A stretch of DNA of 44,026 nt, taken from NCBI GenBank assembly GCA_024275575.1, contig JAJRYV010000039.1, positions 1 through 44,026 on the forward strand, given 5' to 3'. The stretch is from a bacterium. Lineage in GTDB: Bacteria > Zhuqueibacterota > Zhuqueibacteria > Zhuqueibacterales > Geothermadaptataceae. Within the stretch, counting starts at the first letter, position 1; each line of letters opens with the position of its first letter. A program made the position numbers and the translations under genes. Below the pieces are notes generated by a model, which saw nothing but the letters and a program-made list of their open reading frames with translations, searched no databases and had not been told where the DNA came from. Of this stretch, positions 1-44,026 are shown piece by piece.

Positions 1-140
1 AGGACAGAACCAGATACTATTAATTTTTTTCAAAATATAGATAAAATCCATTTATAGTTACGCTACCGATGGTCACACCGTCGCAAAAGTCGTCATTTAA
101 CGCAGTTAATCTGCATAAAATCAACCACTTTGAACCTACG

Positions 141-179
141 TCACCCTCGCCCCGGAGTTCGTGCCGGCCGCGAGGGTGA
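141..179. repeat. GC-rich hairpin at the 3' side of the transposase gene
   Basis: A perfect 10-bp inverted repeat (TCACCCTCGC at 141-150, GCGAGGGTGA at 170-179) encloses a 19-nt loop. It ends right at the transposase stop codon. Reading the minus strand beyond it there is no U-tract, so it is not a standard intrinsic terminator. It may be part of the insertion-sequence end or block read-through. I could not find matching terminal inverted repeats for the element. Confidence 0.6.
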
Positions 180-1553
180 TCAGGCCAGTTGGTTGATTAA
201 CGAGTGGCCAATGACGCGCAAATTAAACGTGAGCATATTCCACAATACGAATTTTTGGAACGCTTCCCAGCCTTTCCAATTGCAGACTCCGGCTTTTAAG
301 CCACGTTTGAAATTGGAGATCACAGCTTCCATGCCGGCACGCCATTTTTTTAGCCGGGTCTCCATGTTTTTACTGGATGCGATATTTTGTAAAGTACCTC
401 TAATTTTATTAAAAACAATATTTTTAATGTTTTTTGAATGTGCATAATCTCTGTTAGCAATGCTGGCATAAGCGCCATCGCCGGCTATAGATTCCGGCAC
501 AATTCTCAAGTTCTCCCTTAGATTATCTATGGTTTTGGGAAAATACGAGGTGTCTGCCGGATTGCCGCGTTCGATAATGCAATCAAAGATAAAATTGCTG
601 ACGCCGGCGCTGAAGTTGACTTTGTGACCGAAAAGGACTTCGCGACCTCCTTTGACGATGCAGTCCGTATGGTCTTCAAAAATCGAAAAAATCTTTTCGG
701 CGACGGGCACTGATTCATCGAGAATTTCCCGACGGTATGCCACATTCTGCACCTGTTGCATCTTGGATAAAAGGTCTGTAAGTTTTGGTAAAAGCTTCTC
801 TCGCTGTTTTTCTCTGGAGCAATCATTGAAGGTGTAACACGCTAAAATATCAATCACTTCGGCCACTTGATTCTCACAGGATATGGTGTGTTTTAAAAGT
901 TTTTTATACAAAGGAAGACGCTTTTCTTTGGCCCGTGGACCTTTGGTGTTGACAATTTTGAAAAGTAACGATTTGCTCCCTTTTCGGTAACTGCGGCAGC
1001 GAAGTCCGGGTTTGAGGGCTTTGCATTTTCCGAGAAGGATACCAGCGGTTTGCACGCAATCATAGAGCAATGAAGCATTGGTGGGATGATGAATATTTGT
1101 CTTGATCACCGTAGAATCCGTGCGTATCTTTTTTCCATCATCGACGCCGAACGTTATCGCCGATAAAGCGATCGCTGTTTGAATGGCAAGGAGGGCATCG
1201 ACGGATATTGTTGCGATATTCTCTTGCAGTGTTTGAGCTGAAAAATGCCGGCCATACGGCATTTTTAGAAAGCTTTTACAAATGGCAGAATCAAGAGTCG
1301 TGCGGCTCAACTCTTTGAAAGTCAGGCGCCGGTGCTGCTTAAAGATCGCACTGCGAATGATCTGCTCAAGTGTCATTCCATCGCGCCCGACGACTGTGCA
1401 GCTTTCATTTTTCGCTTTTGGGAAACATGATTTGGCTAGCAAAATGATGTCATCCCTTTTTTCGAGGATTTGGTGAATAACAAAAAGCTCTGGTTCTAAA
1501 TCCCAGGGTGTACCATCAAAATCCAGGGAAATCTGTTTTTTAAAAAGTTTCAT
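180..1553 (-). CDS. ISNCY-like (ISDol1-type) IS transposase
   Basis: This is a 457-aa DDE-type transposase, probably full length, that would catalyse insertion-sequence transposition. The central stretch around residues 143-170 reads RTDSTVIKTNIHHPTNASLL, which matches the D-S/T-T-V-x-x-T-N-I-H-x-P-T-D-x-x-L signature I associate with the ISNCY/ISDol1 group. A later GDGAYAS segment and a Trp-rich C-terminus (WNMLTFNLRVIG) fit the second and third parts of the DDE fold. The frame is open throughout, so the gene looks intact. The start ATG (complement of 1551-1553) lies just inside a 12-bp inverted repeat at 1557-1620. The family assignment is from motif memory; the call as a transposase is firmer than the subgroup. 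Confidence 0.85.
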   Translation of the reverse strand: MKLFKKQISLDFDGTPWDLEPELFVIHQILEKRDDIILLAKSCFPKAKNESCTVVGRDGMTLEQIIRSAIFKQHRRLTFKELSRTTLDSAICKSFLKMPYGRHFSAQTLQENIATISVDALLAIQTAIALSAITFGVDDGKKIRTDSTVIKTNIHHPTNASLLYDCVQTAGILLGKCKALKPGLRCRSYRKGSKSLLFKIVNTKGPRAKEKRLPLYKKLLKHTISCENQVAEVIDILACYTFNDCSREKQREKLLPKLTDLLSKMQQVQNVAYRREILDESVPVAEKIFSIFEDHTDCIVKGGREVLFGHKVNFSAGVSNFIFDCIIERGNPADTSYFPKTIDNLRENLRIVPESIAGDGAYASIANRDYAHSKNIKNIVFNKIRGTLQNIASSKNMETRLKKWRAGMEAVISNFKRGLKAGVCNWKGWEAFQKFVLWNMLTFNLRVIGHSLINQLA

Positions 1554-1556
1554 AAT

Positions 1557-1620
1557 ATGCCCTTTAAGTTTCTGTTATTTATGTTTTTAGTTGAATATAA
1601 ACATAGGGCTTAAAGGGCAT
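1557..1620. repeat. 12-bp inverted repeat upstream of the transposase
   Basis: ATGCCCTTTAAG (1557-1568) is exactly complementary to CTTAAAGGGCAT (1609-1620). A second inner pair, ATGTTT/AAACAT, lies inside the loop. The structure sits between the transposase start codon and the adjacent DNA, so it would lie in the leader of the transposase mRNA. It may be part of the IS end or a read-through barrier. No matching copy is present at the other end of the gene. Confidence 0.55.
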
Positions 1621-2317
1621 TTATTCAAGTCTTTTCTGTGCTTTTTTTAGAGATAAAGCATTGTTTATAAAACCGGTTACATTCGTGCCGGATGGACACT
1701 AATTAGTGGTTTTTTCAATAATTTTTGGCCAGGTAGAACCATCGCAATACATCCCGATTAAATGAAACCACAAATATTTTCTTGATTTAAAAGATAATTA
1801 GTTTAGTTTTATGATTCAGTTAATCGTTACCCGGGAAAGCTCTCCAGCACGCGCAAAACAACTTTCATCCAGACTTCACACCTCGATTCCCAGATATCAA
1901 GCATTCATTTTAAAATCCTGAATTACCGAAATTCTATGGTTTGAACTTTGTCAGTGATTGCAGAAATATTATGCACAGGCAGGTGCTGATGAGGCAACAA
2001 TTGACCAGGAGTTTTATCGATCGAACCAAAGCAAATCTAACCCAAAGTTTTCCAACCAAAAACCTGGTATTCCGGAATTAAAAAATAGGCCTGGCCCACA
2101 TGAGGGGAAGGATTGTACAGTCATAAATCCGAACGTTTTTTGAGTTCATCAATATCAACTGTTTTCCTGCCCGGGGTGAAAATTGTCGCCGGCCAATAAT
2201 GAAGGCGGACTCAATATTGACTAACGATTCTTTTTTACTGAATTGAAAATCCGAACGACGGAAATAAATTCATTCTGCCTGAATATTCATATTATGACGA
2301 CTGAGTAGTGTTATAAA
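1621..2317. other. Intergenic region between the IS and the envelope cluster
   Basis: About 700 bp of AT-rich DNA without a recognisable gene. A 61-codon open frame at 1958-2143 has no ribosome binding site and no familiar motif. The region may contain the outer end of the IS and the promoter of the downstream cluster, but I could not define either. Confidence 0.5.
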
Positions 2318-4771
2318 ATGAACACGACAAAGCAGCAAAGCAAACATCGATTGTCCCGGCAGCAGATTTTGATTCGCACGGGTTTATTCCTGTTGGTGTT
2401 TATTCTTCTGAGTCGATGCGCCGGCCCGGTTTGGGAGCGGGTCGATTTAAAGCGGCGAACCGGCGACCCGGTCGCCGCCGAGCGCGAATTGCTGGCCCAT
2501 ATAAAGTTGCATCCTTCTGATGCAAAAGCTTTGTTTCTGCTCGGAGAAACGCGAGCGCAAATGGAAAACTGGCAAGGTATGATCGAAGCCTTCGATGAAT
2601 GCGAACGCTTCAATATCGATTGGCGCTGGGAGATTTTTGGCCGCAAGAACCATTACTGGCGTCGTAATTTTGAAGATGGATTGCATGCGCTGAAATCCCG
2701 CTCACTTCTGCGTGCCCGCAACCTGTTTGAAGCCTGTACAATTATTTTTTCCACCCGTGGACGCGGGTTTCGGCTCTTTGCGGAAACCAGCCTGGCGCTG
2801 GGAGATACCAGTGCGGCAATCGATGCATTCGTCTATACTTTACGCATTGATGACGAAGACGAACGCGCCCGTCGTTTTCTCATGACTACCTATTTTTACA
2901 CCGGCCAATACAATGAAGCCATCCATCACGCTGATTATATTCTTGGCAGAAAGAAAAACGACCTCGAAGCTTTGCGGGTGAAAGCATACAGCCTCGGTCT
3001 GCAAAAAAAACGGACTGAAGCGAACCAGGCTTATATGCAACTCATCAGCCTGCCCAACCAGCATATCGTCACCGACCTGACGAATTTCGCGGGTTACAAA
3101 TACAGCATGGGATTATACGCTGATGCAGCGCGCCTGCTGCGCCAGGCGATGGACTATGGCGCTGAAAAAAAAGAGACCCTCGAAGCGATTCTGCAGACGC
3201 GACTCATGCAACAGAATTATGTCGATCTCATGCGTGATGCTGAAGATTTGCTCGCCGTTGACAGCACCAGCATCAAAGGCCTGCAGCTCAAACAAATCGC
3301 TCAACTTGCGATGAGAAAACAGGATGAAGCCACCAGCACCGAACTGGCCTACCTCATCACCATGAGCACTCTGCGCCTGGCGATGAAAGATTACGGTGAA
3401 GTGATCAAAAACACCAACGAGGTTTTGCGCCAGGACAGCTTGCATATCAAAGCTTATGAACTGAAAATTGCGGCGCTGGATTCTTCCGACAAGAAAATAG
3501 AAGCACGCAAAAATGAAATGGAAATGCTGCATATCCTCACCGATAAAGCGGTTGAAAAAAATGATTATGAGAAAGTCATCAAATTTACTTCGCGCATTCT
3601 CGAGATCAATCCCATCGATCTCAACGCGATGAATCACAAAGATAAAGCTCATATCGCTCTCGGCAATATAAAGGCCGCAGACAGGACGCGCATCAAATAC
3701 TACTTTGCTCTCGCCGATATGCATGCGCAGAAAAAAGACTATAGCAGCCGTTTGCAAGATGCAAATTATATCCTGAACATCGAGTCGGACAATCTGGACG
3801 CCCTGAAAATAAAATGGGATGCCGAGGTTGCACTCGGAAACACAGGCGAGGCATTAAAGTCGGAGCTGGCATATTTAAATGCCCTGGCGGAATTCCAGAC
3901 GAAAAAGAAAGCGTTTACCAAAGTCATCGAAACCACCACACGTATCATCGAAATGGACAGTACAAACGCCCGCTCCAACGTATTAAAGCGGGACGCCCAC
4001 CTGGCGCTGAATCAGCGCAAGGAAGCCGTGCAGACTGAACTACGCCATTTTGAAACCATTGCCAATCGCCTACGCCAACAGGAAAAATACGCTGAATTAT
4101 TGGCCAAAGTCGATGATATTTTAATGCTGCAGCCGGAAAATTTGCACGCATTGGAATTGCGCATCATCGCTTACGAAGGGCTGAAACAGCCGGCACGGGT
4201 GAAAGCGGCAAAAATGAATTATCTGCTTGAAAAAGCGCGCCGGCAATCACCGGCACGTGAGTTCGATGCATTGCTGGCAACGGCTGAGGAATTGCTCGAA
4301 CTTGAACCGCGCAATACTTTCGGCCTGCAATTCCGCTATCTTGCCTTGCGCAACCTGGGACGTGCTGAAGAAGCTAAAAAAGGCGAACAGGTCTATTTGC
4401 ATGTGCTCGCTGAAAATTATGACCAGCGGCAGGAATGGCGAAAATTGCAAACCACCGCCTCAGCTTTGCTGAAATTCAACGCTGTGGATTCCGTTGCTGC
4501 TAATTTTAAAATAAAATCTCACGAAAAATTGGGCCAGCCTGAACAGGCCAGACAAACCCGGCTTGATTATCTCGAGGCGCTTTGTGGACGCTACGCAGTC
4601 GGTAAAAGATGGGATGAGATCATCGCCGTCACCCAGCACATGCTGCAGATTACCGACGATTACCTGCCTGCACTGAGGCTGCGCAAGAATGCTTTTTATT
4701 CCAAAGGTGAGTGGGAAATCGGTTCGCAACTGGAAAATCAAATCAAAGAATTAATGACAAGCAAACGATGA
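2318..4771 (+). CDS. Membrane-anchored helical-repeat (TPR-like) protein with nine 58-residue repeats
   Basis: The 817-aa protein starts with a basic stretch and one hydrophobic segment (residues ~20-36, ending LLSRCAGP). The Cys after Arg is a poor lipobox, so this is probably an N-terminal membrane anchor or atypical lipoprotein signal. Residues ~45-295 contain ordinary TPR-like helices. From residue 300 to the end, nine units follow each other at exactly 58 residues (starting at 300, 358, 416, 474, 532, 590, 648, 706 and 764, the last cut to 54). Each starts with an aromatic-rich turn (NYVDLM, DYGEVI, DYEKVI, KYAELL, RWDEII), then a motif like ILxLxPxNLxAL, then A-x-x-x-LG-x-x-x-EA. This suggests a long solenoid scaffold in the periplasm. 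The stop codon overlaps the next start (ATGA), so the two genes are translationally coupled. Specific function unknown. Confidence 0.85.
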   Translation: MNTTKQQSKHRLSRQQILIRTGLFLLVFILLSRCAGPVWERVDLKRRTGDPVAAERELLAHIKLHPSDAKALFLLGETRAQMENWQGMIEAFDECERFNIDWRWEIFGRKNHYWRRNFEDGLHALKSRSLLRARNLFEACTIIFSTRGRGFRLFAETSLALGDTSAAIDAFVYTLRIDDEDERARRFLMTTYFYTGQYNEAIHHADYILGRKKNDLEALRVKAYSLGLQKKRTEANQAYMQLISLPNQHIVTDLTNFAGYKYSMGLYADAARLLRQAMDYGAEKKETLEAILQTRLMQQNYVDLMRDAEDLLAVDSTSIKGLQLKQIAQLAMRKQDEATSTELAYLITMSTLRLAMKDYGEVIKNTNEVLRQDSLHIKAYELKIAALDSSDKKIEARKNEMEMLHILTDKAVEKNDYEKVIKFTSRILEINPIDLNAMNHKDKAHIALGNIKAADRTRIKYYFALADMHAQKKDYSSRLQDANYILNIESDNLDALKIKWDAEVALGNTGEALKSELAYLNALAEFQTKKKAFTKVIETTTRIIEMDSTNARSNVLKRDAHLALNQRKEAVQTELRHFETIANRLRQQEKYAELLAKVDDILMLQPENLHALELRIIAYEGLKQPARVKAAKMNYLLEKARRQSPAREFDALLATAEELLELEPRNTFGLQFRYLALRNLGRAEEAKKGEQVYLHVLAENYDQRQEWRKLQTTASALLKFNAVDSVAANFKIKSHEKLGQPEQARQTRLDYLEALCGRYAVGKRWDEIIAVTQHMLQITDDYLPALRLRKNAFYSKGEWEIGSQLENQIKELMTSKR

Positions 4772-7700
4772 AAAACAAAACCGGAAAATGTCTGAGTTTA
4801 AAACTTGCTGCCTTTGCCGTTTTAAGTCTGGTCTGTTTTCAGATTGCTTCGGCACAGAGCGCGCGCAGAATTCTCCGATCGAAGCCGGCACAGCATTCAA
4901 TCGTGGCTTCGGCGGGTGAACCTATCGAAATCACACTCAACCGTGAATTTCAGCGCTCTGAAAATTTTGAAAATTATATCTGGATCGTGGGCAATTATTA
5001 CGGCTACTATTTAAAACCCGGTGAAATTACTTTGCAGGGTTTCACCCTGGAAACCATCAATGCAAATACAACCTTAAAAATCACCTTGCCATTTGAGACG
5101 AGCTTCGCCGATGGTGAAGATATTTCCGTGCTCTTTCATCCGAATTTTTTCGATGACGGCAACGATGGCGCGCCGGTGCGTCTGAATTTTCGCGTGATGA
5201 CCAAAGCCGGCATTTCCTCGACAGGTTTCAACACCATCAATCTGCAACTGGATCCTGTCGCCGTGCAACCGGTGAAAGCCGTAGCCGCCAATCTTGATGA
5301 TGATGAATTTCTCGAAATTGCGCTGGTGAGCAGCATGAACAGCATCATCAGTATTTTCGACAATAAGAACAAAGACTTATCTCTCGTTTATTCCGACTCT
5401 GTGCTGGCGACCAGCGCTCTGGATGCAAAGAAATTATTGACCCCGCTCGATATCGCAGCGGCAGATTTCAACCGCGATGGATTTATGGACCTTGTCGTGC
5501 CATTTAAAGACAGCAGAACAGTGATTTTACTCTGGGGCAGCAGCGGTGAGACGCCTTCCTTTGACGCGAACAAGGTCGAGAGAATTAGCAATGCCGGGAT
5601 TTTGCCGCACGCCGTAAAACCGGTGGACTACAATACCGACGGCTGGATTGATTTACTCGTGGTTTCTCGCGGCGAAGACCGGGTTTATATTTTTGAAAAT
5701 AACAAAGGACAGGGAAGCGAAACCTTTTCACGGGTGCAGAAAGACCTCATCACCAGCGAAGGCCCGGTGATCGTCACCACAGGTGATTTTAACGCCGACG
5801 GCTTTATCGATTTTGCCACGGCTAATATCGCACGGCGCAATGTCAGCGTTTTCACCCAGAATATCGGCGGCTTCGGCAGCGCCAAAGTGGTGCAACTTCC
5901 TTTCCGCCCGGTGGATATTCAGGCTTTGAACATGCGCCAGCCCGCCAATCCTGATCAAACCGATTACCTTGAAATTGCGGTTTTATCATCGGATGTGCCC
6001 TATTTCGGCAAAACCCGCAATAGCGGCACCGGCACAGCGGCCGGCACACAACTGACACTGTTCGAATGGAACAGGCGAGGGGAAACATTTGTCAAATACG
6101 ACTCGGTGCAATTGCAGGATCAGGCGCTGTCTTTTGATGTTGCCGATCTCAACGGTGATTTCCGCGAAAAAGACGATATCCGCGATCATTTGCTCGATAT
6201 TGCCTTGAGCAGTTTTCGCGGTAACCGTATCGATTATGTTTTTAACTCAAATGGTAAAATCGGCAACATCCAGGAAGTAAAACCCATCGACAGCCCACTT
6301 TCCATTCTCGCGGCTGATTTAAATCAGGACGGCATTGAAGACCTGGTTTATACCGGTTATTACACCGGTGAACTGGTTTATTTGCGTTCATTCGGTTTGC
6401 CGAAACAAACATTCGATCATAATTTTGGCGATACATTTACTCATACCTGTAAAGTGGTCTATAAAGAATTTAGCCTGGACTCTCCTAATAGCGTTAAAGC
6501 CGAACTGAAGTGGGGCGATTTTGCAGATACAACATTTTTTAGCGTCACACCACTCACGGCCGACAGTTTGCCGCAAGACCCTGCAAATTTTGATATTATC
6601 GCACATAAACCGAATCTTTTCCTGCTCGAGTTCTGCCCGGGCGATACCGGGTTTTATCGGACAACCCTCGATATTGTCACTGTCCTCGATGAGGGTGAAG
6701 ACCACAGTACATTAACTCTGATCGGGCGGGGAACGGAGATCGAACTTACATTTGAACCGGATTCTCTTATTTTTCCGGTAACCCCGCCGGATACGTTCTC
6801 TACCACATTTGTTAACATTAACAACACGGTTAATGACACCTTGTTTCTCTACCGTATCTGGCGCCAACCGGCAATCGCTGAAATCACCCAGGACAAAACC
6901 GAACTCATGGTTTTGCCTTTCAGTGAGGATTCCATCGCATTTACGTTTGCTCCCAAGGACGAGGGCGACTATCACGACCGAATTTTCATCACCAGCAACG
7001 ACCCGGATAACCCACAGGTGGAAATCCCGGTTTACGGCAAGAGCACCCGTAACGACACCATTTATCTGCACAACCCGGAGATTCTGCTCACCGCAACTGA
7101 AGATGAACCTTTTGAAGTTTTGCTGGAGATTTCCGATCCTGACAGCGAAGAAAGCCAGGTGCTGTTTCGCATTGAAGACAATCCGGCGTGGATGCAGCTT
7201 TCAAAAAATAAACTCAGCGGCCTGGCGCAGGAAGGTGACACCACGGCGCATTTTAAGATCATTACCACCAAACTGCACGTGCGCTCGGAACACCAGCGAA
7301 CCATCGTCGTCGAGCCGGTGAACGACGCTCCCTATTTTATTTACATGCCGGACACCACGATTAAAGAAAACGTCTTGTTTGAATTCGAAATCTGCGCCAC
7401 CGACGATGAGGATTCAACGTTGACCGTTGGTGTCGTCGAAGAGGACCTGAATTCGCCGAGTCTTTTCGATCCGGAACGTGACAACGGTGAACCGCCGAGT
7501 TTCCACCTAACCGGGCGCAATTGCGCTGTCTTTCGCTGGGTGCCGCCCTTTGGTAAAGCCGGCAATGACTTTCAGGTGACTTTCTGGGTTGAAGACGAGG
7601 AGTTTCGCGGTGAAACACGCATTGAAGCACAGATGTACATGCATGTCTACCGGGCTAAACCCGATTTAATTTTAACCGACTTCCGTTTTGCCGAGCCAAT

Positions 7701-8271
7701 TTACAGTCTGGGGCAAACAGCGCAATTGACGGCAACTTTCGAGCTTGTCAATGCGCCGATTTTAGCGACGGAAAAATTTTCCGCTCAGATTGCACAAGGC
7801 TTTCGCCTGCTTAATTCTGTTGAGTTTTCCGGGCCCTTAAGCATTGGCTTTGCAGATTCGGTAACCGGAACGCTTTATCTCGACCGTACCGGGGAATTTA
7901 TTTTTGAAGCATTTGTCGACAGTGACAAACGCATCGTCGAAGTCGATGAATTTAATAACCAGGCGCAGATATCCATGGATGTGGACATCGGCAATCTCAG
8001 TGTACACCCGAACCCGTTTTCGCCCAATGGCGACGGTATCAACGACGTCCTGTATTTTGATTTGACACAGCTCGTGCGCATGCAGCCGAAAGTCGAAATT
8101 TTCACACTGCGCGGGCAACTCTTGCAGAAACTGGAATATGCCGGCGGCAACAGCATCGCCTGGAACGGCAAAGATTCCCGTGGCCGTGAAATGATACCGG
8201 GCGTTTATCTGTGGATCGTACACAATGATAATAAAGAAATAGGGCACGGTTATGTGGTACTCGCACGCTAA
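4768..8271 (+). CDS. Secreted FG-GAP/CARDB surface protein with type-B-like C-terminal sorting domain
   Basis: The 1167-aa protein begins at the ATG overlapping the previous stop; an in-frame ATG at 4711 would put 19 polar residues before the signal peptide. A signal peptide ends near residue 29 (ASA/QS). A first Ig-like domain (~35-160) is followed by about five FG-GAP/VCBS repeats (~165-545) with calcium-loop motifs such as DFNRDGFMD, DYNTDGWID and DFNADGFID. Then come an Ig-like segment typical of choice-of-anchor proteins (~640-765), two cadherin-like segments (~770-950), a CARDB-like domain (~955-1070) and a terminal FlgD/CHU_C-like domain starting at ~1080 with PNPFSPNGDGIND. That last motif resembles gliding-associated type B sorting domains of T9SS substrates. 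Encoded next to a PorP/SprF-like protein, it is probably exported to the cell surface. Ligand unknown. Confidence 0.85.
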   Translation: MKNKTGKCLSLKLAAFAVLSLVCFQIASAQSARRILRSKPAQHSIVASAGEPIEITLNREFQRSENFENYIWIVGNYYGYYLKPGEITLQGFTLETINANTTLKITLPFETSFADGEDISVLFHPNFFDDGNDGAPVRLNFRVMTKAGISSTGFNTINLQLDPVAVQPVKAVAANLDDDEFLEIALVSSMNSIISIFDNKNKDLSLVYSDSVLATSALDAKKLLTPLDIAAADFNRDGFMDLVVPFKDSRTVILLWGSSGETPSFDANKVERISNAGILPHAVKPVDYNTDGWIDLLVVSRGEDRVYIFENNKGQGSETFSRVQKDLITSEGPVIVTTGDFNADGFIDFATANIARRNVSVFTQNIGGFGSAKVVQLPFRPVDIQALNMRQPANPDQTDYLEIAVLSSDVPYFGKTRNSGTGTAAGTQLTLFEWNRRGETFVKYDSVQLQDQALSFDVADLNGDFREKDDIRDHLLDIALSSFRGNRIDYVFNSNGKIGNIQEVKPIDSPLSILAADLNQDGIEDLVYTGYYTGELVYLRSFGLPKQTFDHNFGDTFTHTCKVVYKEFSLDSPNSVKAELKWGDFADTTFFSVTPLTADSLPQDPANFDIIAHKPNLFLLEFCPGDTGFYRTTLDIVTVLDEGEDHSTLTLIGRGTEIELTFEPDSLIFPVTPPDTFSTTFVNINNTVNDTLFLYRIWRQPAIAEITQDKTELMVLPFSEDSIAFTFAPKDEGDYHDRIFITSNDPDNPQVEIPVYGKSTRNDTIYLHNPEILLTATEDEPFEVLLEISDPDSEESQVLFRIEDNPAWMQLSKNKLSGLAQEGDTTAHFKIITTKLHVRSEHQRTIVVEPVNDAPYFIYMPDTTIKENVLFEFEICATDDEDSTLTVGVVEEDLNSPSLFDPERDNGEPPSFHLTGRNCAVFRWVPPFGKAGNDFQVTFWVEDEEFRGETRIEAQMYMHVYRAKPDLILTDFRFAEPIYSLGQTAQLTATFELVNAPILATEKFSAQIAQGFRLLNSVEFSGPLSIGFADSVTGTLYLDRTGEFIFEAFVDSDKRIVEVDEFNNQAQISMDVDIGNLSVHPNPFSPNGDGINDVLYFDLTQLVRMQPKVEIFTLRGQLLQKLEYAGGNSIAWNGKDSRGREMIPGVYLWIVHNDNKEIGHGYVVLAR

Positions 8272-10069
8272 AAAAAATACTTTCCTGCTGTTATTATACA
8301 GCAGCACAACCGCACTGTTTGGTCAGATAGCCGGCGCCGATATGCCGGTTGGTCCAACGGATGTCTATGACTGGCGTGCTGTCCGCGTCAACCCGGCGAT
8401 CGCCGGATTGCAGAGCGGCGCTTTCGAGGTTGGCTACCGTGTATTTTACGCCGGATTTGCCGATGCTGGAACAAGCTTGCTCAAATCCGGCTACATGATA
8501 CTCAACGTGCCGCGACGTTTGCCGTGGGAGCTCAGCGGTGGTCTGACGACAACGATTTTTTCAACCCCTATTTTAAAAGAAAACGAGATTCACTTTTTCC
8601 TCAGCAAAAGAGTCTCGCCGTATATCACCATGGGCTTTTCGTGCGGTGCTTTCAATATCAATTATCAAACAGACCGGTTTTTTTACGACGCCGGCGACGT
8701 CGTCGATGATCCGGTCTTTGCCGGCGGCAGCAGCCTGTGGAAATTCGACATGGGATTAGGGCTGACATATACGCCCACATCTTCGATCATCATCGGCCTC
8801 GGCGTACAACATCTCACACGGCCAAATATTTCATTGATCGGTGATGATGTATATCTCAACCCGACGCTGACACTCGGCTTAAAATTTCATATCGACCGTG
8901 TCGCTATCCATACAACGGCCAGTGTTGACAGAATTCATTCCGGCAGCGGTACCATCCTGCAGATGAACCATAGCGAGTTAGGTACGGCGCACCTCGGCAT
9001 CGATAATAACCAGATCTGGACACGAGGACGCCTGAATGTTCGCGGGCCCTTCAGTTTTGCCTACGGCATGTATTTTCCCATCAACGATTTTGCCGGCCAG
9101 GGCGCCGGCAGCCATGAAATCGCGTTTATTTATGAATTTGACCGGCAACTGCGCAAATTCAGCCTCAGCGAAGACCCAGAGGACTGGCAGGAATTTCTGC
9201 CGCCGATGCCGACAATTCGCGTCGAACCGCAAATAATTGTCTGGGCGGATGGCAACGAAAACGTCGATATCATTTCAAAAACAATAATACGTGATCTCAA
9301 AACCGAACTCGACAGCACAGCACGTTCAAGATTGACTCCCTTCGATTTGGGGCTCGTGGATTCCATCAATTCCAAAAGCAAAACGACTCATTTCGAACCA
9401 CATAAATACTCAAATCTGGAAAAAGAAAAAACACCATCCAAAGAATATGTTGTTGGTGAAACGAGTGTGAAATTTCTCGATAACCTTGCTGTGGATTTGC
9501 GTAATGACAGCACCAAATCAGCTTACATCGTCTCCCCGAATTCATCGGATGAAAGAGAGTATCTGATGGGGGAATATTTACAAGAACAGCAAAAAGTGCC
9601 GCGTGAGCGATTTGGCATAAATGAAGAACGTCGGGATATCAATATCGATAACTCCATTTGGATCAAATACTTGCAGGATAAGAAAATATCCAAATATGAC
9701 AAATTCACTTTTGCGCTGCCTGATACCCTGGTCATTACCGTTTTTCCAATCGATTCAAGCATGAATGCACATCCATGGACTTTTGTTGTTGAAAATATGG
9801 AGCAAGATACCGTATTTTCAGTCAAAGGCAAATGCAGCGAAATCCGCAAGGTCAAATGGGATTGGCGGGGGACGGATGGAAATATTATTCCATATGGATT
9901 TTATAAGTATTATATTTCATGGGTTGATCATGCCGGCCGCTTGCGCCAATCTTCCCAACGAATAATTTATGCGCGACAGTTGGAAAGTAAAATTTATATT
10001 GAAATCAGCAAAGACTACCCTCAACCGGATGAAAAAGACCGAGTTCCGGGATTATTATTAAATAAATAA
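8252..10069 (+). CDS. PorP/SprF-like outer-membrane protein with C-terminal FlgD-like domain
   Basis: The 605-aa protein overlaps the preceding gene by 20 bp, so the pair is coupled. A signal peptide (residues ~8-25, ending LFGQ) precedes a PorP/SprF-type beta-barrel region (~30-310) with the characteristic early VNPAIAGLQSG segment, alternating amphipathic strands and a GLGLTYTPTSSIIIGLGVQHL-like strand pair. After a polar linker (~320-480), residues ~490-585 form a FlgD-like Ig fold (WDWRGTDGNIIPYGFYKYYI). Known PorP/SprF proteins are about 300-350 aa, so the C-terminal half is an addition. In T9SS, SprF-like proteins assist export or surface anchoring of type B substrates, which matches the upstream neighbour. 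The family call is by eye and fairly confident; the role in this system is inferred. Confidence 0.8.
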   Translation: MWYSHAKKNTFLLLLYSSTTALFGQIAGADMPVGPTDVYDWRAVRVNPAIAGLQSGAFEVGYRVFYAGFADAGTSLLKSGYMILNVPRRLPWELSGGLTTTIFSTPILKENEIHFFLSKRVSPYITMGFSCGAFNINYQTDRFFYDAGDVVDDPVFAGGSSLWKFDMGLGLTYTPTSSIIIGLGVQHLTRPNISLIGDDVYLNPTLTLGLKFHIDRVAIHTTASVDRIHSGSGTILQMNHSELGTAHLGIDNNQIWTRGRLNVRGPFSFAYGMYFPINDFAGQGAGSHEIAFIYEFDRQLRKFSLSEDPEDWQEFLPPMPTIRVEPQIIVWADGNENVDIISKTIIRDLKTELDSTARSRLTPFDLGLVDSINSKSKTTHFEPHKYSNLEKEKTPSKEYVVGETSVKFLDNLAVDLRNDSTKSAYIVSPNSSDEREYLMGEYLQEQQKVPRERFGINEERRDINIDNSIWIKYLQDKKISKYDKFTFALPDTLVITVFPIDSSMNAHPWTFVVENMEQDTVFSVKGKCSEIRKVKWDWRGTDGNIIPYGFYKYYISWVDHAGRLRQSSQRIIYARQLESKIYIEISKDYPQPDEKDRVPGLLLNK

Positions 10070-10257
10070 TCTCCGGCGGAAATGCTGATAAACTCCCATC
10101 GCACCTGCACCTCATTATTTCCAATAGTAAAATTTACGAAACGGTTTTCAAACTCGGTATTGGTTTGTGGAATGTGCTGTTTTCAATAATTTCAGCTCAG
10201 TTATCTTTTCCAATTTAAAATTTCAAAGCATCGCTTACCCAAACTATACAGCAGCGA

Positions 10258-10279
10258 CGGAGACACAGAGAGCGCAGAG
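10258..10279 (+). repeat. Dispersed intergenic repeat, GAGACACAGAG type
   Basis: CGGAGACACAGAGAGCGCAG resembles the left arm of the element at 43492-43544 (CACAGAGACACAAAGCAG), and both are followed by an A-tract. Similar CRCARAGACRCARAG sequences occur as scattered intergenic repeats in many bacterial genomes. Function unknown. Confidence 0.45.
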
Positions 10280-10429
10280 TTCAAAAAAATACAAGGTTAG
10301 ATTTTAGTAAAATTTAGAACCCCCCTTTATTTATAAAATCTTTCTTACATTGACATTGAAAGCAGGTTAATCGGAGTGAAAAAATGGGACATTAAGTTAA
10401 AAATCAGAGAGCTTTTTAGGCCAATTCCG

Positions 10430-10543
10430 CTACAGGCTGAAACCTGTAGTTATTCTTTGAAAACCCGCCTGAAAGCGGCTCAAATTTCAACCTGCTTTAG
10501 CAGGATTGAATAATGTTAGCCTACCGCTTTAACGGTTAGCTAA
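10430..10543 (+). repeat. Cluster of four short hairpins upstream of the motor operon
   Basis: Four small inverted repeats follow each other: CTACAGG/CCTGTAG (10430-10436 with 10443-10449), CCGC/GCGG (10465-10478), CCTGC/GCAGG (10491-10504) and ACCG/CGGT (10523-10536). The last lies between two direct copies of GTTAGC (10515-10520, 10535-10540). Three of the loops have similar sequence (CTGAAA, TTTA, CTTTAA). The cluster ends about 30 bp before the start of the ExbB-like gene, so it would be in its leader RNA. Confidence 0.55.
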
Positions 10544-10570
10544 ATAGTCACTAAATCAGGGAGCTTTTTC

Positions 10571-12214
10571 GTGAAAAAACAAAAACTTATCAGCCTGGCA
10601 GCACTGTTGCTGACAAGCCTGCTACTCCTGACCGTACCGGCGGCATCAATGCCTTTTATGCAGCAGGATTCAGCAGCAGCAACGCTGCAGAATAGCTCAA
10701 ATGCAGCCGTTCAGGAAAAAGACAGCAGCCAACAATCACAAGATGAAACGGTCAGCATGCTCAAGAGCGCTCTGAAAGGCAATGTAGCTTCGGCAAAAAC
10801 GTTTTGGCAATTGACAACTACAGGTGGAAATGTTGCTTATGTCATTCTCGGTGTTTTATGCCTTGGACTTCTGATCATCGCTTTCAAAGCGGTCAAAATT
10901 ACTTTCGACTGGCATTATTCAAAGGATCTGGTACAAGTCGATTTTAAGCAACTGGAGCTCACTGAAATCGAAGCCCAGGTTAAAAAGTCGCGTAAATCGA
11001 CGATGCGGCAAATGATGGAATATATTCTTGGGTTTTACCGTGCCGGCGGCGATTCCATGAGTGTGCAACAGGAGCTAACGACTTTTGTGGATTTAAAAAA
11101 CGACCAGTTCGAATCTTACCGCAACTGGGTAAATTTCCTTTCAGACTCGGCCGGAGGTCTTGGTCTGCTGGGAACCGTGTGGGGGATTTTTCAAACATTC
11201 TTCGGCGGCGATCTCGATCCTGATAAAATTCTCAACGGCATGGCTGTAGCGCTGATCACCACTTTATTCGGCGTCATCGTGAGTTTGATTCTCAACCTCG
11301 GTGCGACGCAAACTTTCAGTTCCTTCTCCAACCGTTTGGAGCAGATTTCTGACAAAGGCGATGAATTGCGTTTGTATCTTTTGCAGCTCAATACTAAAAA
11401 CGGCAGGACAACCGGTTATATGGCGCCGGCGCTGAGCACAGAATCGGGCGAAGCCACGCAAATGGCGACCAGCGGCAATGCGACAGTGTTGGAACAAACA
11501 GTCGAACGTATTGAAAAAGCCATTCTGTCGTTGGGCGATGGCGCCGCACCGTCCCGGGAAAACGGTCAGAAAAGCAAATCGCCGAAAATTTCGGTGCATG
11601 CGGTGGAACCGCTATTTTCTTCGATTCGCACAGGGGAAACGTTGAAAAAAGTGCTCAAGCTGCAGGCCGAAGACCGCGCCAACCGGCCACTGGAGCACAC
11701 CAGAATCAGTCTCGAAACCCAGGGTCCGCTCTTTTTTGAAGGTAAAAAACGCGAACTTGAAATCGAAACAGATAAAACCGGCCACGCTGAAATCACCATG
11801 GTCGGCGGAAAAAAAGTGAGCACAGCCAGTGTTTCATTCTGGATTTCCGGCGACCAGGAACATCGGGAAAATCTGGAGATCAAATTATATCCCAACACCC
11901 CCTCGCAGCTCATCATTCAGCGCGGTGATAACCAGCCCGGACGCATTGGTCAACGCCTGACCCAACCGCTGCAGGTGCTGGCGCGGGATCAGTTCGGCAA
12001 CCCTGTTCCCGACGCCGAAGTGACTTTCCGTCTGGCGCAGGGCGAGGGCGCTCTGAATGGCGGCGCCCGGGATTTCTCCACCAGCACCAATGAATTCGGC
12101 ATTACTGAAGCTGATTTTACTTTGAGTGACAGAACCGGGTTTCATTGCGTTGAGGCGTCCCTGAAAGATGATCACGGCGAAACCGTTAAATTCCATATTT
12201 TAGGCACGGCGTAA
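10571..12214 (+). CDS. ExbB/TolQ/MotA-family proton channel with C-terminal Ig-like (Big_1) domains
   Basis: The 547-aa protein starts at GTG with AGGGAG seven bases upstream. A signal peptide (1-26) and a Gln/Ser-rich linker precede TM1 (~86-107). A cytoplasmic domain (~108-189) leads to TM2 (~190-212, with GLLGTVWGI) and TM3 (~222-246, with ALITTLFGVIVSL), the hallmark helices of the ExbB/TolQ family including the channel Thr residues. ExbB proteins are usually 220-250 aa. Here ~300 residues follow TM3: a coiled linker (~255-335), an Ig-like segment (~340-445) and an invasin-type Big_1 domain (~446-547, with ARDQFGNPVPDAEVTF). By standard ExbB topology this tail would lie in the cytoplasm, an odd place for such a domain. 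It is probably the stator channel of a proton-driven motor with the two ExbD-like proteins downstream. Confidence 0.88.
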   Translation: MKKQKLISLAALLLTSLLLLTVPAASMPFMQQDSAAATLQNSSNAAVQEKDSSQQSQDETVSMLKSALKGNVASAKTFWQLTTTGGNVAYVILGVLCLGLLIIAFKAVKITFDWHYSKDLVQVDFKQLELTEIEAQVKKSRKSTMRQMMEYILGFYRAGGDSMSVQQELTTFVDLKNDQFESYRNWVNFLSDSAGGLGLLGTVWGIFQTFFGGDLDPDKILNGMAVALITTLFGVIVSLILNLGATQTFSSFSNRLEQISDKGDELRLYLLQLNTKNGRTTGYMAPALSTESGEATQMATSGNATVLEQTVERIEKAILSLGDGAAPSRENGQKSKSPKISVHAVEPLFSSIRTGETLKKVLKLQAEDRANRPLEHTRISLETQGPLFFEGKKRELEIETDKTGHAEITMVGGKKVSTASVSFWISGDQEHRENLEIKLYPNTPSQLIIQRGDNQPGRIGQRLTQPLQVLARDQFGNPVPDAEVTFRLAQGEGALNGGARDFSTSTNEFGITEADFTLSDRTGFHCVEASLKDDHGETVKFHILGTA

Positions 12215-12631
12215 ATGAGCAAAAAACGCAAATATTTTAAAGGCGGTATGATGATCAGGCTGGTCGATGTGGTTTTTATCCTGCTCTTCGGATTTATCGC
12301 CATCTCCAAAGTTGAGAAAATGAGCCGCATCGAATTGCCGAAAAGTGAAACCGTTGCCGGGCGCCCGTTAAACAGGGAAACGGTGGTTTTTATTGGCGTT
12401 TTACCGAACGGGCATTATCTCGTGGAAAATGAAACCATCGATATCGGCGATGAAAAAAGCCTGAATTATTATCTGAGAACAAAACGTGATGCCCTTGCTG
12501 CCAACGGTGTGCGCATGCGTGTTCGGGTTCGCGCCAACCATGATGCTGCAGTGAAGCACGCATTTATTCTGGTGAAAAAATGCCAGAAAATGAATGTCAA
12601 AGTCGGCATTGAAGTCATCAAAAAAAGTTGA
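12215..12631 (+). CDS. ExbD/TolR-like motor protein, first copy
   Basis: This 138-aa protein starts directly after the stop codon of the ExbB-like gene. A short basic N-terminus leads into one membrane helix (~13-30, IRLVDVVFILLFGFIAI) with Asp18 at the place of the essential proton-carrying Asp of ExbD and TolR. The rest (~45-138) is a small periplasmic domain of the ExbD type. It should pair with the ExbB-like channel to convert the proton gradient into motion of partner proteins. It differs from the second copy downstream outside the membrane helix, so they are probably distinct subunits. A small GGATG/CATCC hairpin (12635-12648) follows the gene. Confidence 0.85.
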   Translation: MSKKRKYFKGGMMIRLVDVVFILLFGFIAISKVEKMSRIELPKSETVAGRPLNRETVVFIGVLPNGHYLVENETIDIGDEKSLNYYLRTKRDALAANGVRMRVRVRANHDAAVKHAFILVKKCQKMNVKVGIEVIKKS

Positions 12632-12673
12632 ATCGGATGGCGGCATCCTGTTTTCAAATTAAAAAAAGATAAA

Positions 12674-13099
12674 ATGAATAGTGGATTAATCATTCGACTG
12701 GTTGATATCGTTTTGATCATTTTGTTCGGTTTTATCGGCATCAGCGATATCAAAGTCAAACGGCAGATCAAAGTGCCCGGGAAGACGGTAGAGAGCGAAA
12801 CACCACAGGAAAACTTGAAAAATAATACCATGATCGTCGTCGATTTTTATGATGATGATCTATATATTTTTTCCATCGATAACAAGGAAATCGGCCGTAC
12901 TTTCGGGTTGAGCAAGGCGTATACAAAATTTCTGGAATATCGCCGGCACTACAAAAAAGATTCATCGGGCGTCGTTTTTATTTTACGCCCGAACGAGACA
13001 GTCACCATGCAGCAGACCATCGATGTTTTTGATATCTGTGAAAAAGAAAAATTACAAAAGGGCATCGATTTTAATTTAACGGGAACAGTGCTCAAATGA
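12674..13099 (+). CDS. ExbD/TolR-like motor protein, second copy
   Basis: The 141-aa protein has an almost bare N-terminus and one membrane helix (~6-24, IIRLVDIVLIILFGFIGI) carrying Asp11, the conserved proton-binding position. The periplasmic part (~30-141) is acidic and differs from the first copy except for the overall ExbD-like beta-alpha pattern. The stop overlaps the start of the TonB-like gene (ATGA at 13096-13099), so translation is coupled. One TolQ-type with two different TolR-type subunits is the arrangement of the Myxococcus AglR-AglQ-AglS gliding motor, which gives a useful comparison but not proof of the same role. Confidence 0.85.
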   Translation: MNSGLIIRLVDIVLIILFGFIGISDIKVKRQIKVPGKTVESETPQENLKNNTMIVVDFYDDDLYIFSIDNKEIGRTFGLSKAYTKFLEYRRHYKKDSSGVVFILRPNETVTMQQTIDVFDICEKEKLQKGIDFNLTGTVLK

Positions 13100-14118
13100 C
13101 TGAAGTCTATCGTGAAAAAGTCATTCCCTCGATCGTAACGGCGATACTCATCACCATTGTCTTTATCATCATGCAGGTGTTGACACTGCCGCAAAAAAAT
13201 ATCGCTGACATCTATCGCAAGTTTGATGAAAGCGTCTGGAAACAGTTCGAACCACCGGAGATCAAAAAAGAAGAACCGGAGCCTGAACCTGAAAAGATCG
13301 AGCCAGAAGAGATCGTGGAAGAGATCAGCGAACCGGAGACAGTCATTGAAGAAATCGACAGGATTCTTGAAGAAGACCTTGCCGTGCTTGATGATTTGCC
13401 CCTCGAAGATTTGAGCATGGAAAAAAGTGACCTTGGCCTCGATGATATTATGGATACCGATTTGCTGGAATCGGCGGTAGCCCCTCTCCCCGGCCTCGGT
13501 CTCGATGAATACGGTGATGATGATGTTTCTCTCATCCCCATAAAAAAGGGTTCGGGGGGTGATGATGACCTGAGGTCTGTGGAAAGCGGCCGTGGCGGCA
13601 CCGGCATTCGGGGATATTCCAGCGGTAACGAATCCAGCACAGTGACCCGGAAAAAAAAGATCAACAACGAATTGGAAATCAACCTGAAACCCCGTCGCAG
13701 TCTTTCCAGCCTCGAAATACAGAACAAAGTTTACAAAGCCCTGGTAAAATGGTTGAAGAAAAATCAAAAACCTCTGCGGCCGGTCATGCAGACATTTTTA
13801 GGTTATAGCAACAGCCGCGGCGCTTTGACCACGCACGCGGTTTTCAGCGCCGGAGGACGCAGCTTTGAGCTTTACATCTTGTGTATCGAAAAAGGGACTG
13901 AAGTTCGCATTGCGCTCGTCGAGGGGAACAAGGTGATCCGGATGGTGGATCAGGGATTTTCCAAGAGTAGCGACCAATTACGTACAGGCACGGTAGATCG
14001 CGATGAGGCCGGTAGAATATTTAAATTCGGAACACGTCTGCAGCCAACCGGCAGTGCAAAAAACAAGGAGTTTTACAATATATTTATTTCATGGTGGGAA
14101 AATCAGAAAAAACAATGA
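13096..14118 (+). CDS. TonB-like inner-membrane energy-transducing protein, divergent C-terminus
   Basis: The 340-aa protein has one membrane helix (~10-32), then a Pro/Glu-rich stretch (~50-85, with EEPEPEPEKIEPEE) like the rigid periplasm-spanning segment of TonB. An acidic, Gly-rich linker (~90-200) and a basic C-terminal domain (~205-340) follow. That domain includes SLSSLEIQNKVYKALVKWL, which resembles the helix that opens TonB/TolA C-terminal folds. I do not see the usual TonB C-terminal motifs. It overlaps the upstream ExbD-like gene by 4 bp. The likely role is to carry force from the ExbB/ExbD motor across the periplasm to an outer-membrane partner, possibly the PorP-like protein. The partner is inferred only from gene order. 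Confidence 0.75.
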   Translation: MTEVYREKVIPSIVTAILITIVFIIMQVLTLPQKNIADIYRKFDESVWKQFEPPEIKKEEPEPEPEKIEPEEIVEEISEPETVIEEIDRILEEDLAVLDDLPLEDLSMEKSDLGLDDIMDTDLLESAVAPLPGLGLDEYGDDDVSLIPIKKGSGGDDDLRSVESGRGGTGIRGYSSGNESSTVTRKKKINNELEINLKPRRSLSSLEIQNKVYKALVKWLKKNQKPLRPVMQTFLGYSNSRGALTTHAVFSAGGRSFELYILCIEKGTEVRIALVEGNKVIRMVDQGFSKSSDQLRTGTVDRDEAGRIFKFGTRLQPTGSAKNKEFYNIFISWWENQKKQ

Positions 14119-14164
14119 TCAGTTTTTTTTCAAAACCCCTCAAAGCAAGGTGGAGAAATTGAAT

Positions 14165-15694
14165 ATGAGATTTACCGGTAACCGACTTTTTGCAGCAATC
14201 CTGATTTATATCCTGATTTTAATTTTCAGCGGGTGTGCTCCGAAACAACTAACGACCATCGTTTATATCCCTGCCGGCGTCGATACGACGATTGCAGAGA
14301 TCGCCGATTCCATCGCAAAGGAACTCTTTGTCGAATGGAAAAATGAACAGCTTGCGAACCGGCTCACCGATTCGGCTGCCACCATATTTAAAATAAGCGA
14401 TTCATTGCTAACTGCGTTGCGAGCGGATACAGCCCAAAAGACACAAACGAGCGCGGAAGATTCTGTTAAAGCGCTAAAAAAATTAATCGATGGCGCCAGG
14501 GTGATGAAACAAATCAAAGGTATTACCGCGAACCGAAATTTAAGCACTGCTGAAAAACGGGCGCAAATTCAAAACAAGCTGGAAGCGGCAAAACCACTGC
14601 TGGAACAGGCGATATCGCTCAACCCTTTTGACCGGCGTGCACGCAATGTGCTGTCACAGGTGTATCAAAATTTAGGCAAACTTTTCGCGCAAGAACACTA
14701 TTGGGGGAAATCGATTGAAGTTTTGTCCAAACTTGTCTTTATGGACCAGAGTCAGCATTCACTTTTTGCACGCCTGGGCAACGCTTATATGCGGTTGAAT
14801 TCCTGGGAAAAAGCGCTGAAAAATTATCAAATCGCCGAGGAAGTCTTGCAGCAATCTGCGATCTATCAGGTTCCCCAAAACATCGCGCTCACGGATTCTG
14901 CGATCGCCGCCACGCTGGATTCGACCAAACTGTTTGCCTATGTTTTTCGTCAGGCTATCTGCACGATGCGACTTTACCGGGAGCCGGAAACATTCGCCCT
15001 GCTTGAGAAAGGCATGCGAATCGCCCAAAATGAGGCGAACAGGGAATTGATTCAAGACTATTATGATTGGGCGATGTGGGACGATGGCAATCTCGAAACT
15101 ACAGACCGCCGTGATACGCTGCTCGCCTGGGTGGGCAAGAAACGCTTCGATGCCGCAGCTCAGGGCATGGAACTATTGCTGCCGAATTTACGCACCAAAC
15201 GGGCTGCCCAGGAAATAAAATGGCGCCTGGCCCGACTGCGTTTTGCACGCCTTTCCCGGGAAGAGAGCGGTTTGAACTTGATGAAAGAAATCATCGATTT
15301 CTACCAGCATGACAGCACCGGTATGGCGCTGGCCAAAGAGGACAGCATGTTATTAAAATATCAGGATGCTTTCGGCACCATGTGTTACAATGTCGGCGCC
15401 AAATGCCGGGATGAAGAACGAGACCGGGTAAAGGCGTTAAAATATTTTATGCAGTCAGCGGCAATTCCCTGGGGCCACCAGGCAAAAGCCTGGCTTGCAG
15501 TCGCCCAATTATCAATTCAAAACCCCGCTCGCTCAGAAAAGGCAGCTTTAGAAGCATTAGCGCTGGAATCACAGTTGAACGACAAAGAATACGCATCAAC
15601 GATGGAGATACTCATCAGTGCATTACGATTGCAGCGCAAAACAAAAGAAGCAAGCAAACGTTTTAAGGAATGGCAAGCTCTTGTGAGGAAATAA
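14165..15694 (+). CDS. TPR lipoprotein of the motor cluster
   Basis: The start at ATG 14165 is chosen because AAGGTGGAG lies nine bases upstream and a lipoprotein signal follows directly; the open frame extends upstream to 14003, inside the TonB-like gene, but that would bury the signal. The 509-aa product has a hydrophobic signal ending IFSGC, a good lipobox with Cys24. Residues ~35-160 are Asp/Ala-rich and probably helical. TPR-like helices cover ~145-260 (LEQAISLNPFDRRARNVL, then LARLGNAYMRLNSWEKALKNY) and much of the rest. It is probably attached to a membrane facing the periplasm, where it could link motor and outer-membrane parts. It resembles other envelope TPR lipoproteins only in general features. 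Confidence 0.8.
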   Translation: MRFTGNRLFAAILIYILILIFSGCAPKQLTTIVYIPAGVDTTIAEIADSIAKELFVEWKNEQLANRLTDSAATIFKISDSLLTALRADTAQKTQTSAEDSVKALKKLIDGARVMKQIKGITANRNLSTAEKRAQIQNKLEAAKPLLEQAISLNPFDRRARNVLSQVYQNLGKLFAQEHYWGKSIEVLSKLVFMDQSQHSLFARLGNAYMRLNSWEKALKNYQIAEEVLQQSAIYQVPQNIALTDSAIAATLDSTKLFAYVFRQAICTMRLYREPETFALLEKGMRIAQNEANRELIQDYYDWAMWDDGNLETTDRRDTLLAWVGKKRFDAAAQGMELLLPNLRTKRAAQEIKWRLARLRFARLSREESGLNLMKEIIDFYQHDSTGMALAKEDSMLLKYQDAFGTMCYNVGAKCRDEERDRVKALKYFMQSAAIPWGHQAKAWLAVAQLSIQNPARSEKAALEALALESQLNDKEYASTMEILISALRLQRKTKEASKRFKEWQALVRK

Positions 15695-15695
15695 A

Positions 15696-16658
15696 ATGAG
15701 GAACAATTCACAGGTTTTAGGCCTGCTTTTCTCGGGATTTGTATTCTTTTCTGCACAGCCTGTCGCTGCGCAAACAGTCATCATCCAAACAGGTGTGCAA
15801 CCGGTCGTTGTAGAACAGAAAGTTGTCGCCATGGCGATCGTGCGCGATCGGCCGATCATTCAGATGATCCTTGAGGAGAATACGCTGCCGGGGTTCGACC
15901 CCGATTCGGTGGAATATCTGCAAATACTGGATGCCACCAACAACGGTTTCGGTGACGAAGATATCGTCGTGGTCTTCCCGTGGCAGAAAGCCTACACATT
16001 TTTTGCCAGTCCGAGGCTGAAGGAAAACATGAAAACGTGGGAAGTCAGTTCGGGAAATGAAGTAATCACAGAAAACCGCGAACCGCAGTATTTTGAGCAA
16101 AAGAAAGCGGCTGATTCAACCGAAATGGCCAAAAACTGGATGCTCGCCAGTATTTTGCGCGGGGTCAATAATAACTACAGCGATATTCCGATGAAAATCT
16201 ATTTCGAGCGTAAAAGCGACGGCACGATCAAATTCAATACCTGGGGATACAGTCGAAAAAAAGAAGCGCTCAAGTGGAAAAAACCGCAATACATGCCCGG
16301 CCAGGCGGCTAATAATCCCAAAGTAATTCATATCAGCCGTGTTGATTCAGTGACCACATATATTGCCAATACAACCCTGTATGATCAGATTTATATCTAT
16401 CAGCAAACACGGGATACCGTCTACATCGCTGCTGATTCGACGAAGTTGACGGCATCCAGGATGATCTCGACAAAGTTTCAGCCGGGACTGGTGCCGCCGC
16501 CCCCACCCTCATCGCTGGAATTGCCAATCGATTCCCCTGGCGTTCTGCCGGACAGCACGGCCGCCGGTTCGAATCGGGTTTTGCAGGATACAACAGCTAT
16601 CGATCAGTTAAAATTACAAAAGCTGCTCGATGAGAATCTGCCGGAGAAGAAAAAATAA
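15696..16658 (+). CDS. Exported protein of unknown family, last gene of the motor cluster
   Basis: The 320-aa product starts one base after the previous stop, with GAGGAAA inside the end of that gene as ribosome binding site. A signal peptide ends near residue 25 (PVAAQ). The body (~28-235) is a mixed alpha/beta domain I do not recognise, with a segment EDIVVVFPWQKAYTFFASPR and a Trp-rich stretch WGYSRKKEALKWKKP. A Pro-rich tail (~265-275, PPPPP) and a charged C-terminus follow. No lipobox is visible. Its position last in the operon invites comparison with GldN/PorN of T9SS, but I see no GldN motifs and do not make that call. It is probably periplasmic. Confidence 0.7.
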   Translation: MRNNSQVLGLLFSGFVFFSAQPVAAQTVIIQTGVQPVVVEQKVVAMAIVRDRPIIQMILEENTLPGFDPDSVEYLQILDATNNGFGDEDIVVVFPWQKAYTFFASPRLKENMKTWEVSSGNEVITENREPQYFEQKKAADSTEMAKNWMLASILRGVNNNYSDIPMKIYFERKSDGTIKFNTWGYSRKKEALKWKKPQYMPGQAANNPKVIHISRVDSVTTYIANTTLYDQIYIYQQTRDTVYIAADSTKLTASRMISTKFQPGLVPPPPPSSLELPIDSPGVLPDSTAAGSNRVLQDTTAIDQLKLQKLLDENLPEKKK

Positions 16659-16722
16659 TCAACCGCTCAATCCTGACGAGTTGGAAGCTGCACCGCCGTG
16701 ATCATTTCTCTTGCGACAATCT

Positions 16723-17076
16723 TCAAAGTACAGCTCTGACCAGTTGCTTTAAATCTTCTAACCCGGCGCAGCTATCGATTTCAGCGTCGTCAGCCACAAG
16801 TACCGGTCCACCGTTTTCAATCCGAAAAAGCGCTGGAAATGTTTGCATTTCGTTGCCGTGTTTTTGTTTGAATTCATCGATGTGTAATAATTCGCAGCCC
16901 ACCCCCAACCCGCCGATAAAATCCTTCCACTCATTTTTTTCATGAAAAAGATCGTGCGTGATTTTGCACAAACTACATTTATATGTACCGGGAGAAAAAG
17001 CTTTATGGGCGATATCGGCGAAGGAATTAAACATGCCGGAATTGGCATTATAGACAAAAACGAGAGATTTATTCAT
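16723..17076 (-). CDS. Small conserved protein with CxxC, function unknown
   Basis: The 117-aa product is taken from the second of two adjacent ATGs, six bases after AGGAA; the open frame continues upstream to 17163 but that part looks non-coding. It starts with a beta-strand (KSLVFVYNANSG) and contains a CSLC motif near residues 33-36 and a WKDFI segment. I have seen related short proteins with VYNADSG and CxLC motifs but no experimentally defined role. The order strand, CxxC and later beta strands could suggest a thioredoxin-like fold, though the CxxC sits later than in thioredoxin. Function unknown. Confidence 0.65.
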   Translation of the reverse strand: MNKSLVFVYNANSGMFNSFADIAHKAFSPGTYKCSLCKITHDLFHEKNEWKDFIGGLGVGCELLHIDEFKQKHGNEMQTFPALFRIENGGPVLVADDAEIDSCAGLEDLKQLVRAVL

Positions 17077-17186
17077 CATTCGGTTCCTGTTGCTTGTGTG
17101 CAAATGTTGACTTGTATTGCGGGAGCAGTTATAAGTGAAAATTCGTTTTGCACATGACAGCAACAGCGGTTTGATTTTGTTTGTTC

Positions 17187-17219
17187 CCCTCGGTCGCAGA
17201 TTGACTGAGGGTGATCACC
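17187..17219. other. Hairpin and 10-bp palindrome between two minus-strand genes
   Basis: CCCTCGGTC (17187-17195) pairs with GACTGAGGG (17203-17211) with one mismatch. A perfect palindrome, GGTGATCACC (17210-17219), overlaps its right side. Position between the aminotransferase and the small CxxC gene suggests a regulatory site or operator, but no U-tract follows. Confidence 0.35.
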
Positions 17220-17264
17220 GCCGGCGAAACAGAAACGTATAAAACCAAATGGCCGGCCGAATAA

Positions 17265-17301
17265 TAAAAAAGATCCATCGGTCAAGACGACAACCGATGG
17301 A
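17265..17301 (-). terminator. Intrinsic terminator after the aminotransferase gene
   Basis: TCCATCGGT (17274-17282) pairs perfectly with ACCGATGGA (17293-17301). On the minus strand the stem is followed by TCTTTTTTATTATT, a typical U-tract. It lies just past the stop codon of the aminotransferase gene. Confidence 0.85.
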
Positions 17302-17313
17302 CGTTTAAATGGC

Positions 17314-18612
17314 TCAAATCGAATTTTTCCGATTCACCAGGCAGCGCCCGATTGCGGCATCAAACACGTGCAGGAATTCATCGATTTCGCTTTTGCTGAT
17401 GTTCAGCGGCGGCGCGATACGCACGACATTGCCGTAAAGCCCGCCCTTACCGATGAGCAGTCCATCTTTTTTCGTCTCTTCGAAAAGTTTGCCGACAAAC
17501 TCTGCATCAGGGGCCTTATTTTCGCCGACAAATTCGACACCCTGCATTAAACCCATACCGCGCACATCACCGATAACAGGATATTTTTTCTGCAAATCGA
17601 GCAGGCCTTCGCGCAAATAACCGCCGACTTCATGGGCGTTCTGTGCCAGTTTTTCTTCTTCGATAACCTGAATAGTGGCTAACGCCGCGGCCATGGAAAC
17701 CGGGTTGCCGCCAAAAGTTGAGATCGTCAGGCCGGTAAAACTATCGGCGATTTCCGTGCGCGTTATTGTCGCGCCGATGGGTGCACCGTTGGCCATACCT
17801 TTGGCGCAGGTCATGATGTCGGGTTCCACCTCCCAATGCTCGATGCCAAACATGCGTTTGCCGGTGCGGCCGAAACCGGTTTGCACCTCGTCACAGATAA
17901 AAACACCACCGTATTTTTTAATGATCGGCACAGCGACCTTGAAATATTCCGGCGGTGCAGTAATAAAACCACCAACACCCTGAATAGGTTCGGCGAGAAA
18001 TCCGGCAATTTCACCGCAGGTGGTGGTCAGGATCAACTCTTCGATATCCTGCGCACATTTGATATCGCAATTGGGATACGAGAGTCCCAAAGGACAGCGG
18101 TAGCAATAAGGGTTGATGGCATGCTTGATTCCCGCTATCGGGGTGCCACCGTGACGCCAGGCAGCGTGTGCAGTGAGGCTCATGGCCAACATGGAGCGAC
18201 CGCTGTACCCGTGTCGTAATGCGATAATCTCCTGATTACCGGTGTAACGCTGTGCCATGAAAATTGCGGTTTCGTCGGCTTCGGTGCCGCTGCTGGTAAA
18301 GAAACTTTTTTGCAGTTTGCCGGGGGTGATTTGCGCCAGCTTTTCGGCGAGATCGACGATATTGTCGTTCGGGTAGAGCGTCGATGTGTGCTGTAATTTC
18401 TGGTTCTGTTCATTAATTTTACGAACCACTTCAGGGTTACAGTGGCCAACACTAACGGTGAGAATGCCACCAAAAAAATCGAGATATTTACGGCCGTCTT
18501 TGCTGTAAACATGGCAGCCCTCACCACGTTCGATGACCAATGGTTCTTTGTAATAATTGGCAACGCTGGGGAAGAGGTAGTCTTTGTGTTTTTGTCGTGT
18601 TTTCTCAGGCAT
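17314..18612 (-). CDS. Class III aminotransferase, alanine-glyoxylate / beta-amino-acid type
   Basis: The 432-aa PLP enzyme of aminotransferase class III moves an amino group from an amine or amino acid to a keto acid. FTSSGTEADETAI (~105-117) binds PLP phosphate, ICDEVQTGFGRTG carries the PLP-stacking Asp-Glu pair, and Lys271 in CAKGMANGAP forms the Schiff base. Overall it resembles AGXT2-type enzymes (alanine-glyoxylate or 3-amino-2-methylpropionate-pyruvate transaminases), including an unusual Cys-rich insertion (NPYCYRCPLGLSYPNCDIKC) that is common in that group. The start ATG has AAAGGA upstream. It stands alone with its own terminator. Substrate cannot be set from sequence: 4-aminobutyrate or ornithine-type substrates remain possible. 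Confidence 0.88.
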   Translation of the reverse strand: MPEKTRQKHKDYLFPSVANYYKEPLVIERGEGCHVYSKDGRKYLDFFGGILTVSVGHCNPEVVRKINEQNQKLQHTSTLYPNDNIVDLAEKLAQITPGKLQKSFFTSSGTEADETAIFMAQRYTGNQEIIALRHGYSGRSMLAMSLTAHAAWRHGGTPIAGIKHAINPYCYRCPLGLSYPNCDIKCAQDIEELILTTTCGEIAGFLAEPIQGVGGFITAPPEYFKVAVPIIKKYGGVFICDEVQTGFGRTGKRMFGIEHWEVEPDIMTCAKGMANGAPIGATITRTEIADSFTGLTISTFGGNPVSMAAALATIQVIEEEKLAQNAHEVGGYLREGLLDLQKKYPVIGDVRGMGLMQGVEFVGENKAPDAEFVGKLFEETKKDGLLIGKGGLYGNVVRIAPPLNISKSEIDEFLHVFDAAIGRCLVNRKNSI

Positions 18613-19217
18613 AGTGAGGTCCTTTTTGGTTTTTGATTATAAGTAAAATCTTGTTTCGTGCCATTCCTGTACTCGCAGAAGATTTTGCCTGATGTATCCA
18701 CCCGTTATAAAATTCCCTGCGGAAAGAATGGATGCGGAATTGTATTCCGTTTTTTTATTATTTCGGAGATGTGCTGTCTGGTTTACGAAGTTGTCTGTCC
18801 TTGAAATCAGAGCCGAACGCTCACTCAAAACCTTCTTTATTTAAACAATTTATATTGCACTTCAAACCTAAATTTGCTAATTTTTTACCCTTCCGGGCGG
18901 GATAAGCGAATGGGGCATTTGCTAATTTCAGTCTACACTCCTCTTTTCTCTCCACATTTTTCATGTCGCGGTAACTTCAATACGCCGAATGCTATTCCAT
19001 TTTTTTTGACGTTTTCTATTTTCGCTGCAGTTTATTCATAATGGAACATCAGCCCGAAAGCGAACAATAGCAAGAGCCTGTCTAACCTGCTAAAACGATA
19101 GTTATTTACCTCGGCAACACTGCCGACAGTGTGCTTTTCACGCTCAGTAATTCTTCCGCAGAACTTTTTGCATGCGGCTAAAATAATGTTGTATCTCCTT
19201 TGCAGTAACTTTAAAAA
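18613..19217. other. Intergenic region, no gene seen
   Basis: About 600 bp lies between the divergent aminotransferase and receiver genes. It is mixed in composition, with two copies of TTTGCTAATTT about 47 bp apart (around 18874 and 18921) and a small CGGCA/TGCCG hairpin near 19112. Both flanking promoters should be here. No small gene with a convincing start was found. Confidence 0.5.
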
Positions 19218-19601
19218 ATGGGCAAAAGCGCAATGAAACGAATCATCATCCTCAATGAGGAACTGGAAACGCAAATGCGCATGTACCTGGCTCTTTCTGC
19301 TCGGTATAAAGTTGAAATCGCTGAGGATGAAGCGATGTTGATGCGATTGATTCGTCGAAAAAAACCCACGCTCGTTTTTCTTGATGGTGAATACAGTGGT
19401 TATGCCCGCGAGGGCAAGTCCATAACCAAAACTGTGCAAAAAATCAAAAAGAAATATCAAAAGCTGCGTGTAGTTTCGGTAATGAATGCGAAATCAAAAG
19501 GCGCTGCGGAAAGTGATCATATTCTCTATCACCCTTTCGACGAGAATGACGTTCAAAACGCAGTGCAGTCTCTTTTAGAATTTTCGCCCGTGCCCCGTTA
19601 A
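19218..19601 (+). CDS. Divergent single-domain receiver protein
   Basis: The 127-aa protein has the length and strand pattern of a response-regulator receiver domain. RIIILNEELETQM (~8-20) stands where the acidic pair normally is, with Asn13-Glu14-Glu15. Asp56 in LVFLDGEYSG is in the phospho-acceptor position. The usual Lys-Pro near the end is replaced by His105-Pro106-Phe107 (YHPFDEN). Loss of the Lys and a weakened acidic pocket suggest it may not be phosphorylated normally, so it may be a pseudo-receiver. No output domain is attached. The start is uncertain: an internal ATG at 19233 would also fit. Confidence 0.7.
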   Translation: MGKSAMKRIIILNEELETQMRMYLALSARYKVEIAEDEAMLMRLIRRKKPTLVFLDGEYSGYAREGKSITKTVQKIKKKYQKLRVVSVMNAKSKGAAESDHILYHPFDENDVQNAVQSLLEFSPVPR

Positions 19602-19723
19602 TTGACGAACACAGAATGATCTGGATTTTGACTTTAGCAGGAATGCTCTTTCAATCTATCGATAATCAGCTTGTGAGCCCGTTTGAGCCCACAGCATGCG
19701 CGAAATCCCCGGGGGAATATTTT

Positions 19724-19760
19724 AAACTGTTCATATGTTCAGTATGAGCAGTTTTTTTTT
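19724..19760 (+). terminator. Intrinsic terminator after the first receiver gene
   Basis: AAACTGTTCATA (19724-19735) pairs with TATGAGCAGTTT (19743-19754) over 12 positions, with one G-T pair, and the stem runs into a T-tract to 19760. It lies 120 bp past the stop codon and separates the two receiver genes. Confidence 0.85.
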
Positions 19761-19896
19761 GTTTTTTAGTAGAAGGAACGATATCCTAAAATGTGAAATA
19801 TTGATAACGATGCTTTTTTTGCTTTGCCTTTATCATTAATTCCATTTTATTGTTCAATGCACCTAAAAATCATCCCCACAAAAAGCAGACCGTATT

Positions 19897-20259
19897 ATGA
19901 AAAAAATATTGATTTTAGAAGACGAAGCCCCGCAGCGTACTCTCTATGATAATATTTTAACAGACGAAGGATTTGATATTTCGACGGCGGCAAACTACCA
20001 GGAAGCTATTCAGCTCGTCGATATCGATACTTACGATCTCGCTGTCGTCGACATCAAACTGGAATCGGAAAGCGGCATCGATGCGATCAAAAAGATTTTA
20101 TCTATCAATAAACAGACGAAAATCGTCATTCACACATCCTATACCGAATACAAGCAGGACCTGCAAACCTGGTCTGCAGACGCTTACGTAGTAAAGAGTT
20201 CCGATACGACCGAGCTCATAAAAACCATTCATCATTTACTGCAAGATCGCGGTGAATAA
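19897..20259 (+). CDS. Single-domain response regulator (CheY-like receiver)
   Basis: The 120-aa protein is one complete receiver domain without an output domain. All key residues are visible: Glu8-Asp9-Glu10 acidic pocket, Asp52 phospho-acceptor in VVDIKL, Thr80 in the VIHTSY switch, and Lys100 in YVVKSSD. It probably receives a phosphoryl group from a histidine kinase encoded elsewhere and acts through protein contacts. It is separated from the upstream divergent receiver by a terminator and so has its own promoter. No Shine-Dalgarno sequence is obvious. Partners cannot be named. Confidence 0.9.
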   Translation: MKKILILEDEAPQRTLYDNILTDEGFDISTAANYQEAIQLVDIDTYDLAVVDIKLESESGIDAIKKILSINKQTKIVIHTSYTEYKQDLQTWSADAYVVKSSDTTELIKTIHHLLQDRGE

Positions 20260-20408
20260 ATATATCCCCATTTGTGCCTCAAATACTTGCATTCCATCTT
20301 TTCTCTTCATATCTTGTGGTTTTTGTTTTTATAATCATTTATTGTCATTTGCGCTTCATGAACGGGCGGTATTCCGCCAATTCGGTGCAATAAAAACCAT
20401 AACCACGA

Positions 20409-21272
20409 ATGAACACCATGAATACATGTCCCACTTGCAGGAAACAATTACCCGAAGACCCGTTGATTAATTTTTGCCCCTACTGCGGCATTCGATTGAC
20501 TGATGGCGATCCGGCGCCCGGCAGCGAAATTGATATCGTCATCGAGGATGAGAAAGAACCGGAAGAGCAGCCGGAACCTGTAACAGCACCACCTGATGAA
20601 CCACAGACCAGGCAGACGGAAGATCACAACGAAACCGGCGGCACGCCCTGGGAAGATGGGCAAGACCGCTCCTTTGTCGAACGCCTTACACATACATGGA
20701 CTGAATCGATATTTCATCCGGCTGATTTTTTCCGAAATATGAAAATAATCAATCGTATTGCCCCGGCCCTGATCTATGGATTTATATTCAAATTTCTGGG
20801 TCAGGTCTTAGGTAATTTCTGGGCTCGTAAACAGTTGAGCTCGGTGGCGGAACAGATGGACCAAATGCCTGCTTTTTTTCAGCTTATTTATGAACGTTAT
20901 GTGGAAAGTGTATCGCAAATGGGGGCAGTTGAACAGATCGTGCTCACACCGTTTATGGTCTTGTTCAGCATGCTCATCATCCCGGCTATTTTTCACGCCT
21001 CGATGAGTTTATTCGGGGTTGCGCGCAATGGTTTTGCAACCACTTTTCGCGTCAATGCCTATGCCGAAGGCGCTGCGATTTTTCAAGCAATTCCATTCTT
21101 GGGCGGGATGATCTATTTCATCGTTTGGATGATGGTGGTAGTCATCGGATGGCGTGAATGTCACGAAACCAGCACCTCTCGGGTTTTGATCAGTCTGGTG
21201 ATCCCGTTCTTTGCCTGTTGTGCCTTTGTTTTCATTTTTATCACCATGTTGGGGAACCTCGTTGGTGTCTAA
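20409..21272 (+). CDS. Zinc-ribbon Yip1-domain membrane protein
   Basis: The 287-aa product begins with a zinc ribbon (CPTCRKQLP...FCPYCG, Cys pairs near residues 7, 10, 23 and 26), followed by an acidic Pro/Glu-rich linker (~38-80). The C-terminal part (~95-287) is a Yip1-like membrane domain with five predicted helices, introduced by a TESIFHPADFFRNM segment typical of bacterial Yip1 proteins. Bacterial members have no established function. The start could be 20409 or the in-frame ATG at 20418. The next gene overlaps its end by 8 bp, suggesting a two-gene operon with the DUF2752 protein. Confidence 0.85.
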   Translation: MNTMNTCPTCRKQLPEDPLINFCPYCGIRLTDGDPAPGSEIDIVIEDEKEPEEQPEPVTAPPDEPQTRQTEDHNETGGTPWEDGQDRSFVERLTHTWTESIFHPADFFRNMKIINRIAPALIYGFIFKFLGQVLGNFWARKQLSSVAEQMDQMPAFFQLIYERYVESVSQMGAVEQIVLTPFMVLFSMLIIPAIFHASMSLFGVARNGFATTFRVNAYAEGAAIFQAIPFLGGMIYFIVWMMVVVIGWRECHETSTSRVLISLVIPFFACCAFVFIFITMLGNLVGV

Positions 21273-21687
21273 CTATTCCACTATTGAGGTGGGCTGGCAT
21301 AAGTCACCTCGGTTTAAATATCACCCGGGTTTTATCCTGCTCTATCTTGGTGGTGTTTCAATTTGGATGGCATATAAATTTTCTTTCCTGCTGCATATTC
21401 CCTGTCCGGTGAAAATATTACTGCACCTGCCTTGCATATCCTGTGGCAGCGGTCGAAGTATTCAAGCACTCATGCAAGGACAATTCACCACCGCGATAAA
21501 ATATAATCCACTGTTTACCATGACTATTTTCGTCGGCTTCATTTTAGGTTTCACAGCGATATTCCAAATTTTAACCCGCTTGCGAATCAGAATTTCTTTG
21601 CCAAACCCGCTTCCTCATTTTTATACCCAGGTTGCCATAACCTTATTCCTGATGAATTATATCTATCTGATTTGGTTTAAAATCTAA
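21265..21687 (+). CDS. DUF2752 family membrane protein
   Basis: The ~140-aa protein has three hydrophobic segments and the DUF2752 signature CPVKILLHLPCISCGSGRS (typical CP-x(n)-PC-x-x-CG-x-x-RA) followed by AIKYNPLF. The function of this family is unknown. I place the start at GTG 21265, eight bases inside the end of the Yip1 gene, with GGGGAA about ten bases upstream. The frame stays open to 21211 and GTG 21289 is also possible. Coupling to the Yip1 protein is a common arrangement in related bacteria as far as I recall. Confidence 0.75.
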   Translation: MSNYSTIEVGWHKSPRFKYHPGFILLYLGGVSIWMAYKFSFLLHIPCPVKILLHLPCISCGSGRSIQALMQGQFTTAIKYNPLFTMTIFVGFILGFTAIFQILTRLRIRISLPNPLPHFYTQVAITLFLMNYIYLIWFKI

Positions 21688-21713
21688 GCAGAAAAAGCCT
21701 GTGCCCAAATCAC

Positions 21714-21741
21714 AAAAAAAACAGTTTCCTCTGCGAAACTG
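21714..21741 (-). terminator. Intrinsic terminator of the 927-aa secreted protein gene
   Basis: CAGTTTC (21722-21728) pairs with GAAACTG (21735-21741). On the minus strand a run of eight T follows. It lies 16 bp past the stop codon of the gene to its right. Confidence 0.75.
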
Positions 21742-21757
21742 AGTGAAATTGTTCCAG

Positions 21758-24541
21758 TTAATTCATCAGAAGCAGTTTTTTAAAACAGACATTTCCTCCG
21801 GCGATAATTTTTAAATAATATATTCCATTGGACATGCCCCGTAAATCAATATCTATTTTCTGCCGGCCAAATGATTGCACCTCATCCAGACGATCCATAA
21901 TTTTTTGCCCTAATACATTATAAATCATTATTTTTACACGCATATCTTGCGGTAAAAAATATACAATTTGAGTTTTTCCCTGACATGGGTTGGGATAATT
22001 CTGGTACAGCAGAAATTGGTTGGCCGCAGCTTCATCGAAGCTGCCAACTGCAGATGGAGGGGTAACGATAACCGCAATTGCGGCGACCGTTTCTGCTCCG
22101 CCATCTCGCACAGCGATCCAAAGCGTTGCAACACCGGTAAAACCGTTCGATGAAAGTTTGAGTTTTCCGCTTGCCCCATTGAAGATCACACTCAACCAGG
22201 GGTCACTACTGGTGAATTCAAAATCCAGCAGGGAATCCGGCGTTTCAAAATCATCGACATAAGCCCATAAATTTAAAACAATTGAGGAATCGATTGAAAA
22301 AAACAGGGAGTCCGGCAATCCGTCTATTTCCGGTGGCCAATTAGCCATTGCCGCCAAATTAAGTTCAATCTCTGCACCATTTACCGTCCATACCGGCAAA
22401 TCGGGTCCCATTGTTTTTGCCCAATAAGCTTCGTTAATTTTAAAATACAGGCTATCGCCCGTGTCGGGCCCCTCATCAATTCGCGGGGTTTTGAAATCGT
22501 CGCGAAAAATGCGAATGGGGCCATATCTTCCTGCATGGGTAACCGTATCATCACCACAGAGGACGCCGTCGTTGTCATAAACCTGCACCAGCGAGCCAAC
22601 CTCGAGCAGTCGGCCGTTAAACAGTGAACTGTCGCCGAAAACAGAGACGGATTCTACCAGTGGACCATACAAGCCAACATTTTCTCGCGTTGCCAGATCC
22701 CACTCTCCGATGAAAAACCACCAGTTGTTGAGAAACTGACTTTTATAGGCAATCTGATTGCCGTAGCCGGGCATATTTTGCGTCCAGTAGACATACCATT
22801 GCATTTCCGTTCGGTCGGTAAAAACTGACCCACTATCAGGCCAGGCATAATTTAACGATGCCCATGTATCGACATTGACAAGTTTTGTTTCACCGGTTCT
22901 ATCCGGCGTCCAGTCCTCGATATCACTTTCGACGAGTACTGGACTGTTATAATTATATGAGGCTAAAGTATTGGGCGGGTTATGCGTCCAGCCACAACGA
23001 CCGGTGATAAAATTATACTGCGCGTCGGTACCGACGAATTGGCGCCGGAACAAATCGAGATTGCCGTCCTGCCGCCGGTTGATATAATCGAGCATGACTT
23101 CCAGTTGATGACCACTTGCGTGCAAACCGGGCCCGGAGCGCCGCATGTTGCGGTCAACAACGATATAGGTTGAGTTGTAAACCGGTAAATCATCCGCATT
23201 ACGGTTGCTATTTGAAATATCACCGCTCGCCGGGCTCGCCATGTTGGATTCCCAGATTCCCCGGTAATTTTCCGGTCGGTGAATCGTGGAATCGTAAGAC
23301 GGCATTCCCGGTGTCAGTTGATTGATCCACATCCAGATTTCCCTGACGCCGAGATCATTGACGTAATGCTGCATGTCATATTGTTCAAAAATCCAGTGAT
23401 AGTCGGGCCAAAAAAGCGGTTCACCCTTGTCGCTGCCGTAGCTCAGGCCCGGTGGCGCTTGCGTATAAACTGTGATGTATTCAATCACCCGGTAACCTAA
23501 CGAGGGGACAGCCATAGAATCCCGGTAACCATGAAAGCGGGTGCGTTCTTCGAGGCCAAATTTGGCTCTCCGGTCGCGCAAATCAATCCAATTTTTCATT
23601 TCCTCCAGGCTAACTTCATGCAGACCCCAGTGGTCCGGAGCATAGGATACGTCGAGATTTATCCCGTCTTTTGTCGGTAAAAATCGAAAAACAACTATCG
23701 GAATTTCGTAAATAGCGCCGGCGGCAGGGCTTGTTAAAAAAGAATCGACCGGCTCGAAAACCGCGGCTAAAACCGGCTGCAAAACCGTAATGTATTGCTC
23801 GGCCTGCGCAGCACCGTTTCCGGCGACGACTTTAGCCGTTCCTGCTTTTCGCGTTATGATAACACCCGTTGAATCCACCTGCAAAACCGTCGTATCCGAA
23901 CTGGAAAATTCGAGTTCGGCAGGCAAAATTTCCACTTCATTCCCGGATGGCGAAGTGGCAAAATAGCGATTGTTCTGCCAGCGCCAGTTTTCGTATAATT
24001 GCAATGAATCGAGCTTAAAATATAAATCGGAAAACGGTGCGGAGGCAACCGATCCAAATAGTTGCCACTCATGTAGATGAACATAGTTATCCCCGGTGAT
24101 GCGTTCCACGGTCAATCGCAGGATGCGCCCCTGTGCGGTAAACCCGTAACCATCCCAAACATCCATTTTTGCTGCATTGTTAAAAAACACGATAGTGTAA
24201 CTGCCGCTTTTGCTATCCATATCCATTTGTGAATCGGCCGTCTCAACAGACCATAATGCATCATGGCTGGAAACATATATTCGACTGCTGTCGATTTGAA
24301 ATAATGAGGTAAATTTGAGTGTGACGACCAGTGGATTGATACCCGGCGTCCGGGCCAGCGTATTAACATCGCCATCAAAAATATAAGCCAGCGAACCGAT
24401 ATCGAAACTGGTATTGGCTACAGCCTCAATCGATCCTGTTTCGATACCTTTAGCGACATCAATTTGCGCTGAATTAAGTCCGGCGCGAATGAAATTCATG
24501 CTGCAAATAATTGCAATTAAAACGACATTTTGAACTCCCAT
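21758..24541 (-). CDS. Large secreted protein with discoidin-like, BIG2-like and T9SS type A sorting domains
   Basis: The 927-aa protein has a signal peptide (~1-24) and a GAGGTG ribosome binding site. Residues ~40-170 look like a discoidin (F5/8-C type) carbohydrate-binding fold (SLAYIFDGDVNTLARTPG). Residues ~195-265 resemble a BIG2 Ig-like domain (VLQVDSTGVIITRKAGTAKV). The central part (~280-700) is rich in Trp and Tyr and includes HASGHQLEVMLDYINRR. It is a domain I do not recognise. A final cadherin-like segment (~745-830) leads to a type A T9SS sorting domain from ~843 (LYQNYPNPCQGKTQIVYFL, ending GIYYLKIIAGG). It should be exported across the outer membrane and perhaps anchored. Catalytic activity, if any, is unknown. 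Confidence 0.85.
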   Translation of the reverse strand: MGVQNVVLIAIICSMNFIRAGLNSAQIDVAKGIETGSIEAVANTSFDIGSLAYIFDGDVNTLARTPGINPLVVTLKFTSLFQIDSSRIYVSSHDALWSVETADSQMDMDSKSGSYTIVFFNNAAKMDVWDGYGFTAQGRILRLTVERITGDNYVHLHEWQLFGSVASAPFSDLYFKLDSLQLYENWRWQNNRYFATSPSGNEVEILPAELEFSSSDTTVLQVDSTGVIITRKAGTAKVVAGNGAAQAEQYITVLQPVLAAVFEPVDSFLTSPAAGAIYEIPIVVFRFLPTKDGINLDVSYAPDHWGLHEVSLEEMKNWIDLRDRRAKFGLEERTRFHGYRDSMAVPSLGYRVIEYITVYTQAPPGLSYGSDKGEPLFWPDYHWIFEQYDMQHYVNDLGVREIWMWINQLTPGMPSYDSTIHRPENYRGIWESNMASPASGDISNSNRNADDLPVYNSTYIVVDRNMRRSGPGLHASGHQLEVMLDYINRRQDGNLDLFRRQFVGTDAQYNFITGRCGWTHNPPNTLASYNYNSPVLVESDIEDWTPDRTGETKLVNVDTWASLNYAWPDSGSVFTDRTEMQWYVYWTQNMPGYGNQIAYKSQFLNNWWFFIGEWDLATRENVGLYGPLVESVSVFGDSSLFNGRLLEVGSLVQVYDNDGVLCGDDTVTHAGRYGPIRIFRDDFKTPRIDEGPDTGDSLYFKINEAYWAKTMGPDLPVWTVNGAEIELNLAAMANWPPEIDGLPDSLFFSIDSSIVLNLWAYVDDFETPDSLLDFEFTSSDPWLSVIFNGASGKLKLSSNGFTGVATLWIAVRDGGAETVAAIAVIVTPPSAVGSFDEAAANQFLLYQNYPNPCQGKTQIVYFLPQDMRVKIMIYNVLGQKIMDRLDEVQSFGRQKIDIDLRGMSNGIYYLKIIAGGNVCFKKLLLMN

Positions 24542-24637
24542 GGTTACACCTCACATTTAAATTTTTCAATTTCGAGATGCAGGCGCGAAGAACATGCTGG
24601 TAATTAACCGGAAAAACCGGAATATGGATAAGACCAC

Positions 24638-25183
24638 TCATCCAAACATAAACCGGCAAATAAAAACCGCAGCCAAAATGCCGGCAGCATCGGCGATGAG
24701 GCCGGCGGGCACAGCGTGACGTGTTTTTTTAATGGCCACCGAACCGAAATAGACGGCAAGGACATAAAACGTCGTTTCCGTACTGCCGTAAATCGTCGAG
24801 GCCAGCTTGCCGATAAACGAATCCGCACCATGCGTATTGATGAGCTCGGTAATGATGCCCAAACTGCCGCTACCGGAAAGTGGACGCATGAGGGCGGCAG
24901 GCAGCACTTCCGCAGGCATGCCGATAAAATTTGTTAACGGAGAAACGAAAGAGACAAAAATATCCATTGCACCCGAAGCGCGAAACATGGCGATAGCCAT
25001 GAGAATAGCCACGAGAAATGGAATGATGCGAACAGCGATCTCAAACCCTTCTTTGGCGCCTTCGACGAATACTTCATAAACCTTGACTTTTTTAAAAAAA
25101 CCGACCGCAGGAATGAGCACGAGCAGAACAGGAATCGCCCAACCGGAGATCGTTTTTAAAATCTGAATAAACACTTCAGTCAT
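24638..25183 (-). CDS. spmB: SpmB-like nucleoside-recognition (Gate) domain membrane protein
   Basis: The 181-aa membrane protein matches spore maturation protein B: IPFLVAILMAIAMFRASGAMD, then ALMRPLSGSGSLGII and the STIYGSTETTFYVLAVYFG segment are hallmarks of the Gate/nucleoside-recognition domain. I start it at the ATG at 25183, which has AGGAGT correctly spaced inside the end of spmA; the longer frame to 25366 overlaps spmA and is not needed. It is probably co-transcribed with spmA, four bases apart. SpmA/B have been tied to spore core dehydration in Bacillus; in non-sporulating bacteria the pair is common and its transport role is unproven. Confidence 0.88.
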   Translation of the reverse strand: MTEVFIQILKTISGWAIPVLLVLIPAVGFFKKVKVYEVFVEGAKEGFEIAVRIIPFLVAILMAIAMFRASGAMDIFVSFVSPLTNFIGMPAEVLPAALMRPLSGSGSLGIITELINTHGADSFIGKLASTIYGSTETTFYVLAVYFGSVAIKKTRHAVPAGLIADAAGILAAVFICRFMFG

Positions 25184-25187
25184 CGTT

Positions 25188-25820
25188 TCACTCCTTACCT
25201 TTCGTTTGCTTTGCAGGGGGATTGTTAGGATCGGTTTTATGAAAAACCGGCAAACGGCCGAGTAGTTTGGCAACGAGAACCGCGACAATCGTTGCACAGG
25301 TTGAGGCGAAAAGCGAGGTGGCGATGATACTGAAGGGGTCTTTCGAACCCGCTGCGACGCGCACACCGATTATCGTCGCTGGAATGATGGTGATGCTGGC
25401 CGTATTCATCGCCAGAAACAAAACCTGTGAATTCGAGGCGGTGTCATTCGATTTGTTGAGGGATTGCAGTTCTTCCATCGCTTTCAGACCCAGGGGGGTG
25501 GCGGCATTTGAAAGGCCCAGCCAGTTGGCTGCCAGATTGAGCAGCATGGCGCCCATGGCAGGATGATCCGGTGGGATTTCCGGGAAGAGACGTTTAGTCA
25601 CCGGTTTAATAATCCGCGCCAGCAATTTAATCAGACCGGCTTCTTCAGCGATTTTCATGATGCCCAACCACAGTGCCATGATGCCGATCAACCCGAGAGA
25701 AATATTGACGGCAGTCTCGGCGCCGCTGACCGCAGCCGTGCCGATATCCGGCATTTTGCCGGTAAAAATGGCCGTGATAAAAGCGATTGCAACGAGGGCG
25801 AACCACACATAATTTAACAT
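25188..25820 (-). CDS. spmA: SpmA-like nucleoside-recognition (Gate) domain membrane protein
   Basis: The 210-aa protein begins MLNYVWFALV at the ATG at 25820, preceded by GAGGAGA. It has the SpmA signature GLIGIMALWLGIMKIAEEAG, the segment MGAMLLNLAANWLGLSNAATP and a later FLAMNTASITIIPATII motif. Five to six membrane helices are visible. It forms a typical two-gene unit with spmB. The frame upstream to 25919 is open but has no signal or ribosome site to support it. The pair probably makes a two-part membrane transporter-like complex; the substrate is unknown. Confidence 0.9.
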   Translation of the reverse strand: MLNYVWFALVAIAFITAIFTGKMPDIGTAAVSGAETAVNISLGLIGIMALWLGIMKIAEEAGLIKLLARIIKPVTKRLFPEIPPDHPAMGAMLLNLAANWLGLSNAATPLGLKAMEELQSLNKSNDTASNSQVLFLAMNTASITIIPATIIGVRVAAGSKDPFSIIATSLFASTCATIVAVLVAKLLGRLPVFHKTDPNNPPAKQTKGKE

Positions 25821-26187
25821 AAATCTCCTCCACCTTTTTGCCTGGGCCGAAATCAGCCCGGGGGGATGCTCATTTGAGAAAAGTTTCCAGTTGACATGAC
25901 TACAGAAAAAATTTATCATTTAAAATGAAAATAGCAAATTAATGCCCAATAAAAGTATCGAGATCAGCCCAGGTGTGCTCATTAGGAATTTAGGCCCCCC
26001 GGCTCTTACATTAATAAATCCCCAATACAAATGAATGAAGGGATTCTGTGATTGGCAAGCAGAGAGAAAATCCCGTCAGATGACAATTGCTGAATATGAG
26101 AAAAAATCTTGTTTATCGGGTTCATAACCTGTATATTTTCCGTTCTTTTTAAACGCTCCGGCGTATTCGAAAAAATCTGGAGAAAAA
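25821..26187. other. Divergent intergenic region with an imperfect direct repeat
   Basis: This 367-bp region separates spmA and queD, so both promoters should lie here. It contains an imperfect direct repeat: ATCAGCCC...TGCTCATT at 25852-25874 and again at 25963-25983. The copies are 111 bp apart and differ in the 5-7 bp between the two conserved blocks. No RNA gene or riboswitch structure was recognised, although queD genes are often controlled by preQ1 riboswitches. Confidence 0.5.
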
Positions 26188-26526
26188 ATGAAACTCGGAA
26201 TTATTGAACATATCGATTGTGCCCATTATCTTCCCGGCCACAGCCACTGCGGCACCATGCATGGGCATACATATAAAATCGAACTCGTTGTCGAGGGGAA
26301 AATGAAAGACGGCATGCTGATTGATTTTGCTGAATTGAAGCAGCAAGCCCGCGGGGTGTTAAAATTATATGACCATACTCTGCTCAACGATAGCGTCGAC
26401 TACCCCTCGGTAGAAAATGTTGCGCTTTTGTTGTGCGACCAGTTAGCCGCAAAACTGGCTTTCGGTTTTACTTTGAAAGTCTGGGAAGGAGTGAATAAAT
26501 GGTGCGAAGTTGAGCGTCAGCCTTAA
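26188..26526 (+). CDS. queD: QueD / 6-pyruvoyl-tetrahydropterin synthase family enzyme
   Basis: The 112-aa protein belongs to the 6-pyruvoyl-tetrahydropterin synthase family and most likely makes 6-carboxy-5,6,7,8-tetrahydropterin from dihydroneopterin triphosphate for queuosine synthesis. Zinc ligands His13, His25 and His27 are present (HxxH region and MHGHTY), with Cys21 as the likely catalytic Cys. LIDFAELK, YDHTLLND and VWEGVNKW are standard family segments. Its ATG has GGAGAA upstream. It is a little shorter than the 118-120 aa of typical QueD. A pterin-related role other than queuosine is possible because no other que gene lies in the window. Confidence 0.88.
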   Translation: MKLGIIEHIDCAHYLPGHSHCGTMHGHTYKIELVVEGKMKDGMLIDFAELKQQARGVLKLYDHTLLNDSVDYPSVENVALLLCDQLAAKLAFGFTLKVWEGVNKWCEVERQP

Positions 26527-26782
26527 ACGCGGCATTATTTTAATAAGAACACCGTGTTTCAATTTGCAATCCATGAATTACTGCACTGCTGATTTCATCA
26601 TTTCAGCAAACTTCATTTTATAATTGACTAAAACTTTAAATACGCTTAATAGATTATTCTTGACAAAACAAGGCTCAGGGCATATATTGATAGTTCCGTG
26701 TGCATAATTTTCCTCGCGTGGCAAGCCGAACTGCCACCCCCCCCGGAAACTGATAATTATTAATAACATACCAGGATGGAGT

Positions 26783-28303
26783 ATGAATAGTTGGGAAACG
26801 CGTCCCCAGCGAATAAAAGCTGACGAAACGCAGCACGATCTGCGTCGCTCGATCGATGAGTGCGTTTTCCCCTATATTCCCAAGGCCAGACAGCAGCGCA
26901 CGGGATTGCTCATCGATTTTCTCAACATGAAAGGCACCTCCAGCGACACCGATATCATCGATCTGCTGATGTTCGGTGAAAATAAATTCGGCGTTTTGCT
27001 GGCCAGTCTGCCTGGTACCGTCAGCGCCTCTCTCGAAGACCTTTCGATGGTAAAAGCCGCACTGCGTGACCAGAAATCGAGCAACTCATCTGCAGCCGCA
27101 CTGCGAGCACTCGACTATTTTTTCAGTGAAAATTTTCAGTCTGAAAAAGGTGTCTGTGCATTTTATACTTTTTTTGATCAGCATGCACGGCAAATAAATT
27201 TTGCCAGCGCTGGCCATCTCGCTATGCTGCTCTATCGTCCTTCGGAAAACAGGATTTACCGGTTGAACACCGAAGGCATTCCCATCGGCAAGGCGGTTAT
27301 CACAACGCAGGGGGCCGCCGGTCATTTTAACAGTTCGCTACCGCAAATTAAAAGCGAAATTGCCGAGTTTGTGCAAAACGACCTGCTCGTACTTTATTCC
27401 GAAGGGGTTCTCAAAGCACGCAATACCTGGGGAGAAAGCTTTGGCATGCAGCGCCTGTTGCAACTCATTCGTAAAAACGGCCACCTGCAACCAACGCCGT
27501 TTCTGGTGGAATTTCAAAACACGCTGGAGTCATTTACCCTCGGAGAAATCCAGGAATTTGACAGCACCGCAATCGCCATTAAAAACATGCTGCCCATCAT
27601 TAATAAATCCGAATCCGATGCCGTCGCCTCTTTCAGGAAGAAATTTCTTTCCATCGAAGATGAGGAGCATCTGCTGCAAATCGCTGATAAATACCCTGAT
27701 GCACGCATCAGTGAGTTGATGGACTTGCTTGGTGATCGCTACATCGACCTGGGGCACGAGATTATCCGCTCCTATCTGACGACAGCGCGCTCGTGCCCGA
27801 TGATTTATCATAAAAACGGCAAAGTCCGCCCGATAAAAAAAGAAACCGGTGAAAAAAATCTGCAACAACGCATGCTGCAGGCGTTTCCGGCGCGACAACT
27901 AATTTTTAAAAAATACGAATTCCGGGGCAATACCGGCGTCATCAGCAAAGCACTGGAATATTATCAGGATGGTAAATATCAGGATTCGCTGATCGAGTTT
28001 ATGAAAGTGAGAAAAACGATCGCCGAAAGCGAATCGGTGTTCTGTTTTTTCGGCAATCTCTATCTGCTGCTGAATATGCCCATTAAAGCCAAACAGGAGT
28101 TTTTAAAAGCGCTAAAACTCAATCCCAAAAGTACACATGCCATCTGCGCCCTCGCCTATGTGGCACTGGTGCACGAAGATTACGACGGAGCAATCAGCAA
28201 TCTCTCAACCGCTGTCCGCCTCGACGACAATCTCGCCGATTTTTATAGCTTCCTGCAGACACTGGTAAGAGCGATCAATTCCTCCGCCGAATGGATTGCC
28301 TGA
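26783..28303 (+). CDS. Degenerate SpoIIE/PP2C-type phosphatase with C-terminal TPRs
   Basis: The 506-aa protein has a SpoIIE-like domain (~40-265) and TPR repeats (~390-500, with AKQEFLKALKLNPKSTHAICAL). In the phosphatase domain the first metal site survives (TDIIDLL, Asp57) and SAGH (142-145) matches the usual NAGH motif. However, the GDVSGHG motif reads ASLPGTV without its Asp, the DGV motif reads SEGV, and the final DD is FDSTAIAI. Two or more metal ligands seem lost, so it may bind rather than dephosphorylate its partner. It may be a regulator of an anti-sigma-factor pathway, by analogy with RsbU-like proteins. GGAG lies upstream of the start. It is followed by a hairpin. Confidence 0.78.
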   Translation: MNSWETRPQRIKADETQHDLRRSIDECVFPYIPKARQQRTGLLIDFLNMKGTSSDTDIIDLLMFGENKFGVLLASLPGTVSASLEDLSMVKAALRDQKSSNSSAAALRALDYFFSENFQSEKGVCAFYTFFDQHARQINFASAGHLAMLLYRPSENRIYRLNTEGIPIGKAVITTQGAAGHFNSSLPQIKSEIAEFVQNDLLVLYSEGVLKARNTWGESFGMQRLLQLIRKNGHLQPTPFLVEFQNTLESFTLGEIQEFDSTAIAIKNMLPIINKSESDAVASFRKKFLSIEDEEHLLQIADKYPDARISELMDLLGDRYIDLGHEIIRSYLTTARSCPMIYHKNGKVRPIKKETGEKNLQQRMLQAFPARQLIFKKYEFRGNTGVISKALEYYQDGKYQDSLIEFMKVRKTIAESESVFCFFGNLYLLLNMPIKAKQEFLKALKLNPKSTHAICALAYVALVHEDYDGAISNLSTAVRLDDNLADFYSFLQTLVRAINSSAEWIA

Positions 28304-28332
28304 ATCGAGTTGTTATACAAGGCAACTCGATT
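28303..28332 (+). terminator. Terminator-like hairpin after the SpoIIE-like gene
   Basis: AATCGAGTTG (28303-28312) pairs perfectly with CAACTCGATT (28323-28332), starting at the last base of the stop codon. The downstream sequence is only weakly T-rich, so termination is likely but not certain. Confidence 0.6.
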
Positions 28333-28479
28333 TATCTGATCCAAAATATCAAACCGACGAGCATCAATATTCCGTGGGTTCACACTGCCTGCTTACGCTA
28401 TTAGAATTACCGATACTGCATAGTTTAACTGAAAAACCATAAATTTATTAAAAATTCATTCGCTAAGGAGGCCTTGAAG

Positions 28480-28965
28480 GTGGTTGTGAAATGGCTTTTC
28501 CCCGGATTGGCAGTCATGTCTGTCTCGCTGTTTGTTTCTCATCTCAATGCTCAGAGCTTGTTTCTCGAATCATCAGAACAAGCACTGATGCTGGAGTTTC
28601 TGGGCAAGTGGATTAACCCGGGTGTTTATTATGAACGGGCATTTCTCACTAATTTTGTTGAAAATTTTTCCCTTTCGGCAGGCGCTGCCTCTTTTTTTAT
28701 GCGTCCCGATGATTCCCCTGTTGATTTATCCTTTCCGACCTGGGCGGCCGGTTTCATCAAATACAAAGCTGTTGGCGATGCCAGGTGGACTTATTTGGAG
28801 TTCGGGCTTTCAATTTATCACAAAAATGCAGGCCCAGCTGTTTTTCCAGCCTGGGCGGCCGGATATTGTTTTGCACCAAAAGATAACAATCCTTTTATCA
28901 AACGGGGGTTGACTTCAGTGCAACTTTTGCCTTTTATTCAGGTACAGGCCGGCTGGCGTTTTTAA
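28480..28965 (+). CDS. Small exported beta-barrel-like protein, unknown
   Basis: I prefer the GTG at 28480, nine bases after AAGGAG; a TTG at 28474 and another GTG at 28486 are alternatives. The ~161-aa product has a signal peptide (ending SHLNA/QS) and then short alternating strands rich in Tyr, Phe and Trp, and it ends VQAGWRF. A C-terminal Phe is a common outer-membrane insertion signal. Length would allow about eight strands. Two GxxxxPxWAAG-like segments (FPTWAAGF, FPAWAAGY) form an internal repeat about 45 residues apart. The family is not recognised. Confidence 0.7.
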   Translation: MVVKWLFPGLAVMSVSLFVSHLNAQSLFLESSEQALMLEFLGKWINPGVYYERAFLTNFVENFSLSAGAASFFMRPDDSPVDLSFPTWAAGFIKYKAVGDARWTYLEFGLSIYHKNAGPAVFPAWAAGYCFAPKDNNPFIKRGLTSVQLLPFIQVQAGWRF

Positions 28966-28981
28966 GGGGGGACACTCAATT

Positions 28982-29752
28982 TCAAGCGAATACCGCACGC
29001 AAATCCGCTACCGATTCTATCGTCAAATCCGGTATATCTTCAGCACTGCTATTTTCTAGATAATCCGGCCGGTGAATCCACGCCGAGAAGCAGCCGGCCT
29101 GGTTGGCGCCGCGGATATCAGTGAATTTAAGATCACCGACGTGTAATGTTTGTTGTGGTGTGGCCTGCAGCTCGGACATGGCTTTTTCGAAAAGCTCCGG
29201 CGCCGGCTTTGTTTTGCCGTGCTGGTCGGAAAATATCAGCGAATCGAAGCAGTGCAGGATGCCGTGGTGCTGCAGATGCTGTTGCAGAACCCGGCCCGGC
29301 GTCCACGAGGTATCGCTGATCAGGCCGATTTTGTATTTCTTGTGCAATTCCAGCACCGTCTCCCGGCTACCTTCGATAAGCCGAATTAAAGTATCGTTGA
29401 CCACCTCCTCAAAAAACCGGATCAATTCTTCTTTCGTTGCTGCCGGCAAATCTGTTTTGACAAAATCAAGCATCGCTTCAATACCCAGTTTTGCATCGAA
29501 TGATTTTTGTTCTTTCCAGTAAATATCGAAGATGTCACTGGCATGTTGATAAGCTGCATCAACGGTGGCGAGTGTTATCTTATGGTTAAACCGTTCCATC
29601 GTTGTGCGAAAAAAATCTTTGCGCATTTGCTTGAATCTGATCGCCCGGTCGCGTACCGGCGTGTCGTCGATGAGTGTGCCCCACAAATCGAAGGTGATTG
29701 CTTTTATGTTTTTTTTGATGCGGGTGATTATCTCGGGATTGTTAGTCATCAT
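28982..29752 (-). CDS. HAD-superfamily hydrolase
   Basis: The 256-aa protein has the four HAD motifs: DLWGTL (nucleophile Asp22), SDTSW (motif II), Lys in KTKPAPELF (motif III) and GDLKFTDIRGA (motif IV). A helical cap (~30-110) lies between motifs I and II, as in subfamily I. The residue two places after the nucleophile is Trp rather than Asp, so it lacks the usual phosphatase acid/base and may not be a simple phosphatase. Haloacid-dehalogenase-type or other activity is possible. Start could be 29752 or the adjacent ATG at 29749. Substrate unknown. Confidence 0.85.
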   Translation of the reverse strand: MMTNNPEIITRIKKNIKAITFDLWGTLIDDTPVRDRAIRFKQMRKDFFRTTMERFNHKITLATVDAAYQHASDIFDIYWKEQKSFDAKLGIEAMLDFVKTDLPAATKEELIRFFEEVVNDTLIRLIEGSRETVLELHKKYKIGLISDTSWTPGRVLQQHLQHHGILHCFDSLIFSDQHGKTKPAPELFEKAMSELQATPQQTLHVGDLKFTDIRGANQAGCFSAWIHRPDYLENSSAEDIPDLTIESVADLRAVFA

Positions 29753-29844
29753 TGAAAATCCAAAATTTCTGGTAAAATGTCGTGTCGTATTTGTTCAGCG
29801 CACAATGCGGACGCTGAGCCTGCGAGAACGCCTCTCATCTTGCC

Positions 29845-29892
29845 CGAAACGTGCCTTCCTTCAAGCTCAGGAAGTGCTGCACGCTGAACAGT
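29845..29892 (+). repeat. Dispersed intergenic repeat, CAAGCTCAGG type, copy 1
   Basis: CGAAACGTGCCTTCCTTCAAGCTCAGG followed by GCTGCACGCTGAACAGT is similar to the copy at 34879-34933. A short CTGAGC/GCTCAG inverted pair extends it to the left. Sequences with TTCGACAAGCTCAG-like cores are known as scattered intergenic repeats in several phyla. It fills part of the 345-bp gene-free gap between the HAD and PorV-like genes. Confidence 0.5.
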
Positions 29893-30040
29893 TATGCCGC
29901 GTCAATACGAATTACAGCCTGTAAAGGGGTTATACTCCGGTATTAACAACCTGCATATTTTTTTCTTTTTAACTGGCAGATAAGATGCAAAAGCTTCAAA
30001 AGATAGGATTTTTTTCAGAAATGACAAGGGGAGATGCGAA

Positions 30041-30084
30041 AATAAAAACCCGGTATGTCAACATGTGCGTGTCCACATACCGGG
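30041..30084 (-). terminator. Intrinsic terminator of the PorV-like gene
   Basis: CCCGGTATGT (30049-30058) pairs perfectly with ACATACCGGG (30075-30084). On the minus strand the stem is followed by TTTTTATTTT. It lies 13 bp after the stop codon of the PorV-like gene. Confidence 0.85.
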
Positions 30085-30097
30085 CTGAGGAGGAGAG

Positions 30098-31270
30098 TTA
30101 CCGTCGGATGTATTCTTTAATAAATTTCTTATGTACCCAACCATACTTCTTTTTGCCGACTTGAATTTTCACCCAGTTACCGATGGTGCCGGTTTTGCGG
30201 AATCGCTGTCCCTGGTGAATAGCACCAATGACACCGTATTTTGTACTCGGCCCCTCGCGTACGTTGAGCTTTTTCGTCTGCACAACGATGTATTGCAAAG
30301 GCCGCCGGTATTTCTTTCTCGATTTCGGTTTACTGCGGGAACGTGAAAAATTCAACCCGGTGGGTTTGTAGCCGATGCCAACGCTGATGGTGTGCACATC
30401 ACTACCGCTGAGCGGGTCTTGCGTATAACTATAATTCAGATTCAAATTCATGGTCTGCAACGGTAAATTCAAGCCGGAGCCGAAGACGAATCCCTGCTGA
30501 TTAAATCCGGCACGTATCGGCAGCATGGCAACCGGGCGATACTCCATCCCCAGGGCGAATTGTCGGTATTTACTCTCGCTCACGCTGAAATCGATGGCAA
30601 CATGCAGATCGCTTGAAAACGACGCCGCCAGCCCAAGTCGATAGATGAGAGGAAATTTTTGTTTGAATCCACCTTCGCCTCTAACTGTCGATTGCACATC
30701 CTGCAACATTAATCCGGCTGAAAATGTATCCGTCAGTTTTGAGAAAAATCCCAAATCAAGGCCGTGACCGTTAAGACTGGAAGTATACAGCCTTTCCTGC
30801 AGCCATTTATAATTGACGCCAAAGGAAAAAAGGGGAGAGAGTTTGTAGGAATAGGAAAGCAAAATCGCGCTGTTGGCGCTGTTGAAATAATAATCAGGTT
30901 CGGTAGTATCACCGGAACGGGCTTCGATATTGTTGACATTGAGTCCGATCCAACTAATGCCAAGGGAACTATTGCGCGAACTCGGCACGATGCCGCTGAT
31001 GAAAGTATAGCTGCGGTCCAGCGCCAATTCATTGTGTGAGGCCAGCAGGCTGATGCTTTCGATTTGTGCCAGTCCCCCGGGGTTCCAATAGGCTGCCGCC
31101 GGGCTATTGGCAATTGCTGTGAATGCACCGCCCATGCTTTTTGCGTGTGCTCCCGCCCCCATGCGCAGAAATGCACCGGCGTCGGCCTGACCTTTGCCGC
31201 CCATACCGGTTTGTGCAAAAAAACTCATCATTAGCAGGCTGTGTACTAAAACTTTTGCTGTGAATTTCAT
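30098..31270 (-). CDS. PorV/UPF0164-like outer-membrane protein with C-terminal SH3b domain
   Basis: The 390-aa protein starts at ATG 31270, which has GAGGAAAAG upstream; the open frame reaching 31405 lacks a signal at its end. After a signal peptide (~1-25) comes the UPF0164/PorV signature FLRMGAGAHAKSMGGAF followed by PAAAYWNPGGLA (~60), then a FadL-like beta-barrel to ~300. A basic linker (RSRSKPKSRKKYRR) leads to a bacterial SH3 domain (~327-388, LNVREGPSTKYGVIG and WVHKKFI). PorV of T9SS shuttles substrates from the translocon to the attachment complex. The SH3b fusion is unusual and might bind peptidoglycan. The small T9SS substrate upstream is 26 bp away, so the two are probably co-transcribed. 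Confidence 0.8.
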   Translation of the reverse strand: MKFTAKVLVHSLLMMSFFAQTGMGGKGQADAGAFLRMGAGAHAKSMGGAFTAIANSPAAAYWNPGGLAQIESISLLASHNELALDRSYTFISGIVPSSRNSSLGISWIGLNVNNIEARSGDTTEPDYYFNSANSAILLSYSYKLSPLFSFGVNYKWLQERLYTSSLNGHGLDLGFFSKLTDTFSAGLMLQDVQSTVRGEGGFKQKFPLIYRLGLAASFSSDLHVAIDFSVSESKYRQFALGMEYRPVAMLPIRAGFNQQGFVFGSGLNLPLQTMNLNLNYSYTQDPLSGSDVHTISVGIGYKPTGLNFSRSRSKPKSRKKYRRPLQYIVVQTKKLNVREGPSTKYGVIGAIHQGQRFRKTGTIGNWVKIQVGKKKYGWVHKKFIKEYIRR

Positions 31271-31296
31271 CCGGTTCTTTTCCTCTTCGGCTGCTT

Positions 31297-31914
31297 TCAC
31301 CGGGTAACGGCGATTTTGATTATGCGTATCGTGTCGGCTGTTAAAATGCGGGCGAAGTAGACCCCTTGTGGTACGTTTTTGCCGTTTTCCGTCTGCCCGT
31401 TCCACGCCGTCTCCGTGTGAATCCCGGCTGTTTTTTCCGTTGCATTTTCCAGGGTGCGCACCAGCTCGTTGTTGACGTTAAAAATTTCGATCGTTACCGG
31501 GCCGGCTGATTCCAGCGCATAGCGAATGCGGGTTTCCTGCACACCGGCGATAAATGGATTGGGGAAATTATAAACTTTCTGATCAGCTGCAACCGGATCG
31601 GTCGGTGGGTCGGTATCACCGTCGCCGTCGCTTTCAACGATTGCGGTGACTTCTTCAGAATAATCACTTTGATTGCCGGCGTTGTCATAGGCTGTCACGG
31701 CAAAATAATAAGTGACGCCGGTTTCGGTGAGGGAGAAAGTATAACCCGGTTGCTTGCCGACATCGATCACTTGTGTGTATTGCCGTGGCGCTTTGCCAAT
31801 GTAAAGCTTGTAACCCGCGAGATCAGATTCTGAGTTGGCGCTCCAGGTAATTTCCGTCTCAACAGCGGCAAATAATGCCGGCACGTAAAAAAGCGTTGCG
31901 AGTAGTGCAGTCAT
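31297..31914 (-). CDS. Small secreted Fn3 protein with T9SS type A-like sorting domain
   Basis: I start it at ATG 31914 because GGAAAG sits nine bases upstream; the frame also opens at a TTG at 31932 that overlaps this site. The 205-aa product has a short signal peptide (~1-16), one fibronectin type III domain (~20-100, SDLAGYKLYIG and YYFAVTAYDNAGN), an acidic DGDGDTDPPTDP linker and a C-terminal FlgD-like sorting domain (~115-205, VYNFPNPFIAG ... QGVYFARI). It looks like a minimal T9SS substrate and lies in one operon with the PorV-like gene. It has no obvious catalytic part. Confidence 0.82.
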   Translation of the reverse strand: MTALLATLFYVPALFAAVETEITWSANSESDLAGYKLYIGKAPRQYTQVIDVGKQPGYTFSLTETGVTYYFAVTAYDNAGNQSDYSEEVTAIVESDGDGDTDPPTDPVAADQKVYNFPNPFIAGVQETRIRYALESAGPVTIEIFNVNNELVRTLENATEKTAGIHTETAWNGQTENGKNVPQGVYFARILTADTIRIIKIAVTR

Positions 31915-31984
31915 GGTGAAGACGCTTTCCAATATTTCAAAAGTTGGTTTTTATTTTTAATGAAAACGGTGAAAGGTGTAGCTG

Positions 31985-32007
31985 CTCTGGCAAGGGCAGT
32001 GCCAGAG
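31985..32007. other. Perfect 8-bp hairpin upstream of the Fn3 protein gene
   Basis: CTCTGGCA (31985-31992) pairs with TGCCAGAG (32000-32007) around a 7-nt loop. It lies about 70 bp before the start codon and has no U-tract, so it is probably a leader structure or protein site rather than a terminator. Confidence 0.45.
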
Positions 32008-32281
32008 ATTCCAAAACTTGAACAATGCTCTTTTTTCAGCAAGATTTTTTAAAACCTGCAAACAATTCAGATTAATAACATATTGTTTTTTATGATGATA
32101 AATTGATGTAATGACAGATGGTTTTTTCTGTTGTGAATTTCGCGCTGAAAGGTTGGTTGAATTTCAGGAATGGAATTTCGCAGCTCTTTAATTACAAGAT
32201 TGGGTGAAAATAACATCACCGGGCCGGACAGGAGGTAAAAAAGGCGTGCTTGCATTGCTTGAAGGCGCTACGCATTTTCAG

Positions 32282-32313
32282 AAAAAAAGGCGCCTCAAAT
32301 GAGACGCCTTTTT
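32282..32313 (-). terminator. Intrinsic terminator of the aldehyde dehydrogenase gene
   Basis: AAAAAGGCGCCTC (32284-32296) pairs with GAGACGCCTTTTT (32301-32313) over 13 positions with one mismatch. A seven-base A-run on the plus strand gives a U-tract in minus-strand transcripts. It sits 15 bp past the stop codon. Confidence 0.88.
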
Positions 32314-32327
32314 AAAGATGAAATCAA

Positions 32328-33875
32328 TTAGAGCTGTTCAGTGATGGTTTTTGCCTGCATGAAAAGCTGCAGATAATCGCGGCCGCCGGCTTTGCTGTCG
32401 GTGCCGGACATGTTAAAACCGCCGAACGGATGCACATCGACAAGGGCGCCGGTGCATTTGCGATTGATGTAGAGATTGCCGACGTGGAACTCCCTTTTGG
32501 CGCGGGTGATTTTCCCTTTGTTGCGCGAGAAGAAGGCGCCGGTCAATCCGTAAATCGTGTTGTTCGCCACGTGCATGGCGTTATCCATGCCTTTAACCTT
32601 GATGACCGCCAGCACTGGCCCGAAGATTTCTTCCTGTGAAATCACCGCATCCGGTGCGATGTCTTTGATAATCGTCGGCTGGATGAAGTAACCTTTGGAA
32701 TCATCACCCTCGCCGCCGATGAGCAGTTTGCCTTCCTTTTTGCCGATCTCAATATATTTGCTGATGCTGTCGAAGGATGCTTTATTGATAACGGCGCCCA
32801 TGTAGTTATCAGGATTGATGGTATCACCCATGGTGAGCTTTTTGGTTTTTTCAACGATGCGTTCGCAGAAATCGTCGTAGATGCTTTCGTCGACCATCAC
32901 GCGAGAACAGGCGGAGCATTTCTGTCCCTGAAAACCGAAAGCAGAGGCCACGGTTGCCTCAGCGGCGGCTTCGACATCCGCTTCACTATCGACGACGATA
33001 CCGTCTTTGCCGCCCATTTCTGCGACGACCCGTTTGATCCAGATTTGGCCTTCGGAAGTTTGCGCGGCAAGGCGGTTGATGCGCAGGCCGACTTCCATCG
33101 AACCGGTGAAGGCGATAAAACGCGTTTTCGGGTGCTGCACGATGTAATCACCGATTTCACTGCCGGCGCCGGGGATAAAATTGAGCACGCCCGCCGGGAT
33201 GCCCGCTTCCTGCATAATTTCCACCAGGCAATAACCGGTGCAGGGTGAATCCGAGGAAGGCTTGAGCAAAACACTATTGCCAGTGACGATCGCGGCGCTG
33301 GTCATGCCGACAAGAATGGCGTTGGGAAAATTCCACGGCGGAATAACCGCGCCGACGCCCAGGGGAATGTAAATCATTTTGTTGAATTCGCCGGGATTAT
33401 CCGTCAACGGCTGCCGTTCGCTCAGACGTAGCATTTCGCGACCGTAAAAATCGAGGAAATCGATAGCTTCGGCAGTATCGGCATCAGCCTCGATCCAGTT
33501 TTTCGAGGTTTCGTAAACCATCCAGGCATTGAGCTCGAAACGGCGACGGCGCATGATATTCGCTGCTTTCAACAGCAGAATTCCGCGTTCTTCAGGATCG
33601 AAATTTTTCCATGTTTCGAAAGCCTGCAGCGCTGCCGCCATCGCTATGTCGACCTCTTTTTTACCGGCGCGATGGAATGTGCCGATAACTTCGGTTTTAT
33701 TTGCCGGATTGTATGATTTAAACAAATTGCCGGTTGTCACATCTTCGCCGTTGATATGCAAAGGATATTCGCGACTAAACTGCGAGCGAATATATTCGAG
33801 GGCCGCCTCCATTTTCTGTTTATCCTCAGGCACATTAAAATCGAGGACAGCTTCATTGCGGAATTCACCAACCAT
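32328..33875 (-). CDS. pruA: L-glutamate gamma-semialdehyde (delta-1-pyrroline-5-carboxylate) dehydrogenase
   Basis: The 515-aa protein is an NAD(P)-dependent aldehyde dehydrogenase of the P5C dehydrogenase type, which oxidises glutamate semialdehyde to glutamate in proline breakdown. PPWNFP and LLKPSSDSP form the cofactor pocket, EMGGKDG contains the catalytic Glu, and Cys320 in GQKCSACSR is the nucleophile. N-terminal sequence (FNVPEDKQKMEAAL ... YPLHINGEDV) and the ending HPFGGFNMSGTDSKAGG are typical of the RocA/PruA group of ~515 aa. GGAGAA precedes the ATG. No proline dehydrogenase gene lies next to it. Confidence 0.92.
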   Translation of the reverse strand: MVGEFRNEAVLDFNVPEDKQKMEAALEYIRSQFSREYPLHINGEDVTTGNLFKSYNPANKTEVIGTFHRAGKKEVDIAMAAALQAFETWKNFDPEERGILLLKAANIMRRRRFELNAWMVYETSKNWIEADADTAEAIDFLDFYGREMLRLSERQPLTDNPGEFNKMIYIPLGVGAVIPPWNFPNAILVGMTSAAIVTGNSVLLKPSSDSPCTGYCLVEIMQEAGIPAGVLNFIPGAGSEIGDYIVQHPKTRFIAFTGSMEVGLRINRLAAQTSEGQIWIKRVVAEMGGKDGIVVDSEADVEAAAEATVASAFGFQGQKCSACSRVMVDESIYDDFCERIVEKTKKLTMGDTINPDNYMGAVINKASFDSISKYIEIGKKEGKLLIGGEGDDSKGYFIQPTIIKDIAPDAVISQEEIFGPVLAVIKVKGMDNAMHVANNTIYGLTGAFFSRNKGKITRAKREFHVGNLYINRKCTGALVDVHPFGGFNMSGTDSKAGGRDYLQLFMQAKTITEQL

Positions 33876-33951
33876 AGTTATTCTCCACGTTTTTGATTTA
33901 GAATTACTGTAACTGTTTATTAAGCCATGTTTTTATTATAAGTAAAATAGA

Positions 33952-34860
33952 TTACAGCCTGGCGATACGTACACCTTCGGATTCAAGTTCGAGAATTTGT
34001 GCCGAAGCTGAATAGTTAAACGGCTCCACTGCTTCGATCATCGCGGCGCGAACTTCTTCCGCATTCTCACTAACGAATGCAAGAATGGTCGAGCCTGAAC
34101 CGCTCAAAAAAGCGGCATGGGCGCCGGCGCTGTATGCGGCAGCTAAAATCTCATCGAACCCCGGGATCAGCCGTTTGCGAAACGGCTGATGCAGCCCGTC
34201 CGTAACGGCTTCACGCAAGAAATCGAAGCAACCGCTTGACATCGCAGCGACCAATAATCCGGCGCGCTGAATATTGGCAACAGCAGACGAATAGGGGATA
34301 AATTCCGGCAGCATCCGGCGTGCTTCACGGGTAGAAATTTCAATGTCCGGTATCAATGCCACAGCATGCAATCCCGGCGGCGGCATGATTTTACAATGAT
34401 ACAACCGATCGTTAGCCAAACAACCGACAGTGAAACCACCGTCGCAGGAAGCCGTGACATTTTCCGGGTGCCCTTCGAGGTGTGTCGCCAGTTCAGCGAG
34501 TTGCTGATTCGAAAGCTTTTTGCCGTTCAATTCATTGGCGATGGCCAGACCGCAAACGACGGCTGCGCCGCTGGAACCCAGACCGCGTGAAAGCGGAATT
34601 TCGTTATGTACATTTATTCTCAAAGGTTGATCAGGCACTTCGAGGAATCGACAGCCCTGTTGATAAGTTTTATAAATCAGGTTTCTCTCATCCTGCGGCA
34701 AACCCGCGGCCCCCTTGCCGCTGGTTTCGATGTGTGTAATTTGCGCTTCAATCGTGACCTTCACACGCAAGTATATCTTTAACGCAAGCCCCAGGGTGTC
34801 GAAACCAGGGCCCAAGTTCGATGTCGAACCCGGTACGGTGATGCTGAAATTTTTATTCAT
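33952..34860 (-). CDS. thrB: Homoserine kinase
   Basis: The 302-aa GHMP-family kinase phosphorylates L-homoserine for threonine synthesis. The N-terminal VPGSTSNLGPGFDTLGLAL is the ThrB signature, PLSRGLGSSGAAVV (~87-100) is the nucleotide-binding GHMP loop, and FLSGSGSTILAF (~262) is the C-terminal GHMP motif. I use the ATG at 34860: the frame extends 12 codons upstream but those residues precede the conserved start and overlap an intergenic repeat. The other threonine genes are not in the window. A cytoplasmic enzyme of ordinary type. Confidence 0.93.
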   Translation of the reverse strand: MNKNFSITVPGSTSNLGPGFDTLGLALKIYLRVKVTIEAQITHIETSGKGAAGLPQDERNLIYKTYQQGCRFLEVPDQPLRINVHNEIPLSRGLGSSGAAVVCGLAIANELNGKKLSNQQLAELATHLEGHPENVTASCDGGFTVGCLANDRLYHCKIMPPPGLHAVALIPDIEISTREARRMLPEFIPYSSAVANIQRAGLLVAAMSSGCFDFLREAVTDGLHQPFRKRLIPGFDEILAAAYSAGAHAAFLSGSGSTILAFVSENAEEVRAAMIEAVEPFNYSASAQILELESEGVRIARL

Positions 34861-34878
34861 AAACAATCTTTTTAAATC

Positions 34879-34933
34879 CGAAACGCGCCTTCGCAAGCTC
34901 AGGGAGCGCTTCTCGCACGCATGCTGAACGAGT
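34879..34933 (+). repeat. Dispersed intergenic repeat, CAAGCTCAGG type, copy 2
   Basis: CGAAACGCGCCTTCGCAAGC then TCAGGGAGCGCTTC and GCATGCTGAACGAGT is similar to the copy at 29845-29892, with the same order of conserved blocks. It lies just upstream of homoserine kinase. Function unknown; probably a mobile or palindromic intergenic unit. Confidence 0.5.
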
Positions 34934-35117
34934 GTTAATCCGCATTATTCCGTTCAATCCGTGTTTAATTTTAAAATGCCTGATTAATCAAATAATTATT
35001 CTGTGAAAAGTCGCTGCTTTAAAGGGAAAATTTATAAAACTTCTTGACACCATTCTTCAGAAGGCCGTCCAAAAAAGACGCGGAGCTAAGGGCCTGGTCA
35101 AAAAAAATTTGTGCCTT

Positions 35118-35924
35118 TTAACAGGCTATAAATGGCTGCATCGCTGCTTGCAGGCGTCGTGCTTCAGCCGCTGCCGCTTCTGCAAAATCATCGTTGCTGC
35201 CGGAATAAATTATACTGCGTGAAGCGGAAATCAGTGCGTTGCTGTCACCGATATTTTGCAGCACAGTTGCAACCGTGCCGCCTTGTGCGCCGACCCCGGG
35301 AATGAGGAAAGTCAGGCCGGGAGCAATCTGGCGGATTTGCCGCAGTTTTTCCGATTTCGTCGCACCGACGACGAGGCCGCAGTTGTCGTGGGTGCTGTTC
35401 CACTGTTCGACATGCTGCGCAACAGCGGCATACAACGGCTGTCCATTTTGCTGGAAAAATTGAAAATCAATCGCACCCGGGTTTGAGGTCAAGCCGAGAA
35501 AAAAGACTGCACGGTCTTTCCAATCTAAAAATGGCTCGGCGCTGTCTTTGCCCATATAAGGATTCGCTGTAACAGCATCGAACCCGAGTCTACCGAAAAT
35601 GGCTTCGGCATAATGTTTCGCACTGTTGCCGATATCGCCACGTTTGGCATCGGCGATGCTGAGGCAGCCGGCGGGGATTTCACCCGCAATCTTTTCCATC
35701 GTCTGCCAGCCCTCAGCGCCAAAACGCTCGAAGAACGCAAAATTGATTTTATATGCTGCTGCAAACGCCGCTGTTGCATTGATGATTTCACGGCAAAAAA
35801 CATAGATGGCATCTTTCCTTTGCCCAATGGCTGGTGGTAATTTTTCAATTTCCGGGTCGAGACCGATACAAAGCAGACTTTTTTTCTCTTTTTGGATGGC
35901 TGCGAGTTTATCTTTAAAATGCAA
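35118..35924 (-). CDS. pyrF: Orotidine 5'-phosphate decarboxylase, type 2
   Basis: The 268-aa enzyme decarboxylates orotidine monophosphate to UMP, the last step of pyrimidine synthesis. Lys59 (YKINFAFFE) and the DAKRGDIG motif (Asp92, Lys94, Asp97) form the active site; the late GVGAQGGT segment binds phosphate. Length and the DAKRGDI spacing fit the type 2 (actinobacterial/FCB) subfamily. The start is TTG at 35924, supported by AGGAG six bases upstream; no ATG is close. It appears to be a single-gene unit. Confidence 0.93.
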   Translation of the reverse strand: MHFKDKLAAIQKEKKSLLCIGLDPEIEKLPPAIGQRKDAIYVFCREIINATAAFAAAYKINFAFFERFGAEGWQTMEKIAGEIPAGCLSIADAKRGDIGNSAKHYAEAIFGRLGFDAVTANPYMGKDSAEPFLDWKDRAVFFLGLTSNPGAIDFQFFQQNGQPLYAAVAQHVEQWNSTHDNCGLVVGATKSEKLRQIRQIAPGLTFLIPGVGAQGGTVATVLQNIGDSNALISASRSIIYSGSNDDFAEAAAAEARRLQAAMQPFIAC

Positions 35925-36154
35925 TTTTATCTCCTGTTTTCAATTGTCGCAATAGTAGTATTTCTTCGCAAAAGAAGCAATAGAAATGGCATATCCCGCT
36001 GCATCATTTTTCTTTATTTCAGCTCTGTATTTGTAAATAATTCTTCATTTGTCGCAGAATCAGGTAAAATTAAAGAATAGGAGAAAAAGGTTGTCAGCAG
36101 TAACCATCAAAAATGAATGATGGTTTGCGTTGGATTTAGCCCCGGGAGAGAAGG

Positions 36155-38032
36155 TTGTCTGAAAAAAAATGGCTCGTCACAAATGGAATCGGCGGGTTCT
36201 GCCTCGATGTTCAACCGCAATCGACCAGCCAGGATTGTCATCTTTTTTATTTGCCCGTTAAACCACCCCTGCAAATACGCGCCATGATTCACCGGTTGCA
36301 CGATCAGGTGCACTGGCAGGGGAACTGGGTATCTGTGGGTTACACGGAACCCGATAAAAATTTGTGGAAAACGGAATATAATACGATCGAGGGGTTGCCG
36401 GTTTTTAAGTTTTTTAATCCGTTTTTTTCAGTCGAAAAAATGCTGTACATGTTGCCCGGAAAAAACAGCTTGTTTTTACGCTATCTTTTGAGCGAATCGA
36501 GCCATGAAGTGGCGGTTCGTTTTTGCCCGTCAATTCCATTAAAAAACGGTGCGGAGACATTTAGCGATTGGCGCCTGGCGCGCAAATATACCACCAGCGG
36601 CGCGGCGTTTAATCTCGATGAACAAGGTGATGCATGGCTGTATTTCCACAGCGAAGAAGCTGTGGAAATACTCGAGACAAACTGTTGGCAGCAAAAAAAA
36701 GACAGCCACGCACCGCTGTATTATCAGCCGTTTGCATTTGAAATTCTCTTGCAAGCGGGGCAACCCGTAACATTTGAAATCGGTCTGACGGCCGCACCTG
36801 CAGCCGGGGCAGAAAGCAAACTCGAACAGGAGATAGCCCGGCGTCTGAAAATTCGCGAGCTGGCTGCGAAAAAATCAGGGAGTGAGTTAATCGCTTCGCA
36901 TGCCGTTTCTGCTGCCGCTTATTTAGTGGATGTACCGACAAAAAAAACACGCAGCCATCTGGCGCTGGTCAGTTCATTTCCACAACCGAAAATCAAAATC
37001 TGTGATATGCTGAAATGCACGCTGGGTCTCTTGCTCTGCCCCGGCAATATCGAAAAATCGCGACAGATTTTACGCAGCGTACGCAGTAATGCGGAAAATG
37101 GTGTGATTCAATCGCTAACCAATCCTTTGCAAAACGGTGTCGCAGTTGAGGCTGGTTTGTGGTATTGCAATGCGGTGTTCACCCATTGGCTGGTGGAAAA
37201 AAATGATCAATTTCTCATTGCAGAGTACCCGTTTTTGCTGTCGATTTTTAATGCCTATGCACGTGGCGCAATCAAGGGTTGTTACATCGATGAGAATGAC
37301 AGTTTGCTGGTGATCGATACGAGTGTAAAATCGGAAAAGGGAAATGGGTTTGTGCGGTGGAACATTGCGGCACGCGGCGAGAAGCGGGTGGAGATTCAGG
37401 CGCTTTTTTATAACGCCCTGTGTATTGTGCTGGACATTGCCTCGCGGCTCGGGAAAAAAGACGGCATCGTTAAACTTGAAGCCATGCATGCAAAATTCCA
37501 CAAACATTTTCTCAAAAAATTCTGGTTGAATGATCGCGGCTATCTCGCTGACAGCATCGAAAACAGCATGATCGACAATAGCTTTCGCTCTGCTCAGCTC
37601 CAGGCCCTGGCATTGCCCTTCTCACCGCTGAGCCAGAAAAAAAACCAAGTACTTCTCAACTTGGCGAAGAAAAAACTGTGCACCTCCTATGGTGTGCTCA
37701 CGCTGGAAAAAATGCATCCCGCATTTATGGGGGAAAAATTCACCGGGGAAGGGGATTTCTTTTTGTTTAATGACCAGGGCAATATCTCACTCTGGGCGAC
37801 GAAGTTGTACATTCTTGCCGCATTAAAAAACGGTGAAAAAAGCAAAGATTTGATCTCTCTGTTTGATGATCTGTTCAAATTGACGGTTGCTTCCGGGCAT
37901 CTCTTTTTTGCCCCATATCGCAGCGGCAACCTGCCGCATGAGGTTTTTGGCGCCGGCATATCGGCGCTCGCTACAGCATCACTGATGGAAATGATTTACG
38001 CATTGCATGCGGATAATTCTTTTTCAATCTGA
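36155..38032 (+). CDS. Amylo-alpha-1,6-glucosidase (GH133)-like protein, degenerate
   Basis: The 625-aa protein resembles bacterial/archaeal glycogen-debranching enzymes: the N-terminal WLVTNGIGGFCLDV and the later VEIQALFYNAL (412-422) match EWLVTNGLGGY and VEINALWYNAL. An N-terminal beta-sandwich (~1-240) is followed by an (alpha/alpha)-barrel (~290-620). Between these landmarks the usual YNTVDASLWF reads NGVAVEAGLWY (Glu332) and the usual LTWMDA segment is replaced by ENDSLLVIDTSVKSEKG. Key acids may be shifted or lost, so it may have changed specificity or no activity. The TTG start has GGGAG six bases upstream. No glycogen gene is adjacent. Confidence 0.75.
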   Translation: MSEKKWLVTNGIGGFCLDVQPQSTSQDCHLFYLPVKPPLQIRAMIHRLHDQVHWQGNWVSVGYTEPDKNLWKTEYNTIEGLPVFKFFNPFFSVEKMLYMLPGKNSLFLRYLLSESSHEVAVRFCPSIPLKNGAETFSDWRLARKYTTSGAAFNLDEQGDAWLYFHSEEAVEILETNCWQQKKDSHAPLYYQPFAFEILLQAGQPVTFEIGLTAAPAAGAESKLEQEIARRLKIRELAAKKSGSELIASHAVSAAAYLVDVPTKKTRSHLALVSSFPQPKIKICDMLKCTLGLLLCPGNIEKSRQILRSVRSNAENGVIQSLTNPLQNGVAVEAGLWYCNAVFTHWLVEKNDQFLIAEYPFLLSIFNAYARGAIKGCYIDENDSLLVIDTSVKSEKGNGFVRWNIAARGEKRVEIQALFYNALCIVLDIASRLGKKDGIVKLEAMHAKFHKHFLKKFWLNDRGYLADSIENSMIDNSFRSAQLQALALPFSPLSQKKNQVLLNLAKKKLCTSYGVLTLEKMHPAFMGEKFTGEGDFFLFNDQGNISLWATKLYILAALKNGEKSKDLISLFDDLFKLTVASGHLFFAPYRSGNLPHEVFGAGISALATASLMEMIYALHADNSFSI

Positions 38033-38321
38033 TCGGCGGAACCAAAACTCTTTGCATTTTTCAACTGAATTTCTGCAATTTTTGTCTTGTAATACCGCTG
38101 CGCTTTCACATACAATTTGAAACTTTTTCATCCGTCACTCATTCTATTCATTGCAGTATCTTTCATACACTTTCGGTCTGATTCCCGATGCATCCCATTT
38201 CACCCTGCAGATTTTCAAAAAAATTATCTTTCCTGGAAATGACTGCAACAAGTTTCTACACATGCCGTAACAGGTGCAGAAAATGGGAAATCGACCTTAT
38301 CTAAATTTGGGAAAAGAGGAA

Positions 38322-39446
38322 ATGAACACAAAAGTTCGGTTTTTAATTTACGGATTAGCGCTGTTGTTTAGTTTGGCTCAATTCAACTGTAGCCGGCAGG
38401 ACGCGCATAGCGAGGAAAAAGACAAGGCAGCAAAAGCAGATGCCGATTCAGTCGCAGCACGCGATAAGGATGGCAAAGATAAGAAAACAGAAGACAGCGA
38501 CCTTGTTCCGGTAGAAGTCACCCGTTTAAAAATCGGCGAGATTTCATCCTTCATTCTGCTAAGCTCAAATCTCGAAACGGAGCGCATGGCTGATGTCTAT
38601 TCACGGGTACAGGGTGTTTTGAAAAGTATCCGGGTAGAAGAGGGGCAAACGGTAAAAAAAGGTGAAACTCTCGCCACCCTCGAAGCCGATGAATATGCGC
38701 TGGCGGAGCAAAAAGCGAAAGTTGATTTTTTGCAGCAAAAAAATGCCTCTACCCGCGCTGAACAAATGTACGCTAAAAACCTGCTTAGCATCGAAGAGTT
38801 CGAACAGGCGAAATTCGCCAGGGAAAGCGCTGAAATCGCCTATAAACAAGCGAAGCTCAATCTCGATTATACACGTATCGAAGCGCCGATTTCCGGCGTC
38901 GTCGGCGAACGACTCGTGCGCGTTGGCGACCGGGTGCAACCTGCCAACAAATTGTTCAGTGTTGTCAACACCCGGGAAATCATCGCTGTGATTCATGTGC
39001 CGGAGAAAGAAATCGGCAGGATTCACCGCGGTCAGGAAGCATTCGTCATGTCCGATCATATGCCTGGCCACCAATTTGCCGGCAAAGTCAAACGTGTTAG
39101 CCCGGTTGTCGATCCTGCCAGCGGTACTTTCAAGGTGACGGTTGGGATTCGCAATCAATCCGATAAACTGCGGCCGGGTATGTTCATCAACGTGCACGTG
39201 ATCACTGAAACCCATCTCGATGCGGTGCTGGTGCCGAAGACAGCGATCGTTTATGAAAACGAAACGATGAATGTCTACGTCGTTCGCGATAGTGTTGCTT
39301 ATAAAACCGAACTCAATAGCGGCTTCCAAAATTATGAATTCGTCGAAGCGCTGCAAGGCCTGAAAGCAGATGATAAAATTATCGTCGTCGGCCAGTCCGG
39401 TTTGAAAGACAAAACCAGAGTTAAAATCGTGTCGGAACGCTCATAA
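38322..39446 (+). CDS. RND efflux periplasmic adaptor (membrane fusion protein)
   Basis: The ~374-aa protein is a HlyD/AcrA-type adaptor that joins an RND pump to an outer-membrane channel. A signal-like hydrophobic stretch ending AQFNCSRQ may be a lipoprotein signal, although Asn before Cys is unusual. A charged linker (Asp/Lys-rich, ~28-60) is followed by a biotinyl-lipoyl half (VQGVLKSIRVEEGQTVKKGE), a helical hairpin (~115-150), the second half (LDYTRIEAPISGVVGERL) and beta-barrel domains (~185-355). ATG 38322 is used; GTG 38274 or ATG 38283 upstream are possible. The pump gene follows after a terminator-like hairpin. Confidence 0.88.
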   Translation: MNTKVRFLIYGLALLFSLAQFNCSRQDAHSEEKDKAAKADADSVAARDKDGKDKKTEDSDLVPVEVTRLKIGEISSFILLSSNLETERMADVYSRVQGVLKSIRVEEGQTVKKGETLATLEADEYALAEQKAKVDFLQQKNASTRAEQMYAKNLLSIEEFEQAKFARESAEIAYKQAKLNLDYTRIEAPISGVVGERLVRVGDRVQPANKLFSVVNTREIIAVIHVPEKEIGRIHRGQEAFVMSDHMPGHQFAGKVKRVSPVVDPASGTFKVTVGIRNQSDKLRPGMFINVHVITETHLDAVLVPKTAIVYENETMNVYVVRDSVAYKTELNSGFQNYEFVEALQGLKADDKIIVVGQSGLKDKTRVKIVSERS

Positions 39447-39466
39447 TTTTGTGCTGAAACAAACGT

Positions 39467-39530
39467 AGCGGAGCAGAGTTCAGAGTTGATGTGCTGATCT
39501 ACCCGCGTGACTCCTGCTCCGCTTTTTTTT
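39467..39530 (+). terminator. Terminator-like hairpin between adaptor and RND pump genes
   Basis: AGCGGAGCAG (39467-39476) pairs perfectly with CTGCTCCGCT (39514-39523), followed by T to 39530. The loop is long (37 nt), and a further AGT/ACT pair extends the stem. It may end part of the transcripts after the adaptor gene. Confidence 0.75.
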
Positions 39531-39610
39531 ATGCCTACCAGCCCTGTTTAATTTTTTTAATGTGTATCAAAATTCCATTTTAAGCCAATTCAAAGGGAGC
39601 GGCTCAAATC

Positions 39611-42600
39611 ATGGCAAAGAAAAACAATCCGGCAATGACCAATAAAAAATATGGTGGTTTTTTTGCTATTACGACCACAAGACCGGTGGCGATTTTAATG
39701 ATGGTGATCGGTGTTTGTGTTTTTGGATTCATCTCCTACAAACAGCTCGCAGTCAACCTCATGCCCGATATTTCCTATCCTTCTCTTACCGTGCGCACGG
39801 AATACTCGGGCACGGCGCCGGAAGAAATTGAAACCAGCATTTCACGCCCCATCGAACAGGCGCTGGGGGTGGTGGGCAACCTCGTGAGCATCAGTTCGAT
39901 CTCCAAAGCCGGGCTTTCTGATGTGAAACTCGAGTTCACCTGGGATACGGATATGAACCGCGCCACCTCGGATGTGCGCGAAAAACTGGATCAGGTTTTT
40001 CTACCTGAAGATGTAGAACGGCCACTCATTTTGCGCTACGATCCATCACTCGATCCCATCATGCGCCTGGGTTTGTATGGTGATAAATCACTGACGCGCA
40101 TGCGTTACCGTGCAGAAGAAGGCATCAAACGCATTCTCGAAACATTGCCCGGCGTTGCGGCCGTCAAAGTGAAAGGCGGCCTGGAAGAGGAAATTCGCGT
40201 CGAATTGAACGAGCAGAAACTGACGCTTATCGGCATTGATATTCAGCAGGTCGAGCAACGTTTGCAGCAGGAAAATGTCAATCTGGCTGGCGGCAATTTG
40301 AAGGAAGGTGAGACCGAATATCTCGTTCGTACGCTGAATGAATTCAAAACAGTGGAAGAGATCGCCGACGTCGTCGTGGGGAATTTTAACGGCCGGGAAA
40401 TCAAAGTTCAGGATATCGCCCGTGTCGTGCGCACAAACAAAGAGCGTGAAATTATCACCCGCATCAACGGTGAAGAAAGTGTCGAGATCGAAGTTTATAA
40501 AGAAGCGGATGAAAACATCGTTACGGTAGCCGAGCGGGTTAAAAATATCGTTTTCGGTACACCGGATCAGCAGGCGTTTGTGAAGCAATTGCAAGAACAC
40601 GTGGAAAAGACGGAAAAAGAAAAGAAAGCCGAAAAAGAAGAAGAACCGACAAACAGCAAGAGCAAACAGGACGGCGGCCGCGGCGATAACCTGCAGAAAA
40701 AACGCATGACCAATTTCATTGCCAACAATCTACCGGACAACATCAAAATCGAAATCCTTTCCGATCAATCGATCTTTATCCAAAACTCAGTTGATGAAGT
40801 TATGAACACCGCTAAAATCGGCGGCTTGCTGGCGATTATCGTATTGTTTATTTTTCTGCGGAATTTCGGCGCCACGCTCATCATCGGCATTGCGATTCCC
40901 ATCTCTATCGTCGCTACATTTGCTCCGATGAAAATGTTTGAAGTCTCATTGAACATCATGTCCCTCGGTGGTTTGGCTCTCGGCATAGGTATGTTGGTAG
41001 ATAATTCAATCGTGGTCTTGGAGAGTATCGCTCGTTGCCGCGATGAAGGCGATGAACTGATACCGGCGACGATCCGCGGCGTCAGCGAGGTGGGCGGCGC
41101 TGTTTTTGCCTCGACGCTGACGACGATTGCCGTCTTTTTCCCAATCGTATTTGTTGAGGGCGTCGCCGGGCAAATTTTCGGAGATATGGCGCTTACCGTC
41201 GTCTTTTCCCTGCTCGCTTCTCTCGCCGTGGCACTCTTTCTCATCCCGATGCTATCATCCCGCGATATGCGAAAATTTAGCTCGCAAGCGCGATTGAGCG
41301 AAGTTTTAAGCCGCAATATTCTACACTTTAAATCGGAAGAAGACCTGCAGCAGGTTCTGGCGCGTGTTCCGCAGGTTTCGTACTGGCAAAAGGGCCTTGC
41401 CGGCTTGCACGCCCTGGCGATGACATTGTTGTTATTCCTCGTCAAAACGACCAAACTATTCGCTGCTTTTCTGCTCGTTTTAGCGAAAGCTATTATCCTG
41501 CTGATCCTGTCTCTCATTTCACCGGTCTTTGGACTGATCTTTTATTTTCGCAAAATAAATCCTTCAATCGGCTCACGTCTGATAGAATTCGCGCAGCAAG
41601 CACGTTGGCGTGAATTCTCATTTGTCGAAGAAATCTGGACCTCTTTGCTGCGTTTTGAAAGTGTTCCCGAGTTATTCAGAAGCCTGGCTAACCGGCGAGA
41701 TAAATTCTGCTCAGGAGGACTCACGCAGAAAATCTGGCAAGCCGTGATGCTGGTTTTACCGGTATTTGCCCTGCTGAAATTCATTATCCATTTCCTGCTG
41801 GAATTAATCGGCAAGATTCTTCACACGGTTCTTACCATCATCACCGTCCTGATTAAAACGATCGCCATTCTGCTTAAATTAATATTTGCCGTTCCGACTG
41901 CAATCGTCATTCACGTGTTTAACTTCTGCTATGGTTTTGTTGAACGTTCTTATCCGGTTTTGTTAAAAAATTCACTCGATAATAAATTGCTGGTTTTGGG
42001 CGCGACGGCGCTGTTGTTTTTGCTCTGCTTGTTTTACTTTGCACCACGCCTGGGTAGTGAACTGATCCCGGAAGTGCATCAGGGCGAGTTTAATCTGGAA
42101 GTTGCGCTGCCTGTGGGTACGCCAGTGGAAAAAACCGATGCTCGCATGATCGGCATCCAGGATTATATGAGCCGGCAAAGCGGCGTGGCCAAAGTGGCTG
42201 CAGTTGCCGGAACCGATAAAATGGCAAACACTTCAAGTGAAGAAGGCGAGCATACGGCAAAATTAACCGTGACCATAACACGGGAAAAATCGATTATCGA
42301 TACGGAAGAAACGCTCATCGCTGACCTGCGTCAGAAAATGGCCGGCTTTTCCGGCATGGCGTGGAAGATATCCCGGCCAACACTGTTTAGTTTTAAAACG
42401 CCGGTCGAAGTACAAATCCACGGTTATAATTTGCAAAAGCTGCAAGATATTTCGCAGGATTTGGAAGGAAGACTGGCTGATATTGCCGGCCTGTTCGATA
42501 TTCGCTCCAATATCCAGCGCGGCAATCCGGAGGTGCAGATTCTTTATAACCGCATCCTGCTGGCAAAATACCATTTGAATATTCGCGACGTCGCCTCGAT

Positions 42601-43456
42601 CGTGCGCAATAAAATTCGCGGTGATGTGGCGACCGAATTTAAAGAGCGTGACCGACGTATCGACATCCTCGTTCAGTTACGCAAAGCCGACCGGGAAAGC
42701 ATTGCCAACCTGCGCCGAATTATCGTCAATCCGGGTTCACCACGGGCTATTCCACTCGAAGCCGTGGCGACAATTCGCGTCAACGAAGGGCCTTCTGAAA
42801 TCCGCCGCGTCGATCAGCAGCGCACCGCCGTTATCAGCGCCAATGTCAGCGGCCGCGATCTGCACAGTGTTAGCGCTGATATTTTTCAGGTTCTACAACA
42901 AACACCGATGCCGGTCGATTTCTCTTTCGAGCTGGCAGGGCAAAACAAAGAAATGGAAACCTCCCTCGGCAGTTTGCAACTGGCGCTGGCGCTGGCCATT
43001 TTTCTGGTCTACATCGTCATGGCTTCACAGTTCGAATCACTGATACATCCACTGGTGATTATATTCACTATTCCGCTGGGGTTGATCGGTGTTGTGCTCG
43101 GGCTTTTCATCTTGAACATTCCCGTGAGCATCGTCGTCTTGCTTGGTGGGATAATGCTCGCCGGTATCGTGGTTAATAATGCCATTGTGCTGGTGGATTA
43201 TATCAATCAATTGCGCGATCGCGGGATGGCAAAAACCGAAGCCATCATCGAAGCCGGCAAGGCGCGTCTGCGACCGATTTTTATGACCACTTTGACGACT
43301 GTGCTCGGCCTGCTGCCCATGGCGATCGGTGCCGGCGACGGCGCTGAAATTCGCACGCCGATGGCCATCACCGTAATTTGCGGGCTGATCGTTTCGACGA
43401 TGCTCACACTGATCGTCATTCCGACGGTTTACAGTCTTGTCGATCGCAGGGCATAA
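39611..43456 (+). CDS. RND-family efflux permease with extra central membrane segments
   Basis: The 1281-aa protein is an HAE1/AcrB-like proton-driven exporter; family members are usually 1020-1050 aa. N-terminal TTTRPVAILMMVIGVCVFG is TM1, and LGGLALGIGMLVDNSIVVLE (~460) is the TM4 region with Asp of the proton relay. GGIMLAGIVVNNAIVLVDYI and MTTLTTVLGLLPMAIGAG lie in the second half. Two additions are visible. A highly charged insertion (~325-370, EKTEKEKKAEKEEE) precedes TM2. A long insertion (~550-776) between TM6 and TM7 contains several hydrophobic stretches and would add about four or more membrane segments. GGGAG precedes the ATG. Substrate unknown. Confidence 0.88.
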   Translation: MAKKNNPAMTNKKYGGFFAITTTRPVAILMMVIGVCVFGFISYKQLAVNLMPDISYPSLTVRTEYSGTAPEEIETSISRPIEQALGVVGNLVSISSISKAGLSDVKLEFTWDTDMNRATSDVREKLDQVFLPEDVERPLILRYDPSLDPIMRLGLYGDKSLTRMRYRAEEGIKRILETLPGVAAVKVKGGLEEEIRVELNEQKLTLIGIDIQQVEQRLQQENVNLAGGNLKEGETEYLVRTLNEFKTVEEIADVVVGNFNGREIKVQDIARVVRTNKEREIITRINGEESVEIEVYKEADENIVTVAERVKNIVFGTPDQQAFVKQLQEHVEKTEKEKKAEKEEEPTNSKSKQDGGRGDNLQKKRMTNFIANNLPDNIKIEILSDQSIFIQNSVDEVMNTAKIGGLLAIIVLFIFLRNFGATLIIGIAIPISIVATFAPMKMFEVSLNIMSLGGLALGIGMLVDNSIVVLESIARCRDEGDELIPATIRGVSEVGGAVFASTLTTIAVFFPIVFVEGVAGQIFGDMALTVVFSLLASLAVALFLIPMLSSRDMRKFSSQARLSEVLSRNILHFKSEEDLQQVLARVPQVSYWQKGLAGLHALAMTLLLFLVKTTKLFAAFLLVLAKAIILLILSLISPVFGLIFYFRKINPSIGSRLIEFAQQARWREFSFVEEIWTSLLRFESVPELFRSLANRRDKFCSGGLTQKIWQAVMLVLPVFALLKFIIHFLLELIGKILHTVLTIITVLIKTIAILLKLIFAVPTAIVIHVFNFCYGFVERSYPVLLKNSLDNKLLVLGATALLFLLCLFYFAPRLGSELIPEVHQGEFNLEVALPVGTPVEKTDARMIGIQDYMSRQSGVAKVAAVAGTDKMANTSSEEGEHTAKLTVTITREKSIIDTEETLIADLRQKMAGFSGMAWKISRPTLFSFKTPVEVQIHGYNLQKLQDISQDLEGRLADIAGLFDIRSNIQRGNPEVQILYNRILLAKYHLNIRDVASIVRNKIRGDVATEFKERDRRIDILVQLRKADRESIANLRRIIVNPGSPRAIPLEAVATIRVNEGPSEIRRVDQQRTAVISANVSGRDLHSVSADIFQVLQQTPMPVDFSFELAGQNKEMETSLGSLQLALALAIFLVYIVMASQFESLIHPLVIIFTIPLGLIGVVLGLFILNIPVSIVVLLGGIMLAGIVVNNAIVLVDYINQLRDRGMAKTEAIIEAGKARLRPIFMTTLTTVLGLLPMAIGAGDGAEIRTPMAITVICGLIVSTMLTLIVIPTVYSLVDRRA

Positions 43457-43491
43457 ATTTACTGCGGCGTTTTTAGCCTGAATAGTTCTCA

Positions 43492-43544
43492 CACAGAGAC
43501 ACAAAGCAGGCAAAAAAACTTAGCGTGCTCTGCGTCTTTGCGTG
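43492..43544. repeat. Dispersed intergenic repeat with imperfect inverted arms
   Basis: CACAGAGACACAAAGCAG (43492-43509) and GTGCTCTGCGTCTTTGCGTG (43525-43544) are imperfect inverted copies of each other, and the left arm resembles 10258-10279. CTCTGCGTCTTTGCGTG-type elements are widely scattered in intergenic DNA of many bacteria. It lies between the two RND permease genes. Confidence 0.55.
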
Positions 43545-43653
43545 AGGTGTTTAAAAAATAGCTTTTTTTGATATCATCTATTCAAATTTTTATGATTAAA
43601 CCAAATTAAACCGGCACCGAGCCCCTGCTTTGTGCCTGAAAAAGGAAATAGTC

Positions 43654-44026
43654 ATGGGTCGCGAATCAAACAGTTTTCTACCGCGTTTCTCGGTCACCCG
43701 TCCAATCACTGTCCTGATGGGTTTGACGGCGATGCTTGTGGTTGGTTTTATTGCCTTTACACAAATTCCGATCGAACTCCTTCCCGCAGGATTTACACCG
43801 AAATTTCTCGGTGTCTGGACCCCTTATCCCAATGCCAATCCACAGGAAGTGGAGGAGCAGATCGCCAAACCCATCGAAGAGCAGATTCGCACCATCAGTG
43901 GTGTGCGGCGCGTGCAAACCAACAGCTTTACCAATGGCTGCTGGACATTCATCGAATTTGCCAAAGGCACGGATATGGACGTCGCCTACGCTCAATTGCG
44001 CGACCGCATCGATCGCGTTAAAGCCG
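43654..44026 (+). CDS. Second RND-family efflux permease, partial (cut by window end)
   Basis: From the ATG at 43654, with AAAGGAAA upstream, 124 codons remain open to the window end. The product starts MGRESNSFLPRFSVTRPITV, continues with TM1 (LMGLTAMLVVGFIAF) and then QIPIELLPAGFTPKF, VWTPYPNANPQEVEEQIAKP and RTISGVRRVQTNS, the standard first porter-domain segments of RND pumps. It differs from the upstream permease and may pair with it or share its adaptor. A different frame (43632-44021) is also open here but shows no family features. Confidence 0.9.
   Translation, partial: MGRESNSFLPRFSVTRPITVLMGLTAMLVVGFIAFTQIPIELLPAGFTPKFLGVWTPYPNANPQEVEEQIAKPIEEQIRTISGVRRVQTNSFTNGCWTFIEFAKGTDMDVAYAQLRDRIDRVKA

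Follow-up and report, generated by a model that had tools for sequence, protein, structure and literature searches.

A probably TPR-derived tail of nine in-register units with a 58-residue period in a predicted membrane-anchored protein of a conserved Calditrichota gene cluster

The gene located at positions 2318..4771 on the forward strand of the analysed window (the whole stretch of DNA, 44,026 nucleotides) encodes an 817-aa TPR protein with a repeat tail; its ortholog (L003/L043) is 58% identical. The tail consists of nine in-register units which follow each other with a period of 58 residues, and modelling indicates that it is very probably a TPR-derived array with three helices per unit. 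The gene is the first of a conserved nine-gene Calditrichota cluster. We consider it fairly probable that an amplified TPR-variant tail is combined here with an outer-membrane-anchored periplasmic scaffold of the machine which this cluster encodes.

Residues 1-39 (2318..2434, +) represent the N-terminal signal/anchor, and the alignment places Cys34 at the lipobox position. This cysteine is invariant among the aligned orthologs, while its surroundings vary: the lipobox is canonical (ACQ) in the short orthologs, SRC in our protein and FQC in L003. The 817-aa protein is strongly predicted to be secreted and membrane-anchored, and, as judged from its sequence, it is a putative lipoprotein lipidated at Cys34 within a non-canonical lipobox (LLSRC). 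Residues 40-299 (2435..3214, +) form a canonical TPR domain, which is supported by the helix pairs in the AlphaFold2 (AF2) model and by Pfam matches exceeding the cut-offs (TPR_14, 27.8 against 23.5; TPR_19, 28.2 against 25; ANAPC3, 28.4 against 27.2). This domain is orthologous to proteins of 335-411 aa, the products of the syntenic gene at the equivalent cluster position in other Calditrichota families.

Period and predicted fold of the repeat tail

The tail starts at residue 300, which corresponds to base 3215, and runs on the same strand to base 4768. Self-similarity and AF2 define eight units of 58 aa: unit 1 (residues 300-357, 3215..3388), unit 2 (358-415, 3389..3562), unit 3 (416-473, 3563..3736), unit 4 (474-531, 3737..3910), unit 5 (532-589, 3911..4084), unit 6 (590-647, 4085..4258), unit 7 (648-705, 4259..4432) and unit 8 (706-763, 4433..4606). 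The terminal unit 9 (residues 764-817, 4607..4768) comprises 54 aa, and the short orthologs have a C-terminal module of equal length. An earlier note on this DNA had described nine gapless units of exactly 58 residues from residue 300; the unit starts and their initial residues agree with its list and the length is exact for units 1-8, but the ninth has only 54 residues, where the protein ends.

The period is pronounced in the amino acid sequence. The mean BLOSUM62 self-similarity of the tail reaches +0.79, +0.77 and +0.79 at shifts of 58, 116 and 174 residues, respectively, whereas it averages -0.72 (sd 0.24) across shifts 10-199. The z values of the three peaks are 6.3-6.4; no further shift in the tail rises above z = 1.3. 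The combined score for the period of 58 is 0.71, compared with a maximum of -0.57 among 300 shuffles in which periods of 54-62 were considered. A shift of 34 is not raised, in line with the previous statement that the spacing differs from that of the standard TPR. The suggestion that the copies have diverged under strictly kept length also holds true: identity between units averages 21% (13-34%), and there is no indel between units in the ortholog. Tandem Repeats Finder revealed no DNA-level repeat in the tail and, given the low identity between units, this means that the array is old.

None of the Pfam TPR models reaches its cut-off in the tail (TPR_1 scores 15.4 against 27.8 bits, and TPR_9 15.4 against 35); by its period and by profile score, the tail falls outside the TPR family. 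Pfam DUF4919 (PF16266) scores the tail, including unit 3, above the curated cut-off (39.1 and 38.4 against 29 bits), although the match is partial, comprising about 75 of the 186 profile positions, and the best stretches correspond to profile positions 55-118 or 44-114. A literature search found no named 58-residue helical repeat, and the absence of a named family with this period from the earlier note's reading thus stands.

In AF2 models built on 6-8 sequences, the tail is a regular array of helices. The model of three units (six aligned segments) has a pLDDT of 95.8 and recurring helices at positions 2-15, 20-32 and 36-56. In the full-length model (pLDDT 89.7, pTM 0.45), the pattern of 14, 13 and 21 residues extends throughout the tail, with the exceptions of unit 6, where the long helix has 19 residues, and unit 9, which closes with a 16-residue helix; the TPR region preceding the tail is mostly two-helix. 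The long helix is predicted to be unbroken, at 19-21 residues, in each of the eight units followed by another. Hence, the regular alpha solenoid proposed from the sequence is supported by the prediction, as is the relation to TPRs, which is evident from both the two-unit profile and local superposition, while the proposed “TPR hairpin plus extra helix pair” has to be replaced: AF2 gives a hairpin plus one helix, that is, three helices per unit.

The two-unit profile aligns with designed consensus TPRs without gaps over 34-49 residues (E 1.5e-7), and the aligned span begins in the latter half of the long helix, takes in both helices that follow and reaches into the first part of the long helix after them. 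Because this alignment is ungapped and the long helix is continuous, the unit in the model is a canonical TPR followed by a truncated TPR, whose B helix continues as the A helix of the following TPR with no intervening loop (34 + 24 = 58). The truncation leaves the unit about 10 residues short of two TPRs. Residues 58-170 of the three-unit model are fitted by Bacillus RapF at 2.4 Å over 102 residues, and local stacking therefore falls into the TPR-like range. The full model follows classical TPR arrays well through the N-terminal domain and unit 1 (8chy, residues 76-352, 5.9 Å over 253 residues), but alignments extending past unit 1 mostly have a much larger rmsd. Foldseek and VIA searches with the three units and with the full protein returned TPR-like matches, and their lists contained no solved structure recognised as having three helices in a period of 58 residues; a sequence search of solved structures yielded ordinary TPR proteins only.

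An alternative to this reading is that the tail represents a long canonical TPR superhelix in a degenerate state, with the 58 residues being paired 34-residue TPRs that suffered deletions and possess no distinct architecture. This could account for the agreement of the two-unit profile with consensus TPR proteins, for the predominance of TPR proteins among the Foldseek matches and for the ordinary TPR domain in the N-terminal half, but we consider it unlikely, since the 34-residue periodicity is missing in the tail, all the Pfam TPR models remain below cut-off there, and the long helix is predicted to be unbroken in every unit that is followed by another. Moreover, while pieces of about 70 residues of the three-unit model fit solved TPRs locally at about 2 Å, the rmsd is mostly 9-15 Å for alignments with solved TPR arrays when nearly all three units are covered.

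With regard to the preferred reading of the unit as one full and one truncated TPR, the odd number of helices means that adjoining units should point in opposite directions, if the predicted helices are stacked antiparallel. One can go further and suggest that the tail would represent a distinct class of alpha solenoid, in which a shared helix is the outer (B) helix of one TPR and, at the same time, the inner (A) helix of its successor, the binding face would alternate between units, and the shape would be that of an extended rod instead of a grooved superhelix. Such a rod would be a periplasmic spacer in a Calditrichota machine that connects an ExbBD-TonB motor with a surface protein of the type-B T9SS route; this extended, model-based version appears to us rather unlikely as a whole.

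Distribution and origin of the array

When the two-unit profile was searched against 82 genomes of the phylum, strong matches were found in two congeneric genomes only, and the third genome of this genus (98% complete) gave no match; a tblastn search against plasmids did not find the array. The array ortholog originates from one congeneric MAG, Calditrichaeota bacterium isolate CLD5 3052 (QQUM01000725.1), where the 58% identity extends across the whole protein and all nine units are in register. Units of the same number are 45-72% identical between the two species, while pairs of different number are 11-33% identical. Since the same-number units are the closest, the array was complete before the two species split, and no homogenisation has occurred since then.

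Identity between the two array genes at the three codon positions is 61/74/38%, which indicates purifying selection on the gene. In the tail, dN is 0.40 compared with 0.18 in residues 61-240 (dS is saturated), and therefore the tail changes faster than the TPR domain while its length is kept.

When the unit profile was moved without gaps along seven proteins of the nearest family, it fitted best at exactly the last 54 residues (z 4.8-5.2), where the short protein of this family closes with one copy of the unit. Other TPR stretches in the short proteins are scored by this profile as well, taking the second rank in family f2 and the top rank in f7, and in more distant families they outscore the C-terminal module. 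The array is likely the product of successive duplications of this C-terminal module in an ancestor of 340-410 aa, and it looks like a genus-level amplification. The C-terminal origin is supported, without being proved, because the profile picks the last 54 residues in the nearest family only. A single operon position thus offers a “before and after” case, which lacks the array in related families and harbours nine in-register copies in one genus, so that both the emergence of a repeat solenoid and the shift of TPR from a period of 34 to one of 58 residues by the loss of one loop are directly testable here.

The gene cluster and its type IX secretion context

Eight further genes follow on the forward strand. 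The nearest (4768..8271) encodes an FG-GAP protein (FG-GAP_3, 3e-22) with a C-terminal CHU_C domain for T9SS type B sorting (3e-8), which scores 34.1 against the Pfam cut-off of 27 and, for the NCBIfam model TIGR04131, 28.6 against 35, that is, below cut-off. Its ATG overlaps the stop codon of the 817-aa gene (ATGA), and the same arrangement is found in L043, L044 and L045 (the ortholog and f2 genomes). It is followed by a PorP/SprF-like outer-membrane protein with a C-terminal extension (8252..10069), for which Pfam PF11751 is above cut-off (26.7 against 22.3) and NCBIfam TIGR03519 is below (32.4 against 90.55). The putative motor genes comprise an ExbB/TolQ/MotA-type proton-channel protein with a Big_1 domain (10571..12214; PF01618, 7e-15; PF02369, 4e-11), two ExbD proteins (12215..12631 and 12674..13099; PF02472, 1e-8 and 1e-6) and a TonB-like protein (13096..14118), recognised by reading its sequence, which has an N-terminal TM segment and a proline/glutamate-rich stretch, and no family match. 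The cluster is completed by a second TPR protein, likely a lipoprotein, with weak TPR matches below cut-off (14165..15694), and by a protein with a signal peptide that has no Pfam or NCBIfam match and belongs to an unknown family (15696..16658); these two and the TonB-like protein are conserved in the cluster, the protein of unknown family being present in most copies of the cluster.

Several features of the region deserve mention in their own right. The ExbB-type protein carries C-terminal Big_1/invasin-like Ig domains, an uncommon addition to a protein of the proton-channel type. The cluster is immediately preceded by an ISNCY-family transposase (180-1553), which is encoded on the opposite strand; what lies upstream in the ortholog contig is instead a gene whose product has a T9SS type A-like region at its C-terminal end. 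The cluster copies in L045, L058 and L053 (two f2 genomes and one f20 genome) have no ExbB/ExbD match within the cluster, and these copies may have lost or moved their motor genes.

The cluster genes are conserved in families f1, f2, f5, f7, f11, f17 and, with no motor detected, f20, and also beyond the class, and the syntenic TPR gene lies immediately upstream of the others in five of these families (f1, f2, f7, f11 and f20). Strong matches to the PorP cluster were found in about 19 of the 82 phylum genomes. The SprA/Sov translocon is present in the same genome as the array (SprA_N, 1.7e-58) and in 77 of 81 phylum genomes, and these different frequencies rule out that the cluster is the general T9SS motor of the phylum. 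For GldL and GldM, nothing scored over cut-off in 80 genomes, in a search that had no positive control; the T9SS motor of Calditrichota may differ. No publication on type IX secretion in Calditrichota turned up in the library searched.

Proposed role and known systems

In Bacteroidota, the TPR-containing lipoprotein PorE binds PorP, which in turn binds a type-B CTD protein (PMC9143113), while SprF carries the moving adhesin SprB (PMC9143113; PMC12635249), and the LM motor of T9SS is homologous to ExbBD (PMC10202324). By analogy, we tentatively suggest that the 817-aa protein could be a scaffold between a proton-driven motor and a surface protein. The location, partners and spacer role that we infer for it would be as follows: the ExbB/ExbD/TonB-type proton motor may act on the PorP/SprF-like barrel, and this barrel would carry the FG-GAP surface protein sorted by the type-B T9SS route; the TPR part (residues 40-299) would dock the barrel, and the repeat tail would serve as a spacer or an extended docking surface directed from the outer membrane towards the motor. 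The tail is evidently non-essential to the machine, because short orthologs suffice for the cluster elsewhere and the array occurs in two genomes only. More generally, the cluster suggests that in Calditrichota, where the type IX translocon is present, a type-B surface protein is driven by a dedicated motor of the ExbBD-TonB type.

The tail might instead be a chaperone-like receptor that binds peptides or proteins and collects the type-B substrate before export, its capacity being set by the repeat number. Peptide binding is common among TPR domains, and the gene both adjoins and overlaps that of the type-B sorted protein; nevertheless, a receptor of this kind seems somewhat unlikely, as sequence change is faster in the tail than in the N-terminal TPR domain, few positions of the tail are conserved besides those which are apparently structural, and the short orthologs do without it. 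Much less probable is that the 817-aa protein works elsewhere as a general periplasmic TPR protein and stands beside the cluster by chance: genomes of the class do hold other TPR lipoproteins weakly similar to the N-terminal half (for example, the C51 paralog adjoining a methylthioribose-1-phosphate isomerase-like gene), but the orthologs keep their neighbour order across several families and beyond the class, and start and stop codons overlap with the type-B gene. The probability that the array results from misassembled repeats is negligible, even though both assemblies are fragmented and at least one is metagenome-derived; such an artefact, as well as a recent DNA duplication, is ruled out by the 21% identity between units, by the lack of a DNA-level repeat and by the same nine units in an independent assembly.

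When the proposed spacer tail of the scaffold is compared with known repeat proteins, the TPR solenoids (CTPR designs, MamA, PilF/PilW, OGT and LGN) share with it the stacking of helices and TPR-like residues. The difference is that the tail has three helices per 58 residues and TPRs have two per 34, that the predicted tail lacks the loop between the B helix and the following A helix, and that global superposition is poor beyond the fused helices. DUF4919 exceeds the cut-off in both array proteins on stretches of about one unit; however, only profile positions from about 44 to 118 of 186 are matched, and the remaining domain is missing from the tail. Among TPR-like arrays with longer helices (Bacillus RapF, alpha/gamma-SNAP and Ski3), RapF fits the tail model locally, and viral gamma-SNAP-like models have a TM-score to the tail above that of most TPR models. 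No sequence relationship was found between the tail and RapF, alpha/gamma-SNAP or Ski3, and we know of no three-helix sequence period in these proteins.

As for the secretion machinery, a further lipoprotein, described as TPR-containing, is comparable with our protein, although its gene neighbourhood differs. It connects the Sov/SprA translocon with the PorK/N ring (PMC9143113, PMC10202324). PorE resembles the role proposed here in that it is an outer-membrane-associated TPR lipoprotein whose working partners are a PorP-type barrel and a CTD protein of type B (PMC9143113). It differs by its additional domains, as Pfam detected no beta-propeller, regulatory-like or OmpA-like peptidoglycan-binding domain in the 817-aa protein.
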